Shown here in pieces: positions 1-64,000 of a stretch of DNA of 64,000 nt. The notes below the pieces were generated by a model. It did not search any database. It worked only from the letters and a program-made list of their open reading frames with translations, and had not been told where the DNA came from. The stretch covers positions 124,001 through 188,000 of the forward strand of contig JADFAE010000005.1 in NCBI GenBank assembly GCA_015665415.1. Reading direction: 5' to 3'. The translations under genes and the position numbers were made by a program. The stretch comes from Roseobacter sp. (GTDB taxonomy: Bacteria > Pseudomonadota > Alphaproteobacteria > Rhodobacterales > Rhodobacteraceae). Within the stretch, counting starts at the first letter, position 1; each line of letters starts with the position of its first letter.

Positions 1-73
1 TGAGCCGCGCCCCTGCCAGGGTGAAGTCATATCCAAACATCTTTGCTGGGGCCTGCGATGGCGTATGGGTCAT
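1..73 (-). CDS. pdeM: PdeM-like phosphoesterase, N-terminus only
   Basis: Only the first 24 codons lie in the window. The ATG at 73 overlaps the helicase stop codon in an ATGA arrangement (70-73), so the two genes are translationally coupled. The visible peptide contains YDFTLAGARL, which resembles the start of PdeM, the calcineurin-like phosphoesterase of the bacterial ligase-associated repair cassette. The metal-binding motifs lie outside the window, so the call rests on this short match plus the helicase-pdeM gene order known in alphaproteobacteria. Confidence 0.6.
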   Translation of the reverse strand, partial: MTHTPSQAPAKMFGYDFTLAGARL

Positions 74-2484
74 GTCAGACCTTCGAGGCCCGATTGGCGC
101 ATCAGCGCTTCGGTCTCACGTTGCAGCAACTTCTCTTCGGCGCGGCCTTTGATCGGCACCTTGCCCATTTCCAGCAGCATCGGTGCTGCAAGGGGAGAGA
201 TCCGATCCAGTCTTTGCAGGGTAATATGGCCTGCACAGCGCTGGATCATCTCTTCGATGCGGGAAAAATCCACCAGCCCGCGCAGGGCTTCTTCGCGGGT
301 GATCTCCAGCAGCAGATGGCCCGGATCATATTTGCGCAGGGTGTCATAAAGGATATCCGAGGAAAACGTCGCTTGGCGTCCGTTCTTGCGCCCGCCGGGC
401 AGGTTTCGGTCAATCAGCCCGGCAATGGTGGCGGACCCGCGAAAGGCGCGTTTCATCACCGCATTGCCCGCCAGCCAGCCGTCCAGCCCGTCGCGCAGGG
501 CGTTGATTTCAAATAGGGGGTCGGGGTTTTGCAGGGGCTCCAGCCCCCAGATCAGGGTGGCGTAATCGGTGGCAACAAAGCCCAAAGGATCGAGCCCCAG
601 CTCCTCCATGCGTTTGGTCAGCAGCAACCCCAGTGTCTGCTGGGCATTGCGGCCGGCAAAGCCGTAGATACAGCTGTATTCACGGGCCTCATGCGGGAAG
701 CTTTCGATCAGCAAATGTCCAGCGCAGGGCAGCTGTGAACTGCCGCGCTGCAGCGCCAGCCAATCGGCAGTATGTTTGGGCAGCTCCGGCCAGGAATTTT
801 GCGAAAAGATTTCCAGGATACGCGCCGAGAGCTCGGTTGAGGTGGCGAATTTGGTGCCGGAGAACACGGCGATCTTGGGTTTTTTGCTGGCGTTGCGGCT
901 GACCTGCACGGTCATCTCTCGCAGGGCCTCGTAGCGCACGATCCGCCCGCCAATGAGAAAGGTATCGCCGGGGGTGAGGGTGGCGGCAAAGGCCTCTTCG
1001 ACTTCGCCCAGGGGTTTGCCACCGCGGCTGTTTTTCAGCCGCACCTTTAGAAGATCCGCATCCTGGATGGTGCCAAGATTCATGCGAATGCGCTGCCTGG
1101 CGCGCGGATCGCGCAGCTGCCAGTGGCCATCGGCCCGTTGTATCAAGCGTTGCCACTGATCGTAACGTTGCAAGGCATAGCCACCATTGGCACAGAATTG
1201 CAGGCAGGCGTCGAACTGGTCCTTGCTGAGGCTGGCATAGGCCCCCGCTGTGATCACTTCCTGGTACAGTGTCTGCGCATCAAAGGCCCCGGCGCAGGCC
1301 CGGATCAGGATATGCTGGCACAGGACGTCGCGCGGGCCGGGGCCCTTGGGGCTGGCATCCAGATCGTCGGCCAAAACGGCCTGCAAGGCGGCGTGGCACT
1401 CGACCACCTCAAAGCGGTTGGCGGGCACCAGCAGGGCTTTGGAGGGGGCGTTGTAGCGATGATTGGCGCGGCCAATGCGCTGCACCAGACGTTTGACATT
1501 CTTGGGTGCGCCGATCTGGATCACCAGATCCACATCGCCCCAGTCGATGCCCAGATCCAGCGAGCCGGTGCAGACGATGGCGCGCAGCTCACCGCGCTGC
1601 ATGGCGCCCTCGACCCGTTCGCGCTGGACCCGATCAAGCGAGCCATGGTGAATGCCGATGGGCAGGGCCTCCTCATTGGCCAGCCAGAGGTTGTGAAAGA
1701 AGATTTCGGCCTGGGCGCGGGTGTTGTGAAAGATCAGCGTGGTCTTGTGGGCCTTGATCTGAGCCAGCACGGCGGGGATGGCATGGGCAGCCCCACCTCC
1801 GGCCCAAGGGGGGGCTTTGGCTGTGTCCAACATGGCGATCTGCGGAGCGGGACCGGGGTCAGCCTCCAACACGGTGCAGGGGGTGGGATGGCGGGCAAGG
1901 TAGCTAGCGATGGCGTCAGGATCATCTACCGTGGCCGAGAGGCCGACGCGGCGCAGATTAGGGCAGAGCGCTTGCAACCGGGTGAGCGCCAGCATCAGCT
2001 GATCGCCGCGCTTGCTTTCAGCCAGAGCGTGGATCTCGTCGATCACCACCCGTTGCAAACCGGCAAAGGTGCGGGCGGCATCCTCATAGCTGACGAGCAG
2101 GGCCAGGCTTTCGGGAGTGGTCAGCAGGATATGGGGCGGATCGGCGCGTTGACGTCGTTTGCGGGACTGCGCCGTGTCACCGGTGCGATCCTCGATGCGG
2201 ATCGGCAGGCCCATGTCCGCGACGGGGCGACGCAGGTTGCGCTTTATGTCGGCAGCCAGTGCCTTGAGCGGCGAGATGTAAAGCGTATGCAGCCCTTGGT
2301 GCGCTCCATCGGCCAGTTCAGCCAGAGTGGGCAGAAACCCGGCCATGGTTTTGCCGCCGCCCGTGGGAGCGATCAGCAGTGTGGCCGGATCACTGGCGCG
2401 CGCCAGCATCTGCTGTTGATGCGGGTGCAGGGACCAGTCATGGGCGTGAAACCAGGTCTCGATCTGTGGGGGCAGGGCGCACAT
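70..2484 (-). CDS. Ligase-associated DEXH-box DNA helicase (Lhr-like)
   Basis: An 804-residue SF2 helicase. Walker A APTGGGKT is at about residues 39-46, the DEIH box at 149-152, and the QRIGRANH motif VI near 335. The long C-terminal half matches the Lhr-type extension. This family is the helicase of a DNA-repair cassette that also includes an ATP-dependent ligase, a metallo-beta-lactamase exonuclease and PdeM. PdeM follows with a 4-bp overlap. The ligase and exonuclease are not upstream, where a repeat and an unrelated gene lie, so that half must be elsewhere or absent. The start at MCALPP is the only ATG before Walker A with upstream purines (GGGA). Confidence 0.88.
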   Translation of the reverse strand: MCALPPQIETWFHAHDWSLHPHQQQMLARASDPATLLIAPTGGGKTMAGFLPTLAELADGAHQGLHTLYISPLKALAADIKRNLRRPVADMGLPIRIEDRTGDTAQSRKRRQRADPPHILLTTPESLALLVSYEDAARTFAGLQRVVIDEIHALAESKRGDQLMLALTRLQALCPNLRRVGLSATVDDPDAIASYLARHPTPCTVLEADPGPAPQIAMLDTAKAPPWAGGGAAHAIPAVLAQIKAHKTTLIFHNTRAQAEIFFHNLWLANEEALPIGIHHGSLDRVQRERVEGAMQRGELRAIVCTGSLDLGIDWGDVDLVIQIGAPKNVKRLVQRIGRANHRYNAPSKALLVPANRFEVVECHAALQAVLADDLDASPKGPGPRDVLCQHILIRACAGAFDAQTLYQEVITAGAYASLSKDQFDACLQFCANGGYALQRYDQWQRLIQRADGHWQLRDPRARQRIRMNLGTIQDADLLKVRLKNSRGGKPLGEVEEAFAATLTPGDTFLIGGRIVRYEALREMTVQVSRNASKKPKIAVFSGTKFATSTELSARILEIFSQNSWPELPKHTADWLALQRGSSQLPCAGHLLIESFPHEAREYSCIYGFAGRNAQQTLGLLLTKRMEELGLDPLGFVATDYATLIWGLEPLQNPDPLFEINALRDGLDGWLAGNAVMKRAFRGSATIAGLIDRNLPGGRKNGRQATFSSDILYDTLRKYDPGHLLLEITREEALRGLVDFSRIEEMIQRCAGHITLQRLDRISPLAAPMLLEMGKVPIKGRAEEKLLQRETEALMRQSGLEGLT

Positions 2485-2544
2485 GTTCCCTGTTTAGTCC
2501 AGTTTGAAAGTCGCGCCAATCGCAAATGAGCCACAGACCGGAGG

Positions 2545-2711
2545 GCTCCCGCGCCTGCAGGTGCCCTTGCCTGACGGCAAACCCCCCTTGGCTGCCTTGG
2601 GCCTGGCCTGCGACCCCCAATGGGGGCCGCAGGCGGCACCGTGCGCCAGCACGGTGCCATGCCCAACGGGAGCGGTTCATTCCCTGAAATGATCCTGCGA
2701 CGGGCGGGAGC
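2545..2711. repeat. Dispersed intergenic hairpin element, copy A
   Basis: This element fills the 373-bp gap between the helicase and the next gene. The left end is GCTCCCGC (2545-2552) and the right end the inverted GCGGGAGC (2704-2711). Inside are two adjacent strong hairpins: 2606-2634 (GCCTGCG/CGCAGGC around a C5/G5 core) and 2635-2658 (GGCACCGTGC/GCACGGTGCC, 4-nt loop). The same end sequences and hairpin layout recur at 35953-36108, and partly at 34314-34400. Nothing in the rest of 2485-2857 looks coding. Confidence 0.65.
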
Positions 2712-2857
2712 CACTGAGGGATGACGAACCTGCGCATTGAGGGGGTGGAAATTGCGCAAACGCGCGGCGGATGTTGTTTTACCTGGCAAAAAGACGAGAG
2801 CGTCATGGGGCAGGTTCAAATTTGGGCGTTGAAAACGAACCTGGTCAGGCTCAAGTA

Positions 2858-3415
2858 TCAAGACAAAGGAAAACAGTATTCGATCTTATACTGCTTCAGC
2901 AGCTCAATAAATCCGTTGGAATGGTCAGGGGTTTCCAGGCCTGCATGTATGATGACGAAACTCGCCGAGTCTCGAAAGACGTAGCTATCTTTGCCTTGGC
3001 GCGAAGAAACACGATACGGAGGAAGGGGGTTTCGGCGCATGGCTACTTCATGCCGAGCGACGGTGCCTTTGACTGTTTTAAATGCCATGATGGCAATCCC
3101 GAGGCCGTCCTGAATTTTGGGTGCCCAGACCACGGAGTTTCCATCTTTGTTCCGTCTGGGCAGGATTAGGTCTCGCAGGTCGATCTGAAAAGAGGACCAC
3201 AAAACACGTTGTTCCTCTCCCCAGTCTTCATAGACGTAAGTCGTCAAGGTGCAGTGCGACAGGCTGATCTTATGGGTTCGGTTGTCATAATCATTCTGGC
3301 CTGCTGCAGATATCTGCGCTGCAAGGTCGCTCTGGGGTGATGCCTGGATCTGGCTCCCATGCCAAACAGCCAATCCAAACACAATGGCTAATACTATACT
3401 TTGGGTCGAATTCAT
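2858..3415 (-). CDS. Secreted protein of unknown function
   Basis: A 185-residue protein that I do not recognise. The N-terminus is a credible signal peptide: a short polar start, then the hydrophobic run IVLAIVFGLAVW, with likely cleavage near QIQAS, so a periplasmic location is inferred. Two cysteines occur in the mature part (SLSHC and IEYCFPL), compatible with a disulphide. The gene and its flanks are visibly more AT-rich than the neighbours, and no clear Shine-Dalgarno precedes the ATG. These are hints of transfer or of an orphan gene. It is not coupled to the AAA ATPase gene upstream. Confidence 0.6.
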   Translation of the reverse strand: MNSTQSIVLAIVFGLAVWHGSQIQASPQSDLAAQISAAGQNDYDNRTHKISLSHCTLTTYVYEDWGEEQRVLWSSFQIDLRDLILPRRNKDGNSVVWAPKIQDGLGIAIMAFKTVKGTVARHEVAMRRNPLPPYRVSSRQGKDSYVFRDSASFVIIHAGLETPDHSNGFIELLKQYKIEYCFPLS

Positions 3416-3452
3416 TGTGTCAACATAGGGTGCAGATTGTATTTCTGCCAGG

Positions 3453-4760
3453 CTATTTCACAATATGCTCGTCCTTGACAAACATATTGGCCCAGGCGCG
3501 GTCGATCAGGTCTGGTGACATCTGATAGGGAATGCCCTCGAATTCGCAGATTGCGATCATCTGGTCGATCAGGAAGATCGGCTGATAATTGGCGTAGATA
3601 TTGTCGATGGTCGGGTATTTCACCTTGAGCAGATGGACCAGCGCGGTCTCGTCCAGCGGCATGCCCCGCTTGCGCGCCACCATGGCAAAGATCTTGAGGA
3701 AGTTTTCCTGGCTTGGCCCGTCGATCTTGATCTTGAAGAAGATCCGCCGCAGCGCCGCCTGGTCAAAGATCTCGTTGGGGTGAAAGTTGGTGGAAAAGAT
3801 CACCAGAGTGTCAAAAGGCACCTCGAATTTCTCACCCGATTGCAGCGCCAGGATGTCCTTGTTTTCTTCCAGCGGCACAATCCAGCGGTTGACCAGCGAC
3901 TGTGGTGGTTCTGCCTGACGGCCCAAATCGTCGACGATGAAGATGCCGCCGGTGGATTTCAGTTGCAAAGGCGCCTGATAGGTGCGTGCTGTTGGATTGT
4001 AGACCAGATCCAGCATATCGAGCGACAACTCGCCACCGGTGATCACCGTGGGGCGTTCACATTTCACATACCGGCTGTCAAACCGTTTGGGACGGCGGAT
4101 GGCATGGGGATCATCAGGGGTCTCTTCGATCATGCTGTGCACGATGGGATCATAGACCGTGATCACCTGACCGGCATATTCGATGGCACGCGGCACATAG
4201 ACGTGATCCCCCAGGGCATCGCGGATCCCGTTTGAGATCGAGGATTTGCCGTTGCCGGGGGGGCCATACATCAGGATCGAACGACCAGCGCTGACCGCAG
4301 GTCCCAGGTGATCGAGCAGACTGTCAGGCAGAACCAGATGCCCCATGGCATCCACCAGCTGATTGCGGGTCACCATGATATTGCGGATCGATTGGCGCTT
4401 GATCTGTTCGCGATAGACATCCAGCGGCACCGGCATGGCACCAAAATATTCCGATTGGCTCAGCGCGTCCTGGGCACGGGATTTGCCCGCATCGGTGAGC
4501 TGATAGCCCATCTCATTGCCGCTGTTGGCGCTGAGCGTGCCCGTAGCCTCCAGCAGTTTCTGCTCGCGGGACATGTCGATCAGCTCTTGGGTGACCGGCA
4601 TCGGCAGGCAGATCGCCTCGGCCACTTCGCTGACATTGTTGACGTTCTTGCGAAAGATCGTCTTGAGTAGAATGTCCCGCATCATCACGATGGGAAGCTG
4701 CATCTGCGCCAGGCCCTTGGGCGCGGGCGGGGCTGTCACGGGGGCGGTCTGCATGTTCAT
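3453..4760 (-). CDS. Winged-helix/AAA+ ATPase next to the Tad locus
   Basis: A 435-residue ATPase. Residues 25-100 read as a winged-helix-like module (a helix-rich segment, then GYQLTDAGKSRAQDAL). The AAA+ core follows, with Walker A GPPGNGKSS at 166-174, an IFIVDD Walker B at 273-278 (Asp-Asp rather than Asp-Glu) and a FSTN sensor-1-like segment near 330. Related ATPases are often found near tad clusters in Rhodobacterales. The role is not established; remodelling or regulation of the pilus machinery is inferred from position only. Two ATGs (4760 and 4754) are possible starts. Confidence 0.8.
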   Translation of the reverse strand: MNMQTAPVTAPPAPKGLAQMQLPIVMMRDILLKTIFRKNVNNVSEVAEAICLPMPVTQELIDMSREQKLLEATGTLSANSGNEMGYQLTDAGKSRAQDALSQSEYFGAMPVPLDVYREQIKRQSIRNIMVTRNQLVDAMGHLVLPDSLLDHLGPAVSAGRSILMYGPPGNGKSSISNGIRDALGDHVYVPRAIEYAGQVITVYDPIVHSMIEETPDDPHAIRRPKRFDSRYVKCERPTVITGGELSLDMLDLVYNPTARTYQAPLQLKSTGGIFIVDDLGRQAEPPQSLVNRWIVPLEENKDILALQSGEKFEVPFDTLVIFSTNFHPNEIFDQAALRRIFFKIKIDGPSQENFLKIFAMVARKRGMPLDETALVHLLKVKYPTIDNIYANYQPIFLIDQMIAICEFEGIPYQMSPDLIDRAWANMFVKDEHIVK

Positions 4761-4887
4761 CGGTTGGGCCTGCCTGATCTGATCGCAAAAAGGGCCACAG
4801 CCTGCCGCACAAGCAGGGGGGCCTGCGCAACAGTCTATTCACCACTGCGGCAAGACTGAGGCAAAGCCGCAGCAATTTGGCGATCCT

Positions 4888-5235
4888 TTAGAAGGGATAG
4901 CTGCCTGTCTTTTCAAAATAGGCATCCAGGGTTGGCCTGGAACTGCGTTTGGCAGAAAAGGAGAGCCCCATGCGCAATCCCCGTTTCCAACGCACATAGA
5001 CGCAGAAATCACCGATATCAGGGATCGAAATCGACTGGAGCGATTTCACATCAAAATCCTCCTCTTCGGGGGAGAGATCAACCCCGATGCCGCTGTAGCT
5101 GACGTTGAACACCGTGCCTTGCAGCTCTTGATCGGAAACGATGATCTTGCAGGGCAGATGAAGCGACAGACGGGATTCCGTATCCACGGGCTGGCGAAAG
5201 AAGGAATTATCAGGTTTCAATGTCGTGCACTCCAT
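4888..5235 (-). CDS. PilZ domain protein
   Basis: A 115-residue single-domain protein. The NVSYSGIGV stretch near residue 44 fits the (D/N)xSxxG half of the PilZ signature, and RLSLHLPCKI near 22-31 carries one arginine of the RxxxR half. The first arginine of that motif is not clearly present, so binding of cyclic di-GMP is plausible but unproven. PilZ proteins act as c-di-GMP effectors for pili, motility and polysaccharide. The position between the AAA ATPase and the Tad genes suggests a link between second-messenger signalling and the pilus. Confidence 0.78.
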   Translation of the reverse strand: MECTTLKPDNSFFRQPVDTESRLSLHLPCKIIVSDQELQGTVFNVSYSGIGVDLSPEEEDFDVKSLQSISIPDIGDFCVYVRWKRGLRMGLSFSAKRSSRPTLDAYFEKTGSYPF

Positions 5236-5441
5236 GCCTGTACTGATCCTATGTTCAGGACTATGGGCCGGACTGGTTAAGGAAGAGGCTCCGCCAATCC
5301 CCGTAGGGGGGCTCCGATCAACAAAATATCAAAAAATCCAAGATGTTGCCTACGCATCCGGCACAGTTCAAAGCGCTTGCGCAATTGCCAGGTTCGCGGG
5401 GGCACTTTGCTGTCTAGTTGCAAGGGCATGGAGCGAAAAGA

Positions 5442-5633
5442 CTAGAGTGTAGTTGGCTTCTGGCCCAGGATGAGCAATAGCGGGATCGTAAGAAGGGGTG
5501 ACAGGATCAGTCCCGCCAGGAACCACAATACAGGGTTCCGATCGCGTTTCATGGCCAAAGGTATTGGCAAAAAAATCAGAAACAAAGTGATAAGAATGAG
5601 CGCTATTCCGGAGAGGCCGAAGTTCATAATCAT
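5442..5633 (-). CDS. Small two-helix membrane protein
   Basis: A 63-residue protein with two hydrophobic helices separated by the charged linker AMKRDRNP. The second segment (WFLAGLILSPLLTIPLLLIL) is like those of many small inner-membrane proteins of unknown function. An AAGAGG ribosome site about 7 nt before the ATG at 5633 supports expression. It sits alone in an AT-richer stretch between the prepilin peptidase and the PilZ gene. No function can be assigned. Confidence 0.6.
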   Translation of the reverse strand: MIMNFGLSGIALILITLFLIFLPIPLAMKRDRNPVLWFLAGLILSPLLTIPLLLILGQKPTTL

Positions 5634-5829
5634 ACCAGTGCCTCTTGTTTGAAACAGATTTCCACTCCAGTGGGTGCCAGAGCAGGGTTCTTAGTCAACT
5701 CTTTTGTTTTGCTTCGTCTTCACTGGAGACCAGGTAACAAGCCCGAAAAGCAACCCAGGCGGCGTTTCTCGCCACAACAGAGGCATTCGAAAATCAGACT
5801 CTCTGGCAGTCCAATTCTATGTAATACAG

Positions 5830-6336
5830 TTACCGCCCGAAACAGGCGGTCAGGATCAGATAGAGCGCCAAGGTGCCGCCGAGGCTAAAGCCCATGGGGA
5901 ACTTTTTGCCCACACTCCAGCTTTGCCAGCCGGGGGCCAGACGGCTGAGGGGGGTGTATTTGGCCAGCCGGTGCGTGGCAAAGGCAGCCAGCAGATTGGC
6001 GGCGTAGATCATCACCAGCGCGGGCAAGTCGGTAAATACCACAAGGGGGGCGGCCGCGCCGATGAACTTGGCATCGCCCGCGCCCATGACCCCGGCGGAG
6101 TAGAACAAAAAGCCAAAGGCAATACCCACGGGCAGGTGCAGCAATTGCCAGCCGTACTCGGCCCAGGTGGGCATGATGAACAGGCCCAGGACAATATAAA
6201 GCGCGCCCAGGCTGTCGGTGATCCAGTTGGGAATGCGCATGCGGCTGAGATCGGTATAGGCTGCCGCAAAACACAGCGGCAGCACAAAGGGCAGAAACCA
6301 GCGCGCGACCTCGGCCGAGCCGGCAAAGATCGCCAT
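5830..6336 (-). CDS. tadV: Tad prepilin peptidase (TadV/CpaA)
   Basis: A 168-residue polytopic A24-type aspartic peptidase. The two catalytic aspartates are visible: one in AAAYTDLSRMRIPN (near residue 29) and one in the GAGDAK (GxGD) motif at 85-88. It is a short, methylase-lacking form, as expected for TadV. It cleaves the leader of Flp prepilins at the inner membrane. It is the last Tad gene of the operon and starts 2 bp after the TPR lipoprotein gene ends. It presumably processes both pilins encoded at 15.9-16.4 kb. Confidence 0.9.
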   Translation of the reverse strand: MAIFAGSAEVARWFLPFVLPLCFAAAYTDLSRMRIPNWITDSLGALYIVLGLFIMPTWAEYGWQLLHLPVGIAFGFLFYSAGVMGAGDAKFIGAAAPLVVFTDLPALVMIYAANLLAAFATHRLAKYTPLSRLAPGWQSWSVGKKFPMGFSLGGTLALYLILTACFGR

Positions 6337-6338
6337 GA

Positions 6339-7190
6339 TCAGCCGTTCTCCAGCGCGGTCAGCGCCTTGGCTGCGGCGTCAAAATGCTGTGGATGGGTGG
6401 CGACCGCCTGACGCAGCAGACCTTCGCCGACCTTGACGTCACCCTGTTTGATCGCAGAAAGCGCCAGCGTGTGCAGCAGTTGCGCCTGTTCGGTCTGGGT
6501 CAGTGTCAGCACCGGCAGATCATAGTTGCGCTGCGCGCCGCGCGACAGCACCAGATTGTTCTTGGCGGTGAACAGGCTCTGATCCTGCTTGATGGCCTCG
6601 CCAAACAGGCGCTCTGCTTCGCGGTAGTCGCCACGGGTCAGTTTGGAATAGCCCCAGTTGTTCATGATCTTGGCCGGTCTGGTGGTCAGTCCAACGGCGA
6701 TCTCATAAAAGCTGTCGGCGCGTTTCCAGTCCTGATTGGCGTCCGCCACCATCGCCTCGAGCCGGTAACGGGCATAGGTCTCATGGGTGGGGGGAATGGT
6801 GTTCAAGGTCTCGCGCGCGCCGTCCCAATCGCCGGTACGGATCTGGGCATCTGCCAGACCGATACGGTCCTGATTGGTCACTCCGGGCAGGGCGACGGTC
6901 TTTTTCCAGGCGGCCACGGCCTCGGTGTTGCGTTTGGCGCGGATCAGAGAAATGGCCAGCCCGCGTTGCAAATCGATGCGTTCTGGTGCGTCCTGCAAGG
7001 TTTTGCGAAAATGGCTGACGGCCTGATTGGGATCTGCCACCGTCAGCATCACCTCGTTGAGGTTGCTTTCATCAATGACATTCACGTCCTGAAAAGCGCG
7101 CTCAACGGATTCTTCAGGGGTCTCTTTTTCACAAGCCGACAGCGCAACTGCGCCTGCCAGGCATGCGGATAGTAGAAGTGTTTGGCGCAT
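6339..7190 (-). CDS. TPR-repeat lipoprotein of the Tad locus
   Basis: A 283-residue protein with a lipoprotein signal (lipobox VALSAC at about 16-21), followed by successive tetratricopeptide-like helix pairs, for example IMNNWGYSKLTRGDYREAERLFGEA. Lipidation and periplasmic TPR repeats suggest a scaffold or pilotin role in pilus assembly, like TadD. It follows a second TPR lipoprotein gene (7226-7831) after a 35-bp gap and precedes tadV by 2 bp. Which of the two is the true TadD is uncertain; this one is the longer and more divergent. Confidence 0.85.
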   Translation of the reverse strand: MRQTLLLSACLAGAVALSACEKETPEESVERAFQDVNVIDESNLNEVMLTVADPNQAVSHFRKTLQDAPERIDLQRGLAISLIRAKRNTEAVAAWKKTVALPGVTNQDRIGLADAQIRTGDWDGARETLNTIPPTHETYARYRLEAMVADANQDWKRADSFYEIAVGLTTRPAKIMNNWGYSKLTRGDYREAERLFGEAIKQDQSLFTAKNNLVLSRGAQRNYDLPVLTLTQTEQAQLLHTLALSAIKQGDVKVGEGLLRQAVATHPQHFDAAAKALTALENG

Positions 7191-7225
7191 GTTTCTGCGT
7201 CCTTTTACTGCTCTGCCTCCGGTGG

Positions 7226-7831
7226 TCAGGGGATCTTGCGAATCACATAGGCGCCCCCGCCGTGTTGCACCAACTTATAGGCGTTGTTATCTGTGCTTTG
7301 CGGCTCACTATGCGCGGAGTTCTCAAATTTTTCGAGGGCCAGACGCAAATTATCCCGGATTGCGTCACTTTCGCCATTGTTGAGCGCATAGGCCCGCTTG
7401 AGGATCTGCACCGCTTCCGCCGTTTTGCCACGTTCCATCAGCACAATCCCAAGATTGTTGTGCGGCGCGGGCCAGTCGGGGGCCTCTTTGATGGCGCGGC
7501 GCAGCATCTCCTCTGCCTGCCCCAGCCGTCCCAGACCAAGATAGGCTGAGCCGAAGCTGGACATCATTTCGGCTGTCAGCCCATGGATCAGGGTGGCGCG
7601 GGTAAAGGCGTCCAGCGCCAGGTCGTATTCCCCCGCGGCCATCAGGCGGTGACCCACCAGCAAAGGATCCACACCTTCCTGGCCGGTTTCAACACCGGGG
7701 GCCCAGGCCGCTGTGCCCTGATGGTCCTGTGGGGTTGGGGAACAGGCAGCCGCCACAAATGCAAAAGCAAGAGCGGCGGCGCTGGATCCGTATCGGCGAA
7801 TGGGGTGGGTCCATTCCTGTCTTTTCTGCAT
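7226..7831 (-). CDS. tadD: TadD-type TPR lipoprotein
   Basis: A 201-residue protein with a signal peptide ending in a lipobox (FVAAAC near residue 30), followed by TPR repeats such as FGSAYLGLGRLGQAEEMLRR and NNLGIVLMERGKTAEAVQIL. TadD lipoproteins are needed for Flp pilus biogenesis, probably by helping the secretin or platform assemble. Its ATG overlaps the tadC stop in a TGATG arrangement at 7829-7833, so it is translationally coupled to tadC. Confidence 0.85.
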   Translation of the reverse strand: MQKRQEWTHPIRRYGSSAAALAFAFVAAACSPTPQDHQGTAAWAPGVETGQEGVDPLLVGHRLMAAGEYDLALDAFTRATLIHGLTAEMMSSFGSAYLGLGRLGQAEEMLRRAIKEAPDWPAPHNNLGIVLMERGKTAEAVQILKRAYALNNGESDAIRDNLRLALEKFENSAHSEPQSTDNNAYKLVQHGGGAYVIRKIP

Positions 7832-8802
7832 CAGCCGCCCATATTCAAGATGTTTTGAATCGAAGGACCAACCAGGATGATCAGCAGTGGCGGGACCGTC
7901 AGCATCATTGTGGCAAGGGTCATCTTCACTGGCAACTTATTTGCAGCCTCTTCCGCCCGCATCACCCGTTTGTCACGCATTTCTCCGGCATAGACCCGCA
8001 GAGCCTCGGCAATGGAGGTCCCAAAAGCCGCGGATTGGATCATCACGGTGACAAAGGAGGAAATATCCTGCACCCCACAGCGGGTGCCCATGTCACGCAA
8101 CACTTTTTCCTTGTCCTTGCCGGCCTTCATCTCCTGCGCCACCACCTCGAACTCATAGGCAAGATGTGGATAGGAAGCGGCCAGCTCGGCGGCGACGCGG
8201 ACGATGGACTGATCCAGGGATTGCCCGGCCTCGACACAGACCAGCATCATGTCCAGCGAGTCGGGGAAACCAGCCTCGATCTGCTCCTTGCGCTCTGCAA
8301 TCCGTCGGGTGACCCAGTATTTTGGCAACATGTAGCCCGCCGCACCCGGCCCCACGATCCGGATCGCCATTGCCTGGCTGTCAAAGGTGAAATCGGCATT
8401 GAGCACATAGACATAGAACAGGCCAAGCGCGAGCCCTACGAGGGCAAGCGCCATCTGGGCAAAGTGAAAGAATCGTACAGCATCCTTGGAGCGATAGCCG
8501 GCCTGGCGCAGCTTGAGCTCCATGGCAGAAAGTTCTTCGGCGTTCTGGGGCTCCAGAAAACTGGCGAATTTCTGCAGCTGTTCATTACGATTGTTCTGGC
8601 GCAGCTTTTCCTTCTGCGGCGCTCCACGGGTCTCCGGAGCCATGCTGCGCTGCAGTTTTTTCAGCGGATCCTCTGGCTGCTTCAGCAACAGCAATACGGC
8701 CAGCAGAACCATGATGAGGCCCAAGACGCCGAGGGCAAAAAGGGGCCCCATTGGGCCGAATTGGCCGGTCAGAAAGTTTTCGAGGGGGGCAAGGACATTC
8801 AT
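7831..8802 (-). CDS. tadC: Tad platform protein TadC (T2SSF family)
   Basis: A 323-residue GspF/T2SSF-domain protein. It has an N-terminal membrane helix, a soluble domain (including EAGFPDSLDMMLVCVEAGQS), and C-terminal membrane helices ending in TVPPLLIILVGPSIQNIL. TadB and TadC form the inner-membrane platform on which the CpaF ATPase acts to add or remove pilin. The gene starts 10 bp after tadB ends and overlaps tadD at its stop. Confidence 0.93.
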   Translation of the reverse strand: MNVLAPLENFLTGQFGPMGPLFALGVLGLIMVLLAVLLLLKQPEDPLKKLQRSMAPETRGAPQKEKLRQNNRNEQLQKFASFLEPQNAEELSAMELKLRQAGYRSKDAVRFFHFAQMALALVGLALGLFYVYVLNADFTFDSQAMAIRIVGPGAAGYMLPKYWVTRRIAERKEQIEAGFPDSLDMMLVCVEAGQSLDQSIVRVAAELAASYPHLAYEFEVVAQEMKAGKDKEKVLRDMGTRCGVQDISSFVTVMIQSAAFGTSIAEALRVYAGEMRDKRVMRAEEAANKLPVKMTLATMMLTVPPLLIILVGPSIQNILNMGG

Positions 8803-8812
8803 CAGCTGATCC

Positions 8813-9781
8813 TCAGACTTTGATGTTTGTCAGAAAGCGCATCACGATCAGGTTGATGGTGAGCATGATGCCGACAAAGAAACAGGCAGGAATGAAAAAC
8901 GGGTGATCCATCACGTCGTCATAATAGTGCGGATCCTTGAGCAGGGTGCCGATAAGCGCCAGCAGCGGAAAGGCGGACAGGAATTTCCCGGACCACTGCG
9001 CCTCGGCGGTGATCGCCTTGACGCGGCGAAACAGGCGGAACCGGGCCCGGATCACCTTGGCCAGACCGGCCAGAACTTCAGCCAGGTTGCCGCCTGATTG
9101 CTGCTGAATGGTCACGGCAACCGACAGAAACCGCAAATCCTGGATTTCAAGCCGCTCTGCCATTTCCTTGAGCGCCTCGCCAATATCCCGGCCATAGGCG
9201 CTTTCATCAGCGATGATGCCAAATTCGGTGGCCAGGGGGTCTTCGATCTCATTGGCGACGATCTGCACCGTTGAGTTGAACGGGTGACCAACGCGCAGGC
9301 TACGCACCATCAGCTCGACCGCGTCGGGCAGCTGCTCTTCGATCAGCGCCATCCGTTTGCCGGCCTTGCTGTTGACCCAGAAGAACACCCCGCCGACACC
9401 GATGACGATGGCCGCAAGAACCCGCAGGGCCAGCGGGGTGCTGGTGCCGACGCTGAGGCCTACAAACGCAAAGACGGCCAGTCCGGCCATGATCATCATC
9501 AGTTGTTGCGGGCTAAAGGCGATGGCGGCTTTCTGCGCCCTTTCCGCCAACATCGAATACAGCGGAATGGTTTTGGATTTGCCGTGTTGGCCCAGTTCCT
9601 TGCGCAGCTGGTCCAGCACCTGCTGGCGGGTACTGCCCTTTTCCATCATCTCGAGACGACGGTTGACCTGACTGTTGAGCCGGATGGATTTGCCAAAGGC
9701 AACCAGGTAGATACCTTCGACCAGGACGACGACACCCACAAAAATCAGGATATAGATGATCGGTTCTGCGCTCAGTTGCAT
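8813..9781 (-). CDS. tadB: Tad platform protein TadB (T2SSF family)
   Basis: A 322-residue T2SSF-domain membrane protein. N-terminal helix IIYILIFVGVVVLVEGIYLV, central soluble segment with LPDAVELMVRSLRVGHPF, and two C-terminal helices. It is the partner of TadC in the pilus platform. The gene starts 2 bp after the cpaF stop and ends 10 bp before tadC, typical of a tightly translated operon. Confidence 0.93.
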   Translation of the reverse strand: MQLSAEPIIYILIFVGVVVLVEGIYLVAFGKSIRLNSQVNRRLEMMEKGSTRQQVLDQLRKELGQHGKSKTIPLYSMLAERAQKAAIAFSPQQLMMIMAGLAVFAFVGLSVGTSTPLALRVLAAIVIGVGGVFFWVNSKAGKRMALIEEQLPDAVELMVRSLRVGHPFNSTVQIVANEIEDPLATEFGIIADESAYGRDIGEALKEMAERLEIQDLRFLSVAVTIQQQSGGNLAEVLAGLAKVIRARFRLFRRVKAITAEAQWSGKFLSAFPLLALIGTLLKDPHYYDDVMDHPFFIPACFFVGIMLTINLIVMRFLTNIKV

Positions 9782-9783
9782 GT

Positions 9784-11223
9784 TCAGACCTCCGACATGG
9801 TGGGTTCATAGATCGAGGCCGGCAGATCGTAGCCCCAAAGCCGGAAGCGCTCAGAGTAATGGCTGCGCACACCGGTGGCAGTGAAATGGCCGATGATCTT
9901 GTTGTCCGGGGTCAGGCCGACGCGCTGAAAGCGGAACAGTTCCTGCATCGAGATCACATCGCCCTCCATGCCGGTGATTTCGGTGATTGAGGTCATCCGG
10001 CGGGAGCCATCCTGCAGACGCGAGGCCTGTACGATCACGTTCACCGCCGAGGAAATCTGGCTGCGCACCGCCTTGATCGGCATCTCGATGCCGGCCATGG
10101 CGATCATGTTTTCCAGACGGCTGATGCCATCCCGGGCGGAGTTGGCGTGAATGGTGGTCATCGAGCCATCGTGACCGGTGTTCATCGCCTGCAACATGTC
10201 GATGACCTCTTCGCCGCGGGTCTCGCCGACGATGATGCGGTCGGGGCGCATCCGCAGGGCGTTTTTCAGGCAGTCACGGGGGGAGACTTCGCCCTTGCCC
10301 TCGACATTGGGTGGACGGCTTTCCATCCGGCCCACATGGGTCTGTTGCAGCTGCAGTTCGGCCGTGTCCTCAATGGTCAGGATGCGTTCGGCATTGTCAA
10401 TAAAGCTGGATAGCGCGTTCAGGGTGGTGGTCTTACCAGAGCCCGTACCGCCCGAAACAATCACGTTCAACCGGGTCGAGACCGCAGCCTGCAGATAGGC
10501 GGCCATTTCTTCGGTGAAGGCGCCAAACTCGACCAGATCGTCAATGCCCAGCTTGTCCTTCTTGAATTTCCGGATCGACACCAGCGAGCCATCCACCGCC
10601 ACCGGGGGCACCATGGCGTTAAAGCGCGAGCCATCGGCAAGACGGGCATCCACGTAAGGGTTGCTTTCATCCACGCGACGCCCCACCGCCGAGACGATCT
10701 TGTCGATGATCCGCATCAGGTGCTTTTCATCCTTGAAGGCGATATCGCTCAGCTGCAATTTGCCTTCGCGTTCGATAAAGATCTGTTGCGGGCCGTTGAC
10801 CAGAATATCGCTGACCGTGTCATCCTGCAAAAGGGTCTCGAGGGGGCCGAGGCCGGTGACCTCGTCATAGAGCTCCTTGTTGAGGGTCATGCGATCTTCG
10901 CGGTTGAGCACAATACTCTTTTCCTCAAGGATCTCTGCCGCGATGCTGGAAATTTCGCTGCGCAATTCCTTTTCCGGGGCACTTTCCAGCGCCGCTAGGT
11001 TCAGGTTGTCCAGCAACTCCCGGTGCAGCTGCACCTTGATTTCGTTCAGCCGCTCTTTGCGTTTGCGCTCTTTGTCCTGCGAACTGGCCTCAGCGGACAG
11101 ACGTGCCATGGGCCGACGCAGGCTGGTGGTCGGCTTGGCGGCTGGGGCCGGGGCGGCCTCGCGGGTGGCGGTGGTGGCCGGTGCCTGTGGTTTAGTGGCT
11201 TGCTTCTTGTACTTAGAAAACAT
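9784..11223 (-). CDS. cpaF: Pilus assembly ATPase CpaF/TadA
   Basis: A 479-residue secretion ATPase of the VirB11/GspE superfamily. Walker A GGTGSGKTTT is near 258-267. An ASP/His-box segment (MNTGHDGSMTTIHANS) follows GETRGEEVIDML near 330-350. The first ~50 residues are Ala/Pro/Thr-rich and probably a flexible linker. The enzyme hydrolyses ATP to power pilin assembly through TadB and TadC. It lies between tadZ and tadB; the 53-bp gap after tadZ is the largest in this part of the operon. Confidence 0.95.
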   Translation of the reverse strand: MFSKYKKQATKPQAPATTATREAAPAPAAKPTTSLRRPMARLSAEASSQDKERKRKERLNEIKVQLHRELLDNLNLAALESAPEKELRSEISSIAAEILEEKSIVLNREDRMTLNKELYDEVTGLGPLETLLQDDTVSDILVNGPQQIFIEREGKLQLSDIAFKDEKHLMRIIDKIVSAVGRRVDESNPYVDARLADGSRFNAMVPPVAVDGSLVSIRKFKKDKLGIDDLVEFGAFTEEMAAYLQAAVSTRLNVIVSGGTGSGKTTTLNALSSFIDNAERILTIEDTAELQLQQTHVGRMESRPPNVEGKGEVSPRDCLKNALRMRPDRIIVGETRGEEVIDMLQAMNTGHDGSMTTIHANSARDGISRLENMIAMAGIEMPIKAVRSQISSAVNVIVQASRLQDGSRRMTSITEITGMEGDVISMQELFRFQRVGLTPDNKIIGHFTATGVRSHYSERFRLWGYDLPASIYEPTMSEV

Positions 11224-11276
11224 GAGAGACCCCCCGGTTACTCAATGACGTTACGGTCTGCAAAACGGATCTTGGC

Positions 11277-12515
11277 TTAGGCTGCGGCCTCCGCCTCGCT
11301 GGTCCCCAGATCGTGCAAGGAACGGGCCAGTTTGGCGATTTCCTTGCGCAAAGGGTTCTTGGCGTTTGACTTTGCCAGCGGCAGCCCGTGGTCACAGCTC
11401 TGGGTGATGGGCTTGCCGCCGTCCGGCAGTTGCAGGTCGATGGAAATGCCGAGGCTTTCTGCCATCCGCTTGACCCGGCTCTTGCCGCTCAGGTCGGTGA
11501 ATTTCGGGGCCCGGTTCAGGGCAAAGCGCAGCTTGTCAAAGGGCAGACCTTCGGATTGCAGTGCCCGCTTCAGGCGCAGCGCATTTTGCGCCGAGCGCAT
11601 GTCCAACTCAATCAGAGCAAAATAGACATGGGCCATCTGCAGAATGGTCTCGGACCATTGCACCAGCGTATGCGGCATGTCGATGATGACAAAGTCAAAG
11701 TGACTGCGGGCCATTTCAATCACCCGTTCCACATCTTCCACTGAGATGATCTCCAGCGGGATCATGTCGCTGGGCGCTGTCAGCACCTGCAATTTGTCTT
11801 CAAAGGGCAACAGCGCCTGGCTGAAGATATCGGCGTCCATGTTTTCGGTCTCGCTGAGCATCTCCATCACCACCTCGCGGCGGGGCAAATCGAGATAGGT
11901 TGAGACCGATCCCTGCTGCATGTCGAAATCCAGCAGGCAGATCGAAGGTGTCTTCTGGTTGCTCATCAGCGCCAGTTCCCAGGCGAGATTGACCGCCAGA
12001 GTGGTGGAGCCGGTGCCGCCAGCAAGACCGTGGCAGACGATAACGGCGCCTTCGCGGCGGGCATCGGCCTGCAGCGGATGCAGATTGGCCGGGGCGGGAG
12101 TTTCTGGCTCCGGTGTGCGAATCCGATCGATGGCCGATTGCAACTCTTGCTCGGGCAGGGGGTAGGGGATGAACTCATCCGCCCCCTGGCGCAGCAGGGT
12201 ATGCAGCGCGGCTGGGCTCACCTCTTCGGCAATCAGGATCACCTTGATGTTGCGGGCCTTGGCCTGACTGATGATTTCGCCCATCTGGGCCAGGTTCGCC
12301 TCATCCTGGCTGTCCATGGCCAGGGCGACAAACTCTAGAGTTTCGGCTTCGGGCTGGGACAGGAAGGGCAGCGTCTCGCCAAAGCCCAGATCCCCCCAGC
12401 TCTCGCCGAGTGCCGCTTCCATGTCTTCGATCAAGAGGTCGAAGTTCTGCACGTCGCGACTGATCGTGCAGGCAACAATGGCAGATGCTTCAGATTGGAG
12501 TATTTCGCTGCTCAT
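11277..12515 (-). CDS. tadZ: Pilus assembly protein TadZ/CpaE (MinD-like)
   Basis: About 412 residues. The N-terminal ~150 residues form a receiver-like domain; a MinD/ParA-type domain follows. Its P-loop is deviant: AGGTGSTTLA lacks the signature lysines of KGGxGKT, as is common for TadZ. These proteins localise the Tad machine at the pole. The ATG at 12515 is preferred because AGAGG lies 9 nt upstream; ATG 12521 has only 3 nt of spacing, and the ATG at 12560 adds an unlikely cysteine-rich tail. Confidence 0.9.
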   Translation of the reverse strand: MSSEILQSEASAIVACTISRDVQNFDLLIEDMEAALGESWGDLGFGETLPFLSQPEAETLEFVALAMDSQDEANLAQMGEIISQAKARNIKVILIAEEVSPAALHTLLRQGADEFIPYPLPEQELQSAIDRIRTPEPETPAPANLHPLQADARREGAVIVCHGLAGGTGSTTLAVNLAWELALMSNQKTPSICLLDFDMQQGSVSTYLDLPRREVVMEMLSETENMDADIFSQALLPFEDKLQVLTAPSDMIPLEIISVEDVERVIEMARSHFDFVIIDMPHTLVQWSETILQMAHVYFALIELDMRSAQNALRLKRALQSEGLPFDKLRFALNRAPKFTDLSGKSRVKRMAESLGISIDLQLPDGGKPITQSCDHGLPLAKSNAKNPLRKEIAKLARSLHDLGTSEAEAAA

Positions 12516-12605
12516 TGACATTATCCTCTTGGGTCCAAAGCAGAACACGGCACAAAACACGCAGTCTGCTTCTGAGGTTTAATGTCGGCGAAGATCTGGG
12601 CAAGA

Positions 12606-12652
12606 TTGGGGCCAAAAAGCCCCAATTATTGGGAAATGTTAAGAGGTCTTAA
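12606..12652 (-). other. Intercistronic hairpin and dyad before tadZ
   Basis: In the gap between the ompA-like gene and tadZ there is a stem TTGGGGC/GCCCCAA with a 6-nt loop (12606-12625) that lacks a T-run. Beside it is an inverted repeat TTAAGA-GG-TCTTAA (12639-12652). The hairpin may be an RNA processing or attenuation point. The TTAA pair resembles a CtrA half-site arrangement but has 6 instead of 7 intervening bases. Confidence 0.35.
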
Positions 12653-12665
12653 ACGACAGCTGCCT

Positions 12666-13295
12666 TTACTCCAGGCCCGATGACAGCGATTGCTCAGAGG
12701 TCAAAGTACTTGGTGCCACAGCGCTGGCCACGTAGTCGCGATAGATGATCTGTGCATATTTGCCATCCAGCACCGATGGGTGGCGCTTCATAAAGCCGCT
12801 GACCTCGGTCACGGTGCGGCGATTTCGCCGCTCGCGGCTCTCGGTCAGAATCAGCGGCTGGGTTTCCCCATATGAAACCACCGCCTCTAGCCGACGCCGG
12901 TTGATGCCACGGCCCACTAGATAGTTGACTGCGGCGCGGGCGCGGCGTTGGCCCAGGCTTTTGTTGTAGCCGGTGCTTCCGACCGAATCGGTGTGACCAA
13001 AGACCCGGAAGCGGACTTCGGGGAACTGCTTGATCCAGGTGGCCTGCCGATCCAGCACCGCGCGGGCCTCGCCATCCAGGCGGGCATCATCAAAGGCAAA
13101 GTTGATGGTGGTTGGAACCTCATCGGCAAAGCGCTGGGCCAATTGGATGGCATAGTCGCGCTCACCGCTCATCACCGCAGCGTTGTTCGAGGTCGAGGCA
13201 CCATGGAAGGCGTTGTCCAGTGGTTCGCCAGCCTGGCGATGGGCGCAGGCCGAAGCACTCAGGACCAGCGCCAGGATCGTTGCATGTTTGATCAT
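12666..13295 (-). CDS. OmpA-family lipoprotein of the Tad operon
   Basis: A 209-residue protein. The signal peptide has a lipobox-like LSASAC (residues 12-17). A C-terminal OmpA/MotB peptidoglycan-binding domain follows, with FRVFGHTDSVGS and NKSLGQRRARAAVNYL. It probably tethers the outer-membrane secretin complex to peptidoglycan. AAGGAA lies upstream of the ATG. It sits between the secretin and tadZ, a standard place for this gene in alphaproteobacterial tad loci. Confidence 0.9.
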   Translation of the reverse strand: MIKHATILALVLSASACAHRQAGEPLDNAFHGASTSNNAAVMSGERDYAIQLAQRFADEVPTTINFAFDDARLDGEARAVLDRQATWIKQFPEVRFRVFGHTDSVGSTGYNKSLGQRRARAAVNYLVGRGINRRRLEAVVSYGETQPLILTESRERRNRRTVTEVSGFMKRHPSVLDGKYAQIIYRDYVASAVAPSTLTSEQSLSSGLE

Positions 13296-13316
13296 CTACC
13301 CGGTTTCCTTTTCACG

Positions 13317-14693
13317 TCAGTCCATCACATAGCCGTAAGAGCCGTTGAAGTCTTGTCTGGCGACTTCACTGGCAGGGCCCTGTTGGGTGTGGACAGTGCG
13401 GCCCAGCAGAAACAATTCGGATTCGCTGGGGGGTTTGATACGGTCGGTGGGCAGGCTCAGGGCTTCGCCACGAGTTGGTGTCACCAGATGGGCGCTGACA
13501 ATGATGACCAATTCGGTCTGTTCCCGCTGGTAATCGGCACTGCGAAACAGCGCGCCCAGAATAGGCACATCGCCAAGCCAGGGAACCTGGCCGGAATTGT
13601 CGCGGAATTCATCTTCGACCAAACCGGCGATGGCAAAGCTTTCTCCGTCACGCAGCTCGACAGTGGTGGAGGCCTCGCGGCGCGAGAAAGCGGGGACAGT
13701 GATGCCGTTGGTGGTGATGGCATTCGCCGAGTCGATTGCGGATACAGCTGTCCGAAGTTCGAGATTGATCAGTTTTCCATCCACCACACGGGGAATGAAG
13801 TTCATCTCGACACCAAAGGGTTTGAATTCCAGTGTGATATCGCCGTCGCCATCCGGAACCGGGATCGGAAATTCGCCACCAGCAAGGAATTTGGCCTCTT
13901 GCCCGGAGAGGGCAGAGAGATTGGGTTCAGCCAGAGTACGCACAACGCCCTTTTGTTCCAGCGCTTCCAGCAGCAGGCCAACTTGCATTGAACCGACACC
14001 GAAATTGAATGCCAAGGCCCCTTGGGAACCCGTGAGTGCGGTGCCGCTGAGAAGGCTGCCGGTCGAACCGGCAACGTTGGTGCTGCCGCTGGCGTTTGCT
14101 AGCGAAAGCGAGGACTGCAGGGCTTTGGAGACGGTGCGCTGCATTTCGGCAAAACGGACCTTCAGCATCACTTGCTGCACGCCACCAACCGACATCAGAT
14201 TGCTGACGCGTTCCGGGGCGTAGCGTTCTGCCAGATCCAGGGCCCGTTGCAGCCGCGAGGAACTGGAGACATTGCCGGACAGCACGATGCCGTCATTGGC
14301 GGTGCGCACTTCGATCTGTTCACCTGGCAGGATCTGGCGCAGCCGCTGCTTGAATTCGGAGACATCAGCCGCAACGCGCACATTCACATTGGTGATCAGA
14401 CTGCCAGAGGCGTCCAGCAAGGTCAGCGTGGTCAGGCCGGGGGATTTGCCCAGCACATAGATCGAGCGATCCGAGAGAGATGAGATATCGGCGATATTGG
14501 GGTTGGCGATGCTCAGCTCGGCAAAGGGGTCATCGCTTTCGACCACCACCGCGCGGTTCATCGGCACGTCAAGGGTGATTGATGTCCCACGTTTTACAAC
14601 GCGCAGACCGTTTGCCAGCGCCGCATCGGGCACACTCATACTGAGAAGCGAAAGCCCGGTGAGAGCTGCCGCCATAAGTCGACGAATTTTCAT
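13317..14693 (-). CDS. cpaC: Tad secretin CpaC/RcpA
   Basis: About 458 residues. A signal peptide is followed by an N-terminal pilus/T2SS BON-like region and a C-terminal secretin domain (VRTLAEPNLSALSGQEAKFL near 260, then VPWLGDVPILGALFRS near 390). It forms the outer-membrane pore for the Flp pilus. The ATG at 14693 (MKIRRLM) is chosen because AGG lies just upstream and the signal peptide then begins properly; an upstream ATG at 14714 would add seven residues. A terminator separates it from cpaB, so it may also have its own promoter. Confidence 0.92.
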   Translation of the reverse strand: MKIRRLMAAALTGLSLLSMSVPDAALANGLRVVKRGTSITLDVPMNRAVVVESDDPFAELSIANPNIADISSLSDRSIYVLGKSPGLTTLTLLDASGSLITNVNVRVAADVSEFKQRLRQILPGEQIEVRTANDGIVLSGNVSSSSRLQRALDLAERYAPERVSNLMSVGGVQQVMLKVRFAEMQRTVSKALQSSLSLANASGSTNVAGSTGSLLSGTALTGSQGALAFNFGVGSMQVGLLLEALEQKGVVRTLAEPNLSALSGQEAKFLAGGEFPIPVPDGDGDITLEFKPFGVEMNFIPRVVDGKLINLELRTAVSAIDSANAITTNGITVPAFSRREASTTVELRDGESFAIAGLVEDEFRDNSGQVPWLGDVPILGALFRSADYQREQTELVIIVSAHLVTPTRGEALSLPTDRIKPPSESELFLLGRTVHTQQGPASEVARQDFNGSYGYVMD

Positions 14694-14843
14694 GTGACCT
14701 GCCTTTCCGATCACGCCTCAATTTCGGGTCTTTGTGCCCGCTGTTTTGTTGCAGTCTGCTGTAGATTGCGAATCATTGCAAGAATCAATGACTTCTGAGG
14801 TGTCGTTGCAGTGATTTGCCTGTGGGGGAGAGGCAACAGAAAA

Positions 14844-14874
14844 GGCCGAGCTCCCGCGGTTTGGGGGCTCGGCC
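14844..14874 (-). terminator. Terminator between cpaB and the secretin gene
   Basis: On the minus strand a GGCCGAGC...GCTCGGCC stem with an added CCC/GGG pairing is followed by TTTTCTGTTG. It lies just after the cpaB stop and about 150 bp before the secretin start, so it should reduce read-through into the rest of the operon. Confidence 0.8.
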
Positions 14875-14920
14875 GGGCTGGTATTTGGTTGATAACAAGC
14901 GGAATTTGATCCGCTTTGGG

Positions 14921-15781
14921 TCAGTTGGAGCAGGGGATCGGAATTTCCAGCACTTCGGCGCCACGGCGGGTGCGAATGGTGCAGACCCGCTTTTGTTCGA
15001 CCTGCTCGGGGGCCTGAACCTCTCCGAGGCCAAGCAATTTGCGCTGGTTCACCTCAATCATGGAGGCCACGGTGTCATCGCCCGCACCCACAAGGGACAG
15101 CGACAGGCTGCCGGTGGATTGGGCCTGGGCCAGGGCGGCCACCTGTTCGGGCCGCACGGCCACAGTCACCGTGCGGGCAATTTTTGCCCCGTTCACTTCA
15201 CCACTGGCGCTCTGGTCGACGGCAATCAACTCGATCCGGGTATCGATCAGACGGGTGATCTCCTGGCGGCCCCGATCCGAGCTGTCGCGCACGGTTCCGG
15301 TCCAGTAGACGTCGACATGGTCACCGGGACGCAAAAAGCCGGAGACACCGGAATTCACATCCACACTGATGGCAAAGGCGCGCATGCCGCGTTGCAATTG
15401 CGATGTGAGGCCGGCGTCCTGGCCCGGGTTGGTGACTTTCACAGCCAGCAGGGCTTCGTCTTTTTCCATGGTGCGCAGGACTACCCGCAGGTCATCAGGC
15501 CGGTTGGGCGGAAACAGAGCCTCCAACGCGGTAAAGGCGCCCTCGGGCACCGATTCTGAGGGCCAGCGCACTTTGCGGACCAGCTCCTGGGTCAGACGCT
15601 CGCCGTATTTCAGCTGCTGGTTGGCCACAAAAATTTCGGTTGTCGGGATGGATTCGCTGCGGTTGGCGCGTTCCCGGGCCAATTCATTTTGCGTGGCAGC
15701 GATATAGTTCTTGGCCATCATCACGGCGCCGCCAGCAAGGGCGACCCCGACGATCAGGACCAATCCAAATACTGCGCGCAT
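14921..15781 (-). CDS. cpaB: Flp pilus assembly protein CpaB/RcpC
   Basis: About 286 residues. One N-terminal membrane anchor (AVFGLVLIVGVALAGGAVMM) is followed by a SAF-like domain and a periplasmic RcpC domain (VNSGVSGFLRPGDHVDVYWT). Two cysteines occur near the C-terminus. CpaB is a periplasmic secretin partner. The ATG at 15781 has GAGAGG 7 nt upstream and is preferred over the ATG at 15796. It follows the small second pilin gene after 116 bp. Confidence 0.92.
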   Translation of the reverse strand: MRAVFGLVLIVGVALAGGAVMMAKNYIAATQNELARERANRSESIPTTEIFVANQQLKYGERLTQELVRKVRWPSESVPEGAFTALEALFPPNRPDDLRVVLRTMEKDEALLAVKVTNPGQDAGLTSQLQRGMRAFAISVDVNSGVSGFLRPGDHVDVYWTGTVRDSSDRGRQEITRLIDTRIELIAVDQSASGEVNGAKIARTVTVAVRPEQVAALAQAQSTGSLSLSLVGAGDDTVASMIEVNQRKLLGLGEVQAPEQVEQKRVCTIRTRRGAEVLEIPIPCSN

Positions 15782-15897
15782 GGTGAGACCTCTCAATTGT
15801 TGCCCGAGTCGGACCAGGAATTCTCTGGACAGGTCGGTGTGTGTTTATATTGATGAATACCACTCTGCCTTCTGCAGAAGAGCTGAGATTTACATGT

Positions 15898-16074
15898 CTA
15901 ATAGAAGGTCAGGCCTTCCAAATAGGTCTTGGTATTCGTGGCGACTGTTGTAATCGCAGTGGGCATGACAGAGGCGACAATTGAAATCAGGGTCACGATT
16001 GCTGCTGTCAGCATCACCCAATCCACGGTCACTGCGCCGTCATCACTGGCGATGAAAAACCAGATCTTCTTCAT
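15898..16074 (-). CDS. Second, very short Flp-like pilin
   Basis: A 58-residue pilin that an automatic length filter would miss. It starts MKKIWFFIASDDGAVTVDWV and ends in LTFY. It shares the processing region GAVTVDW..LTAA with the main pilin at 16167-16364. The hydrophobic stretch after that region (VMLTAAIVTLISIVASVM) is typical of type IVb pilins. GAGGGTG lies just upstream of the ATG at 16074. It is placed after the terminator of the first pilin and before cpaB, so it is probably a minor or initiating pilin made at the level of the assembly genes. Confidence 0.82.
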   Translation of the reverse strand: MKKIWFFIASDDGAVTVDWVMLTAAIVTLISIVASVMPTAITTVATNTKTYLEGLTFY

Positions 16075-16108
16075 GGCACCCTCACGTCTCGTCAGTTTGG
16101 GAAGAAAA

Positions 16109-16136
16109 GGCCGCGCCCTTTGAAAAAGACGCGGCC
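16109..16136 (-). terminator. Terminator after the major pilin gene
   Basis: Minus-strand stem GGCCGCG/CGCGGCC (16109-16136) followed by TTTTCTTC. It lies 31-58 bp beyond the flp stop codon and ahead of the second pilin. It would let pilin mRNA accumulate above the rest of the operon. A perfect 12-bp palindrome ACGCTTAAGCGT at 16150-16161 lies between the stop and the stem. Confidence 0.85.
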
Positions 16137-16166
16137 TCGAAACTCAAGTACGCTTAAGCGTAAGGC

Positions 16167-16364
16167 TTAGGTGCCGTCGCCAACAGTTGCCGCACCGTGG
16201 TCGGTGATGTAGGTGGCGGTGTTGCCGGTCACGGTGGTGTTCGCGCCATCGATGGCAGTGTAGGCAGCGCCGGCCAGAGCGGCAACAGCAGCGGTCAGAA
16301 CAACCCAGTCAACAGTCACGGCGCCGGAGTCGTCTTTACGGAAGTTTTTGATGAATTTGATCAT
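16167..16364 (-). CDS. flp: Flp-type major pilin
   Basis: A 65-residue type IVb pilin. A short basic leader (MIKFIKNFRKDDS) is followed by G-AVTVDW and one hydrophobic helix. In classical Flp pilins the TadV site is G followed by xxxxEY; here the pair is Asp-Trp, as also in the second pilin. The product assembles into the adhesive Flp fibre. GGAGGG precedes the ATG, and the long upstream gap and downstream terminator fit a strongly expressed first gene. Confidence 0.9.
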   Translation of the reverse strand: MIKFIKNFRKDDSGAVTVDWVVLTAAVAALAGAAYTAIDGANTTVTGNTATYITDHGAATVGDGT

Positions 16365-16725
16365 GGTGTCGTCCCTCCAAAGGATCTCTATGGTATGTTA
16401 CGTTTCCCGGCGATGTTGTTTCAGGGTCTGTCTCTCTCTCTCACCGACCCTGTGTCGCTTGGATGAGTACATATAGCCGGGTGAGCGTGTCAGGAATTGG
16501 GCTGGAATCTGGAATTTGATGCCCAATTTTAACTTTCCGGCAATGATTTCGGTAAGGCTTTGCAAACGCAGAGTTATTTCGTTTACTTTTTGTCAATCTA
16601 ACGGGCTGAGGTAGGGCAAGGGCGCTGAAATATGGCAAAACCGCCCGATTTCGGGCCCAAAAACTGGATTTTCTCTGTGAAATCGGCGACTCTCCTGATC
16701 AAAAGCCAACAAGATTGAGCAGTAA
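16365..16725. promoter_or_regulatory. Divergent promoter region, flp / lytic transglycosylase
   Basis: 361 bp without a convincing gene. It must hold the flp promoter (minus) and that of the transglycosylase (plus). A perfect TTGACA hexamer on the minus strand lies at 16591-16596, but no good -10 follows at 17 bp. A short (TC)n run lies at about 16431-16442. The stretch is noticeably AT-richer than the neighbouring genes. No CtrA TTAA-N7-TTAA pair was found. Confidence 0.4.
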
Positions 16726-17601
16726 ATGATCAGGCGATCTCATGCGGGGATGTTTTTTCTGTCCACGGGGCTGTTTTTTGCCCTGGGTGCAGGACAGACC
16801 GCTGCACAGCAAGACACAGCGACGGGTGCCAAACCCGCCCCCCCGGCCTTTCCCAGTTTCTCGGCGAGGCGCGTCGCGGCCCCCAAGGCAGGCAGCCCGC
16901 CAAAGATCACCATTCAGATCACAGAGCCTGATCCAGTCGCCGCAAACATTGCCGACAAGACCGAGAACGGTGTTGCTGCCGATGGGCAGGCCAACACGCA
17001 GGCCAGCGCGCAGGGGCGTTATAGCTGGTTCTGGGCAAAGGTTCCGGCGGGACTGCAACATGACGGGGACAGCTCCCGTTTGGATCTGGCCCTGACGGCG
17101 CTGACGACAGCCAAGGCTCCGGTGTCGGCCCCCGGACTGCAGCTGATGCAGCAGATCATTGAAGAGCAGGCACGGCCAATTCTGATGTCTTCTGCAGGGA
17201 CCAAAGTCTCGCCGGCCCTGGTGCTGGCGGTGATTGCCGTGGAATCCGCAGGCAAAAGCGACGCGGTGAGCGGGGCAGGGGCCAGCGGGCTGATGCAACT
17301 GATGCCGGACACGGCCAGCCGCTTTGGGGTGAGTGATGCGCTGGTGGCCGAGCAGAACATTCGCGGCGGCATTCAATATCTTGATTGGCTACTGGGGGAA
17401 TTCAAAGGCGATCCGATTCTGGCGCTGGCGGGATATAATGCCGGCGAAGGCGCGGTGCGGGCGCATCAGGGCGTGCCGCCCTTTGCAGAGACCCGGGACT
17501 ATGTGCCCAAGGTGCTGGCGGCCTATCAGGTGGCGCGGGCGCTTTGCGTCACCCCGCCAGAGCTGATCAGCGACGGCTGCGTCTTTCGCCAAGTGAAATA
17601 G
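16726..17601 (+). CDS. Lytic transglycosylase (SLT domain)
   Basis: A 291-residue exported protein. The signal peptide ends near GQTAAQ, a Pro/Ala-rich low-complexity segment follows to about residue 100, and the C-terminal SLT domain starts near 160. Visible motifs are AVESAGKSD (catalytic Glu in the ES pair), ASGLMQLMPDTA, and ALAGYNAGEGAV. It cleaves peptidoglycan strands in the periplasm. Divergent placement next to the pilus locus could mean it opens the wall for the Tad machine, but this is inference. Confidence 0.9.
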   Translation: MIRRSHAGMFFLSTGLFFALGAGQTAAQQDTATGAKPAPPAFPSFSARRVAAPKAGSPPKITIQITEPDPVAANIADKTENGVAADGQANTQASAQGRYSWFWAKVPAGLQHDGDSSRLDLALTALTTAKAPVSAPGLQLMQQIIEEQARPILMSSAGTKVSPALVLAVIAVESAGKSDAVSGAGASGLMQLMPDTASRFGVSDALVAEQNIRGGIQYLDWLLGEFKGDPILALAGYNAGEGAVRAHQGVPPFAETRDYVPKVLAAYQVARALCVTPPELISDGCVFRQVK

Positions 17602-17662
17602 CCCTGGCCGCAAGACGGCAACCACAGATGAAATGCAAATGAGTGCGGCCTGAAACGGCACT

Positions 17663-17696
17663 GGGGCCCGACTGTTCCAAAGGATCAGCGGGCCCC
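17663..17696. terminator. Bidirectional hairpin between convergent genes
   Basis: An 8-bp perfect GC stem (GGGGCCCG/CGGGCCCC) with an 18-nt loop, centred between the convergent transglycosylase and desaturase stops. There is no strong T-run on either side, so its efficiency is uncertain. Confidence 0.5.
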
Positions 17697-17720
17697 AATG
17701 AGTAGGCGTATCAGCTGGGC

Positions 17721-18755
17721 TCAGCCGTAGAGCGCGCGCGCCTGAGAGAAGGACAACAGCCGCTTGCTGTCTTCGTCCCACAGATGCAGCCGCGCGCAGG
17801 TCAGGCTTTCGCGGATGGTCAGGCGGTTCTTTGTTGCCAGTTCGGAATGGTCCTTGATCACTTCGGTCAGCCGGTAAAACGGAATGCGGCTATAGAGGTG
17901 GTGTACCTGGTGGATACCGATATTGGCGCTGAACCACTGCAGAACGGCGGGCAACACATAGTAAGAGCTGCCATTGAGTGCTGCGTCGTGCAGCTGCCAG
18001 TCATCCGCGTTTTCCCAATGGGTGGTTTCAAACTGATGCTGAACGTAGAACAGCCAGACCCCGGCCGTGGCGGCCAGAATGGTCGAGGGCAGGAAGATCA
18101 GCAGCAGCGGCAGCAAGCCACCAAAATACCAGATCACCGCAAGCGCTGTCACAATGGCGAGATTGGTGCCCATGGCGCTGGTCCAGTAGCGCAGACTGTT
18201 CATCAGCCCCAGAGGAATGCGGTTTTGCAGCAGGAACAGATAGCTGGGCCCGAGACCAAACAGCGTGACGGGGCTGCGGTAGACCCGATAGTGCAGCTTC
18301 CCAAAGGTCGACAGCGCCTGATACTCCGCCACGGTCAGCGTGTGCACGTCCCCCATGCCCCGCTTGTCGAGATTGCCGGCCGCACTGTGGTGCTCTGAAT
18401 GGGTGCGCCGCCAGACATCGTAGGGGGTGAGCGTCAGAACACCTAGGATCCGACCAACCCAGTCGCTCAACCGGCGGTTCTTGAAAAAGGCGCCATGGCC
18501 GCAATCATGCTGAATGGTAAAGAGTCGCAGCAAAAAGGCGGCATTGACCAGCGAGATGCCAAAGGCCAGCCAATAGCTGTAAGACAGCGACCACCAGGCT
18601 AGGGCCCAAAGCAGAACAAAGGGGATCGCGCTGACGCCGAGCTCAAAGCTGCTGCGCAGCTCGTTTGGCTCGCGGTACTGCGCCAAAATCTTGACCCAAT
18701 CGCGGGAAGACCGCGCAGTGGACTGCGGTTTGGGAAGCTCATTGGTATTTGTCAT
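17721..18755 (-). CDS. Membrane fatty acid desaturase
   Basis: About 344 residues. The three histidine boxes of the di-iron desaturases are present: HDCGHGAFF near residue 83, HSEHHSAAGN near 119, and HQVHHLYSRIPFY near 280. Several hydrophobic segments lie between boxes one and two and again near 180-230. It introduces a double bond into acyl lipids at the inner membrane. The ATG at 18755 (MTNTNELPK) is chosen because the longer form adds a basic tail rich in His and Arg; the ribosome site is weak. Confidence 0.88.
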   Translation of the reverse strand: MTNTNELPKPQSTARSSRDWVKILAQYREPNELRSSFELGVSAIPFVLLWALAWWSLSYSYWLAFGISLVNAAFLLRLFTIQHDCGHGAFFKNRRLSDWVGRILGVLTLTPYDVWRRTHSEHHSAAGNLDKRGMGDVHTLTVAEYQALSTFGKLHYRVYRSPVTLFGLGPSYLFLLQNRIPLGLMNSLRYWTSAMGTNLAIVTALAVIWYFGGLLPLLLIFLPSTILAATAGVWLFYVQHQFETTHWENADDWQLHDAALNGSSYYVLPAVLQWFSANIGIHQVHHLYSRIPFYRLTEVIKDHSELATKNRLTIRESLTCARLHLWDEDSKRLLSFSQARALYG

Positions 18756-18940
18756 GCGCCTGCTGTGCTCTTTGTGTCTGTATATTCCGATAAACGACCT
18801 GTGGCACATGGCAAGCTATTTGTGCCTTTTCAAGCATCGCAGCGGCCTTATGACGCCAAAAAAGACGCATAAAAAAGGGCTCTCGCGCCCGGCGGGAAAA
18901 GGATTCGAACTCCTAAGGCGAACAGAATAGGTAGGGATAA

Positions 18941-18974
18941 GAAAACGGCTCACCTTCGATACAAAGGCGAGCCG
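18941..18974 (-). terminator. Terminator of scoAB
   Basis: Minus-strand stem CGGCTCGCCTT/AAGGTGAGCCG followed by TTTTCTT, about 55 bp beyond the scoB stop. A classic intrinsic terminator. Confidence 0.9.
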
Positions 18975-19029
18975 TCAAGATTATGGTTCAGGATACTACG
19001 ACCGCCGAGAGCCGATTTTCCCAATAGGT

Positions 19030-19659
19030 TCAGTCGACAATGGTTGCCTGAGTAGCCGACCGAAGCTCATCTTCGGAGACGCCATCGGCGCATTCGACGA
19101 TTTTCAAGCCGCCCTCAACCACATCCAGCACGCCCAGGTTGGTGATGATGCGATCCACAACTTTCTGACCCGTCAGCGGCAGAGTGCAGTCTTTCAGCAC
19201 TTTGCTGTCGCCGTGTTTGTTGGTGTGATCCATGACCACAACCACACGACCAACGCCAGCCACCAGATCCATGGCACCGCCCATGCCCTTGACCAGCTTG
19301 CCAGGAATCATCCAGTTGGCAAGGTCGCCATTCTCGGCCACTTCCATCGCACCAAGAATCGCCATGGCTATCTTGCCGCCGCGGATCATGGCAAAAGACT
19401 GGGCACTATCGAAATAGGCGGTCTGGGGCAGCTCGGTAATGGTCTGCTTGCCGGCATTGATCAGATCGGCATCTTCTTCGCCGTCAATGGGGAAAGGGCC
19501 CATGCCCAGCATGCCGTTTTCCGACTGCAGGGTCACTTCCACGCCTTCGGGGATGTAGTTCGAAACCAGCGTCGGAATGCCGATGCCAAGGTTCACATAC
19601 CAGCCGTCCTGGAGTTCCTGAGCGGCCCGTGCCGCCATTTGGTTGCGGTCCCATGCCAT
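19030..19659 (-). CDS. scoB: 3-oxoacid CoA-transferase subunit B
   Basis: A 209-residue beta subunit of succinyl-CoA:3-ketoacid CoA-transferase. The catalytic glutamate region [10 protein letters not shown] is near residue 51-60, and [19 protein letters not shown] is near 130. With ScoA it activates acetoacetate using succinyl-CoA, feeding ketone bodies into central metabolism. It starts 3 bp after scoA stops. A strong terminator follows, so scoAB is a two-gene operon. Confidence 0.93.
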
Positions 19660-19662
19660 GGA

Positions 19663-20385
19663 TCAGCCCTCCTCTTTGGCGCGTACGGTGCGCTGTTCGA
19701 TGCGTTTTTCGTGATCGCCCTTGATGATGCGATGCACATAGATGCCGGGCAAATGAATGCTGTCGGGATCCAGGCTTCCGGTGGGGACGATTTCCTCGAC
19801 CTCGACAACGCAGACCTTGCCGCAGGTGGCTGCGGGGGCGTTGAAATTGCGCGCGGTCTTGCGGAACACCAGATTGCCGGTCTCATCGGCCTTCCAGGCC
19901 TTGATGATGGCGAGATCGGCAAAGATGCCCTCTTCCATGATGTAGTCTTCCATGGCACCATCTGCACCGGTTGGAAACTGCTTTTCCATTTTGCCTTCGG
20001 CAATCACCGTGCCGACACCGGTCTTGGTGAAAAAGCCGGGAATGCCAGCGCCACCGGCGCGCATGCGCTCGGCCAGGGTGCCCTGGGGATTGAATTCCAG
20101 CTCCAGCTCACCTGACAGATACTGACGCATGAATTCCGCGTTCTCGCCCACATAAGAAGAGATCATCTTCTTGACCTGCTTGGTCTGCAGCAGAATGCCG
20201 ATGCCAAAATCATCAACCCCTGCGTTGTTGGAGGCAAAGGTCAGATCCTTGGTGCCCGCCTCCTTGATTGCATCGAGCAAAAGCTCGGGAATGCCGCAGA
20301 GGCCAAAGCCACCTGCCGCAATGAACATGCCGTCGTGAAGCAACCCGTCCAGGGCTTCAGCGGCATTGGAATAGACCTTTTTCAT
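19663..20385 (-). CDS. scoA: 3-oxoacid CoA-transferase subunit A
   Basis: A 240-residue alpha subunit. The glycine-rich GGFGLCGIPELL near residue 25-36 and GGAGIPGFFTKTGVGT near 115-130 are typical of the family. It pairs with ScoB. GGGAGAA lies upstream of the ATG at 20385. The 210-bp upstream region has two overlapping inverted repeats (20448-20476) that may bind a regulator. Confidence 0.93.
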   Translation of the reverse strand: MKKVYSNAAEALDGLLHDGMFIAAGGFGLCGIPELLLDAIKEAGTKDLTFASNNAGVDDFGIGILLQTKQVKKMISSYVGENAEFMRQYLSGELELEFNPQGTLAERMRAGGAGIPGFFTKTGVGTVIAEGKMEKQFPTGADGAMEDYIMEEGIFADLAIIKAWKADETGNLVFRKTARNFNAPAATCGKVCVVEVEEIVPTGSLDPDSIHLPGIYVHRIIKGDHEKRIEQRTVRAKEEG

Positions 20386-20447
20386 GAAGTTCTCCCATCA
20401 ACTGCCATTTGGCCATGGTTCTGGCCAGAAGCCGCGACGGAGTCAAC

Positions 20448-20476
20448 AATACCTACCGTAGCGGGTATTACTACGG
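20448..20476. promoter_or_regulatory. Overlapping dyads upstream of scoA
   Basis: Two interleaved inverted repeats: AATACC/GGTATT (20448-20453 with 20464-20469) and CCGTAG/CTACGG (20456-20461 with 20471-20476). They lie about 63-91 bp before the scoA ATG. The layout looks like an operator for a dimeric regulator; which one cannot be told from the sequence. Confidence 0.45.
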
Positions 20477-20520
20477 AGCCAAATGCCAGGTTCGGCTTGC
20501 CACCTGGGTTCGCTTCATTT

Positions 20521-20571
20521 GGCCATAAATATCCCGGGGGGAGCCCCGCAGGGGCTGGGGGCAGCGCCCCC
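20521..20571 (-). terminator. Double hairpin plus conserved tail after topA
   Basis: Downstream of the topA stop on the minus strand are two GC stems: GGGGGC/GCCCCC (20557-20571) and AGCCCC/GGGGCT (20542-20556). They are followed by CCGGGATATTTATGGCC and then AAATGAAG. A closely similar tail (CGGGAATATTTTTTGAAAG) occurs at 39722-39740. It probably ends topA transcripts, and it looks like a member of a dispersed intergenic motif. Confidence 0.6.
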
Positions 20572-20595
20572 AACAACACTTGCTATCCAGACCAC

Positions 20596-23259
20596 CTATT
20601 CGCTCTTGGCCGCCTTCTTCGCTGGGGCTTTTTTGGCGGTGGCTTTTTTCGCCGCAGGCTTCTTCTTGGGGGCGGCCTTTTTCTTGGTCTTGGACTTGCC
20701 CGCCTTCTCAGCAATCAGCTGCACCGCCATTTCCATGGTGACATCCTTGGGCTCGGTGTCCTTGGGCAGAGTCGCATTGACCTTTTCCCATTTGACATAA
20801 GGCCCATAGCGCCCATCCATGATATTGACCGCGCCGCCGTCCGGGTGATCGCCAAGTTCCTTCAGCGCCTTGGCCGCTGCACGCCGTCCACGCCCGGGAT
20901 TGTTGCGCTTTTCCGTGATCAGTTCCATCGCCCGGTTCATGCCGATTTCAAAAACGTCGAGCGTTTCCTTCAGATTGGCATAGACCGGTTTTTCCTCATC
21001 AGGCAGCTGGTGCATGATGTAGGGGCCAAAACGACCGAGGTTGGAGGAAATGACGCCGCCTTCGGGGTGGGGGCCGATTTCACGGGGCAGGGTCAGCAGG
21101 GTGACAGCCTGCTCCAGGGTGACCTCATTCGGGCCCCAGCCGGGCAAAAAATCCTTGCCCTGTTTGGGCAGCGAAGAGCGTGGCGGTTTTTTGTTTTCAG
21201 GGGTGGCCTCGCCGCGCTGGACATAGGGGCCGAACCGTCCCGACTTCAAATGAATCTCGTCGCCATCATCCTCACCAAGGACGCGCTCATAGCCTTCGGC
21301 GCCTTCGCCCGAGATTGGCCGGGTATAAACACATTCCGGATAGTTGCCACAGCCGACAAACCCGCCTGTACGCGAGGTCTTCAGGTGCAGCTGGCCTGCG
21401 CCACATTTGGGGCAGACGCGCGGATCGGTGCCATCTTCGCGCGGCGGATAGAGCTGGGGTGCCAGGGTTTCATCGAGAACGTCCAGCACTTCGGAAATCC
21501 GCAGTTCCGACGTCTCCGAGATCGCGGCAGAGAAATCGCGCCAGAACTTGCCCAGAATATCCTTGTAGTCGCGCCCACCGGCGCTGACATCATCCAGCTC
21601 ACCTTCCAGATTGGCAGTGAATTCATAGCCGACATAGGTGCGGAAGAAATTCAGCAGGAAGATGGTGACGATGCGGCCCTTGTCCTCGGGGAACAGGCGG
21701 TTCTTGTCCTTGCGGACATATTCGCGGTCCTGAATGGTGGTGATCACCGATGCATAGGTGGACGGGCGGCCAATGCCGAGCTCTTCCATGCGTTTGACCA
21801 GGGTCGCCTCGGTGAAACGGGGCGGTGGCTGGGTGTGGTGCTGCAGGCCCAGAACAGCGGCATTGTCGGAGAGGATCGATGCCTCCTTGCCAGCCTTATC
21901 GGCCTGGGTGCCCATGGTGGCGGCGAATTTCAGCGCTTCGCCCTGCATGATCTGAGGCAAGCGCTTGTCGTCCTCGTCGGTCACGACATCGTCGCGTCCC
22001 TCTTCATAGACCCGCAGGAACCCATCAAACAGCATCACCTGACCGGTGGCGCGCAGCACCACCTGACCGTCGTCAGAGCCGATATCCACGGTGGTGCGCT
22101 CCAGACGCGCACCTGCCATCTGGCAGGCCAGGGTCCGTTTCCAGATCAGATCATAAAGCTTGCGCTGCTCATCCTCAGAGACCTTCAGGCTTTTGGCGTC
22201 ACGCCCCATCTCGGTGGGGCGGATACATTCGTGTGCCTCCTGGGCGTTCTTGGCCTTGTTCTTGTAGATGCGGGGGCTGTCAGGCACATATTCGGCACCA
22301 TAGCGGGTTTTGATCTCGGCGCGGGCTTCCTGCACCGCCTCGGGGGCCATGTCGATGCCGTCCGTTCGCATATAGGTGATATAGCCCGCCTCATAGAGAC
22401 GCTGGGCGGCGTTCATGCATTGCTTGGCCCCCATGCCGAATTTGCGGCTGGCTTCCTGTTGCAGGGTGGAGGTCATGAAAGGCGCGGAAGGATTGCGGGA
22501 GGCCGGTTTGGCCTCAACCGATTTCACCAACATGTCGCGGCTTGAAACGGCCTGCACCGCCAGTTCGGCCGCGGTGGAATTGGCCAGGCTGTATTTGTCC
22601 AGCTTGTCGCCGCCCAGAACAGTCAGACGGGCCTCGAATTCCTGGCCCCGCGGGGTGGCCAGGCTGGCTTTGACCGACCAGTATTCCTGCGGATTGAACG
22701 CCTCGATTTCCATCTCGCGCTCAACGATCAGGCGCAGGCAGACCGATTGCACCCGGCCGGCAGAGCGGGCCCCGGGCAGTTTGCGCCACAGCACCGGCGA
22801 CAGGTTGAACCCAACCAGATAGTCCAGCGCACGGCGGGCCAGATAGGCCTCTACCAGGGGCATGTCGACCTGACGCGGATTGCGCATCGCTTCGGCCACG
22901 GCCTCTTTGGTGATGGCGTTAAAGGTGACCCGGCTGACCGGCGTGTCCTTCTTGATCGACCGGCGCTTGGTCAGCGCCTCTTGCAGGTGCCAGCTGATTG
23001 CCTCGCCTTCGCGATCGGGGTCAGTTGCGAGAATCAGTTCGTTGTCTTCTTTCAGCGCATCGGCAATTGCCTTGACGTGCTTGCGACTGTCGTTGCCGAC
23101 CTCCCAGGTCATGTCAAAATCATTGTCGGTATCCACCGAGCCATTTTTTGCAGGCAGGTCACGCACATGGCCATAAGACGCCAGAACCGTGTAATCGGAC
23201 CCCAGATACTTATTGATAGTTTTGGCCTTGGCCGGGGATTCGACAACAACAACTGGCAT
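20596..23259 (-). CDS. topA: DNA topoisomerase I
   Basis: An 887-residue type IA topoisomerase. TOPRIM motifs VVVESPAKAKTINKYLG (residues 3-19) and DPDREGEAISWHL (near 79-91) are present. The active-site tyrosine lies in YITYMRTDG near 295, and a four-cysteine zinc finger (CPKCGAG...CGNYPEC) near 615-640. The last ~40 residues are almost pure Lys/Ala/Pro, a DNA-binding tail common in high-GC bacteria. It relaxes negative supercoils. It lies downstream of dprA, a frequent alphaproteobacterial order. Confidence 0.97.
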   Translation of the reverse strand: MPVVVVESPAKAKTINKYLGSDYTVLASYGHVRDLPAKNGSVDTDNDFDMTWEVGNDSRKHVKAIADALKEDNELILATDPDREGEAISWHLQEALTKRRSIKKDTPVSRVTFNAITKEAVAEAMRNPRQVDMPLVEAYLARRALDYLVGFNLSPVLWRKLPGARSAGRVQSVCLRLIVEREMEIEAFNPQEYWSVKASLATPRGQEFEARLTVLGGDKLDKYSLANSTAAELAVQAVSSRDMLVKSVEAKPASRNPSAPFMTSTLQQEASRKFGMGAKQCMNAAQRLYEAGYITYMRTDGIDMAPEAVQEARAEIKTRYGAEYVPDSPRIYKNKAKNAQEAHECIRPTEMGRDAKSLKVSEDEQRKLYDLIWKRTLACQMAGARLERTTVDIGSDDGQVVLRATGQVMLFDGFLRVYEEGRDDVVTDEDDKRLPQIMQGEALKFAATMGTQADKAGKEASILSDNAAVLGLQHHTQPPPRFTEATLVKRMEELGIGRPSTYASVITTIQDREYVRKDKNRLFPEDKGRIVTIFLLNFFRTYVGYEFTANLEGELDDVSAGGRDYKDILGKFWRDFSAAISETSELRISEVLDVLDETLAPQLYPPREDGTDPRVCPKCGAGQLHLKTSRTGGFVGCGNYPECVYTRPISGEGAEGYERVLGEDDGDEIHLKSGRFGPYVQRGEATPENKKPPRSSLPKQGKDFLPGWGPNEVTLEQAVTLLTLPREIGPHPEGGVISSNLGRFGPYIMHQLPDEEKPVYANLKETLDVFEIGMNRAMELITEKRNNPGRGRRAAAKALKELGDHPDGGAVNIMDGRYGPYVKWEKVNATLPKDTEPKDVTMEMAVQLIAEKAGKSKTKKKAAPKKKPAAKKATAKKAPAKKAAKSE

Positions 23260-23409
23260 GTAATTCTATGGCCTCTTATGTGCTCTAACGGGCGTTCTAT
23301 GGCTGGGCAAGATCATCGGCGCAAGGGGAGAATGTCAATGCGGCAGCTTGGGGCGCAGGAAATGCAACAGCCCAAAGCCCTGTTTTTGACCGGTTCATAG
23401 GGGGGCAGA

Positions 23410-24702
23410 TCACTCCTGCGACCCCTTGTCCTGATCCTCTGAACTGCGGGCAAGCATGCCGCCCGGAAAGCGGTCGATTTTGCCGTCGAGCTCCAGTTCG
23501 GTGACAATCGGAGCAAATGTTCTGGGTGGCATGTCGAGCTCTCGCATGAGCTGATCCGAGGCCGTGGGGCTGGGACCGAGCCGTGCAAGAATCTGCTGAT
23601 GCAGGGCCGCGGTTTCCTGCAGGTTGCGTTTTTCCGGCGGCGGCGGGGGCACATCTTTCAGCGCCTCAGCCAGTGTTGCGGGGGGAGCAGTGGCCGGAGA
23701 CCTGGGGTGAGAGGGGGCCGAAGCCCTGGCCGGGTCTGTCTGGACCTGTGGCACCTGATCAAGAGCGGCTGGCGGGCTATGCGGTGGCTGCGGGTCTGGG
23801 TGGCCCTGCACAGGTGGCAGGGCAGCAATGACGTCCTCGGCGTGGCGCACCAGAACAGCGCCGTCACGGATCAGGGCATTGCAGCCAAAGGCGCGGGCAT
23901 CAAAGGGGTGGCCGGGAACGGCCAGAACTTCGCGACCCAGATCCAAGGCGTCGCGCGCAGTGATTAGACTGCCAGAGCGCCCCGCAGCCTCGACCACAAC
24001 AACAGCCTGCACCAGCCCGGCTATGATGCGGTTGCGTTTGGGGAAATCGCGCGCCTGTGGTGTGAGCCCCATGGGCTGTTCCGACAACAGCAATCCTTGG
24101 CTGGCAATGCGCTCAGCGAGACTGGCGTTTTCGGCCGGGTAGATAACATCGCATCCGCCGGCTAGCACGGCGATGGTTCCGGTCTCTAGCGCCGCCAGAT
24201 GGGCGGCCGTATCGATGCCCCGGGCCAGTCCCGAGACCACGCAATAACCTGCAGCGCCCAGGTCGCTGGCCAATCGTCGCGCCATGCGCGTGCCCAGCGA
24301 AGAGGCATTGCGGGCCCCGACAATGGCGATCATCGGGCGGGTTAACAGCTGCGGGTCGCCGATGCCCCACAGCAGGGGCGGGGCAGATTTCAACAGCGAC
24401 AGGGCGGGGGGATATCGGGGGTCATCAAAGCACAAAAGCCGCGCTTTGGCGGCTTTTGCGGCTGTGACTTCAGTGTCTACCACACCAGCGGGGCATATTT
24501 CATACCCTGCGATTCCGGCGGTACGCGCCATTCTGGGCAACGCCTCCAGCGCATTCTGCGCTGAACCGTGTTCGACGAGAAGGCGGCGAAAGCTCACCGG
24601 ACCAACCCGTCGAGAGCGCAACAGACGGAGCCTTGAATACCAAGAATCTTCCGTGGTGGGTGGGAGTGGGGGGTGAGTGGAAGAATGTACTTCTTCGGTC
24701 AT
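23410..24702 (-). CDS. dprA: DNA-processing protein DprA
   Basis: A 430-residue protein with three parts. A SAM-like N-terminal segment covers about residues 20-80. The Rossmann-like DprA/Smf core includes GARNASSLGTRMARRLASDL near 130, GLARGIDTAAH near 158, and FPKRNRIIAGL near 218. A Pro-rich linker (about 300-350) leads to a C-terminal winged helix. DprA loads RecA onto incoming single-stranded DNA during transformation. Upstream there is no plsY, the usual neighbour, but 350 bp of non-coding sequence. Confidence 0.94.
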   Translation of the reverse strand: MTEEVHSSTHPPLPPTTEDSWYSRLRLLRSRRVGPVSFRRLLVEHGSAQNALEALPRMARTAGIAGYEICPAGVVDTEVTAAKAAKARLLCFDDPRYPPALSLLKSAPPLLWGIGDPQLLTRPMIAIVGARNASSLGTRMARRLASDLGAAGYCVVSGLARGIDTAAHLAALETGTIAVLAGGCDVIYPAENASLAERIASQGLLLSEQPMGLTPQARDFPKRNRIIAGLVQAVVVVEAAGRSGSLITARDALDLGREVLAVPGHPFDARAFGCNALIRDGAVLVRHAEDVIAALPPVQGHPDPQPPHSPPAALDQVPQVQTDPARASAPSHPRSPATAPPATLAEALKDVPPPPPEKRNLQETAALHQQILARLGPSPTASDQLMRELDMPPRTFAPIVTELELDGKIDRFPGGMLARSSEDQDKGSQE

Positions 24703-25052
24703 CCGTGGCTCCGCCTGTATGCAGTGATAGGAATACCCCTGAAACGGTTAACAGGTGGTGAATGAATGAAAATTTTCCGAAGTTTTTCGGTATTCTGAAC
24801 GAGGCGATGCCCGAAATTCGGAAGTGTTCTGCAAGGCATTGAAAACGCCGAGATAAAGCCTCGCCCTGGGCAGGTATTGTGCCTGTGTTTTCCTGTAGGT
24901 GTGCGTAAAAGAAGGAGAAAAACGTGACCATCTTGGCCGCGCTCATAGTTAAATTGTTAGTCCGAATGCAAGTTTTATTGTATTTTCTTGATGGCTTTTT
25001 GCTCTGCAGAGGGGGAGATCTGCAGAGCCTTCGGATTTGGTCCTATGGGGGC
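24703..25052. other. 350-bp gap with an inverted repeat and a possible tiny ORF
   Basis: Between dprA and tldD. It contains a perfect 9-bp inverted repeat CTCTGCAGA/TCTGCAGAG (25002-25010 and 25019-25027) just past the tldD stop, without a T-run. On the plus strand an AAGGAG site sits 6 nt before a GTG at 24924. This opens a 46-codon frame ending at 25064 with a hydrophobic start (TILAALIVKLLV). The frame runs into the tldD end on the other strand, so it may be chance. The dprA promoter must lie here. Confidence 0.4.
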
Positions 25053-26474
25053 TCAGGTCGCTGAACCACCCACCGTCAACCCATCCATCAGCACACTGGG
25101 CTGGCCAACACCCACCGGCACCCATTGTCCCGCCTTGCCGCAATTGCCCATGCCTGGATCCAGCTGCATGTCATTGCCAAGCGCGCGGATCTGCTTGAGC
25201 GCCGTGGCCCCATCACCGATCAATGTGGCCCCTTTGACCGGTGCGCCGACCTTGCCGTTTTCGACCCGGTAGGCCTCGGTGCAGGAAAAGACGAACTTGC
25301 CATTGGTGATATCCACCTGGCCGCCACCAAAACCCACCGCCCAGATGCCATCCTTGATCCCGGCCACCAGATCGCCGGGGTCACTGTCGCCGCCCAGCAT
25401 ATAGGTATTGGTCATCCGCGGCATCGGCGCGTGGGCAAAGCTCTGGCGACGGCCATTACCGGTGGGCTCCACCCCCATCAGGCGGGCGTTTTGGCGGTCC
25501 TGCATGTAGCCGACCAGAATGCCATCCTCGATCAGCGTGTTCTTTTGCGACGGCGTGCCCTCATCATCGACGCTGATCGAGCCACGTCGATCCGCGATGG
25601 TGCCATCGTCCAACACGGTGACGCCGGGAGCGGCGATGCGCTCTCCCATCAGCCCGGCAAAGGCAGAGCTGCCCTTGCGATTGAAATCACCCTCCAACCC
25701 GTGCCCAATCGCTTCGTGCAGCAAAATTCCGGGCCAGCCAGGCCCCAGCACCACTTCCATCGGACCCGCCGGCGCGGGTACCGCCTCGAGATTGACCAGG
25801 GCGATACGCAGGGCTTCTTTTGCCTTGGCAGCCCAGGCCGCAGGGTCAATCAACCCGTCGAGGCCAACACGACCGCCGCCCCCGGCAGAGCCGCTTTCGC
25901 GCCGTCCGTCCTGCTCCACGATCACCGAGACATTGAGCCGGGTCATGGGCCGGGTATCGCGCACCCGCACGCCGTCGGCGCGCAGGATTTCGACCTCCTG
26001 CAGGGAGGCCGCCAGCGAGGCCGAGACTTGTACGACGCGTTGATCCAGATCACGCGCAAAGGCGTCAATCTCGCGCAGGGTCTCGATCTTGACCGGGAAG
26101 GGCAGGGCCCCGATGGGATCGGCATCGGTATAGAGCTTCACATTGGTGGCCTGCGGCGCATCAGCATAGGTTCCGCCGCCTGCACCAACCGCCAGACGGG
26201 CGGTCTCCGCGGCGCGTTTCAGCGCCGGGATCGAAACCTCGGTCGAATGGGCGTATCCGGTCACATCGCCGTTCACCGCCCTTAGGCCAAAGCCTTCGGC
26301 GGCATCATAGCTGGCACTGCGAAGGCGGCCATCATCAAAGACCAGGGTCTCTGACTTGCAGCGCTCGGCAAAGATCTCGCCATCCTCGGCCCCGGCCAGG
26401 GTGTCGCGCAGGATCGGCAGGGCTTCATCCTCGGGGAGGAGGGTTTCAAAGGGTCGAAAGGCTGAGTTTTCCAT
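25053..26474 (-). CDS. tldD: Metalloprotease TldD
   Basis: A 473-residue TldD/PmbA-family protein. The zinc motif HEAIGH is at residues 253-258, embedded in [20 protein letters not shown]. Length and motif fit TldD rather than PmbA. With PmbA (TldE) it degrades unfolded or modified peptides in the cytoplasm. No pmbA is adjacent. The gene is divergent from coxB and shares a 220-bp upstream region that holds an FNR-type box only ~20 bp from its ATG. Confidence 0.94.
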
Positions 26475-26494
26475 GTCACGGACCTCGAGTTTTT

Positions 26495-26508
26495 TTGATC
26501 TAAATCAA
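26495..26508. promoter_or_regulatory. FNR/FnrL-type binding site
   Basis: TTGATCTAAATCAA is a perfect match to the TTGAT-N4-ATCAA consensus of FNR-family oxygen sensors such as FnrL. It lies between tldD (ATG 21 bp away) and coxB (ATG about 187 bp away). Oxygen control of the terminal oxidase operon is the natural reading. A TATGAT -10-like hexamer at 26557-26562 could serve coxB. Confidence 0.8.
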
Positions 26509-26694
26509 GAAAGCGACGCTTTGACGCTCGCCTGCCTCTTTATCTGTACGTCTGAATATGATTTTAAGCAGCGTCAAAGACAACGGGTCCGACGCCTTTT
26601 GTGGAATCAACGACTCCACCCTGTGTGGAAGAGATATTCCATCTCGGGGTTTTGGACGCAGGAACAATACGATCACAAACGATCAGGACATGAT

Positions 26695-27609
26695 ATGAAG
26701 AATGCTTTGATGCTTTCGGGCCTTTTTGCTGGCCTCTCCAGCCTTCCCGCCATGGCGCAAGAAGGCCTGGAAACAATTGGCAAGCCGGTAGACGGTGGCC
26801 TGAACTTCCAGCCGGCTGCGACGGAATTGGCAGAAGGTGTTCACAAACTTGACTGGCTGATTCTGGTGATCATCACCGCAGTCTGTGTGTTTGTCGGCGG
26901 GCTGATGCTTTACGCCATCGTGCGGTTCAACCGTCGCGCCAACCCAAACCCTGCCAGCTTTACCCACCATACTGCCATCGAGATCGCCTGGACGCTGATC
27001 CCGATCCTGGTGCTGGTGTTCATCGGGTCCTTCTCGCTGCCGGAACTGTTCCGCCAGCAGGAAATCCCCGAAGGCGACATCACCATCAAGGTAACCGGTT
27101 ATCAGTGGTACTGGGGTTATGAATATGTCGACCATGGGTTTGGTTTTGACAGCTACATGATCGGCAACTCGGCCACCACCGACGAAAGCACCCGTGCAGC
27201 GGATGCGGATGTGACCCCCTTTGTTCTTGACGATGCCATGCGCGCCAAACTGGTTGAGGCAGGCTATAATGAAGACGAGTTCCTGCTGGCCACCGATACT
27301 GCGGTTGTTGTGCCGGTTGGCAAGACCATCGTCATGCAGGTGACTGCTGCGGATGTGATCCACTCCTGGACCATTCCCGCCTTCGGCGTAAAGCAGGATG
27401 CGGTTCCCGGTCGTCTGGCAGAGCTGTGGTTCAAGGCTGAAAAAGAAGGTGTCTACTTTGGTCAGTGTTCCGAGCTTTGCGGCAAAGAACACGCCTATAT
27501 GCCGATCACCGTCAAAGTGGTCAGCCAGGATGTCTATGATGCATGGTTGAAAGGCGCGATCGACGAATACGCCGGTCTGCCCCAGTCCTATCAGGTTGCC
27601 TCCAACTGA
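26695..27609 (+). CDS. coxB: Cytochrome c oxidase subunit II
   Basis: About 304 residues. A cleavable signal (to about PAMA) precedes two membrane helices ([20 protein letters not shown] and the following one). A periplasmic cupredoxin domain then carries the CuA motif [13 protein letters not shown] at about 258-270, with the distal ligand in DVIHSW. It passes electrons from cytochrome c to subunit I of the aa3 oxidase. The ATG at 26695 has AGGA 6 nt upstream; the longer open frame upstream is not credible. Subunit I (coxA/ctaD) is not in the window. Confidence 0.96.
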
Positions 27610-27678
27610 GGTCATACCTGGTACCATCCCCTGTCTGCGCTTGAGGGCGCAGCAGGCAGAGGGATCTGAAACCAACGC

Positions 27679-27700
27679 GATGCGCAGCTTGCTGCGCATC
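27679..27700 (+). other. Intercistronic hairpin, coxB-ctaB
   Basis: Perfect 10-bp inverted repeat GATGCGCAGC-TT-GCTGCGCATC, 79 bp after the coxB stop. A smaller stem CTGCGC/GCGCAG lies just upstream (27635-27652). There is no T-run, so mRNA protection or processing between coxB and ctaB is more likely than termination. Confidence 0.5.
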
Positions 27701-27720
27701 AGTGGTCTGCAAAAGGGTCA

Positions 27721-28665
27721 ATGATGAGCGACGCAAGCATCAATGCCAGCACCGTCCATGAGGGTGAGGCCAGCTTTGGCGATTATTTCGCCCTGCTGAA
27801 GCCAAGAGTCATGTCTTTGGTGGTCTTTACTGCCTTTGTCGGGCTGATTGCGGCCCCTGTGGGGGTGCATCCCGTCATCGGGTTCTGTGCAGTTCTGTTC
27901 ATCGCCATCGGCGGTGGTGCTTCAGGCGCCTTGAACATGTGGTGGGACGCCGACATCGATCAGGTGATGAAGCGCACCAAATCGCGCCCGATCCCCGCCG
28001 GTAAAGTCGAGGCCGGCGAGGCGCTGAGCCTTGGTCTGGCGCTGTCGGGTCTGTCGGTGATCATGCTGGCACTGGCGACCAATGTCTTTGCGGGTGCCTT
28101 TTTGGCTTTCACCATTTTCTTTTACGTGGTGGTCTACACCATGTGGCTGAAGCGGGCGACGCCGCAGAACATCGTTATCGGTGGCGCGGCTGGTGCCTTC
28201 CCACCGGTGATCGGCTGGATCGCAGCCACCGGCAGCATGTCGGTGGAGCCTTGGCTGATGTTTGCGCTGACCTTCATGTGGACGCCGCCGCATTTCTGGG
28301 CGCTGTGCCTGTTCATGCGCTCGGACTACGACGATGCGGGTGTTCCAATGCTGACCGTGACCCATGGCCGCCCTGCCACCCGCAAGCATATCCTGGTCTA
28401 TACCGCGCTGCTGGCGATACTGGCTGTGGGCACCGCGTTCTCGGGTATTGGCGGGCCGATCTATCTGGCGGTAGCGCTGGTGATGAACGCCCTGTTCCTG
28501 CATGGTGCCTGGAAGATCTTTGGCCGCAACGAAGACAATAGCGAAGCGGATGACTTCAAGGTTGAACGTTCCTTCTTCAAGCTGTCGCTGCTCTATCTGT
28601 TCCTGCATTTTGGTGCGATCCTGGTGGAAGCGACCCTGAAACCCTATGGACTGGGAGGCTGGTAA
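27721..28665 (+). CDS. ctaB: Protoheme IX farnesyltransferase (heme O synthase)
   Basis: A 314-residue UbiA-family membrane enzyme. The polyprenyl-diphosphate motif NMWWDADIDQVMKRTKSRP is near residue 78-96, a second acidic segment (FMRSDYDDAGVPML) near 197-210, and about nine hydrophobic helices. It adds a farnesyl group to heme b, giving heme O, the precursor of heme A for the aa3 oxidase. Two tandem ATGs open the gene; AAAGGG lies before them. The small membrane protein gene starts 2 bp after its stop. Confidence 0.95.
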   Translation: MMSDASINASTVHEGEASFGDYFALLKPRVMSLVVFTAFVGLIAAPVGVHPVIGFCAVLFIAIGGGASGALNMWWDADIDQVMKRTKSRPIPAGKVEAGEALSLGLALSGLSVIMLALATNVFAGAFLAFTIFFYVVVYTMWLKRATPQNIVIGGAAGAFPPVIGWIAATGSMSVEPWLMFALTFMWTPPHFWALCLFMRSDYDDAGVPMLTVTHGRPATRKHILVYTALLAILAVGTAFSGIGGPIYLAVALVMNALFLHGAWKIFGRNEDNSEADDFKVERSFFKLSLLYLFLHFGAILVEATLKPYGLGGW

Positions 28666-28666
28666 T

Positions 28667-28831
28667 ATGGCTTTGAACAAAGAACATGAGCTGCACAAAC
28701 GCCGCCATGGTCGCAATCTGGGCGTTGGCCTGTTGCTGGCCAGCTTTGTTGTGCTGGTGCTGGCGCTGACCTTGGTCAAAGTCACCTCCAGCGGCTTTCA
28801 GTTTCCGCAGACCCAGAGCGAGCAGAACTAA
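28667..28831 (+). CDS. Small membrane protein of the cox operon
   Basis: A 54-residue protein. A basic N-terminus (NKEHELHKRRHGRN) precedes a single membrane helix (VGLLLASFVVLVLALTLVKV) and a short polar tail. GGGAGG lies 8 nt before the ATG at 28667. The stop overlaps the ctaG start (TAATG), so it is coupled to ctaG. Small proteins at this position are seen in other alphaproteobacterial cox operons, sometimes called CoxF-like, but the function is not known to me. Confidence 0.8.
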   Translation: MALNKEHELHKRRHGRNLGVGLLLASFVVLVLALTLVKVTSSGFQFPQTQSEQN

Positions 28832-29430
28832 TGGCGCTGCAGGGGCCTCAGAAAACGGTTCTCCAGCTGGTGGCTGTGGTCATCACAATGGGCGCGCTGT
28901 CCTGGGCCTCGGTGCCGTTTTACGACTGGTTCTGCCGGGTCACCGGTTTTGGTGGCGTCACCGGCGTGGCTGATCGCGGCTCTGATACTGTTCTGGACGA
29001 TACCATCACCGTCCGGTTTGACGGCTCCAAGGAGCGCGATTTTGCCTGGGAGTTCAAACCGGTACAGCGCGAAATGGAGATCAAGATCGGGGAAACCGGT
29101 CTGGCCTTCTATGAGGCTTATAATCCAACGGACCGGCCCATCGCGGGCCAGGCCTCTTACAATGTGACGCCCTATTCCGCAGGTGCGTTCTTTGAAAAAA
29201 TCGACTGCTTCTGCTTTACCGAGCAGGTGCTGGAACCAGGGGAGCGGGTTCAGATGCCCGTGACCTTCTTTGTCGACCCGGAAATCGTTACCGACCGGGA
29301 CGGAAAATTCGTGCATACGATTACGCTTTCGTACACGTTTTATGAAATCGATCTGCCCGAGGGCTATGCCGCTCTTGATGCCGGGGACAACACCGGGGCA
29401 GATCTTACCACGAACCAGGCCGATGGGTGA
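28831..29430 (+). CDS. ctaG: Cytochrome c oxidase assembly protein CtaG/Cox11
   Basis: A 199-residue protein. One N-terminal membrane helix (LQLVAVVITMGALSWASV) is followed by the periplasmic Cox11 domain with the copper-binding pair in KIDCFCFTEQ near residue 128. It inserts copper into CuB of subunit I. It starts inside the stop of the preceding small gene and ends 11 bp before coxC. Confidence 0.95.
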   Translation: MALQGPQKTVLQLVAVVITMGALSWASVPFYDWFCRVTGFGGVTGVADRGSDTVLDDTITVRFDGSKERDFAWEFKPVQREMEIKIGETGLAFYEAYNPTDRPIAGQASYNVTPYSAGAFFEKIDCFCFTEQVLEPGERVQMPVTFFVDPEIVTDRDGKFVHTITLSYTFYEIDLPEGYAALDAGDNTGADLTTNQADG

Positions 29431-29441
29431 GGGACACTTAA

Positions 29442-30254
29442 ATGGCGCACGCTAAAAATCACGATTTTCATATTCTGCCACCTTCCTGGAAGCCGCTTGC
29501 TGCAGCCTTGGGTGGCTTCTTCATGCTCTTCGGGGCAGTTCTCTGGATGCAGGGCATCACACCTTGGATGTTCTGGATTGGCTTGGCCAGCGTTCTCTAC
29601 GTGAGCTTTGCCTGGTGGGCTGAAATGGTCGATGAGGCCCGTCAGGGCGATCACGCGCCGGTCGTGCGCATCGGGTTGCGCTACGGGTTCATCCTGTTTG
29701 TGATGTCCGAAGTGATGTTCTTCTTTGCCTGGTTTTGGTCGTTCTTCAAACACGCGATCTACCCGATGGAGAGCTATATCGGCACCGAATATGTCGCCCC
29801 TGCGATCCACGCGGTGGACCCGTTCCACCTGCCGCTGATCAACACTCTGGTGTTGCTGCTGTCGGGCTGTGCCGTGACCTGGGCGCACCACGCGCTGGTG
29901 CATGACAACGATCGCAAGGCGCTGATTCAGGGCCTGTCGATTGGTATCATTCTGGGCATCTTCTTCACCGCGCTGCAGGGCTATGAATATTATGAGCTGC
30001 TGGCCCATGACGGCTGGAAGTTCGGCGAAGACGAGTTCTACTCCAACTTCTTCATGGCCACCGGTTTCCACGGTTTCCACGTTCTGTTGGGCACCATCTT
30101 CCTGATTGTCTGCCTGATCCGCGCGATGAAGGGGGATTTCACCCCCGAACAGCACGTCGGTTTTGAGGCCGCGGCCTGGTACTGGCACTTCGTGGACGTG
30201 GTCTGGCTGTTCCTGTTCTTCGCGGTCTACCTCTGGGGCACCTCCGGCATGTAA
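29442..30254 (+). CDS. coxC: Cytochrome c oxidase subunit III
   Basis: A 270-residue heptahelical protein. Typical stretches are [16 protein letters not shown] near residue 88-103, [11 protein letters not shown] near 178, and a C-terminal [14 protein letters not shown]. It is the third core subunit of the aa3 oxidase in the inner membrane. GAGGGA lies upstream of the ATG. A GC-rich hairpin separates it from surf1. Confidence 0.96.
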
Positions 30255-30316
30255 GACCGGAATGTACCGGGTACATCTTTGTGGTTTTCAAAATCGCAAT
30301 GAAACCGTATCTACCA

Positions 30317-30346
30317 CAGCGCGCGGGGGCTCCTCGCGCGCTGTTT
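30317..30346 (+). terminator. Attenuator-like hairpin, coxC-surf1
   Basis: Perfect stem CAGCGCGCG/CGCGCGCTG (30317-30325 with 30335-30343) followed by only TTTGC. It lies 16 bp before the surf1 start. Partial termination would lower surf1 and thrC expression relative to the oxidase subunits. Confidence 0.55.
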
Positions 30347-30361
30347 GCATTAGAGGGTGCC

Positions 30362-31036
30362 ATGCGGCGACTGTTCTTCTTTCTGGTGATTGGCGGGCTT
30401 GGGCTTGCGGTTCTCTTGAGCCTCGGCATCTGGCAGCTGCAGCGCATGGCTTGGAAAGACGAGCTGTTGCAAATCATCGAGACCCGCATGGCCGCGGCCC
30501 CCGTAGCGGTTCCGCAAGACCCCAGCGAGACACAAGACCGTTATCGTGCCGTCACCGCCCAAGGTGAGCTGGGGGCGCAGGAGTTGCATGTGTTTTGGGT
30601 CACCAAGGAGGCCGAGACAGGCTACCGGGTGATCTCAGCCCTTGTGATGGGCGATGGACGCCGCCTGCTTCTGGATCGTGGCTTCATTCCGGCCGCCGAC
30701 AAGGCCAGCTCCCGCAGCTCCGGTGCCATTTCGGTGACCGGGAACCTGCTTTGGCCAGATGAGGGGGATTGGTCAACGCCTGCGCCCGACGTCGATACCA
30801 ATATCCTTTATGCCCGCGATCTCGCCTATATGGCCAATCGCCTGGGCACAGAGCCGGTTCTGATTGTTGCCCGCAGTCTCTCTCCTGAGACAACTGTGAC
30901 ACCACAGGCGGTGACAACAGCGGGCATCCCGAACAACCACTTGCAATATATGATCACCTGGTTTTCGCTGGCCTTTATCTGGGCCGCGATGACTGCCTCT
31001 TTTCTATGGCGTTCGCGCGCCAAACCCGAAGGCTGA
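30362..31036 (+). CDS. SURF1-family oxidase assembly protein
   Basis: About 224 residues with the SURF1 layout: an N-terminal helix (LFFFLVIGGLGLAVLLSLGI), LGIWQLQRMAWKDELL just after it, a periplasmic domain with LLLDRGFIPA near 105, and a C-terminal helix (WFSLAFIWAAMTASFLW). SURF1 helps deliver heme A to subunit I. The ATG at 30362 has AGAGGG close upstream; an ATG at 30281 would add a tail that crosses the hairpin. thrC starts 4 bp after the stop. Confidence 0.93.
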   Translation: MRRLFFFLVIGGLGLAVLLSLGIWQLQRMAWKDELLQIIETRMAAAPVAVPQDPSETQDRYRAVTAQGELGAQELHVFWVTKEAETGYRVISALVMGDGRRLLLDRGFIPAADKASSRSSGAISVTGNLLWPDEGDWSTPAPDVDTNILYARDLAYMANRLGTEPVLIVARSLSPETTVTPQAVTTAGIPNNHLQYMITWFSLAFIWAAMTASFLWRSRAKPEG

Positions 31037-31040
31037 AACG

Positions 31041-32429
31041 ATGAAATATATCTCCACCCGGGGCCAAGCGCCCGAGCTGAGTTTCGAAGAGGCAATGCTG
31101 ACCGGTCTCGCCCGTGACGGAGGCCTTTATGTGCCCGCCGAGATCCCCACCTTCAGCCGGGATGAGATCGCCGCACTGGCCGGGCTTTCCTATGAGGAGA
31201 CCGCTTTTCGGGTGATGAAGCCCTTCATTGGTGACTGTTTCACCGACGAAGAATTCCGTGGCATCATTTCGCGCGCCTATGCCGGGTTTGGCCATGCCGC
31301 CCGCGCGCCGCTGAAACAATTGGCGCCGAACCATTTCCTGCTGGAGCTGTTCCATGGGCCCACGCTGGCCTTCAAGGATTTTGCCATGCAGCTGATTGGT
31401 CAGCTGTTCCAGGTGGCGCTGGAGCGCAGGGGCGACCGGGTGACCATCGCGGGCGCGACCTCTGGCGATACCGGATCCGCAGCGATGGAGGCCTTTCGCG
31501 GCCTTTCGAATGTGGATGTCTTCATCCTCTACCCGCATGGGCGGGTCTCTGAGGTGCAGCGCCGCCAGATGAGCACGCCGACCGACAAGAACGTGCATGC
31601 GCTGGCCCTGGATGGCGATTTCGACGACTGCCAGGCCCGCGTCAAAGACATGTTCAATGATTTCGACTTCCGCGACGGGGTCAAGCTTGCCGGGGTGAAC
31701 TCAATCAATATCGCCCGGGTTCTGGCCCAAGTGGTCTATTATTTCTCGTCCGCAGTCAGCCTGGGCGCGCCCACCCGTGAGGTGAGCTTTACCGTGCCCA
31801 CTGGTAACTTTGGCGACATTTTTGCAGGCTATATCGCCCAGCAGATGGGGCTGCCGATCAAGGACCTGGTGGTGGCCACCAATCAGAACGACATCCTGCA
31901 CCGCTGCCTGCAGGGCGGGGGCTATCACAAAGGCGATACGGTGCCGTCGATCTCGCCGTCGATGGATATTCAGGTCTCGTCGAACTTTGAGCGCGCGTTG
32001 TATTTTGCCTATGACAAGGATGCAGGGGCTGTGGCTCAGTTGATGGATGAGCTGAAGACCGGCGGTTTTGACATCAGCCAGGGTGCCATGCAGGCTCTGT
32101 CAGAGACCTATAAATCCGGCCGCGCTTCGGAAGAAGAAACCCTGGCGGTGATCACATCCGAAGTTGCGGCCTCGGGTGAGCTGCTGTGCCCCCATGGTGC
32201 GGTTGCGGTGAAGGTTGCGCAGGAGCATCGCGAAGCGGCGGTGCCAATGATCACGCTTGCCACCGCACATCCGGCGAAATTCCCGGCAGCGGTTGAAAAG
32301 GCTTCGGGTCAATATCCGGACTTGCCGGAGCGCATGGCGGATCTGTATGACCGGGACGAACGCATCAGCCAGGTTGCCAATGATCTGACCGCGATCGAAG
32401 ATCACATCAGAAAGAACATCCAACAGTGA
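31041..32429 (+). CDS. thrC: Threonine synthase
   Basis: A 462-residue PLP enzyme. The cofactor lysine is in GPTLAFKDFAMQL (K112), the phosphate-binding ATSGDTGSAAMEAF follows near 147-160, and VPTGNFGDIFAGYIA is near 252. It converts O-phosphohomoserine to threonine. The location directly after surf1, with only 4 bp between, ties it to the oxidase operon. This linkage is common in Rhodobacteraceae. Confidence 0.96.
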   Translation: MKYISTRGQAPELSFEEAMLTGLARDGGLYVPAEIPTFSRDEIAALAGLSYEETAFRVMKPFIGDCFTDEEFRGIISRAYAGFGHAARAPLKQLAPNHFLLELFHGPTLAFKDFAMQLIGQLFQVALERRGDRVTIAGATSGDTGSAAMEAFRGLSNVDVFILYPHGRVSEVQRRQMSTPTDKNVHALALDGDFDDCQARVKDMFNDFDFRDGVKLAGVNSINIARVLAQVVYYFSSAVSLGAPTREVSFTVPTGNFGDIFAGYIAQQMGLPIKDLVVATNQNDILHRCLQGGGYHKGDTVPSISPSMDIQVSSNFERALYFAYDKDAGAVAQLMDELKTGGFDISQGAMQALSETYKSGRASEEETLAVITSEVAASGELLCPHGAVAVKVAQEHREAAVPMITLATAHPAKFPAAVEKASGQYPDLPERMADLYDRDERISQVANDLTAIEDHIRKNIQQ

Positions 32430-32444
32430 GTTTCCAACAGTGAG
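32419..32444 (+). repeat. 12-bp direct repeat at the thrC/M16 junction
   Basis: TCCAACAGTGAG occurs twice (32419-32430 and 32433-32444) with a 14-bp period. The first copy contains the thrC stop, the second the GTG start of the peptidase gene. The peptidase gene has no clear Shine-Dalgarno. Confidence 0.75.
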
Positions 32445-33702
32445 CGTCCAGCAGCATCAACTTGCCAATGGTTTTCGCATCGTCACCGAGGCGATGCCGG
32501 GGCTGCAATCCGCATCGATCGGGATCTGGGTCACCGCAGGGGGACGCAATGAACGCATCGAGCAGAATGGCATTGCGCATTTTCTCGAACATATGGCCTT
32601 CAAGGGTACCCAGCGGCGCTCGGCGCTGCAGATCGCCGAGGCGGTCGAGGATGTAGGCGGCTATATCAACGCCTATACCTCGCGCGAGGTGACGGCCTAT
32701 TACGCGCGGGTGTTGCGCGATGATGTGCCTTTGGCGCTGGATGTGCTGGCGGATATCCTGCGCAATCCGGTGTTTGACCCGCGCGAGATCGAGGTGGAGC
32801 GTGGTGTGATCCTGCAGGAGATCGGCCAGGCGCTGGATACGCCCGACGATGTGATTTTTGACTGGCTGCAGGAAGAAAGCTATCGCAATCAGCCTCTGGG
32901 TCGCACCATTCTGGGTCCGGCGGAACGTGTCAGCACCTTCACTCGCGAAGATCTCACTCAGTTCGTCCGTGAGCATTATGGCCCCGGCCAGATGATCCTC
33001 TCGGCGGCAGGGGCGGTGGATCACGCGACCCTGGTCAAACTGGCCGAAGACCTGTTTGGCGACATGCAGGCGCGCCCCTCTCTGGCGGTAGAGCCCGCCT
33101 CCTTCACCGGTGGCGAGGCCCGCCATGCCAAGGATCTGGAACAGGCGCATTTTGCCCTGTCCTTCGAGAGCCCGGGATACCGGGATGATGCGATCTATAC
33201 GGCACAGATCTATGCGGGCGTGATGGGCGGCGGCATGTCCAGCCGCCTGTTCCAGGAGGTGCGCGAGAAACGCGGGCTCTGCTATAGTATCTTTGCCCAG
33301 GCCGGGGCCCATGCCGATACCGGCAGCACCACGATCTATGCAGGCACCTCGGGCGATCAGTTGCAGGAACTGGCGCATATTACTGTGGATGAGATGAAGC
33401 GCGCGGCCTGCGATATGTCGGACGCCGAAGTGGAACGCGCCCGGGCCCAGATGAAGGCGGGTATGCTGATGGGGCTGGAAAGCCCCACCAACCGGGCCGA
33501 GCGGCTGGCGCGTCTGGTACAGATCTGGGATCGGGTGCCGCCGTTAGAGGAAACCGTGAAGCTGATCGATGCGGTCACCACCGAGGATGTGCGCGCCCTG
33601 GCAGAGGAACTGGCCGTTCGCGCACCGGTGGCGATGGCGCTTTATGGTCCTGTGGCGCAGGCCCCCAGCCTCGCTGATCTGCAGGAGCGCCGTGTCGCCT
33701 GA
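32440..33702 (+). CDS. M16-family zinc peptidase (processing-peptidase type)
   Basis: A 420-residue inverzincin. The HxxEH zinc motif is HFLEH (H47, E50, H51), with the distal glutamate in the EVERGVILQEIGQ segment near 125-137. The second M16 domain contains GGGMSSRLFQEVREKRGLCYS near 263. Family members resemble the mitochondrial processing peptidase and B. subtilis YmxG/PqqL-type enzymes. Cytoplasmic location is inferred from the lack of a signal peptide. The start is GTG. Confidence 0.93.
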   Translation: MSVQQHQLANGFRIVTEAMPGLQSASIGIWVTAGGRNERIEQNGIAHFLEHMAFKGTQRRSALQIAEAVEDVGGYINAYTSREVTAYYARVLRDDVPLALDVLADILRNPVFDPREIEVERGVILQEIGQALDTPDDVIFDWLQEESYRNQPLGRTILGPAERVSTFTREDLTQFVREHYGPGQMILSAAGAVDHATLVKLAEDLFGDMQARPSLAVEPASFTGGEARHAKDLEQAHFALSFESPGYRDDAIYTAQIYAGVMGGGMSSRLFQEVREKRGLCYSIFAQAGAHADTGSTTIYAGTSGDQLQELAHITVDEMKRAACDMSDAEVERARAQMKAGMLMGLESPTNRAERLARLVQIWDRVPPLEETVKLIDAVTTEDVRALAEELAVRAPVAMALYGPVAQAPSLADLQERRVA

Positions 33703-34286
33703 TGTTGCTGGGCCGTCGCAAACTGAGGCTTGAGACCGAGCGGCTGACCCTGCGTCCGCCGGTGCATTCGGATTTCCAGTCTTGGGCGGCCCTGCGGTTA
33801 AACAGCCGGGACTATCTGACCCCCTGGGAGCCCGCCTGGGCCTCCGATCACCTCAGCCGCAAGAGCTTTACCAACCGGGTCTACTGGGCGCAGCGCTCGG
33901 TTTCGGGGGGCACGGCACTGCCGCTGTTTCTGATCCGGCGTGAGGATCAATGCATCATCGGGGCCATCACTCTGGACAATATCCGTCGGGGACCCGCCAT
34001 GGCGGGCACGTTGGGCTATTGGACCGGGGAACCCTATGGCCGTCAGGGCTATATGCGCGAGGCGATCGGAGCCATCGTGCATTATGCCTTTGGTAAGCTG
34101 GATCTGAGCCGGATCGAGGCCGCCTGCCTGCCGGAAAATGCGGCTTCGCGGGGGTTGCTGGAGAAATCCAATTTCAAATATGAGGGCGTGGCGCAATCCT
34201 ATCTGCAGATCAATGGGCGCTGGCGGACCCATGTGCTTTATGCAGCCCTGCGTCACGATCGCCGCGGCCGCACCCAGGCGGGCTGA
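33702..34286 (+). CDS. GNAT acetyltransferase, RimJ-like
   Basis: A 194-residue GNAT protein. Seen: ETERLTLRPPVHSDFQSW at the start, GTLGYWTGEPYGRQGYMREA (acetyl-CoA-binding region) near 105-124, and NAASRGLLEKSNFKYEGVA near 146-164. It resembles RimJ/RimL-type N-terminal acetylases. The ATG overlaps the M16 peptidase stop (TGATG at 33700-33704), so the two are coupled; this pair is conserved in related genomes as far as I recall. Confidence 0.88.
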   Translation: MLLGRRKLRLETERLTLRPPVHSDFQSWAALRLNSRDYLTPWEPAWASDHLSRKSFTNRVYWAQRSVSGGTALPLFLIRREDQCIIGAITLDNIRRGPAMAGTLGYWTGEPYGRQGYMREAIGAIVHYAFGKLDLSRIEAACLPENAASRGLLEKSNFKYEGVAQSYLQINGRWRTHVLYAALRHDRRGRTQAG

Positions 34287-34313
34287 ACCGACAACGGAAA
34301 CAGCAAACGCAGC

Positions 34314-34400
34314 GCTCCCGCGTCTGAAGGAAGCCTTGGCTGACACCAAGCCTCCAGCTCCAGCCTTGGGCCTGGCGCCGCGCCGGGGCGCGGCGCGGAG
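34314..34400. repeat. Dispersed intergenic hairpin element, partial copy B
   Basis: Begins with GCTCCCGC (34314-34321), contains CCTTGGGCCTGGC as in copy A, and then a perfect GCGCCGCGCC/GGCGCGGCGC stem (34375-34396). The inverted right end GCGGGAGC seen in copies A and C is missing, so this copy looks truncated. It lies between the GNAT and FAD-oxidoreductase genes. Confidence 0.5.
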
Positions 34401-34501
34401 GCGACAGATCACAAGCCGCAGGCGCGTTTTGATGGGTGCAGGCACGCAGAACGAGGGCAGGTAGGGGTTGCAATGGCCAGCGGGATTTCGGATGCAGGGG
34501 G

Positions 34502-35929
34502 ATGACTTATGCTCCTGCTGATGCCGATTTTGCCGCCACACTTTCTACCTTGCTGCCGCCGGGGGTGCTGTGTTCCCCCGAGCCGAGATATCAGGAAGAA
34601 CCCCGTGGACGGTATCGGGGCCAGGTCGGGATCCTGGCCAAGCCCGGTTGCGTCAGCGAGGTTGCACTTCTGCTGCGGACTGCCAATGCGGCGCGGGTGC
34701 CGGTGGTGCCCTATGGCGGCGGCACCGGGCTGGTGGGGGGGCAAGTCAAGCCGGAGGGCACGCCGCCCCTGGTGATTTCGCTGGAGCGCATGAACCGGAT
34801 CCGGGCGGTCTATCCGCAGGAGAATGTTCTGGTCGCTGAGGCCGGCGCCATTCTGGCGGATGTGCAGCAAGCAGCTTTGGATCAGCGACGCCTGTTCCCG
34901 CTGTCGCTGGCCTCTGAAGGCACGGCGCAGATTGGCGGCAATCTTGCAACCAATGCAGGCGGGGTCAATGTTCTGCGCTACGGCAATACCCGGGATCTTT
35001 GCCTTGGGCTGGAAGCTGTGTTGCCTTCGGGTGAGATCTGGAACGGGTTGACCCGCCTGCGCAAAGACAACACCGGTTATGATCTGCGTAATCTGCTCAT
35101 CGGATCCGAAGGCAGTCTGGGGGTCATCACCGCCGCCGCGCTCAAGATGGCCCCGCTTCCGGCCTGTCAGGGTGTGGCTGTCATTGTGGTGCCTTCTCCA
35201 GAGGCGGCGATTGCGCTTTTGGCCCTAGCGCGGGACCAGCTGGGAGAGGCGGTGAGCGCCTTTGAACTGTTGCACCGTCAGGGGCTGGACTTCCTGTCAG
35301 AGCACCTGCCGCAGCTGCGCCAGCCGTTTGAGCGGGCCCCGGAATGGTCGGTGCTGGTTGATGTCGGCCTGGCGCAGGGCGGGGATCCGGTGGCCGCGCT
35401 GACGACAATGTTTGAGCGGGCTGCGGAGGCTGGTTTGGCGCAGGACGGGGTGATTGCGCAATCCGAGGCCCAGGCGCAGGCGCTCTGGGCGGTGCGCGAA
35501 TTCATCCCTGAGGCCAACCGCCTGGTGGGGTCCGTGTCCAGCCATGACATTTCGGTGCCGATTTCTGAAATCCCTGCCTTTATCGCACGCGGGGCAGAGG
35601 TGATCGCTGGTCTTGGACAGGGCGATATGCGGATCAATTGTTTTGGTCACCTCGGGGATGGCAATCTGCACTACAATGTGTTTCCCGCCAAAGGCCGTTC
35701 TCGAAGCGACTACCAGGAACTGCGGGAGCCGGTGAAACAGGCTGTGCATGAGCTGGTGCACAGCATGGGGGGCTCTTTTAGTGCTGAACATGGCGTTGGG
35801 CGCATGAAAGTGGCAGACTTGCAGCGTTTTGGGGATCCGGTGAAGCTGGCAGCGATGGGCGTGATCAAACAGGCGCTCGACCCCAATGGCATCATGAACC
35901 CTGGTGCAGTGCTGCCCTTGCAAAATTGA
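34502..35929 (+). CDS. FAD-linked 2-hydroxyacid dehydrogenase (GlcD/D2HGDH-like)
   Basis: About 475 residues. An N-terminal PCMH-type FAD domain (VVPYGGGTGLVGGQV near 66-80, NLATNAGGVNVLRYGNTRDL near 147) precedes the C-terminal FAD-linked oxidase domain (HLGDGNLHYNV near 383 and SFSAEHGVGRMK near 424). It resembles D-2-hydroxyglutarate dehydrogenase, D-lactate dehydrogenase and GlcD; the substrate cannot be fixed by eye. No GlcE or GlcF genes are adjacent, arguing against glycolate oxidase. The ATG at 34502 is chosen; AGGGGG lies immediately upstream with little spacing. Confidence 0.88.
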   Translation: MTYAPADADFAATLSTLLPPGVLCSPEPRYQEEPRGRYRGQVGILAKPGCVSEVALLLRTANAARVPVVPYGGGTGLVGGQVKPEGTPPLVISLERMNRIRAVYPQENVLVAEAGAILADVQQAALDQRRLFPLSLASEGTAQIGGNLATNAGGVNVLRYGNTRDLCLGLEAVLPSGEIWNGLTRLRKDNTGYDLRNLLIGSEGSLGVITAAALKMAPLPACQGVAVIVVPSPEAAIALLALARDQLGEAVSAFELLHRQGLDFLSEHLPQLRQPFERAPEWSVLVDVGLAQGGDPVAALTTMFERAAEAGLAQDGVIAQSEAQAQALWAVREFIPEANRLVGSVSSHDISVPISEIPAFIARGAEVIAGLGQGDMRINCFGHLGDGNLHYNVFPAKGRSRSDYQELREPVKQAVHELVHSMGGSFSAEHGVGRMKVADLQRFGDPVKLAAMGVIKQALDPNGIMNPGAVLPLQN

Positions 35930-35952
35930 AGCGACACTTGAAAAAGCGGGGG

Positions 35953-36108
35953 GCTCCCGCGCATCCTGTCCCTCCTTTGTATGGAGTATCGGCCCCATGG
36001 GCCGGGCGCCGCGCTGTTGCGCGGCGTGGCCCTTTTGGCTCCGTGAGCCCCAAGGGCCACGCCCAAGGGGAAGGAACCCACCTCAGTGGGGACCTGACGG
36101 GCGGGAGC
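35953..36108. repeat. Dispersed intergenic hairpin element, copy C
   Basis: A 156-bp element bounded by GCTCCCGC (35953-35960) and its inverse GCGGGAGC (36101-36108). The right ends of copies A and C share GACGGGCGGGAGC (exact in A; in C also TGACGGGCGGGAGC). A central hairpin GCGCCGCGC-tgtt-GCGCGGCG is flanked by GGCCCCATGGGCC and GTGGCCCTTTTGG. It fills the gap between the convergent dehydrogenase and apt genes and may double as their terminator. Confidence 0.65.
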
Positions 36109-36143
36109 TTTTCCTTTGTGGCCCATCTTGGGTTTGGAGAGAG

Positions 36144-36683
36144 CTACTCGCCTTCGAATTCGCAAAGAACATGAACATCCATGCCCAGCTCTTCCAGGGC
36201 CTTGCGTCCGCCCAGATCGGGGAGGTCGACAATGAAACAACAGGAGATGATCTCTCCGCCCAAGCGCTCGATCAGCTTGATGCCGGCAGAGGCGGTGCCC
36301 CCCGTGGCCAGAAGATCATCAACCACCAGAATTTTCTCTCCGGGTTGTATCGCGTCTTCGTGGATCTCGACGATGGCTTCGCCATACTCCAGCTTGTAGT
36401 CCTGGCTGAGGGTGCGCCCCGGCAATTTGCCCTTTTTGCGGATGGGCACAAAGCCAACGCTGAGCTGGTGGGCAATGGCCCCGCCCAGAATGAAGCCGCG
36501 GGCCTCGAGCCCGACCACCTTGTCGATCCGCTCACCGGCATAGGGATGCAGCATCTGATCGATGGCCATGCGAAACCCGCGCGGGTCGGCAAACAGTGTC
36601 GTTACATCGCGAAACATGATGCCTTCGTGCGGAAAGTCGACGATAGTACGGATATAGTCTTTGACGGCGGATTTCTTCGGCAT
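36144..36683 (-). CDS. apt: Adenine phosphoribosyltransferase
   Basis: A 179-residue type I PRTase. The flexible-loop region is [18 protein letters not shown] near 56-73, and the PRPP motif is [13 protein letters not shown] near 122-134. It salvages adenine to AMP. The ATG at 36683 ([10 protein letters not shown]) is preferred; the longer frame upstream begins with a Pro/Arg-rich non-conserved tail. Its stop faces repeat copy C. Confidence 0.95.
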
Positions 36684-36823
36684 GGAACCACTTTCTTTTG
36701 CTGTCCATCTTTTGAGGCCCTGAGGGTTTGACCGAAGCCGGGGGCGCTGGCAAGAGGGCGGGGCCAAAACACCTGCATCGGCCCCGACACTGTTGCAGCA
36801 CCACCAAGATTAAAGCTGTGGAG

Positions 36824-37456
36824 TCAGCTCGGGCGCCTCAGAAACGCGGTGGTCAGCCCCATGCCGATCAGCGCCACACCGCCGGTGCGGGTTAAATTGG
36901 CAATGGTGCTGGGGCGCGCGATCCAGCGCCGCAGCCGATCCGCCAGAAGGGCGTAGACTAGGGCATTGAGCGCGGCAAGGCCGACAAAGGTTGCAATCAG
37001 GATGGTAAATTGCGGCGTCAGGCTCTCGCTGGGGCGGATGAACTGCGGCACAAAGGCGATAAAAAAGGCGATGGATTTGGGGTTGAACGCGGTGACAACT
37101 GCCGTATGGCCAAAGACACCAGAGGCCCGAATGTCATCGGGTTTGGACAGCGCTGAGAGGCCACTGGCACCAGATGCGCTGCGCCAGAGCTTGACGCCAA
37201 GCCATAAAAGATAGGCGGCCCCAAACCATTTCAGCACCGCGAACAGTGTGGCCGAAGCCATCACCAGGGCGCCTAGCCCGGCCAGAGAGGCGCTCATGGC
37301 GATGAGGTCCCCCAAAGCGACACCAAGGGCTGAAGCTACCGCGACCTGCTTCCCCTTCGACAGTGCATAGCTCAGCACCAAAAGGACCGTGGGGCCGGGG
37401 ATCAGCAAAAGTGCGGTAGAAGCGGCGGCAAAGGCCAGCCAGAGGTTGAAATCCAT
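36824..37456 (-). CDS. LysE-family amino acid exporter
   Basis: A 210-residue membrane protein of the LysE/RhtB type. The start LLLIPGPTVLLVLSYALSKG, the GVALGDLIAMSASLAGLGAL segment near 45-64 and the FNPKSIAFFIAFVPQFI motif near 126-142 are characteristic. About six membrane helices. It exports amino acids or derivatives; the substrate is unknown. It is a single gene with the DUF418 gene 52 bp upstream on the same strand. Confidence 0.92.
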   Translation of the reverse strand: MDFNLWLAFAAASTALLLIPGPTVLLVLSYALSKGKQVAVASALGVALGDLIAMSASLAGLGALVMASATLFAVLKWFGAAYLLWLGVKLWRSASGASGLSALSKPDDIRASGVFGHTAVVTAFNPKSIAFFIAFVPQFIRPSESLTPQFTILIATFVGLAALNALVYALLADRLRRWIARPSTIANLTRTGGVALIGMGLTTAFLRRPS

Positions 37457-37508
37457 TGGCGACTATCCTGTTTTCTGTGATCAGCAAAGACAGTTCGGCC
37501 ACTTGAGG

Positions 37509-38519
37509 TCAACGAAAAAGATCCGAAGTCCTGCGCATCAGTTCTTCCAGGGGGCCCCGTTTGGCCAGCAGGTTCCAAAACCAGGTGAGCATCATGGAAA
37601 ACGCGCAGAACCCCAGGCTGAAGCCAAAGATTTCCTGGGGTGTGAGCGATCCGTCAAGCTGTCCCATCGCCTCGAGTATACCCATGCCCAGAAGGATGTG
37701 GATTACATAAAGACTGAGCGCCATGCGTCCGGGTGCCGCCAGCCATTCGGCAATCCCCAGTTGGTCAAGTTGGTCGCCGATGCGCAGCATCAGCCCGATC
37801 ACCAAAGCAGCGGTGCCGCTGGCGGCCAGCATATAGAAGGGACCGGGCGGGATGGAGGCAGTGCCAAAGACCTCGGCCAATTCAGACCCTTGCAGCAGGT
37901 ATCTGGGCAGGGCTCCTATCAGTGCGGCCGTCAACCCGCCCAGAATCAGGCGGATCTGTATGGCATTCCGGTGCAGATCTAGGCGGCCGATCCACATGCC
38001 AAGCAAGACAAAGCCGACCCAAGGGAAGACCGGGTGCCAGCCGTTGAAGAAGCTGTGGCGCAGAAATCCTTCCAATGTCCAGAATTCGGCGTAGGTGAAG
38101 GTCTGCCAGTCCCAATTGGCCTCGTAGTCGAGCAGGATCAGGCTGAGAAAACCAACAGTCACAGCCCCCAACGCGGCCCAGAGCAAGGCAGGCGGTGGGG
38201 CCGAGAGAAAGGGCAGAGCCAATAGAAAGTAGAGTGCATAGAAATGCAGGATATCGGCTTCAAAAATGGTTAGATTGAGCACCCCCAAGGCAAAGAGAAC
38301 CATTGCCCGCGCAAAGAGCACGCCCCTGCTTGCCTGCCCGATGCTAAGACCGATCCCGGCCAGAACGACAAAGAGGGCAGAGGCGCGCCCCTCCAGTGCG
38401 TTCGTTAGAGAAGAGACAAGACTTCCGTCAGGATCGACCTGAGCGGCTATCCGAAAATTCACCAGCACCATGCCGCAAAACGCCAGAAATCGGGCAATGT
38501 CTAAACCATGTAGTCGCAT
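37509..38519 (-). CDS. DUF418 membrane protein
   Basis: A 336-residue polytopic protein. The opening GLDIARFLAFCGMVLVNF is typical of the YeiB/acyltransferase-3-like superfamily, and the C-terminal third (GRMALSLYVIHILLGMGIL onwards, near 267) is DUF418. About nine to ten hydrophobic helices. The function of the family is unknown. It probably shares a transcript with the LysE gene downstream (52-bp gap). Confidence 0.85.
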   Translation of the reverse strand: MRLHGLDIARFLAFCGMVLVNFRIAAQVDPDGSLVSSLTNALEGRASALFVVLAGIGLSIGQASRGVLFARAMVLFALGVLNLTIFEADILHFYALYFLLALPFLSAPPPALLWAALGAVTVGFLSLILLDYEANWDWQTFTYAEFWTLEGFLRHSFFNGWHPVFPWVGFVLLGMWIGRLDLHRNAIQIRLILGGLTAALIGALPRYLLQGSELAEVFGTASIPPGPFYMLAASGTAALVIGLMLRIGDQLDQLGIAEWLAAPGRMALSLYVIHILLGMGILEAMGQLDGSLTPQEIFGFSLGFCAFSMMLTWFWNLLAKRGPLEELMRRTSDLFR

Positions 38520-38698
38520 CGTTACCTCGTTGAGGGCGGAATGGCCTGTTGGTTATGAAGGGGCAGGGAGACAGCATTTACAGAGGGGGGCGAAGATCAG
38601 TGGCGCTCTGTGACAGCAAAGACCCAGTGACGGCAGATTCTGGTGGCGTAGCGCAGCTCCACACTGGCAGCAGAGATACTTATGGATCTGTCAAAAGA

Positions 38699-38732
38699 CC
38701 AACGCCTTGACCTGATCCGGCCCGGGCGTTGG
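38699..38732 (-). terminator. Terminator of mtnP
   Basis: Perfect CCAACGCC/GGCGTTGG stem (38699-38706 with 38725-38732). On the minus strand it is followed by TCTTTTG. It lies about 33-66 bp beyond the mtnP stop. Confidence 0.7.
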
Positions 38733-38764
38733 TTTGTTTTGGTTTGGGGGTACGAAAAGGGCTC

Positions 38765-39643
38765 TCAGCCCAGAACCCGGCCCGCAACGGCGTCCAGTTT
38801 GGCCAGCAGGGTGGGGTCGCGCTTGTCGGGGGCGGTCATGATGGCGTATTCTAGCGCCTTGTCGCAGCCAAGCGGGCAATCCTCGCGAGATTTTCCCAGA
38901 ATGGCGGGCAGGCGGCGCACCAGCTCGCGGCCATTGCTGGAGTTGCCCTGCAAGGTGGCGAGAATGTCGCTGATATCCACCGCGCCATGCTCTGGGTGCC
39001 AGCTGTCGTAATCGGTGACCATGGCCACAGAGGCATAACACAGCTCGGCCTCGCGGGCCAATTTGGCCTCAGGCATATTGGTCATGCCGATGACATCGCA
39101 GCCCCAGCTTTCGCGGTACATTTTGCTTTCGGCCATGGAGGAAAACTGCGGTCCTTCCATACAGAGATAGGTGCCGCCGCGATGCACGGTGATGCCGGCG
39201 TCCCGGGCCGCCTGTTCTGCCGCATCCGAGAGCCGTGCGCAGGTGGGGTGGGCGACGCTGACATGGGCAACACAGCCGGTGCCAAAAAAGCTTTTTTCGC
39301 GGGCGAACGTCCGGTCGATGAACTGGTCGACAATGACAAAATCGCCGGGGGCCATTTCCTCGCGGAAAGAGCCGCAGGCCGAGATGGCAAAGACATCTGT
39401 GACGCCAAGCCGCTTCAGCGCATCGATATTGGCGCGATAGGGCACCTCGGTGGGAGAATGCACATGACCACGACCGTGACGGGGCAGGAAGGCCATCTTG
39501 ATACCCTCAAGGCTGCCGGTGAGGATCTGGTCAGAGGGGCTGCCCCAGGGGGTGTCGACATGGATCCATGTCGCGTCTTCCAACCCGTCAATGTCGTAAA
39601 TCCCGGATCCGCCGATCACGGCAATCATGGTGTCCTTGGTCAC
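38765..39643 (-). CDS. mtnP: S-methyl-5'-thioadenosine phosphorylase
   Basis: About 292 residues, PNP/MTAP superfamily. Seen: AVIGGSGIYDIDGL at the start, FLPRHGRGHVHSPTEVPYRA near 55-74, and CMEGPQFSSMAES near 176-188. It cleaves methylthioadenosine to adenine and methylthioribose-1-phosphate; adenine could then be used by the nearby apt product. A GTG start at 39643 is chosen because AGGAG lies 8 nt upstream; the ATG at 39628 would also give a complete enzyme. Confidence 0.93.
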   Translation of the reverse strand: MTKDTMIAVIGGSGIYDIDGLEDATWIHVDTPWGSPSDQILTGSLEGIKMAFLPRHGRGHVHSPTEVPYRANIDALKRLGVTDVFAISACGSFREEMAPGDFVIVDQFIDRTFAREKSFFGTGCVAHVSVAHPTCARLSDAAEQAARDAGITVHRGGTYLCMEGPQFSSMAESKMYRESWGCDVIGMTNMPEAKLAREAELCYASVAMVTDYDSWHPEHGAVDISDILATLQGNSSNGRELVRRLPAILGKSREDCPLGCDKALEYAIMTAPDKRDPTLLAKLDAVAGRVLG

Positions 39644-39694
39644 GCGCTGCACTCCTGTCTGTCGCTGCTGCCCTTGGTTTGTGCCTTCATGCGC

Positions 39695-39745
39695 GCGGTT
39701 TGACAACCGCGGGGCCTCCGGCGGGAATATTTTTTGAAAGATGAA
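39695..39745 (+). repeat. Hairpin plus CGGGAATATTTT intergenic motif
   Basis: Stem GCGGTT/AACCGC (39695-39710) followed by GGGGCCTCCGGCGGGAATATT and then TTTTGAAAGATGAAAG. It aligns with the tail of the topA terminator region, read on the minus strand from 20547 to about 20508 (hairpin, CTCC, CGGGA, TATTT, then an A-rich ATGAA). It lies between merR and mtnP, on the strand opposite to both genes. Confidence 0.5.
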
Positions 39746-39778
39746 AGAGGGGGCGCGTGCCCTTTTACAAAAGTGGCG

Positions 39779-40207
39779 TCAGAGCTTTTGTCTGTTTTCA
39801 CCGGACCAGGTGAGGGCCTCTGCCATCATCTGGCGGAATTTTGGGCATTGCGCGTGGTTTGGGGCCTGGCATTGGGCCACATGGCGCAGGGCCCGCGACA
39901 AGAGGGTCAGCTCGCGGATGCGGCGGTCGACCGCGTCGGCGCGGTCTGAAATGCCTTGGCGATCCAGCTCGAATTCGGCCTCGGCCCCGGTGGCCGCACC
40001 AAGGGTGGCGGCAATGTCCTGTAGCGAAAATCCGGCCCGTTGACCCAGGGCGATCAGGGCCAGTCGGTCCAGCACCGATGGGTCATATTGACGTCGCAAC
40101 CCCTTGCGACTGTCCGCAGCGATCACCCCAAGGCTTTCGTAGTAGCGCAGGGCAGAGGGTTTCAAACCGCTGCGCCGGGAGACTTCGGCAATATCCAGAG
40201 ATTTCAT
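39779..40207 (-). CDS. MerR-family transcriptional regulator
   Basis: A 142-residue protein. The N-terminal winged helix is DIAEVSRRSGLKPSALRYYE followed by GLRRQYD; a dimerisation helix (residues ~85-120) and a C-terminal CQAPNHAQCPKF follow. Two Cys and one His in that tail could bind metal or sense oxidation, as in several MerR members, but no exact subgroup can be named. It is divergent from a DUF2938 gene, with a MerR-like operator between, so it probably regulates that gene and itself. Confidence 0.9.
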   Translation of the reverse strand: MKSLDIAEVSRRSGLKPSALRYYESLGVIAADSRKGLRRQYDPSVLDRLALIALGQRAGFSLQDIAATLGAATGAEAEFELDRQGISDRADAVDRRIRELTLLSRALRHVAQCQAPNHAQCPKFRQMMAEALTWSGENRQKL

Positions 40208-40208
40208 C

Positions 40209-40239
40209 TTGACCTCAAGCGAGCTTCAATTTGCAAACA
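40209..40239 (+). promoter_or_regulatory. MerR-type promoter/operator
   Basis: TTGACC (40209-40214) is followed by the dyad TCAAGC-GA-GCTTCA (40215-40228), placed where MerR proteins bind between an over-spaced -35 and -10. The sequence resembles SoxR-like CCTCAAG boxes. The -10 candidate at 19 bp spacing (CAAACA) is poor, so the promoter part is tentative. Confidence 0.5.
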
Positions 40240-40280
40240 AGACCCCTGCTGAACGCTGGTGTCAAGAAAAGGAGCAGGCA

Positions 40281-40781
40281 ATGAGTGAGATATATCAGGA
40301 GATGGCATGGATCGTGGTGGTGGGGCTGGTGGCGACAGCGGTCATGGATGCCATTTCCTTGCTGCGGGTGCATGTCTTTGGCGAGCGGGCGATGGACTGG
40401 GCGCTGGTGGGACGCTGGCTGGGGCATGTGCTGCGGGGGCAATTGGTTCTGACCAATCCTGCAACGGCGGGGCAGGTGCCTTATGAGCGCGCTTTGGGAT
40501 GGCTGTTTCACTATGGGGTGGGACTGGCGTTGGCTGCGCTCATGTGGGCGATCTTGGGAGGCGAGACCCTGCAGCGGCCCCAGCTGGTGCCGATTGTCGG
40601 CTTTGGCGCGGCAACGGTTGTGCTGCCCATGCTGACGATGCAGCCGGGATTGGGGATGGGCATGGCGGCCCGCAAGCTGCCAGCGCCCTGGGCGGCGAGG
40701 GCGCGCAGTCTCGTGACCCATCTCAGCTTTGGCTTTGGCTTGTATCTTGGGGCGGTGATGGCGACTGCCGCCCTAAGGTGA
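40281..40781 (+). CDS. DUF2938 membrane protein
   Basis: A 166-residue protein with four predicted membrane helices. VATAVMDAISLLRVHVFGE near residue 17, WALVGRWLGHVLRGQL, and GWLFHYGVGLALAALMW match DUF2938 as I remember it. The function is unknown. AAGGAG lies 7 nt before the ATG at 40281. It is expressed divergently from the MerR gene and is the obvious target of that regulator. Confidence 0.82.
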   Translation: MSEIYQEMAWIVVVGLVATAVMDAISLLRVHVFGERAMDWALVGRWLGHVLRGQLVLTNPATAGQVPYERALGWLFHYGVGLALAALMWAILGGETLQRPQLVPIVGFGAATVVLPMLTMQPGLGMGMAARKLPAPWAARARSLVTHLSFGFGLYLGAVMATAALR

Positions 40782-40926
40782 CGATCTGGGCGTGCGCGGT
40801 CGGGGGTATGATTGGGTCACAGGCATGGCCTGACAGGGGCAGAGCTGAGCTGCGCCCTTGTGCCATTGCAGAATTTGGGCTAGGGGCGGGCAGCGAACAC
40901 AAGCTCCCCAATCACAGGTATTTCCC

Positions 40927-42570
40927 ATGAGACGCGCCGCCATGGCCCTGCTGGCCAATCGTATTTCCCCGCCGAACCTCTCGATCATGCAGGATGAGGG
41001 GTGGTCGGTTGCGCGGGTGCGCACCGAAGTGCTCTCCGGGCTGACCGTTGCCCTGGCGCTGGTGCCCGAGGCCGTGGCCTTTGCCTTTGTCGCCGGGGTG
41101 CACCCGCTGGTGGGGCTTTATGCGGCCTTTCTGGTGGGACTGGTCACGGCGCTGATAGGCGGTCGCCCGGGGATGATTTCGGGCGCGACCGGTGCCTTGG
41201 CCGTGGTCATGGTGGCGCTGGTGGCCCAACATGGGGTTGAATATCTCTTTGCCACTGTGGTGCTGATGGGGATCCTGCAACTTATTGCCGGGGTGATGCA
41301 TTGGGGCAAGTTCATCCGTCTGGTGCCGCATCCGGTGATGCTGGGATTTGTCAATGGCTTGGCCATCGTGATCTTCCTGGCGCAGATGACCCAGTTCAAA
41401 GTGCCCGGCACCGATGGGGCTGAATGGCTGTCGGGGCTGTCCATGATGCTGATGCTGGGGCTGGTCGGGCTGACCATGGTGATCATCTGGGGCACGCCCA
41501 AGATCACCTCGATCATTCCGGCCCCTCTGGCAGGCATCGGCATTGTGGCCGGTATCGTGATTGTCTTTGGCCTGGATGTGCCGCGGGTCGGCGATATGGC
41601 CTCGATCGAGGGCGGTTTGCCCTTTATCCATGTGCCCTTTGGTGAAGGCATCGGTATCTACGGCGATGCGCTGGCCCCCTTCACCTGGGAGACCTTGATG
41701 ATCATTCTGCCCTATTCGGTGATCCTGGCGGCCATTGGCTTGATCGAGAGCCTGCTGACCCTGAACCTGGTGGGGGAGATCACCGGCAAACGCGGTGGTG
41801 CCAGCCAGGAGTGCATCGCGCAGGGGACGGCCAATGTGATTACCGGTTTCTTTGGTGGCATGGGCGGCTGTGCCATGATTGGTCAGTCGATGATCAACGT
41901 GAAATCCGGCGGCCGGACCCGGATTGCCGGTATCGTGGCGGCGCTGTTTCTCCTGGCCTTCATCGTGGTGGCCTCGCCTCTGATCGAGCAGATCCCGTTG
42001 GCGGCGCTGGTTGGGGTGATGTTCATGGTGGTGATCGGCACCTTTGCCTGGAACTCGCTCAAGATCATGACCAAGGTGCCCGCCATGGATGCCTTTGTGA
42101 TCGTGCTGGTGACCGTGGTCACGGTGATGAGCGATCTGGCGGTAGCGGTGGTTGTCGGGGTTATCGTCTCGGCCCTGGCCTATGCCTGGAACAATGCGCG
42201 CCGCATTCATGCGGTGATCCGCCAGTCCGAGAGCGAAGAGGGGGCCAAGGTCTATGAGATCGAGGGCCCGCTGTTCTTTGGCTCCACCGATGGGTTCATC
42301 GAGCTGTTTGACGTCGAAAATGACCCCGACAAGGTGATTGTCGAATTTGAACGCAGCCGGGTGGTGGATCAATCGGCACTGCAGGCGATCGAAGCCATAG
42401 CTGGCAAATATGAGGCTGCGGGCAAGACCCTGATGCTGCGTCACCTCAGCCGCGATTGTCATGAGCTGCTGACCAAGGCGGGTCATCTGATGATCGACAG
42501 TGATGATGATCCGGAATATCAGGTCGCGGTGGATTATTCCGTCAAGACCGGGATCCTGGGAGGTCACTAA
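40927..42570 (+). CDS. SulP-family anion transporter with STAS domain
   Basis: About 547 residues. Ten or more membrane helices start with SGLTVALALVPEAVAFAFVA near residue 39; the GRPGMISGATGALAVVMVAL segment near 78 is typical of SulP. A C-terminal STAS domain begins near 440 (VYEIEGPLFFGSTDGFIELF; DQSALQAIEA). SulP proteins move sulfate, bicarbonate or other anions; the substrate is unknown. The ATG at 40927 has AGG 8 nt upstream. A strong terminator follows. Confidence 0.92.
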   Translation: MRRAAMALLANRISPPNLSIMQDEGWSVARVRTEVLSGLTVALALVPEAVAFAFVAGVHPLVGLYAAFLVGLVTALIGGRPGMISGATGALAVVMVALVAQHGVEYLFATVVLMGILQLIAGVMHWGKFIRLVPHPVMLGFVNGLAIVIFLAQMTQFKVPGTDGAEWLSGLSMMLMLGLVGLTMVIIWGTPKITSIIPAPLAGIGIVAGIVIVFGLDVPRVGDMASIEGGLPFIHVPFGEGIGIYGDALAPFTWETLMIILPYSVILAAIGLIESLLTLNLVGEITGKRGGASQECIAQGTANVITGFFGGMGGCAMIGQSMINVKSGGRTRIAGIVAALFLLAFIVVASPLIEQIPLAALVGVMFMVVIGTFAWNSLKIMTKVPAMDAFVIVLVTVVTVMSDLAVAVVVGVIVSALAYAWNNARRIHAVIRQSESEEGAKVYEIEGPLFFGSTDGFIELFDVENDPDKVIVEFERSRVVDQSALQAIEAIAGKYEAAGKTLMLRHLSRDCHELLTKAGHLMIDSDDDPEYQVAVDYSVKTGILGGH

Positions 42571-42600
42571 CCCGGATCGCAATTGCTGCTGTTAAACGGT

Positions 42601-42628
42601 CGCGCCCCTGACGGGGCGCGGCTTTTTT
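42601..42628 (+). terminator. Terminator of the SulP gene
   Basis: Perfect CGCGCCCC/GGGGCGCG stem with a 4-nt loop, then GCTTTTTTG. It starts 31 bp after the stop codon. The following 230 bp (to 42859) show no gene, only GC-rich short inverted repeats. Confidence 0.92.
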
Positions 42629-42859
42629 GTTTGTGGAGTTGGGGGTTCGGGTTCACCCAAGCAGCAACTGCTGCCTCTGATCCTCCCTCTGGCCTGTTGC
42701 TCTTGCTGGCAGATGCGCCCTGCGGCGCGGCAAACAAAATAGCCGTATCCCCGCCCCATTGGGGCGCGGAGCCTCGGCGATTTGGCCTTGCGCGCCTTGT
42801 GCGATCCGCCCGCAGAGGCGCAAGGCGAGGGTGGCTCCGAAGCAGCAGATGCAGCGGGA

Positions 42860-43501
42860 TCAATCTGGGGCGAGGTCTTCGAGCATGTCGAGATCGCCAG
42901 CGAGAAGAGCCGGTTCGGCGCGCGCCAGGGCCTCGGCGGGCCACAGCCACCATTTCAGGGTCAGCAGGCGGGCGATTTGTGGCTTGGAAAAGCGATAGCG
43001 CTGCACGCTGGCGGGGTTGCCGGTGACGATGGCATAGGGGGGCACTGAGCCCCGCACCACTGCGCCGGCACCGATGATGGCACCATCACCGACGCGTGCG
43101 CCGGGCAGGATCATGGCCCCATAGCCGATCCAGACGTCATTGCCGATCACGGTGTCACGGGTGTCGGGTTGAAAATCCGCCATCTGGGCCGGATCAAAGA
43201 CCGGAAAGGGGTAGCAGCTGAGCCCGTCCTGGGCATGGTTGGCGGAGGAGGTTATGAACCGTACCCCATGGGCAATCTGGCAGAACCGACCGATCATCAG
43301 GCGCTCGCGGGCACCGGGAAACAGATAGGGGGCCAGATGCGCGGCCCAGTCGGCGGGCGGGGTAAAGTCGGAGGCATAGGTGAAATCGCCAACCTGAAAA
43401 TTGGGGTGATCAATTGCAGAGGCCAGCATCACGGTTCCCGCATGGGCCTGCCCGTCGGGCAGTATGATCGGGTTGCGCAGGGCGGGATTGGGTAGGGGCA
43501 T
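42860..43501 (-). CDS. CatB-type hexapeptide O-acetyltransferase
   Basis: A 213-residue left-handed beta-helix acetyltransferase of the xenobiotic/CatB group. IGRFCQIAHGVRFITSSANH near 71-90 carries the expected catalytic His, and hexapeptide repeats run through GNDVWIGYGAMILPGARVGD. Members acetylate chloramphenicol, streptogramins or sugars; many chromosomal homologues have unknown substrates, so resistance should not be assumed. It ends 10 bp from the flavin reductase gene start side, on the same strand, and probably shares its transcript. Confidence 0.9.
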   Translation of the reverse strand: MPLPNPALRNPIILPDGQAHAGTVMLASAIDHPNFQVGDFTYASDFTPPADWAAHLAPYLFPGARERLMIGRFCQIAHGVRFITSSANHAQDGLSCYPFPVFDPAQMADFQPDTRDTVIGNDVWIGYGAMILPGARVGDGAIIGAGAVVRGSVPPYAIVTGNPASVQRYRFSKPQIARLLTLKWWLWPAEALARAEPALLAGDLDMLEDLAPD

Positions 43502-43510
43502 TGCGGGGCC

Positions 43511-44116
43511 TCAATCGTCAGGGCGGGCGAGAGAGAAGACCTCTCGCACAACACAGTAGTCGCGATAGCCCATGCGGGCCAGGGGCTGGAAGGTGGTCAC
43601 GTCAAAGATCCCGTCGCGCAGACAGTCGTCGCGCAGATGGATGCCGGTGACCTCGCCAAAGGCGACCCGGTTGGCCGCACCGGGCAGGGTGACGATCTGG
43701 GTCAGGCGGCACTCCAGCGCCGCCGGGGCCTTGGCAACGCGGGCGCAGGCAATGGTGTCGCATTCAGCGCGCTCCAGATCCGCGTGGTCGAACTCGTCCA
43801 CCTCCTTGTCGAGGGTGGCAGAGCTGGCATTCATCGCATCGCGCATCTCAAAGGCGACGATATTGACGCAGAAGACTCCGGTGGCCTCGATATTGGCGAG
43901 ACTGTCCTTGCCATGGGGCTGGTCGTCCTTGCTCCCTGTCGAGGCAAACATCACCTGCGGCGGCGTATAGGCAACACCGTTGAAAAAGGAGTAGGGGGCC
44001 AGATTGTCGATGCCATCTGCGCTGCGCGAAGAGATCCAGCCAATGGGGCGCGGAGTGATCAGCGCGTTGAACGGGTTGTGCGGCAGCCCGTGGCCGTCCT
44101 CGGGGCGATAGAACAT
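43511..44116 (-). CDS. Flavin reductase-like FMN-binding protein
   Basis: A 201-residue split-barrel flavoprotein. NALITPRPIGWISSRSADG near 18-36, NLAPYSFFNGVAYTPPQVMF near 40-59 and FCVNIV near 84 are typical of the flavin reductase-like domain. It would bind FMN and could reduce free flavin or act as a partner of a monooxygenase; no such oxygenase is nearby. It is 9 bp upstream of the acetyltransferase gene. Confidence 0.9.
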   Translation of the reverse strand: MFYRPEDGHGLPHNPFNALITPRPIGWISSRSADGIDNLAPYSFFNGVAYTPPQVMFASTGSKDDQPHGKDSLANIEATGVFCVNIVAFEMRDAMNASSATLDKEVDEFDHADLERAECDTIACARVAKAPAALECRLTQIVTLPGAANRVAFGEVTGIHLRDDCLRDGIFDVTTFQPLARMGYRDYCVVREVFSLARPDD

Positions 44117-44208
44117 GGTGCCTCTCCAATTGTTTGCCCCAGAGTTACGCCCGTGCTAGGGCGATTGCCAGCCCTGACAAGAGGCGCGACGCGCGGAGGC
44201 CCACTGGC

Positions 44209-44718
44209 GTGATAGAATTGATGGCGGAAATGGCTGAAGACCGTTGGGAGGTCGAGGCGCTTTATGATCTGTGCTTTGCGCCGGGACGCGAGGCGCTGTC
44301 CTCTTACCGGCTGCGCGATGATGTGCCGCCGGTGCAGGGGCTGAGCCAGGTGGCACGGGATGAGCTGGGTATTCTGGCGGCGGCGATCCGGTTCTGGCCA
44401 GTGCAGATCGAGACCGCCGACCAATCTGCCACAGCGCTGCTGTTGGGGCCGGTGGCGGTGCACCCGACGCATCAGGGCGAGGGGCTGGGCGGCTCTTTGA
44501 TACGCGACAGCCTGGCCAAGGCCGCCGAAAGCGGCTGGCATCGGGTGATGCTGGTCGGGGATGCGCCCTATTACCGACGGTTTGGCTTTGAGCGGCTTGC
44601 GGGGGTCGATATGCCGCCGCCTACCAACCCGGATCGGGTGTTGGGGGTGGCGCTGCAAGCGGGGGCCTGGGCAGGTGTCAGTGGCCAGGTCACGCGCTGG
44701 CACGGGGGCGCTCTTTGA
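44209..44718 (+). CDS. GNAT acetyltransferase, YhbS-like
   Basis: About 169 residues. The acetyl-CoA site is in LGPVAVHPTHQGEGLGGSLI near 82-101, followed by MLVGDAPYYRRFGFE, a YhbS-type signature. The substrate is unknown. A GTG at 44209 with GGAGG 9 nt upstream is the best start; ATG 44221 and ATG 44230 are alternatives. It is divergent from the flavin reductase gene. Confidence 0.88.
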   Translation: MIELMAEMAEDRWEVEALYDLCFAPGREALSSYRLRDDVPPVQGLSQVARDELGILAAAIRFWPVQIETADQSATALLLGPVAVHPTHQGEGLGGSLIRDSLAKAAESGWHRVMLVGDAPYYRRFGFERLAGVDMPPPTNPDRVLGVALQAGAWAGVSGQVTRWHGGAL

Positions 44719-44782
44719 CACCAGGGAGCCTTGAAAGACCTCTGTCGTGGGCCAATCTCTAGTATCGAGGGAGGCCCCAGCC

Positions 44783-45550
44783 ATGAGTGAAATTCTGACA
44801 GATACGCCCGCAATGTCGCCCGAAGATGTCGCGGCTGAACTCGATGCTTTGGCGCGGCGCTATCAGGCGGCCAGCGGGCTGGGGGTCAATCTGCTGAATG
44901 CGATGGGGGGGCAGGTGGAGAACTTGCTCGACCGGCTGCCAGGCGCGGTACGCCGCCAGCTGGGTCAGGCCACCGGACAGGCGTTGCATCTGGCGATGCA
45001 GGCGGCGCGACAGTCGCGCCGGGTGGTGCCGGGACAATCGGCCAGAGTGAATCGCTTGGTCAGTACCGCCATGGGGGCCGCCGGTGGCGCTGCCGGACTG
45101 CCAGGGGCGCTGGTGGAACTGCCGGCCACAACTGCGTTTTTGTTGCGCACAATCCAGGACGCCGCTGCCAGCGAAGGGTTTGACCCCAATGGCGAAAGCG
45201 TGACCTTTGATTGTCTGCGGGTCTTTGCTTCTGCCGGGCCGCTTGCCAGCGATGACGGGGCCGAGACCGCCTTTGTCTCGCTGCGCCTCAGCCTGTCCGG
45301 GCAGGCGCTGGGGCAGATGATCAGCACGGTGGCACCGCGCCTGGCCACAGCCATGGGGCACAAGCTGGCGGCGCAATCGGTGCCGATCCTGGGGGCTGCA
45401 GCCGGGGCGACCACAAACTACGTTTATTCGGGCTATTATCACGAGGTGGCGCGGGTGCATTTTGGCCTGCGTCGGCTGGCGGTTGAGGCAGACCAGTCCG
45501 AAACAGAGCTGCTGGAGCGCTTTGTCGCCCGGCTGCCACTGCGGCGCTGA
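44783..45550 (+). CDS. EcsC-family protein
   Basis: A 255-residue protein. The central glycine/alanine-rich amphipathic region (TAMGAAGGAAGLPGALVELP near 96-115) and ILGAAAGATTNYVYSGYYHEV near 209-229 match EcsC. EcsC proteins were named after a Bacillus ABC-transporter operon gene; their biochemical role is unclear. GGGAGG lies upstream of the ATG at 44783. Confidence 0.88.
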   Translation: MSEILTDTPAMSPEDVAAELDALARRYQAASGLGVNLLNAMGGQVENLLDRLPGAVRRQLGQATGQALHLAMQAARQSRRVVPGQSARVNRLVSTAMGAAGGAAGLPGALVELPATTAFLLRTIQDAAASEGFDPNGESVTFDCLRVFASAGPLASDDGAETAFVSLRLSLSGQALGQMISTVAPRLATAMGHKLAAQSVPILGAAAGATTNYVYSGYYHEVARVHFGLRRLAVEADQSETELLERFVARLPLRR

Positions 45551-45638
45551 GGGGATTTGCCCCGGAGCGGCGCAGTTTTTGCCCTTGATCTTGCAATTGA
45601 TGCCCCGCTAATCAGCAAAGCCTGCTACGAGTAAGAGA

Positions 45639-46205
45639 ATGATAAACTACAATCTGAAATGTGCCGACGGCCACAGCTTTGACAGTTGGTTCCAGTCTGC
45701 CAGCGCCTATGACAAATTGGCGGCGGCAGGATTGGTCAGCTGTTCCTATTGCGGCAGCACCAAGGTGGAAAAGGCGATCATGGCCCCGCGGGTGCGTACC
45801 GGCCGCAAGGCTGTTTCCGGAATTGGCGAGCCAGAGCTACCCGCAGCCGAGCAGGGCGCTCAGCAGAATTCGGGCGCTGGTCCAGCGGGGCGGGCACATT
45901 CCGAAGGCCAACCGGTTGCCCCCGCAACTGCGGACCCGGTCGCTGGTCCTGGCGCGCTTAGCCAGCCTGCGGGTGAGGCTGCGGGCAAGATGGAGCAGGC
46001 TCTGGGGGAATTGCGCCGCAGAGTGGAGGAAAACTCTGACTATGTGGGCAAGGATTTTGCCAGTGAGGCCCGGGCCATGCATCTCGGGGATGCGCCGGAA
46101 CGTGCGATCTATGGCGAGGCCAAGCCGGACGAGGCCAAGGCCTTGATTGAAGATGGAATTCCGGTTTTGCCCTTGCCATTTGGCCGCAACCGTAAGACGA
46201 ATTGA
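45639..46205 (+). CDS. DUF1178 family protein
   Basis: A 188-residue protein. The N-terminus (YNLKCADGHSFDSWFQS, then VSCSYCGSTKVEKAIMAPRV) has three cysteines and a His arranged like a zinc ribbon; the middle (about 65-115) is low-complexity Ala/Pro/Gly/Gln; and the C-terminal helix region contains YVGKDFASEARAMHLGDAPE. This is the DUF1178 layout. The function is unknown. Confidence 0.88.
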   Translation: MINYNLKCADGHSFDSWFQSASAYDKLAAAGLVSCSYCGSTKVEKAIMAPRVRTGRKAVSGIGEPELPAAEQGAQQNSGAGPAGRAHSEGQPVAPATADPVAGPGALSQPAGEAAGKMEQALGELRRRVEENSDYVGKDFASEARAMHLGDAPERAIYGEAKPDEAKALIEDGIPVLPLPFGRNRKTN

Positions 46206-46238
46206 CCTAGCACTCTCCTCATACAAAGGCTCAACGGG

Positions 46239-46880
46239 ATGCATGTAGTGATTACGGGCGCCAGTCGTGGCATCGGCAAGGAAATGTCAAAACAGCTTTG
46301 TGATGCGGGGCATGACGTGACCGGGACCTCACGCGACCATTCTTCAGGGGTGCGGTTGGACGTGACCGATCCGGGGCAACAGGCGCGTTTTGCGGCGCAG
46401 ATCAAGGACCAGCCTGTTGATCTGTTGGTTTGCAACGCCGGGGTCTATCTCGACAAAGGCATGGCCCTGGAAGACTACACCGCCGAGGTTTGGGGCAAGA
46501 GCCTGGCCGCCAATGTGACCGGGGTGTTTTTGACCGTGCAGGCGTTGCTGCCCAATCTGCGGCTGGCCCAGGCCCCCAAGATTGCAATCATTTCGTCGCA
46601 GATGGCCAGCCATGCGCGCGCGCCCGGGGGCAGCTATGCCTATCGGGCCTCCAAGGCGGCCGCGCTGAATATCGGCCGCAACCTGTCCACAGATCTCAAA
46701 CCCGAAGGCATTGCGGTGGGCATTTACCATCCCGGCTGGGTCCGGACCGATATGGGCGGCGAAGAGGGCGATATCACCGTCGAAGAATCGGCCAGCGGGT
46801 TGATTCGGGAATTTGATGTTCTCACGGTGGAGACCACGGGGTGTTTTCACACCTGGGATGGCCGCATTCACGCCTACTGA
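46239..46880 (+). CDS. SDR-family NAD(P)-dependent oxidoreductase
   Basis: A 213-residue short-chain dehydrogenase. The cofactor motif TGASRGIG is at residues 6-13, CNAG near 68, and catalytic S and YxxxK (SSQMAS...YAYRASK) near 119-138. The C-terminal part is shorter than in classical SDRs. The substrate is unknown. It begins 33 bp after the DUF1178 gene and ends at a long palindromic terminator. Confidence 0.9.
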   Translation: MHVVITGASRGIGKEMSKQLCDAGHDVTGTSRDHSSGVRLDVTDPGQQARFAAQIKDQPVDLLVCNAGVYLDKGMALEDYTAEVWGKSLAANVTGVFLTVQALLPNLRLAQAPKIAIISSQMASHARAPGGSYAYRASKAAALNIGRNLSTDLKPEGIAVGIYHPGWVRTDMGGEEGDITVEESASGLIREFDVLTVETTGCFHTWDGRIHAY

Positions 46881-46917
46881 AGCTGGCTTCATTGAAGACC
46901 TGCTAGGGGTGTGGAAA

Positions 46918-46957
46918 ACAAAATACGCCGGCGGATATCTCCGCCGGCGTATTTTGT
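46918..46957. terminator. Bidirectional terminator, 18-bp stem
   Basis: ACAAAATACGCCGGCGGA pairs perfectly with its inverse across a 4-nt loop. The A/T arms give a T-run after the GC stem in both directions, so it can stop both the SDR transcript (plus) and the trypsin-fold gene (minus), whose stops flank it. Confidence 0.92.
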
Positions 46958-46998
46958 TTCAATGAAACCGGGGCTAGCCTGGCTGGCCCCGGGGCCTG

Positions 46999-48813
46999 TT
47001 ATTCCCAGCAGCTGACCAGAACGGTCATGCCGGTGGCGCGATTGACCAGCGCCTGATTGGGCAGGGGGGCGCCAGTCGATTGGCTCTGTGCCGTGACACC
47101 GGCGGCTTCCATTGCGCTGCGGATCACGGCTGCATTGACGGCAAAGCTGACATCTGCGGGCAATTGACGATCTGAGCTTTGCTTGGGCAGCAACATGCCC
47201 AGCACCGCACCAGAGGCGTCGACCACCGGGCCGCCGACGTCGCCGGGCTGTGCCGACAGAGCCAGACGGGCAACGCCGTTGTCGCCGTCAAGGTCTTTGA
47301 CATCGGCCAGTTTGCCCCAGGTCAGGCTGGGCGCGCCAAGAACACCCTCATAAGAGAAACCTGAGACGGCGATCTCGGATTGCAGGCGCGGGCTCTGGGT
47401 GCTGAGCTCGGCCACGGCCATTGGCGCCAGGGTCTGGCTGGGCCGCAGGATTGCCATGCCGCTGTCGGCGTCCTGCGCCACCAGCTCTGCGGCATAGCCG
47501 TGATCCAGGGTGATCCGGGTGCAGGCCTGCACCACATCGGATGTGGTCACAACCATGCCATTGGCACTGACAAAGAAGCCGGATCGCGACAGGCGTGGCT
47601 TGCGGATTTCCAGCCCGGACAGCAGGTCGATATCCTGTTGGATATCAGCGCCAGCAGCATCATCCAGCACCCCATCGAGCCGCTCAAAGCTCTCTTGCAT
47701 GGCGGTCAGAACCCGGGCGCGGCGGGCCTCGTCACCAGCGGGCCAAATCAGGGTAAAGCCTTTGATCTCGCCGTTTTTAAGGCTGGCCTGGGTGAAAGAG
47801 GTGATGCGGCTATCGCGCCCCTCCAGAGTAAAGCTGTTGGCCTTGCGCTCGCGGGGGCCTTCCAGGGGCACGATCTCCAGCGTCTGCATGATGTCATAGA
47901 GACCATAAAGCGTGCTCTTGTCGCCGCGCTGGCTGATCAGCAGCACCCGAACACCCAGATCGCCGGTGGCGTTGTAATGGGCAAAGGGCGGTTCATAATT
48001 GGTGAAAGACACCTCAGCTGCCGGGATTTTGAGGGCAATACCCGCGCGATTATCGCTGATACGGCGCATGCCAACCGAGATCAGCGGTGCATTGTAGTCA
48101 TCCAGCAGCATTTGGCGCTGGGCGGTGGTCAGAACACCGGTGGGCTCCAGCCCCTTGGAGATCTGCCAATCCGACATCGAGCCGCGGGTGCCGCGACCAA
48201 AGGCACCATCGATTGCCGAGGTGTAGAAACCGGCGGCTTTGAGGGCGATCTGCAACTGTTTGCGCTCTTCCCGGCTGAGCAGACGCTCGCTGCGGCGGGC
48301 CTGGGCCGGGGTCTCATCGGGCAGAGTGGGGGCAACCTGGGCAATCACCACGGGCTCTTCAGCAGTTGTGGCGGGCGCTTCTGTAGTCTCGGCCTGTGGC
48401 GCGGCTTCGACCAGGGGTTGGCTGGGCGCTTGGCTGGGGGCTGCCGTCGCGGCCTGGGCGGCGTCGCCGGCCAGGGGGTAGAACTGATTGCGCAGGTTGG
48501 CCGGGAAGGCGATGAAACTGTCACGTGGGATCTGACGCTCATTGCGATAGACCTGCAGCACCCGTTCGGCGTCTTCGCGAGTATAGGGGCCGATCAGGAC
48601 CCCGTACCAACCACCGCCCAGGGCAAAGCCCGCCACATCCGGCAATTTGGCAGCAAAGATCTGCGCCTCGTCCTGGGCCGAAGCCAGAGAGGGGCGCGCT
48701 GCCACCTGGATCCAGACGGTGTCTTGCGCGTTCTGTTGTGCATAGGCTGGCACGGTCAAAGCAGAGGTCAGTGCGGCAAACGCCAGAACCAGTGCTGCAA
48801 TCATTTTTGTCAT
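46999..48813 (-). CDS. SPOR/PG-binding protein with inactive trypsin fold
   Basis: About 604 residues, exported. After a signal peptide (to about AYAQ) there is a SPOR-like domain (about 25-110), a Pro/Ala/Thr/Glu linker, a PG_binding_1 domain near 170-225 (ALKAAGFYTSAIDGAFGRGT), a middle domain, and a C-terminal trypsin-like fold. Its catalytic positions are lost: TTSDVV near 424 where active enzymes have T-[NA]-H-V-V, DSGMAIL near 450, and GDVGGPV near 526 where GNSGGP is expected. It is thus probably a peptidoglycan-linked scaffold or sensor rather than a protease. The ATG at 48813 gives the proper signal peptide. Confidence 0.85.
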   Translation of the reverse strand: MTKMIAALVLAFAALTSALTVPAYAQQNAQDTVWIQVAARPSLASAQDEAQIFAAKLPDVAGFALGGGWYGVLIGPYTREDAERVLQVYRNERQIPRDSFIAFPANLRNQFYPLAGDAAQAATAAPSQAPSQPLVEAAPQAETTEAPATTAEEPVVIAQVAPTLPDETPAQARRSERLLSREERKQLQIALKAAGFYTSAIDGAFGRGTRGSMSDWQISKGLEPTGVLTTAQRQMLLDDYNAPLISVGMRRISDNRAGIALKIPAAEVSFTNYEPPFAHYNATGDLGVRVLLISQRGDKSTLYGLYDIMQTLEIVPLEGPRERKANSFTLEGRDSRITSFTQASLKNGEIKGFTLIWPAGDEARRARVLTAMQESFERLDGVLDDAAGADIQQDIDLLSGLEIRKPRLSRSGFFVSANGMVVTTSDVVQACTRITLDHGYAAELVAQDADSGMAILRPSQTLAPMAVAELSTQSPRLQSEIAVSGFSYEGVLGAPSLTWGKLADVKDLDGDNGVARLALSAQPGDVGGPVVDASGAVLGMLLPKQSSDRQLPADVSFAVNAAVIRSAMEAAGVTAQSQSTGAPLPNQALVNRATGMTVLVSCWE

Positions 48814-49045
48814 TCTCAGGACCCTATCCCGGTTAACCAATTTATTGCCGCGCAGATAAACATTTTGCGGCGATAAAGGGAACGCCCCTCGGGGGGGGGA
48901 ATTCGTGACTTGTTGCAGCAATCTGGTGAGTATTGCCTTAATATCACGGCCCGGTCAGGGGCGGCGCAGGCCGCAAGGGGCGGCGTAATTGCGTTAGCGG
49001 AGGCTGTTGGGGTGGACAGAAGCACCTGTCTGGTGCGACTTGCCG

Positions 49046-49073
49046 TTGACCCTGCCAAGGGGCTTGCATAGGA
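49046..49073 (+). promoter_or_regulatory. Candidate glyQ promoter
   Basis: TTGACC (49046-49051), a 16-bp spacer, then ATAGGA (49068-49073) preceded by TGC. It lies about 60 bp before the glyQ ATG. The whole 320-bp divergent gap (48814-49133) shows no gene and holds several GC-rich inverted repeats, such as GCCGC...GCGGC near 48846-48874. Confidence 0.4.
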
Positions 49074-49133
49074 AGAACCCCGCATTTGCTGTCGCAAATA
49101 GGCCTGCATCGGGGCCCAGACGAGGGATTGGAC

Positions 49134-50066
49134 ATGACAGAGACCACCAACAGCGCGCCGCGTTCCTTCCAGGAGATCATTCTGCGGCTGCAGAGCTACT
49201 GGGCCTCCAAGGGCTGTGCCATGATGCAGCCCTATGACATGGAAGTTGGTGCCGGGACCTTTCACCCGGCCACCACCCTGCGTTCGCTGGGCAGCAAACC
49301 CTGGGCCGCCGCCTATGTGCAGCCCTCGCGCCGTCCCACCGATGGGCGTTATGGCGAAAACCCCAACCGGTTGCAGCACTATTATCAGTATCAGGTGCTG
49401 ATCAAACCCAGCCCGCCCAATCTGCAAGAGCTGTATCTCGGCTCGCTACAAGCGATTGGCGTCGATATGGAGCTGCACGACATCCGCTTTGTCGAGGATG
49501 ACTGGGAAAGCCCGACCCTGGGGGCCTGGGGGCTGGGCTGGGAAGTCTGGTGCGACGGGATGGAAGTCAGCCAGTTCACCTATTTTCAGCAGGTCGGTGG
49601 CCATGATTGCACCCCGGTCTCGGGCGAGCTGACTTATGGTCTGGAACGGTTGGCGATGTATATCCTGGGCGTCGATCACGTCATGGACATGCCCTTCAAC
49701 GATCCGGATGCACCAATCGCGCTGAGCTATGGGGATGTCTTCAAACAGACCGAAGAAGAATATGCCCGCTGGAACTTTGATGTCGCCAACACAGAGGTGC
49801 TGCTGCGCCATTTTGAAGAGGCGGAGGCCGAATGCGCCGCGATTCTGGCGCAGGAACACGACGACCCCAAGACCGGCAAGCGCATCATCATGGCGCATCC
49901 GGCCTATGACCAATGCATCAAGGCCAGCCATGTCTTCAACCTGCTGGATGCACGCGGGGTGATCTCTGTCACCGAACGTCAGGCCTATATCGGCCGGGTG
50001 CGGGCCCTGGCCAAGCAATGCGCCGATGCCTTTGTGCTGACCGAGGCGGGAGGCCAGGTTGCGTGA
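49134..50066 (+). CDS. glyQ: Glycyl-tRNA synthetase alpha subunit
   Basis: About 310 residues, class II aminoacyl-tRNA synthetase. Characteristic stretches: [20 protein letters not shown] near 23-42, [12 protein letters not shown], and [13 protein letters not shown] near 143. It forms the catalytic alpha2beta2 enzyme with GlyS, encoded about 1.4 kb further on. GAGG lies 9 nt before the ATG at 49134. Confidence 0.97.
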
Positions 50067-50086
50067 ATGCTTTCGGCCGCTCCTCT

Positions 50087-50719
50087 TCAGGCCAGTCCCG
50101 GCAACAGTTTGACGGCGCCGGCTGTGATCATGCCCACCGCAATGGCCAGCAGGATCATCCCCATGATCCGGGTCATGATGGTGCGCATGGTTGCGGTGAG
50201 CACACGACCGATATCTGCGGCAAAATAAAGTACCAGCCCCAGCAGGATGAGGACCGCAGCCACACAGGCCCCGTAGCCGATCCAATCCTTCGGCGTCTGC
50301 ACCTTGTGGGTGAAAAGGATCAGCGTGGTCATGGTGCCCGGCCCAACCAGCATCGGAAAGGTCATCGGGTAAAAGGCAATGCTGTCGACTTCGGCGTGGC
50401 TTTGCTGTTCAGCCGTGGTCCCGTGGTGGGCGCTGCTGTCGTTGCCGTTGAGCATGTGAAAACCGATCTGCAGCAACACCAGCCCGCCGGCCAGCCGGAA
50501 GGCGTCGATCGAGATATCAAAGAACCCCAAAATGGCAGAGCCCCCAAGGGCGACGATCAGACAGCTTGCCGTGGTGTAGAACAGGACCTGCAGCGCCGTT
50601 TTTCTTTGGCGGGCGGGATCCATTCCGGCGGTCAGGCTCAGAAAGATCGGCAAGTTCACAAACGGGTTCATGACGGCGAACAGCGCGCCAAACATGCCAA
50701 TGGCAAATTGCAGCTCCAC
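50087..50719 (-). CDS. MarC-family membrane protein
   Basis: A 210-residue, six-helix MarC (UPF0056) protein. NPFVNLPIFLSLTAGM near 18-33 and FPMLVGPGTMTTLILF near 122-137 are typical. Despite the name, MarC is not known to confer drug resistance. It is inserted, on the opposite strand, between glyQ and the small gene before glyS. Confidence 0.9.
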   Translation of the reverse strand: MELQFAIGMFGALFAVMNPFVNLPIFLSLTAGMDPARQRKTALQVLFYTTASCLIVALGGSAILGFFDISIDAFRLAGGLVLLQIGFHMLNGNDSSAHHGTTAEQQSHAEVDSIAFYPMTFPMLVGPGTMTTLILFTHKVQTPKDWIGYGACVAAVLILLGLVLYFAADIGRVLTATMRTIMTRIMGMILLAIAVGMITAGAVKLLPGLA

Positions 50720-50826
50720 GAGGTACCTCCAGCGGTTGTTGGGTCTTTGTCGGCTCCGCTCTGGTCTAACCTGCCTGTTGCAGGCATTGCTACAAATGAA
50801 ACATTACAAATTCTGGACAACGTCGC

Positions 50827-51366
50827 ATGATGGGTAAATTTCTGGCAGCGATCCTGGTGATCTCAGCCCTCGCAGCGGGTGGCGGCATGTACTACCTGCA
50901 GGTCTATGGCTACTACGATGAGGTCATCGCAAGCCCGGGCCAGGATGTGGTGTTGTTGCCGCTGGGCGAAGACACACCGCGCCCCATTTCCTATGGCGAT
51001 TTCCAGGCCATCGATGCGGGCAGCTCGCCGATCCGTTATCGCGCCTGTTTCACCACCTCTGTGACCCGGCAGGAGCTGGCGCAGCTCTTTCAGATCTCCG
51101 ACAAGCAGGAGCCACGCATTGCGCCTGACTGGTTCGATTGTTTCAACGCCGAAGCGCTGGGCAAGGCCCTGACCGCTGGGACGGCAACGGCTTTTGTCTC
51201 GGTCAAGAATATCTCCTACGGGGTGGATCGCATCGTGGCGGTGACCGAGGCGGGCCAGGGCTTTGCCTGGCATGAGCTGAATGAATGTGGCGAAAAGGCC
51301 TATGATGGCACCGTCGTCGGCGAAGCCTGCCCACCGCGCCCCGAGACCAGCGGAGCGTCTGAATGA
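50827..51366 (+). CDS. Small membrane-anchored protein between glyQ and glyS
   Basis: A 179-residue protein. An N-terminal hydrophobic anchor (FLAAILVISALAAGGGMYYL) is followed by a soluble domain with three or four cysteines, including IRYRACFTTS near 75 and PDWFDCFNAE near 100. I recall it as a Rhodobacteraceae family of unknown function (DUF6446-like), regularly found before glyS. A periplasmic location is inferred. The gap to glyS is 73 bp. Confidence 0.78.
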   Translation: MMGKFLAAILVISALAAGGGMYYLQVYGYYDEVIASPGQDVVLLPLGEDTPRPISYGDFQAIDAGSSPIRYRACFTTSVTRQELAQLFQISDKQEPRIAPDWFDCFNAEALGKALTAGTATAFVSVKNISYGVDRIVAVTEAGQGFAWHELNECGEKAYDGTVVGEACPPRPETSGASE

Positions 51367-51439
51367 CCGCTCTTGTTCGCCCCGATTTGACCTATGATAT
51401 TGCTGCGCTTCGATGTGCAGCCCCCCGTGAGGATCTGAG

Positions 51440-53518
51440 ATGCCCGACCTGCTGATTGAACTGTTTTCCGAAGAGATCCCCGCCCGCATGCAGGCCCGTG
51501 CCGCTGAGGATCTGAAAAAGCGCATGACCGATGGTCTGGTCGAAGCGGGGCTGACCTATGCGGGTGCGGCGGCGCTGTCGACTCCGCGGCGTTTGACATT
51601 GGCCATCGAGGGGCTGCTGGCCGAGAGCCCCACCCTGCGCGAAGAGCGCAAGGGCCCCAAGGTTGGTGCGCCGGACAAGGCCATCGAAGGTTTCCTTCGC
51701 GGTGCCGGTCTGACCCGGGATCAGCTGGAAGAGCGCGACACCTCCAAGGGTGCGGTCTACTTTGCCCAGATCGAAAAGCCGAGCCGTGCCGCTGCAGAGA
51801 TCATCGCTGAGGTGCTGGAAGCGACCATTCGCAATTTCCCCTGGGCCAAGAGCATGCGCTGGGGCGCTGGAACCTTGCGTTGGGTGCGTCCCTTGCATTC
51901 GATCCTGTGCCTGCTGAGTGATGAAAACGGTGCTGAGGTGGTGCCGCTGGACATCGACGGGATCACATCCGGCAATACCACCCAAGGCCACCGCTTCATG
52001 GCACCGGGCGCGATAACTGTCAGCGGCTTTGAAGATTACGCCGCCAAGCTGAAGCGCGCCTTTGTGGTGCTGGACCCGGCGGAGCGCCAGCAGGCGATCT
52101 GGCAGGAGGCAAGCAATCAGGCCTTTGCTCGGGGGCTGGAGCTGGTCGAAGACAAGGGGCTGCTGGTTGAGGTTGCCGGTCTGGTGGAATACCCGGTGGT
52201 GCTGCTGGGTGATATCGACGCTGAATTCCTGGAGCTGCCGCCAGAGGTGCTGCAGACCTCCATGAAAGAACACCAGAAGTTCTTTTCGGTGAAGAACCCC
52301 AAGACGGGTCGGATCGAGGGCTTTGTCACCGTCGCCAACCGCGAAACCGCAGATCAGGGCGCGACCATTCTGGCGGGCAACCAAAAGGTGCTGTCGGCGC
52401 GTCTGGCCGATGCCAAGTTCTTTTGGGAGAACGACCTGCGGGTGGCCAAGTCGGAAACCGGCATGGAGGGCTGGAGCGCGCAGCTGTCGAATGTCACCTT
52501 CCACAATAAGCTGGGCACCCAGGCTGAACGCATCGACCGCATCGCTGCTCTGGCGCGTGAGATCGCGCCAGTTGTCGGCGCCGATGCCGATCTGGCGGAA
52601 CAGGCGGCCAAGGTGGCCAAGGCGGATCTGTCCTCTGAGATGGTTTATGAATTCCCCGAACTGCAGGGGCTGATGGGGCGCTACTACGCGCAGGCGGCTG
52701 GCCTGCCGCAGGAAGTCGCCAATGCCTGCGAGATGCACTATTCGCCGCTGGGCCCCTCGGATGATGTGCCGAGCGAGCCCGTATCGGTTGCGGTCGCGCT
52801 GGCGGATAAGCTGGATACCCTCACCGGGTTCTGGGCGATTGATGAAAAGCCCACGGGATCAAAAGACCCCTTTGCCCTGCGCCGCGCCGCATTGGGTGTG
52901 ATCCGGTTGGTTTTGTCTAATGGAGTAACTATGCCCTTACTTACTTCATTTTCCTTGAAAGTGGATGACAGTTCCGAGTTTGAGGAACTGTCGCAAAACC
53001 TGCTAGGTTTCTTCCACGACCGCCTCAAGGTCTTCCTGCGTGATCAGGGTATTCGTCACGATGTGATCGACGCTTGTATCGCCATGGAAGGCAATGACGA
53101 CCTGACCCTTCTGGTGAAACGGGCCCGGGCGCTGGAGGATTTCCTGAAGTCCGAAGATGGCACCAACCTGTTGCAGGGGTTCAAACGCGCCAACAACATC
53201 CTGACCCAGGCCGAGGACAAGGATGGGGTGGAATATTCTTACGGTGCGGATGTGAAATTCGCCGAGGACGAGAGTGAAAAGACGCTGTTTGCAGCACTTG
53301 AGGCAAACGAGGGGGCGATCTCCGCGGCCATCGAGGCCGAGGATTTCGCGGCCGCCATGGGCGGCATGGCGGCCCTGCGGGCGCCGCTGGATGCGTTTTT
53401 TGAGGCGGTGCAGGTGAACTCCGACAAGGACGTGGTGCGCCGCAACCGGCTGAACCTGCTGAGCCAGATCCGCAAGATCTGTGGCCAGGTTGCGGATCTG
53501 AGCCGGATCGAATCCTGA
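51440..53518 (+). CDS. glyS: Glycyl-tRNA synthetase beta subunit
   Basis: A 692-residue subunit. The start MPDLLIELFSEEIPARMQ is nearly diagnostic. MKEHQKFFSVKNPKTGR near 275 and an HD-like/DALR C-terminal anticodon-binding region complete the layout. It recognises tRNA-Gly and completes the alpha2beta2 synthetase. A short AT-rich stretch at about 52910-52960 breaks the otherwise GC-rich composition. A terminator follows. Confidence 0.97.
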   Translation: MPDLLIELFSEEIPARMQARAAEDLKKRMTDGLVEAGLTYAGAAALSTPRRLTLAIEGLLAESPTLREERKGPKVGAPDKAIEGFLRGAGLTRDQLEERDTSKGAVYFAQIEKPSRAAAEIIAEVLEATIRNFPWAKSMRWGAGTLRWVRPLHSILCLLSDENGAEVVPLDIDGITSGNTTQGHRFMAPGAITVSGFEDYAAKLKRAFVVLDPAERQQAIWQEASNQAFARGLELVEDKGLLVEVAGLVEYPVVLLGDIDAEFLELPPEVLQTSMKEHQKFFSVKNPKTGRIEGFVTVANRETADQGATILAGNQKVLSARLADAKFFWENDLRVAKSETGMEGWSAQLSNVTFHNKLGTQAERIDRIAALAREIAPVVGADADLAEQAAKVAKADLSSEMVYEFPELQGLMGRYYAQAAGLPQEVANACEMHYSPLGPSDDVPSEPVSVAVALADKLDTLTGFWAIDEKPTGSKDPFALRRAALGVIRLVLSNGVTMPLLTSFSLKVDDSSEFEELSQNLLGFFHDRLKVFLRDQGIRHDVIDACIAMEGNDDLTLLVKRARALEDFLKSEDGTNLLQGFKRANNILTQAEDKDGVEYSYGADVKFAEDESEKTLFAALEANEGAISAAIEAEDFAAAMGGMAALRAPLDAFFEAVQVNSDKDVVRRNRLNLLSQIRKICGQVADLSRIES

Positions 53519-53547
53519 TCCGGAGTTGATGGTCTGCTGAGTATCAA

Positions 53548-53575
53548 GGGGCTGCGTTGCGACGCGGCCCTTTTC
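53548..53575 (+). terminator. Terminator of glyS
   Basis: GGGCTGCG/CGCGGCCC stem with one G-T pair and a 6-nt loop, then TTTTC. It lies 30 bp after the glyS stop. Confidence 0.85.
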
Positions 53576-53587
53576 ATGTGCTGGGGA

Positions 53588-53622
53588 GGCGTTTCAGGGG
53601 TGGCTCTGCCCCTGAAAGCGCC
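53588..53622. repeat. Long intergenic hairpin before the PPDK-like gene
   Basis: GGCGTTTCAGGGG pairs with CCCCTGAAAGCGCC with a single bulge. A second stem CCCTGC-tgtc-GCAGGG follows at about 53664-53679. They occupy the 326-bp gap 53519-53844, which otherwise shows no gene. They may be a degenerate relative of the dispersed hairpin elements, but the GCTCCCGC ends are missing. Confidence 0.4.
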
Positions 53623-53844
53623 TGATCGAGTGTAAGAGAGGTTTGGCGCGCCTCAAGGCTGAACCCTGCTGTCGCAGGGCCGCTGGCGCGGGCCTTGACC
53701 CTCGCCAAACCCAAAGGGGCGGGCTGTGGCATTGGGGGGAGCATGGCGGAAATTCCGTGAGCTGCCGGGGCTTCACCCTTGCGCGGTGATGCGTCCTGGG
53801 TATGCTGCAAGTGAAAGAAAAAGGTGCCGCAGTGCAGAAAAATC

Positions 53845-56403
53845 ATGCCTGATACCCCCTATGCCACATTGATCACCGCCTCGGCACCGATTGCCACCTC
53901 CAGCCATGGGGGCAGGGCCAAGTGTTTGCAAAGACTGGTGCGTTTGGATTTGCCGGTGCCCTGTACGGTAGCATTGTCTTTCTCTGCGGTGCAGAATGCG
54001 GCGGCCGGAGAGCTGCCGGATCTGGCTGCCATTCTGGGGGAGTTCAGCGAGGATGCGCTGCTCTGCGTGCGGCCCTCGTCGGAGGTGCCGGATTGGGGTG
54101 GACCCTCGGCGATTTTGAACATTGGCATGAATGATGCCCGCTACGTGAGCCTCTGTGACAGTCTGGGCAAGGAGGCGGCCTCGTCGCTCTATCTGCGCTT
54201 TGTGCAATCCTACGCTGTACATGTGGCGCGACTGGACCCGGATGCCTTTGACGACGTCGAAGAAGGCGGTCCGGATGCGCTGCGTGAGATCCTGCAGGCC
54301 TATGAGGCGGAGGCGGATGAGGTCTTTCCGCAGGATCCCGGTGAACAATTGGCGGCGGTGTTGCGGTCGATGTCGCGGGCCTGGGAGGGCACTTCGGCGC
54401 GGCTGTTGCGGCAGGCCAAGGGCGCGCCGGCTGAGGCCGGGCTGGGGCTGGTGGTGCAGGAGATGATTCCGGGGCTGGGCCAGGGCGAATGTGGGTCGGG
54501 GGTGTTGCAGCTGGTGAATTCCAAAACCGGCAAGCCGCAGCTGACCGGGCGCTATCTGAGCCAGAGCCAGGGCCGTGAAGCCTTGGGGGCGGGCACGGAG
54601 GCGCTGTTTCTGGAACGCGACGACCGTGGGCCCTCGCTGGAAGATTTGGCACCGGAGGCCTTTGCCCGCATCAAGGCGGATGCGGCCCTGATGCGCGCGC
54701 GTCTGCGCGAAGAGATGCAGGTGGAATTCGTCATTCAGAATGGCGCGGTTCATATCCTGGATGGGGTGCGGGTGCAGCGCTCGTCGCGGGCGGCGGTGCG
54801 GATCGCTGTGGCGCTGGCGCAAGACGGCATCATCCCGCCCCATGAGGCGGTGATGCGGGTCGATGCCCATGTGCTGAACGAGCTGTTGCACCGGCAGGTG
54901 GCTCCGGGCGCGCAGCGGGACGTGATCGGGTCGGGCATTGCGGCCAGCCCGGGGGCTGCGACGGGTCATCTGGTCTTTACCGCTGTCGATGCGCAGTCGA
55001 GTGCTGCCCGGGGGGAACCTTGCATTCTGGTGCGACGGGAGACCTCGCCCGAAGATGTGCGCGGCATGCATGCGGCTGTGGGGGTGCTCACGGGCAAGGG
55101 CGGCATGACCAGCCACGCGGCGGTGATTGGGCGCGGCTTGGGCCTGCCCTGTATCGTCGGGGCCTCGGACATGAAATTTGATTCCAAGAAAAAGCAACTG
55201 GTCACCGACCAGGGGCGGGTGTTTCGCGCCGGAGACGTTGTCACCATTGATGGCAGCAGCGGTGAGATTTTGGCGGGCCAGCCAGAAATGCTGGAGGCAG
55301 CCCAGGATGACGCCTTTCAGGCGCTGTTGACCTGGGCCGATGAGGCCCGTGACATCGGCATTCGTGCCAATGCGGATACGCCCGCCGATGCGCAGACCGC
55401 GCGCAATTTCAATGCCGAGGGCATCGGGCTGTGCCGGACAGAGCATATGTTCTTTGATCCCGGTCGGTTGACGGTGATGCGCGAGATGATTTTTGCCGAG
55501 ACTTCGAGCGGGCGGGAAGCGGTGCTGGAGCGGTTGCTGCCGATGCAGCGCGAAGATTTCCAGGAGCTGTTTCAGATCATGGAGGGGATGCCGGTCTGCA
55601 TTCGCCTGTTTGATCCGCCACTTCATGAGTTTCTGCCCGCCACCAAATCCGGCCAGCGGGAGCTGTCCGAGGCCCTCGGGATTCCGGTGAGCGACGTCAC
55701 CCGCCGGGTTGAAGAGATGGGTGAATACAATCCCATGCTGGGTCTGCGCGGCGTGCGCCTGGGGGTCACTGTGCCCGAGATCTATGACATGCAGGCCCGG
55801 GCCATTTTTGAGGCCACGCTTCTGGCCTCCAAGGCCGGTGCGCCCGTGGTGCCGGAAGTGATGATCCCGCTGGTCTCGGCCAAGCGCGAGGTGGAATTGG
55901 TCAAGGCCCGCATCGACGCGGTGGCGGCGGCTGTTGCTTTGGAGCAGGGCGAGAGTTTTGACTACCGTCTGGGCGTCATGGTGGAGACCCCACGCGCAGC
56001 GCTGCGGGCGGATGAGATTGCGCCACATACGGCCTTCCTGAGCTTTGGCACCAATGACCTCACCCAGATGACCTATGGGTTGTCGCGCGATGATGCCGGG
56101 CGCTTCATGTCCAACTATGTGCAACAGGAGGTCTTTCCTGAAGATCCGTTCCATGTGCTGGATGTGGATGGGGTCGGAGAGCTGTTGAAATTGGGGGTGC
56201 AGCGTGGCCGCAGTGCCAATCCGCAGGTCACCCTGTCGATCTGCGGCGAGCATGGCGGCAACCCCGAATCGATAGCCTTTTGCCGGGCGGCAGGCTTTGA
56301 CTATGTCTCGTGTTCGCCCTTCCGCGTGCCGGTGGTTCGCCTGGCTGCTGCGCAGCTTGCCATTGGTGAGAAAACCGGTGTTGCGGCACCAACATACACA
56401 TAA
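53845..56403 (+). CDS. PPDK-like PEP-binding protein, degenerate ATP-grasp half
   Basis: About 852 residues with pyruvate phosphate dikinase layout. The swivelling His domain (GGMTSHAAVIGRGLG, His near 424) and the PEP/pyruvate barrel (GIGLCRTEHMFF, GTNDLTQMTYG, SICGEHGG) are intact. The N-terminal ATP-grasp half deviates: GGRAKCL replaces GGKGANL, VRPSSEVPDWGGPSAILN replaces the RSGA/MPGMMDT segment, and LQLVNSKTG replaces FTRNPxTG. ATP/Pi binding is therefore doubtful. True PPDK interconverts pyruvate and PEP. The ATG at 53845 is chosen; a GTG at 53824 is possible. Confidence 0.85.
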   Translation: MPDTPYATLITASAPIATSSHGGRAKCLQRLVRLDLPVPCTVALSFSAVQNAAAGELPDLAAILGEFSEDALLCVRPSSEVPDWGGPSAILNIGMNDARYVSLCDSLGKEAASSLYLRFVQSYAVHVARLDPDAFDDVEEGGPDALREILQAYEAEADEVFPQDPGEQLAAVLRSMSRAWEGTSARLLRQAKGAPAEAGLGLVVQEMIPGLGQGECGSGVLQLVNSKTGKPQLTGRYLSQSQGREALGAGTEALFLERDDRGPSLEDLAPEAFARIKADAALMRARLREEMQVEFVIQNGAVHILDGVRVQRSSRAAVRIAVALAQDGIIPPHEAVMRVDAHVLNELLHRQVAPGAQRDVIGSGIAASPGAATGHLVFTAVDAQSSAARGEPCILVRRETSPEDVRGMHAAVGVLTGKGGMTSHAAVIGRGLGLPCIVGASDMKFDSKKKQLVTDQGRVFRAGDVVTIDGSSGEILAGQPEMLEAAQDDAFQALLTWADEARDIGIRANADTPADAQTARNFNAEGIGLCRTEHMFFDPGRLTVMREMIFAETSSGREAVLERLLPMQREDFQELFQIMEGMPVCIRLFDPPLHEFLPATKSGQRELSEALGIPVSDVTRRVEEMGEYNPMLGLRGVRLGVTVPEIYDMQARAIFEATLLASKAGAPVVPEVMIPLVSAKREVELVKARIDAVAAAVALEQGESFDYRLGVMVETPRAALRADEIAPHTAFLSFGTNDLTQMTYGLSRDDAGRFMSNYVQQEVFPEDPFHVLDVDGVGELLKLGVQRGRSANPQVTLSICGEHGGNPESIAFCRAAGFDYVSCSPFRVPVVRLAAAQLAIGEKTGVAAPTYT

Positions 56404-56521
56404 AATTAAGGAATTCTTGGTTTTTCCGCCCCCGGCCGAACCCGGTCCGATGATGCTCGCTTTGGCTTGATTTTCCTAAAACTGGACGTTTTGCGGGAAT
56501 TTCGTTAAAGGAGGCGATCGC

Positions 56522-57217
56522 ATGAGACTGGGGAGGCCATGCGCAAGTGGACAAATGAGGATCCCTGACATGAAATTCCTGACCTTGGCTGCCCTGGCGG
56601 TGGCAACAACAATGACGGGACAAATGGCAACAGCCGAAGCCAGTCTGAGCGATCTGTTCCAGCGTGAACAGTCCAGCCTGAATGCGGTTCCCAAGGCCCG
56701 CTTGTCCGGGTTTCTGGGCTTCAAATTCCGCCCCAAGACCCCTGCGGTTGAAGACATAACCTTCTCCAAGGCCTGGCTGGACCAACAGCCGGTGGCGACG
56801 GGGGATGCAAATTTCTCTTGTCTTGCGGAGGCGCTGTATTTCGAGGCGCGCGGTGAAACGGTCAAAGGCCAGTTTGCTGTCGCAGAGGTGATCATGAACC
56901 GGGCCAAAAGCGCCCAGTTTCCCAATACGCTGTGCGGCGTGATCAACCAGGGCACCGGTCGGCGCTACCAGTGCCAGTTCACCTATACCTGCGATGGGCA
57001 CGAAGAGGTGATCCGCGAAAGGGCGGCCTATGTTCGGGTGGCCAAAGTGGCCCGCCTGGTGATCGATGGGGCCGCGCCGGATCTGACCCAGGGGGCCACC
57101 TATTACCACACCAATGCCGTCAGTCCGCGCTGGAGCCGCAGTTTCACCAAGACCACACGGATCGGGGTGCATCTGTTCTATCGCGATGACCGCTACCGCA
57201 CCGCCTCTAGCGAATAG
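56522..57217 (+). CDS. SleB-type cell wall hydrolase
   Basis: About 231 residues. A signal peptide (hydrophobic FLTLAALAVATT, cleavage near ATAEA) is followed by a C-terminal Hydrolase_2 domain (CLAEALYFEARGETVKGQFA near 100-119, then CGVINQGTGRRYQCQFTYTC). The Glu in EARGE is the probable catalytic acid. It cleaves peptidoglycan. The ATG at 56522 has a perfect AAGGAGG 7 nt upstream; the ATG at 56570 (MKFLTL) also has GAGG and would give a shorter, more usual signal peptide. Confidence 0.88.
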   Translation: MRLGRPCASGQMRIPDMKFLTLAALAVATTMTGQMATAEASLSDLFQREQSSLNAVPKARLSGFLGFKFRPKTPAVEDITFSKAWLDQQPVATGDANFSCLAEALYFEARGETVKGQFAVAEVIMNRAKSAQFPNTLCGVINQGTGRRYQCQFTYTCDGHEEVIRERAAYVRVAKVARLVIDGAAPDLTQGATYYHTNAVSPRWSRSFTKTTRIGVHLFYRDDRYRTASSE

Positions 57218-57439
57218 ATCACTGGCCTGACCTGATCCCCCTAACAGCCGAGAGGCTGTGTTCGGAGGATCTGGGCTAATATGAGGTTTTCGTGTTGCGC
57301 ACGGCTTGGTTGTTTCTGAAGAAATTGCCTGCTTATGCGACGTTTTCGAGACCTAGTCTGGCGCAAGCGAACCTGTTAAGTCCTTTGCGCAAGAGTAGGA
57401 TGTAACCCCACGTCCAAGCCAGACAAAGGCCCTTACCCC

Positions 57440-58360
57440 ATGTCTTCAGAAGTTCGCCTCGCCTTTGAGCACCCCTCTGAGCGGTCGGTCGCGACAGCCC
57501 GGCCCGGCCCGTTGGACCGGATTTCCCTGCGGGATCACATGGTGGAGGTCGAGATCGGCGCGTTCCAGGCGGAACGGGGCACCACCCAGCGGATCTGCTT
57601 TAATGTGGTGGTCGAGATCACGCCACTGCCTGCGGATCTCGATGACGATGTCGATCGCATCCTGTCCTATGACAAGGTCAGCGAGGCGATCGCCTTTGAA
57701 CTGGCGGCGGAACGGCTCAACCTGTTGGAAACCCTGGCCGAACGTGTCGCTGAGCGAATCCTGCTGGAACCCCAGGCTGTGCGGGTCTTTGTGCGCATCG
57801 AAAAGCTGGATCGCGGCCCCGGTGCCCTGGGGGTCGAGATCGTGCGCTCCAAGGATCAGGTGAGCCATGCGGTCGAGGAAGACGAGCCACCGCATCCCCG
57901 GCTGATGTATCTGTCCAACAGCGCCATCGAGAGCGAAAACTTCACCACTTGGGTGGATCAGATGGAGTGTCGCCAGCGTCCGCTGATTCTCTGTGTCGGC
58001 CCACACCCGCTGGAGACGCCCAAAACCGGCCACAAGATGACCCAGCGTCGGATTGATTTGCTCTCAATTGAGCAAAATGCCTGGCGTTTGGCCGCCAAGG
58101 ATGACCGCTGTGTGGTAGTTTCCACCCGGACCGAACTCGATTGGGCCATGAAAAATGGGCAAATCTGCGTCTGGGCCCCCTCCAAGATTGTTCTCGACGC
58201 GGTTGATGGGCCGGCGGCTGCCCCGTCTGAATCAGTTGCATTGGCGGCTTGGTTTGCGGCAACCTTTGAGGCGGGCGAGATGATTGTCATTGGTGCCGAC
58301 CTGCCTGCCTGCCCTCAGGTCCCTTTGCGCGCCGTCGATGTGGAGCAGAAGCAACTGTGA
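57440..58360 (+). CDS. folB: Dihydroneopterin aldolase with long C-terminal extension
   Basis: A 306-residue protein. Residues 25-140 are a FolB domain: RISLRDHMVEVEIGAFQAER, SYDKV (Tyr 77), LLETLAERVA (Glu 97), IEKLD (Lys 122). FolB usually has about 120 residues; here about 165 more follow, including LILCVGPHPLETPKTGH and CVVVSTRTELDWAMKNGQIC, which I cannot assign. The aldolase splits dihydroneopterin in folate synthesis. It overlaps folP (TGATG). Confidence 0.88.
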   Translation: MSSEVRLAFEHPSERSVATARPGPLDRISLRDHMVEVEIGAFQAERGTTQRICFNVVVEITPLPADLDDDVDRILSYDKVSEAIAFELAAERLNLLETLAERVAERILLEPQAVRVFVRIEKLDRGPGALGVEIVRSKDQVSHAVEEDEPPHPRLMYLSNSAIESENFTTWVDQMECRQRPLILCVGPHPLETPKTGHKMTQRRIDLLSIEQNAWRLAAKDDRCVVVSTRTELDWAMKNGQICVWAPSKIVLDAVDGPAAAPSESVALAAWFAATFEAGEMIVIGADLPACPQVPLRAVDVEQKQL

Positions 58361-59352
58361 TGTATTACCGGCCACTGGTGCGGCATGGAGAGACACGACC
58401 CGAAGGTGCGCTTCCCCTGGCAGGGGGCTCGCTTTGGTTTTCAGAAGTAGAACTGCTGAGCCGCGAGGCACCGCCCCGGATCGTTCCGGTTGGGTTGGTC
58501 CCGGCTGAAGAACGCCACAGGCTCACCTTTCGTCGTGCCGCGATTGCCGGTCTCGACATGACCCGACCCAGGATCATGGGGATCCTCAACGTCACACCCG
58601 ACAGTTTTTCCGATGGCGGGCGCAATACCGGGCTGGAGGTCGGAGTGGCCGCAGCCCAGCGTATGATATCCGAGGGCGCGGACATCATCGATATCGGCGG
58701 GGAATCCACCCGCCCCGGTGCCACCTTTGTTGCCGAAGAAGAAGAAATCTTGCGCACTGCACCGGTGATTGCCGCGATCCGCGCTGCCTCCTCGGTGCCA
58801 ATCTCAATCGACACCCGCAAGGCTCCGGTGGCTATGGAGGCGCTGGATGTCGGGGCGCAGTTGATCAATGATGTGTCCGGTTTCACCTTTGATGCCGCGC
58901 TGGCCCCGTTGGCGGCCCAGGCTGGGGCACCGGTCTGCGTGATGCATTCGCAGGGTGATCCGGAAACCATGCAGAAGGACCCAAAATACGGCAATGTTCT
59001 GCTGGACGTCTATGACTTCCTGTCAGAACAGGTGGACCGGCTTGAGGCGACGGGGATCTTGCGGGATCAGATCGTGGTGGATCCCGGCATCGGCTTTGGC
59101 AAGACCCAGGCGCATAATCTGGCGCTGCTCAAGGGGCTCAGCCTGTTCCACGGGCTGGGGTGTCCGATCTTGTTGGGGGTTTCCCGCAAGCGCTTCATTG
59201 GCGATATTGGCCAGGAACCACAGGCGGATCGGCGCGCGCCGGGCTCTATTGCCGTTGCCCTGGCGGGGGTGGCCAAGGGGGTACAGATGCTGCGCGTCCA
59301 CGATGTGGCGGAAACCGCCCAGGCCTTGCGCCTGTGGCAGGCCATCCGCTAG
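58360..59352 (+). CDS. folP: Dihydropteroate synthase
   Basis: A 330-residue TIM-barrel enzyme. Motifs: IMGILNVTPDSFSDGG near 72-87, DIIDIGGESTRPGA near 108-121, IDTRKAPVAMEAL near 150, and the C-terminal GVSRKRFIG and LRVHDVAE. The N-terminal ~65 residues precede the barrel and are longer than in E. coli, as in several alphaproteobacteria. It joins pterin to p-aminobenzoate and is the sulfonamide target. It is coupled to folB; the usual next gene, glmM, is absent. Confidence 0.96.
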   Translation: MYYRPLVRHGETRPEGALPLAGGSLWFSEVELLSREAPPRIVPVGLVPAEERHRLTFRRAAIAGLDMTRPRIMGILNVTPDSFSDGGRNTGLEVGVAAAQRMISEGADIIDIGGESTRPGATFVAEEEEILRTAPVIAAIRAASSVPISIDTRKAPVAMEALDVGAQLINDVSGFTFDAALAPLAAQAGAPVCVMHSQGDPETMQKDPKYGNVLLDVYDFLSEQVDRLEATGILRDQIVVDPGIGFGKTQAHNLALLKGLSLFHGLGCPILLGVSRKRFIGDIGQEPQADRRAPGSIAVALAGVAKGVQMLRVHDVAETAQALRLWQAIR

Positions 59353-59360
59353 TTGGCCGC

Positions 59361-60281
59361 TTACGCGCCTGAGGACCTGGTAAACATCCGCGTCAAAGCG
59401 CCGAACTGGCTGATGCAAAGCCCGGTCAGGATCAGCGCCATGGCCATAAGCATGGAGGCGGGCAGGGCTTCACCCAAGAAGATGGCCCCCAGCACCACGG
59501 CCCAGATCGGCACCTGATAATTGGTCAGGGTCATGAAGGTGGGGCCTGCCTCGCGCACGACGATCACACGCAGCAGATTGGCCGCCGCCGTGGGGATCAG
59601 CCCCAGCAGCGCAACCAGGGCAAAGGTCTTGCCATCCGGCACCACCGGGGGCCCTTCCACGGCCCAGGCGGCGGGCACAATGATGACGCTGCCGATGACC
59701 AGAAAGATGGCTGCCAACCCGACGGGATCAGCCGCAGGCAAGCGCCGGGTCAGGATCGAGCTGACGGAATAACAGGCGGCGGCCGAAAGGCAGGCAAGAC
59801 GGCCCCAGCTTTCCAGCTCTGAGGCGGAGGTTTCAAAGGCCTTGCCGCCCAGCAGCAGCGCAACACCGCCAAAGCCAATCAGGAACCCGATGAGACGGCG
59901 CAGGACCATGCGCTCACCAGGAATGAAGACATGCGCCAGCGGCAAGACCATCAGCGGGATCGCGGCCATGCTGAGCCCGGTAAAGCCTGAGGAAACATGC
60001 TGTTGGCCCCAGTTTATCAACATAAAGGGCAGGGCGGTGCTGAAGGTGCCAATGAGCAGCAGCGCAGGCCAGTTGCTGGCGTCGGTCTTGAACAGCCTAA
60101 AGCCACGCAGACCCCAGACCCCACACAGCAGAACCGCGGCAAAGCCGATCCGCCCGGCAGCCAGCCAAAACGGGGTGATGCCGCCCAGGGCCAGTTTGAT
60201 CAGCAGGAATGTCCCCCCCCAGACAAAGCCGAGGATGGCGATCATCAGCCAGTAACGAGATTCAATGTTGTTTGAGTTCAT
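59361..60281 (-). CDS. EamA-family (DMT) transporter 1
   Basis: A 306-residue, ten-helix drug/metabolite transporter with two EamA repeats. FVWGGTFLLIKLALGGITPF near 18-37 and TNYQVPIWAVVLGAIFLGE near 254-272 are typical. It is clearly a paralogue of the gene at 60750-61673: ALPF, VLPLAH, PGERM, LRR and LIGF segments coincide. Substrate unknown. It overlaps the upstream small gene by 4 bp (ATGA) and converges with folP at 8 bp distance. Confidence 0.9.
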   Translation of the reverse strand: MNSNNIESRYWLMIAILGFVWGGTFLLIKLALGGITPFWLAAGRIGFAAVLLCGVWGLRGFRLFKTDASNWPALLLIGTFSTALPFMLINWGQQHVSSGFTGLSMAAIPLMVLPLAHVFIPGERMVLRRLIGFLIGFGGVALLLGGKAFETSASELESWGRLACLSAAACYSVSSILTRRLPAADPVGLAAIFLVIGSVIIVPAAWAVEGPPVVPDGKTFALVALLGLIPTAAANLLRVIVVREAGPTFMTLTNYQVPIWAVVLGAIFLGEALPASMLMAMALILTGLCISQFGALTRMFTRSSGA

Positions 60282-60712
60282 GACTGGTTAGAGCTCCGTG
60301 CGGAAATGGCAATTTTAAAGAGTTGCAGAGCTTGTGGCGGAATATCCGGGTTCGCCATTGTTCGAAGCAACGCATTGAATTTCCAGCTGCCGCGACCAAA
60401 AGAATGGGCGTTCTTCCCGCCAACAAGAATGATCGCTTCGTCAAAGAGAGCTAGTGCCTTTGCTTTCTCAGCGAGTTCAGCTTGTGCGATGCCCTGATTG
60501 AGCAGATTCATAGTCTGTTGATGTTTTGTATAGGCGAAGCCGGTAAAGCGCAGGCTGTTCTCGCAGCGGCGCAACCGTTCATCGGCTGGACGCTTGAAGT
60601 CGTGGCAACCGGATGCATAAAGGCTGAAGGAAAAGAAATAGATCCAAAGGCCTAGAAAGCCCCATATGCAAACGGCTGCCAGCCGTGTTTTCGGTGTATC
60701 CAGTGCTGCCAT
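60278..60712 (-). CDS. Small anchored protein of unknown function
   Basis: A 144-residue protein. One N-terminal membrane helix (VCIWGFLGLWIYFFSFSLYA) is followed by a soluble part with two cysteines (SGCHDF, RRCENS) and a TPR-like pair (LNQGIAQAELAEKAKALALF). It is more AT-rich than its neighbours. It is sandwiched between the two EamA paralogues and overlaps the second by 4 bp, so it is co-translated with it. No family recognised. Confidence 0.65.
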   Translation of the reverse strand: MAALDTPKTRLAAVCIWGFLGLWIYFFSFSLYASGCHDFKRPADERLRRCENSLRFTGFAYTKHQQTMNLLNQGIAQAELAEKAKALALFDEAIILVGGKNAHSFGRGSWKFNALLRTMANPDIPPQALQLFKIAISARSSNQS

Positions 60713-60749
60713 TTTGCCTGCTGGGCCTCTGGTGAAATTTTCTCATGTT

Positions 60750-61673
60750 TCAGGGGCGTTGGCGGTGTGCGGGGGCGCGGCTTAGCAGCAAGCCGCCAAG
60801 GATCAGTGCCAGGGCAGCAAAAAGCTGCGGCGGCAGGGTTTCATTGAGCAGCAGCGCGCCAAAGAACACGGACCAGACCGGCACCTGATAGTTTACTGTC
60901 GACAGAAAACCGGGACCAGCGCTGCGGGCCACCTGCACCAATAGAACCTGGGCAAGGGCAGTGGGCAGCAGGCCGAGATAGAGCACCGCCAGTAGCGCGC
61001 GCCCTTCGGGTAGCTGCGGAACGCCTTCCTGCCACAGGGCTGTGGGCACAATCATCAGCGCGCCGCAGCTAAGGGCAGCCGCAGAGAGCGACAGCAGGTT
61101 TACCGAAGGACACAGCCGGGTGATGATCGAGCCGATGGCATAACACAGGGCTGCGCCAAGACAGGCCAGCCGCGCCAGGGATTCAAAATCACTGCCCGCG
61201 CTGGCAAAGGCCTCAAGCCCGATCAAGGTGAGAACACCTGCAAAACCAATGAGAAAGCTGAGGCTGCGGCGCAGGGTCATACGCTCTCCGGGCACCAGGA
61301 AATGCGCCAGGGGCAAAACAAACAGCGGCACCACTGCCATGCAGACCCCGGCAAAACCGCTGGCGACATAGGTTTGCCCCCAGCTGAGCAGCGAAAACGG
61401 CAGCGCATTGGTGAAGAAACCCATGCCAAGGGCACACAGCCAGATCCGACGCCCGATGCGGTCACCGAAGGACGGCAGCCCGATCCCCATCACCGTGGTG
61501 ATGATCAAAAGCGCGATGGCACCCAATGAGATCCGCACCGCGGCTATCGACATCGGGCCAAGGCCCTCAAGCGCCAAGGTAACGGCCATGAAGGAAGACC
61601 CCCAGATCAGGCCGAGGAAAATCAGCTTGATCCAATTGGCGGTGCCGGCGCCAGTCTGTGCGGTGGTCTGCAT
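60750..61673 (-). CDS. EamA-family (DMT) transporter 2
   Basis: A 307-residue, ten-helix EamA protein. GLIWGSSFMAVTLALEGLGP near 18-37 and TVNYQVPVWSVFFGALLLNE near 259-278 mark the two repeats. Paralogue of the transporter at 59361-60281, so the pair probably arose by tandem duplication. Being just after the ilvC terminator it may export a branched-chain metabolite, which is only a guess. Confidence 0.9.
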   Translation of the reverse strand: MQTTAQTGAGTANWIKLIFLGLIWGSSFMAVTLALEGLGPMSIAAVRISLGAIALLIITTVMGIGLPSFGDRIGRRIWLCALGMGFFTNALPFSLLSWGQTYVASGFAGVCMAVVPLFVLPLAHFLVPGERMTLRRSLSFLIGFAGVLTLIGLEAFASAGSDFESLARLACLGAALCYAIGSIITRLCPSVNLLSLSAAALSCGALMIVPTALWQEGVPQLPEGRALLAVLYLGLLPTALAQVLLVQVARSAGPGFLSTVNYQVPVWSVFFGALLLNETLPPQLFAALALILGGLLLSRAPAHRQRP

Positions 61674-61685
61674 TGGGAATTCTCC

Positions 61686-61726
61686 TAAAAAAACAACGGG
61701 GGCGTCCCAAGCATTGGAACGCCCCG
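61686..61726 (-). terminator. Terminator of ilvC
   Basis: Minus-strand stem CGGGGCGT...ACGCCCCCG followed by TTGTTTTTTTAGG (seven Ts). It lies about 50 bp after the ilvC stop and just before the EamA transporter start. Confidence 0.9.
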
Positions 61727-61777
61727 CAGAAAATCAAAGCTATGGGAGGATTGCTCCGCCCATCCAGTTAAGGCGCT

Positions 61778-62833
<1,056 letters not shown>

Positions 62834-62874
62834 TCATAGGGGGCGGGTTGGGATGTGCACCTGCAAAATTCGCA

Positions 62875-62920
62875 ACTATCGGATAAATTTCGCGATAGTC
62901 ATTCGTTATATTGTAATATA
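62875..62920. promoter_or_regulatory. Dyads between ilvC and lrp
   Basis: Two inverted repeats in an AT-rich stretch: ACTATCG/CGATAGT (62875-62881 with 62893-62899, 11-bp spacer) and TATATT-GT-AATATA (62907-62920). AT-rich dyads beside a divergent Lrp gene suggest autoregulation and ilvC control. TATAAT lies at 62922-62927, only 4 bp before the lrp ATG. Confidence 0.6.
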
Positions 62921-62931
62921 GTATAATTTTC

Positions 62932-63387
62932 ATGCTTGATGATCTTGATCGGCGCATATTGCGCCATATGCAAAGCGACCCGGACCAGTCGATTCCCGAT
63001 CTGGCAACGCGCCTGGGCCTGACGCCTTCGCGGCTGTCGCGCCGCCTGGAGAAGCTGCGTGAGGGGGGCGTGCTCTTGGGGCTGCGCGCCGTGATCGACT
63101 GGCGTGCGCTTGGCTACGCGGTCGAGGTCTCGCTGCGCATCACCCTGGACAAGACCAATCCGCGGGCCTTTGATGAATTCACTGTCGAGGCGCGCGCGAT
63201 CCCAGAGGTCTTGGAAATCCAGACCTTTCTGGGCCAGGTGGATGTGCGGCTCTCGGTGATTGCCCGCGACATGGCGCATTACCAGGAGATCTATCGCAGC
63301 AGCATCCTGACCCTGCCGCATATCGCCGACATCGAGGCGCTGATGCATGTGGCGCGGATCAAAACCGATGAAAGCCTGCCGCTATGA
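62932..63387 (+). CDS. Lrp/AsnC-family regulator 1
   Basis: A 151-residue regulator. N-terminal helix-turn-helix (LDDLDRRILRHMQSDPDQS, then LATRLGLTPSRLSRRLEKL) and a C-terminal RAM ligand domain (from about residue 70). Such proteins sense amino acids, often leucine. No Shine-Dalgarno precedes the ATG, and a TATAAT lies 4 bp away, so the mRNA may be leaderless. It is divergent from ilvC, the likely target, and overlaps the next lrp gene by 4 bp. Confidence 0.92.
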   Translation: MLDDLDRRILRHMQSDPDQSIPDLATRLGLTPSRLSRRLEKLREGGVLLGLRAVIDWRALGYAVEVSLRITLDKTNPRAFDEFTVEARAIPEVLEIQTFLGQVDVRLSVIARDMAHYQEIYRSSILTLPHIADIEALMHVARIKTDESLPL

Positions 63388-63842
63388 ATGATTTGGACGC
63401 CATCGACTTTGGCCTGCTGCGCGCACTCAGCCAGGATGCAAGCCAATCGGCTGGGGCGCTGGGGCGCGCTTTGGGCCTCAGCCAGCCTGCCACCTGGCGG
63501 CGGATCAAACGGTTGCAGGATCTCGGCATCATCACCGGGCGACGCCTGGATCTCGACCGCGAAAAGCTGGGCTTTGGCGTCACCGTCTTTTTGGGCATCA
63601 AGCTTGGCACCAAGGGCCGCGTCAGCCTGGAGGATTTTGAACGCGCGGTTTGCGCCATCCCCGAAGTCCAGACGGTGGAGCATGTGTTGGGCCTATATGA
63701 CTACCGCCTGCGGGTCACAGCGCGCGATATTGCCGATTTTGAACGGGTGCTGCGCCGCCGGATCATGCTTTTGCCCGGGGTTGGATCTGTAGACGCCAAT
63801 GTTCTGCTGAGCGAAGAGCGGCGACCTGGCCCCTTGGCTTGA
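63384..63842 (+). CDS. Lrp/AsnC-family regulator 2
   Basis: A 152-residue Lrp-like protein. Helix-turn-helix near 10-60 (LGRALGLSQPATWRRIKRL) and a RAM domain after about residue 65. Its ATGA overlap with the first gene (63384-63387) implies coupled translation and possible heterodimers. The two proteins differ clearly in sequence, so they are not a recent duplication. Confidence 0.92.
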   Translation: MNDLDAIDFGLLRALSQDASQSAGALGRALGLSQPATWRRIKRLQDLGIITGRRLDLDREKLGFGVTVFLGIKLGTKGRVSLEDFERAVCAIPEVQTVEHVLGLYDYRLRVTARDIADFERVLRRRIMLLPGVGSVDANVLLSEERRPGPLA

Positions 63843-64000
63843 CTAGAAACTTTGTTTCCCATCGGAAACTTGATTGGCGAAAACCGCATCGCTTTGTGTC
63901 GGATCACGGCTACCCTTGGCGGTGAAACTTGCCAGTATCAGCCTCCGCCGGGAGGAGAACCGTCGTATACTGCGGTCGACTGACCGGATGGCGTAAATAC
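63843..64000. other. Right-edge non-coding stretch
   Basis: 158 bp after the second lrp gene. GTTTCC-catc-GGAAAC (63855-63870) is a small hairpin that could end the lrp transcript, but it lacks a T-run. GGGAGGAG near 63950 resembles a ribosome site, yet the ATG that follows is closed by a stop after two codons, so no gene start can be claimed. Confidence 0.4.

Follow-up and report, generated by a model that had tools for sequence, protein, structure and literature searches.

A PPDK ortholog found in most of a family that includes marine roseobacters keeps its PEP half and appears to carry a rebuilt ATP-grasp domain

Pyruvate phosphate dikinase (PPDK, EC 2.7.9.1) forms PEP from pyruvate (ATP + Pi + pyruvate <-> AMP + PPi + PEP). 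In this enzyme R561, R617, E745, N768, D769 and C831 belong to the PEP site, residues 219, 271 and 262 dock the His domain onto the ATP-grasp domain, and K22, R92, D321 and others are the ATP-grasp catalytic residues. Mutants K22A and R337A of the clostridial enzyme reportedly lose activity. Enzyme I has an HPr-binding domain where PPDK has its ATP-grasp domain. One paper places a DUF299 regulatory protein in all PPDK-harbouring bacteria (PMC8100219), and another describes the regulatory kinase as acting on the catalytically phosphorylated enzyme only (PMC2817694). For strains grown on few substrates, whose ppdK is known here by annotation only, the portion of PMC2761930 at hand gives from 13C flux analysis 0% of PEP formed from pyruvate in Dinoroseobacter shibae and Phaeobacter gallaeciensis, both with an annotated ppdK, reports this absence without a cause and lists four other bacteria also at 0%; it mentions as well a CO2 assimilation route via PPDK proposed for Roseobacter denitrificans, in which, according to PMC2749216, pyruvate-to-PEP flux is weak. 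We found no prior description of an altered PPDK in the open-access literature.

The window, a stretch of 64,000 nucleotides of Roseobacter sp., carries the following features (residues of the window protein in 859-aa numbering, those of PPDK written first):

51440..53518, forward strand: glyS (glycyl-tRNA synthetase beta), the customary upstream neighbour of ppdK in Alphaproteobacteria
53832..53852, forward strand: six-codon frame GTGCAG...TGA, overlapping the ATG at 53845
53845..56403, forward strand: PPDK-like gene, ATG start, 852 aa (859 aa from the GTG at 53824)
53905..54780, forward strand: remodelled ATP-grasp (nucleotide-binding) domain, residues 28-319, missed by Pfam PPDK_N
53908..53919, forward strand: GGRA replacing GGKG, the Lys22 site being Arg31 (codon 53914)
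54070..54108, forward strand: RPSSEVPDWGGPS replacing RSGARASMPGMMD, with Arg92 kept (R83), Gly94 to Ser85, Pro100 to Trp91, Gly101 kept (G92), Met103 to Pro94
54508..54579, forward strand: replaced FTRNP region, with Arg259 to Val231, Glu271 to Arg243, Glu279 to Arg251, Asp280 to Glu252
54718..54768, forward strand: metal/phosphate strand, with Asp321 to Gln299, Glu323 kept (E301), Gln335 to Asp313, Arg337 to Val315
55015..55263, forward strand: core of the phosphohistidine (mobile) domain, GGMTSHAAV intact, His455 being H431 (codon 55114) and Thr453 being T429 (codon 55108)
55306..56358, forward strand: PEP/pyruvate TIM-barrel domain with catalytic residues R538, R594, E721, N744, D745, C807
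56522..57217, forward strand: cell-wall hydrolase (Hydrolase_2), conserved downstream neighbour

The reading frame is unbroken from the GTG (53824-56403), the ATG at 53845 being the likelier start, and the six-codon frame that overlaps this ATG is possibly a relic of the xTG-CAG start found in many relatives. An earlier note had seen a hint of a new role in the position next to glyS. Since glyS also lies upstream of canonical PPDK genes (within 2.5 kb on the same strand at 33 of the 66 canonical loci that have enough upstream sequence, with a gap of only 75-210 bp in many cases), this placement does not point to a new role and was set aside as a clue. The cell-wall hydrolase is kept downstream at 46/48 R-form loci, and the neighbours of the window gene are the ancestral ones. 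The analysis turned up neither an acceptor nor a partner gene.

Pfam places PEP-utilizers at residues 398-480 and PEP-utilizers_C at 495-845 of the window protein and gives no match to PPDK_N even at E<=1. With the NCBIfam PPDK equivalog model TIGR01828 it scores 819 bits, below the cut-off of 843, as compared to 1382 for the canonical alphaproteobacterial PPDK L039; among three other non-canonical members, Ruegeria pomeroyi L078 (854) and L036 (872) pass and one (830) fails. The models for PEP-protein phosphotransferase (enzyme I; TIGR01417, 131 versus a cut-off of 341.7 bits) and PEP synthase (TIGR01418, 152 versus 739.75 bits) are failed as well. An AF2 model (pLDDT 87, pTM 0.84) retains the PPDK fold, and its comparison with 5jvl_C (Z 47.8, rmsd 3.1 A over 809 residues) recovers the full-length three-domain architecture. 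The model is closer to PEP-side structures; this conformation proves nothing about lost docking, because the model made of a canonical PPDK as a control is of poor quality (pLDDT 75, pTM 0.63) and itself puts PEP-side structures slightly first. Orthologous descent from PPDK is supported by the tree and by glyS synteny and, judged from these comparisons, the window gene is an intact PPDK ortholog of the host family.

For residue mapping, C. symbiosum PPDK served as reference from residue 81 onwards and alphaproteobacterial PPDKs over the entire length. The mapping confirmed replacements at most of the ATP-grasp catalytic positions (K22R, G94S, P100W, M103P, R259V, E271R, E279R, D321Q, Q335D, R337V), where GGKG has become GGRA, RSGARASMPGMMDT has become RPSSEVPDWGGPSA, FTRNP has become QLVNS, GED has become GRE, MQDxEF has become EMQVEF and LQTR has become LDGV. 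The PEP-half and His residues H455, R561, R617, E745, N768, D769 and C831 are all present, and the regulatory Thr453 and acceptor His455 are both kept in TSHAA. The earlier description of an intact PEP half with all ATP motifs replaced thus holds for the motifs and the PEP side, but overstates the loss in the ATP half, in which R92, G101, R135, G254 and E323 survive; of the catalytic set formed by K22, R92, D321, E323, Q335, R337, E279 and the G94-D104 loop, only R92, E323 and G101 are left. Chance, misalignment or a frame artefact can be dismissed because the motifs align clearly and identical changes recur throughout the host family. The comparison with a bona fide PPDK of the same genome, also proposed earlier, had no object: no second PPDK was found in the window genome, where the PEP-barrel family comprises only the window gene and a 749-aa ptsP-like gene (named by length and similarity).

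Supply of the ATP half by another protein was rejected as a family-wide cause, canonical N-half PPDK proteins being found in at least 3 of 394 genomes (G097, G159, G250). G415, on a contig of 4.6 kb, resembles these carriers. The window genome also encodes a 1350-aa PPDK_N protein (C18), a rhodanese/60KD_IMP/PPDK_N/mobile-domain fusion. Similar long frames were seen in G155 and possibly G401 among 25 genomes, and such fusions cannot account for a family-wide trait either.

We compared 130 rows sorted by the letters at K22, E271, Q335 and R337, which are circular for the resulting split into 57 full-length non-canonical and, among the matches listed, 67 canonical rows, with 6 partial ones set aside. 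The non-canonical set consists of genomes of the host family, of named members of Rhodobacterales and of two MAGs without placement. The 67 belong to other orders and phyla, those outside the host family having been found largely by pattern scan among the 80 loci listed, and no host-family or Rhodobacterales label occurs in them among the matches listed. Named relatives place the family in Roseobacteraceae and Paracoccaceae, order Rhodobacterales (NCBI terms). At positions independent of the sorting, G94, P100 and D104 are kept in 67/67 canonical rows (all canonical counts here being among the matches listed) and 0/57 non-canonical rows, R259 in 67/67 versus 1/57 and D321 in 66/67 versus 0/57. 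All seven PEP-half residues are intact in 54/57 non-canonical rows, where the ATP-site survivors are R92 (57/57), G101 (54/57), R135 (49/57), G254 (55/57) and E323 (53/57) and the recurrent replacements are Glu271 to Arg (57/57), Arg219 to Ser/Thr (55/57) and Q335 to Asp (55/57). L142 (Aureimonas) sorted as canonical yet has M103A, R219V, E279I, D280G, D321E and E323D; L053 (G028) and L094 are very divergent, and a further family row, L164 (G316), with Lys22 kept and Tyr instead of Arg at 271, falls next to L094 within the R-form section of the tree.

A model of the altered N-domain matches 376/394 family genomes, this count including the two genomes that keep a canonical-type PPDK and the weakly scoring intermediates that connect these two with the core. 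Eleven of the 18 genomes without a match also lack a PPDK-like PEP half, several of these being incomplete, and one genus member carries an internal stop in the gene. As far as sequences tell, an altered ATP half joined to a kept PEP half spans most of a family that includes abundant marine roseobacters.

A quick tree was built from the His and PEP halves, with ATP-grasp columns excluded and a midpoint root for drawing. Of 150 rows it kept 125, after removal of 12 near-duplicates and of 13 rows that were partial, half-length or defective. The tree displays a single change to the altered state (SH-aLRT 97), and two canonical-type PPDKs of the host family adjoin the altered clade. Median dN/dS within the genus is 0.048 for the ATP-grasp domain, 0.066 for the His domain and 0.026 for the barrel, and the positions fixed differently between canonical and core proteins number 24/295 in the ATP-grasp domain, 0/42 in the linker, 1/121 in the His domain and 2/347 in the barrel. 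A dN/dS of about 0.05 together with 24 newly fixed positions indicates that the ATP-grasp domain is rebuilt rather than decaying, under purifying selection like the PEP half.

The DUF299 regulatory kinase (PF03618) is present in 16/394 family genomes and was not found in the other 378, among them the window genome (G000, 0 matches). Nearly all genomes retaining it have the least-altered, most PPDK-like N-domains: 15 of the 19 most PPDK-like against 1 of the remaining 375, with a score cut picked by eye on a continuous list, G415 and half-length proteins excluded from the 19, and a Fisher p of ~1e-22 that is not a true probability because the genomes are kin. The single case among the 375 is G197, whose gene is split across contigs, and four genomes with rather PPDK-like N-domains have no PF03618. 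Some genomes combine an altered PPDK with PF03618 and have no PEP synthase over the cut-off; because the kinase requires a catalytically phosphorylated enzyme, this suggests continued His~P formation by the altered protein. PEPCK, present in 146/149 genomes, can provide PEP by another route.

With its ATP-handling half lost and rebuilt and its PEP half kept, the window gene very probably encodes something other than a PPDK. The reading that we prefer, which we consider evenly balanced, is that of a host-family PPDK ortholog devoid of dikinase activity, in which PEP charges the histidine and the rebuilt N-domain works on a different ligand or acceptor. It draws on orthology, loss of the ATP-site set, the intact PEP half, the single change in the tree and the purifying selection that acts on both halves. 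The barrel would charge the mobile-domain histidine (PEP + E-His <-> pyruvate + E-His~P), and the ATP-grasp domain would no longer run ATP/AMP/Pi/PPi chemistry, being presumably rebuilt round another conserved site, in which some phosphate and metal ligands persist (R92, R135, E323) and an Asp is gained at Q335; His~P would most likely drive phosphotransfer from PEP to a ligand or acceptor held by this domain. More tentatively, we propose that in most of the host family PPDK has become a new PEP-driven phosphotransferase, with His431 charged and the rebuilt domain passing the phosphate on, a new enzyme activity. Family-wide conservation, selection, intermediates, regulator loss and the flux data of relatives make the earlier suggestion the best supported: a working PEP half beside a non-working ATP/Pi half, with PEP-derived phosphate going to something else or with a regulatory role for the protein. 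Two of its arguments, glyS position and a same-genome PPDK, fell away.

A regulatory pseudo-dikinase, charged by PEP and discharged by pyruvate, whose His~P or domain swing would signal the PEP:pyruvate ratio to a partner with no acceptor beyond pyruvate, is possible but rather unlikely. It fits the intact PEP half, and the near-universal Glu271 and Arg219 replacements fall on two of the three positions mutated in C. symbiosum R219E/E271R/S262D (PDB 2r82), whose His domain rests PEP-side according to PMC5371819; against it, no partner was found and the 24 newly fixed N-domain positions are not obviously needed by a pure sensor. We find it improbable that the protein is a re-tooled dikinase using another nucleotide, pyrophosphate or polyphosphate instead of ATP/Pi. 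Altered nucleotide use is conceivable because several ATP-site residues survive (R92, R135, G254 and E323 mostly kept, with the Asp at Q335 as a possible metal ligand), the domain is under strong purifying selection and some members exceed the NCBI PPDK cut-off; but K22, D321, R337, E279 and R259 have been substituted, as has most of the G94-D104 loop, PF03618 was not found in most of the family as counted above, and the flux reports describe no or weak pyruvate-to-PEP flux in three species of the Roseobacter clade. That it is an ordinary working PPDK with ATP motifs made odd by divergence or misalignment is highly improbable: it is a clear ortholog at the customary locus and the flux data cover few conditions, but the motifs can be aligned clearly and show replacements throughout, and clostridial K22A and R337A mutants were made and crystallised (PDB titles 1jde, 2dik). 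A decaying pseudogene or leftover of a lost enzyme, to which regulator loss, the genomes lacking both halves and the internal stop might point, is scarcely credible for an open frame under strong purifying selection whose altered N-domain recurs in nearly all family genomes.

Should the gene not be a PPDK, its annotation as such in roseobacters, and metabolic models using it to convert pyruvate to PEP, would be wrong, and a simple cause would be at hand for the 13C result. In the family, canonical-type PPDK, the intermediates and the rebuilt protein form a natural series in which the losses can be followed one by one, and it raises the question of what role a PEP-charged histidine has without ATP chemistry. 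A PEP-driven phosphotransferase, if true, would add a new enzyme activity to the PEP/pyruvate node in a bacterial group that ranks among the most abundant of the ocean.

Among known systems, PPDK (C. symbiosum 1kbl, Flaveria 5jvl, maize 1vbg) shares with the window protein the full-length three-part fold, identical His/PEP active-site residues, ~37% identity and, in many Alphaproteobacteria, the glyS locus; it differs in that the window protein has its ATP-grasp catalytic set, Glu271 and Arg219 replaced and no DUF299 kinase was found in its genome. The 2r82 mutant has the same Glu271 to Arg change, here fixed in nature with Arg219 lost as well, but it is engineered and its ATP site is otherwise normal, whereas most of that site is changed in the window protein. 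PTS enzyme I/PtsP, in which a PEP-charged histidine hands its phosphate on to an acceptor other than a nucleotide, has a barrel homologous to that of the window protein (AF2 model versus 2hwg: Z 32.5, rmsd 3.1 A over 401), although a separate ptsP-like gene is present in the genome. The N-half-only PPDK (like NCBIfam NF004531; G097, G159, G250 and apparently G415) is also a one-half dikinase relative and the mirror image of the window protein, with canonical ATP-grasp and His domains and without the full PEP barrel.

The gene concerned is an intact open frame:
53845-56403, + strand, PPDK-like gene (pyruvate phosphate dikinase)
In its product, Pfam matches cover the mobile domain of PEP-utilising enzymes as well as the PEP-binding barrel, and the PPDK ATP/AMP-binding domain is absent from them even at E<=1. 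Against the NCBI PPDK model the protein scored 819 bits, under the cut-off of 843; the single canonical alphaproteobacterial PPDK scored reached 1382 bits and, among three further members with an altered (non-canonical) ATP-grasp half, L078 from R. pomeroyi (854) and L036 (872) passed and L017 (830) failed. That some altered members exceed the cut-off would explain the automatic naming of such genes as PPDK. Searched against solved structures, the sequence comes closest to PPDKs. A six-codon frame (GTG CAG AAA AAT CAT GCC TGA, 53832-53852) overlaps the ATG start at 53845. An xTG-CAG codon is found at the same place in most of 14 relatives inspected, in frame in those read from outside the genus; in the host genus the frame seems to have shifted, with a restart at the ATG, perhaps via translational coupling.

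Residues were numbered as in C. symbiosum PPDK, mapped via alphaproteobacterial PPDKs. The earlier note had called the ATP half degenerate and the PEP half intact, a description that stands for the PEP half and for the 14 mapped ATP-half positions that are replaced (K22 by R31, G94 by S85, R96 by E87, P100 by W91, M103 by P94, D104 by S95, R219 by S191, R259 by V231, E271 by R243, E279 by R251, D280 by E252, D321 by Q299, Q335 by D313 and R337 by V315) but is too strong for R92 (R83), G101 (G92), R135 (R125), G254 (G226) and E323 (E301), which are retained. H455 (H431), T453 (T429), R561, R617, E745, N768, D769 and C831 are all present in the His and PEP half. Crystal structures exist for the K22A, R337A and T453A mutants. 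We take the residues listed to have their usual catalytic roles in PPDK.

We aligned 130 relatives from named and other genomes and sorted them on K22/E271/Q335/R337, which gave 67 canonical and 57 non-canonical rows, with 6 partial rows set aside. Outside this sorting key, G94, P100 and D104 were retained in 67/67 canonical versus 0/57 non-canonical rows, M103 and D321 in 66 versus none, R219 and E279 in 66 versus one, and R259 in 67 versus one. The same replacements thus recur in family rows at positions not used for sorting, which are canonical elsewhere, and the possibility raised in the earlier note, that the motifs are alignment artefacts, falls away. G94 has become Ser and E271 Arg in 57/57 non-canonical rows, and K22R, P100W and Q335D each occur in 55/57. 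Of these rows, 34 belong to the same genome, genus or family and 21 to named Rhodobacterales, and two are unplaced MAGs grouping with them; host-family and Rhodobacterales labels are absent from all 67 canonical rows. Judged by sequence, the altered ATP half is a real and family-wide trait. H455 is present in 57/57 non-canonical rows and all seven PEP-half residues are intact in 54/57, the exceptions being L016 (internal stop and scrambled stretch), L077 (contig end) and L082 (gapped row); no canonical row (0/67) has lost any of the seven. In L016, from the same genus (G001), the scrambled stretch lies around residues 557-597, and this copy has either recently become a pseudogene or been misassembled. 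Outside the family, the PPDK of Aureimonas jatrophae (L142) is canonical by the four-letter key, yet carries M103A, R219V, E279I, D280G, D321E and E323D, possibly an independent second case, with its ATP site changed in part.

In a survey of 394 family genomes (393 genera), a model of the altered N-domain matched 376 (339/347 of good quality), a count that includes two canonical-type genomes and weak matches to intermediates. A PPDK-like PEP half was found in 7 of the 18 others (G019, G028, G032, G157, G177, G229, G422) and not in the remaining 11, several of which are incomplete. The canonical N-domain model exceeded 340 bits in three genomes, G089, G401 and G415, the next being at 226 bits; the G415 match (L153), found on a contig of 4.6 kb, is an N-half-type frame of 685 aa. 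Similar N-half-only proteins, in which the ATP-grasp is canonical and the PEP barrel largely or wholly missing, occur in G250 (L168), G097 (L169) and G159 (L170), which carry a strong altered N-domain match too and may possess a split dikinase pair.

A midpoint-rooted tree restricted to the His and PEP halves (125/150 rows) placed a single change, with INTERMEDIATES, between canonical and non-canonical (SH-aLRT 97). The canonical-type PPDKs of the host-family genomes G089 and G401 branch beside the altered clade, that of G401 already having Ser at 94. Next comes a grade of six (G373, G118, G136, G015, G311, G353) that retain Lys22 and Arg259, carry G94S and E271R and have lost Q335; the Arg22/Trp100/Asp335 forms are nested within this grade of Lys22 forms. 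Two rows disrupt the series: the very divergent L053 (G028), and L164 (G316), which retains Lys22, has Tyr at 271 and has the divergent L094 as its neighbour. In the rows sampled, G94S and the change at 271 came before that at Lys22.

Simple decay of the ATP-grasp domain was rejected on the grounds of low dN/dS and re-fixation. For 11 species of the genus (53-55 usable pairs per domain), the median dN/dS was 0.048 in the ATP-grasp, 0.066 in the His domain and 0.026 in the barrel, ratios that are approximate because dS is high (0.87-1.14). Positions with at least 95% of one residue in canonical proteins (65 rows) and of another in the core set of altered proteins (36 rows) number 24/295 in the ATP-grasp, 0/42 in the linker, 1/121 in the His domain and 2/347 in the barrel; canonical-fixed positions relaxed below 60% number 19, 0, 2 and 1, respectively. 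The domain was rebuilt and has since been conserved. In the predicted structure the whole PPDK fold is retained (pLDDT 87, pTM 0.84; 5jvl_C, Z 47.8, rmsd 3.1 A over 809 residues).

Genome-wide searches with the PEP-barrel family and PPDK_N detected no second PPDK in the genome: the former matched only the PPDK-like gene and a 749-aa gene resembling ptsP, the latter only a 1350-aa fusion protein. In this protein (L055 4928-8980, contig C18), rhodanese stretches and one of 60KD_IMP (YidC-like) type are joined to an ATP-grasp of the PPDK_N family and a mobile domain of the PEP-utilisers family, a make-up that predicts a membrane-linked phosphohistidine enzyme of an unusual kind. Long frames resembling it appeared in G155 and possibly G401.

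The PPDK regulatory kinase (DUF299, PF03618), which PMC8100219 describes as present in every bacterium that has PPDK, was not found in this genome and occurs in 16/394 family genomes. A score cut set by eye picked out 19 genomes whose full N-domains are the most PPDK-like; 15 of the 16 are among them, and G118, G316, G413 and G155 are the members without the kinase. In the sixteenth, G197, the PPDK gene is split across contigs. In 13/16 no PEP synthase passed the curated cut-off, and PPDK is already altered in 10 of these 13 (G089 and G401 are canonical-type, the G197 gene was not read). This kinase acts only on enzyme catalytically phosphorylated on histidine, according to PMC2817694, which demonstrates this for E. 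coli PEP synthase and states it for maize PPDK. Its persistence beside altered PPDKs therefore suggests that these still form His~P.

Published physiology concerns strains known here by annotation and flux. On labelled glucose, the flux table of PMC2761930 gives 0% of PEP from pyruvate in Dinoroseobacter shibae and Phaeobacter gallaeciensis, though ppdK is annotated, and its authors write that the reaction 'is not active in vivo under the conditions studied'; the same table gives 0% in four other bacteria too, so zero flux on glucose is by itself no proof that the enzyme is absent. The Roseobacter denitrificans results in PMC2749216 describe weak pyruvate-to-PEP flux from labelled pyruvate and low ppdK expression, and SPO1359 of R. 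pomeroyi DSS-3 is listed as ppdK in PMC4334477. ATP-PEPCK, present in 146/149 family genomes (132/132 good ones), is another possible PEP source.

The neighbourhood is that of the old ppdK locus and gives no clue to a new function. Among loci with room to tell, glyS lies within 2.5 kb upstream in 44/47 Arg22 forms, 6/8 Lys22 forms and 33/66 canonical loci, and the cell-wall hydrolase downstream in 46/48, 8/8 and 9/65; since canonical loci have glyS too, we do not retain the earlier suggestion that this placement signals a new role. One further gene adjoins the locus in many family loci with enough flank:
50827-51366, DUF6446 protein, just upstream of glyS

We propose that PEP would charge H431, as the intact PEP half strongly implies. 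The ATP/AMP/Pi/PPi chemistry would be missing, as the flux data and the absent regulator imply together with the loss of most of the site, and the N-domain would have been put to a new conserved use, as re-fixation and purifying selection imply. We favour a chemical acceptor or ligand over a signal, since R92, R135 and E323 are mostly retained and, with Asp in place of Q335, would suit a phosphate or metal site. The change is probably functionally meaningful, and the protein reads as a PPDK ortholog that is no longer a PPDK, a form of which we found no report in the open-access papers searched. Its model is closer to PEP-side structures (rmsd 4.9 A to 2r82, against 9.6 A to 1kbl), but this was set aside as evidence for lost docking because a canonical control model (poor, pLDDT 75) also ranks them slightly first. 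The Glu271-to-Arg change itself is identical to one in the C. symbiosum mutant R219E/E271R/S262D (PDB 2r82), in which, as described in PMC5371819, the His domain sits next to the PEP domain.
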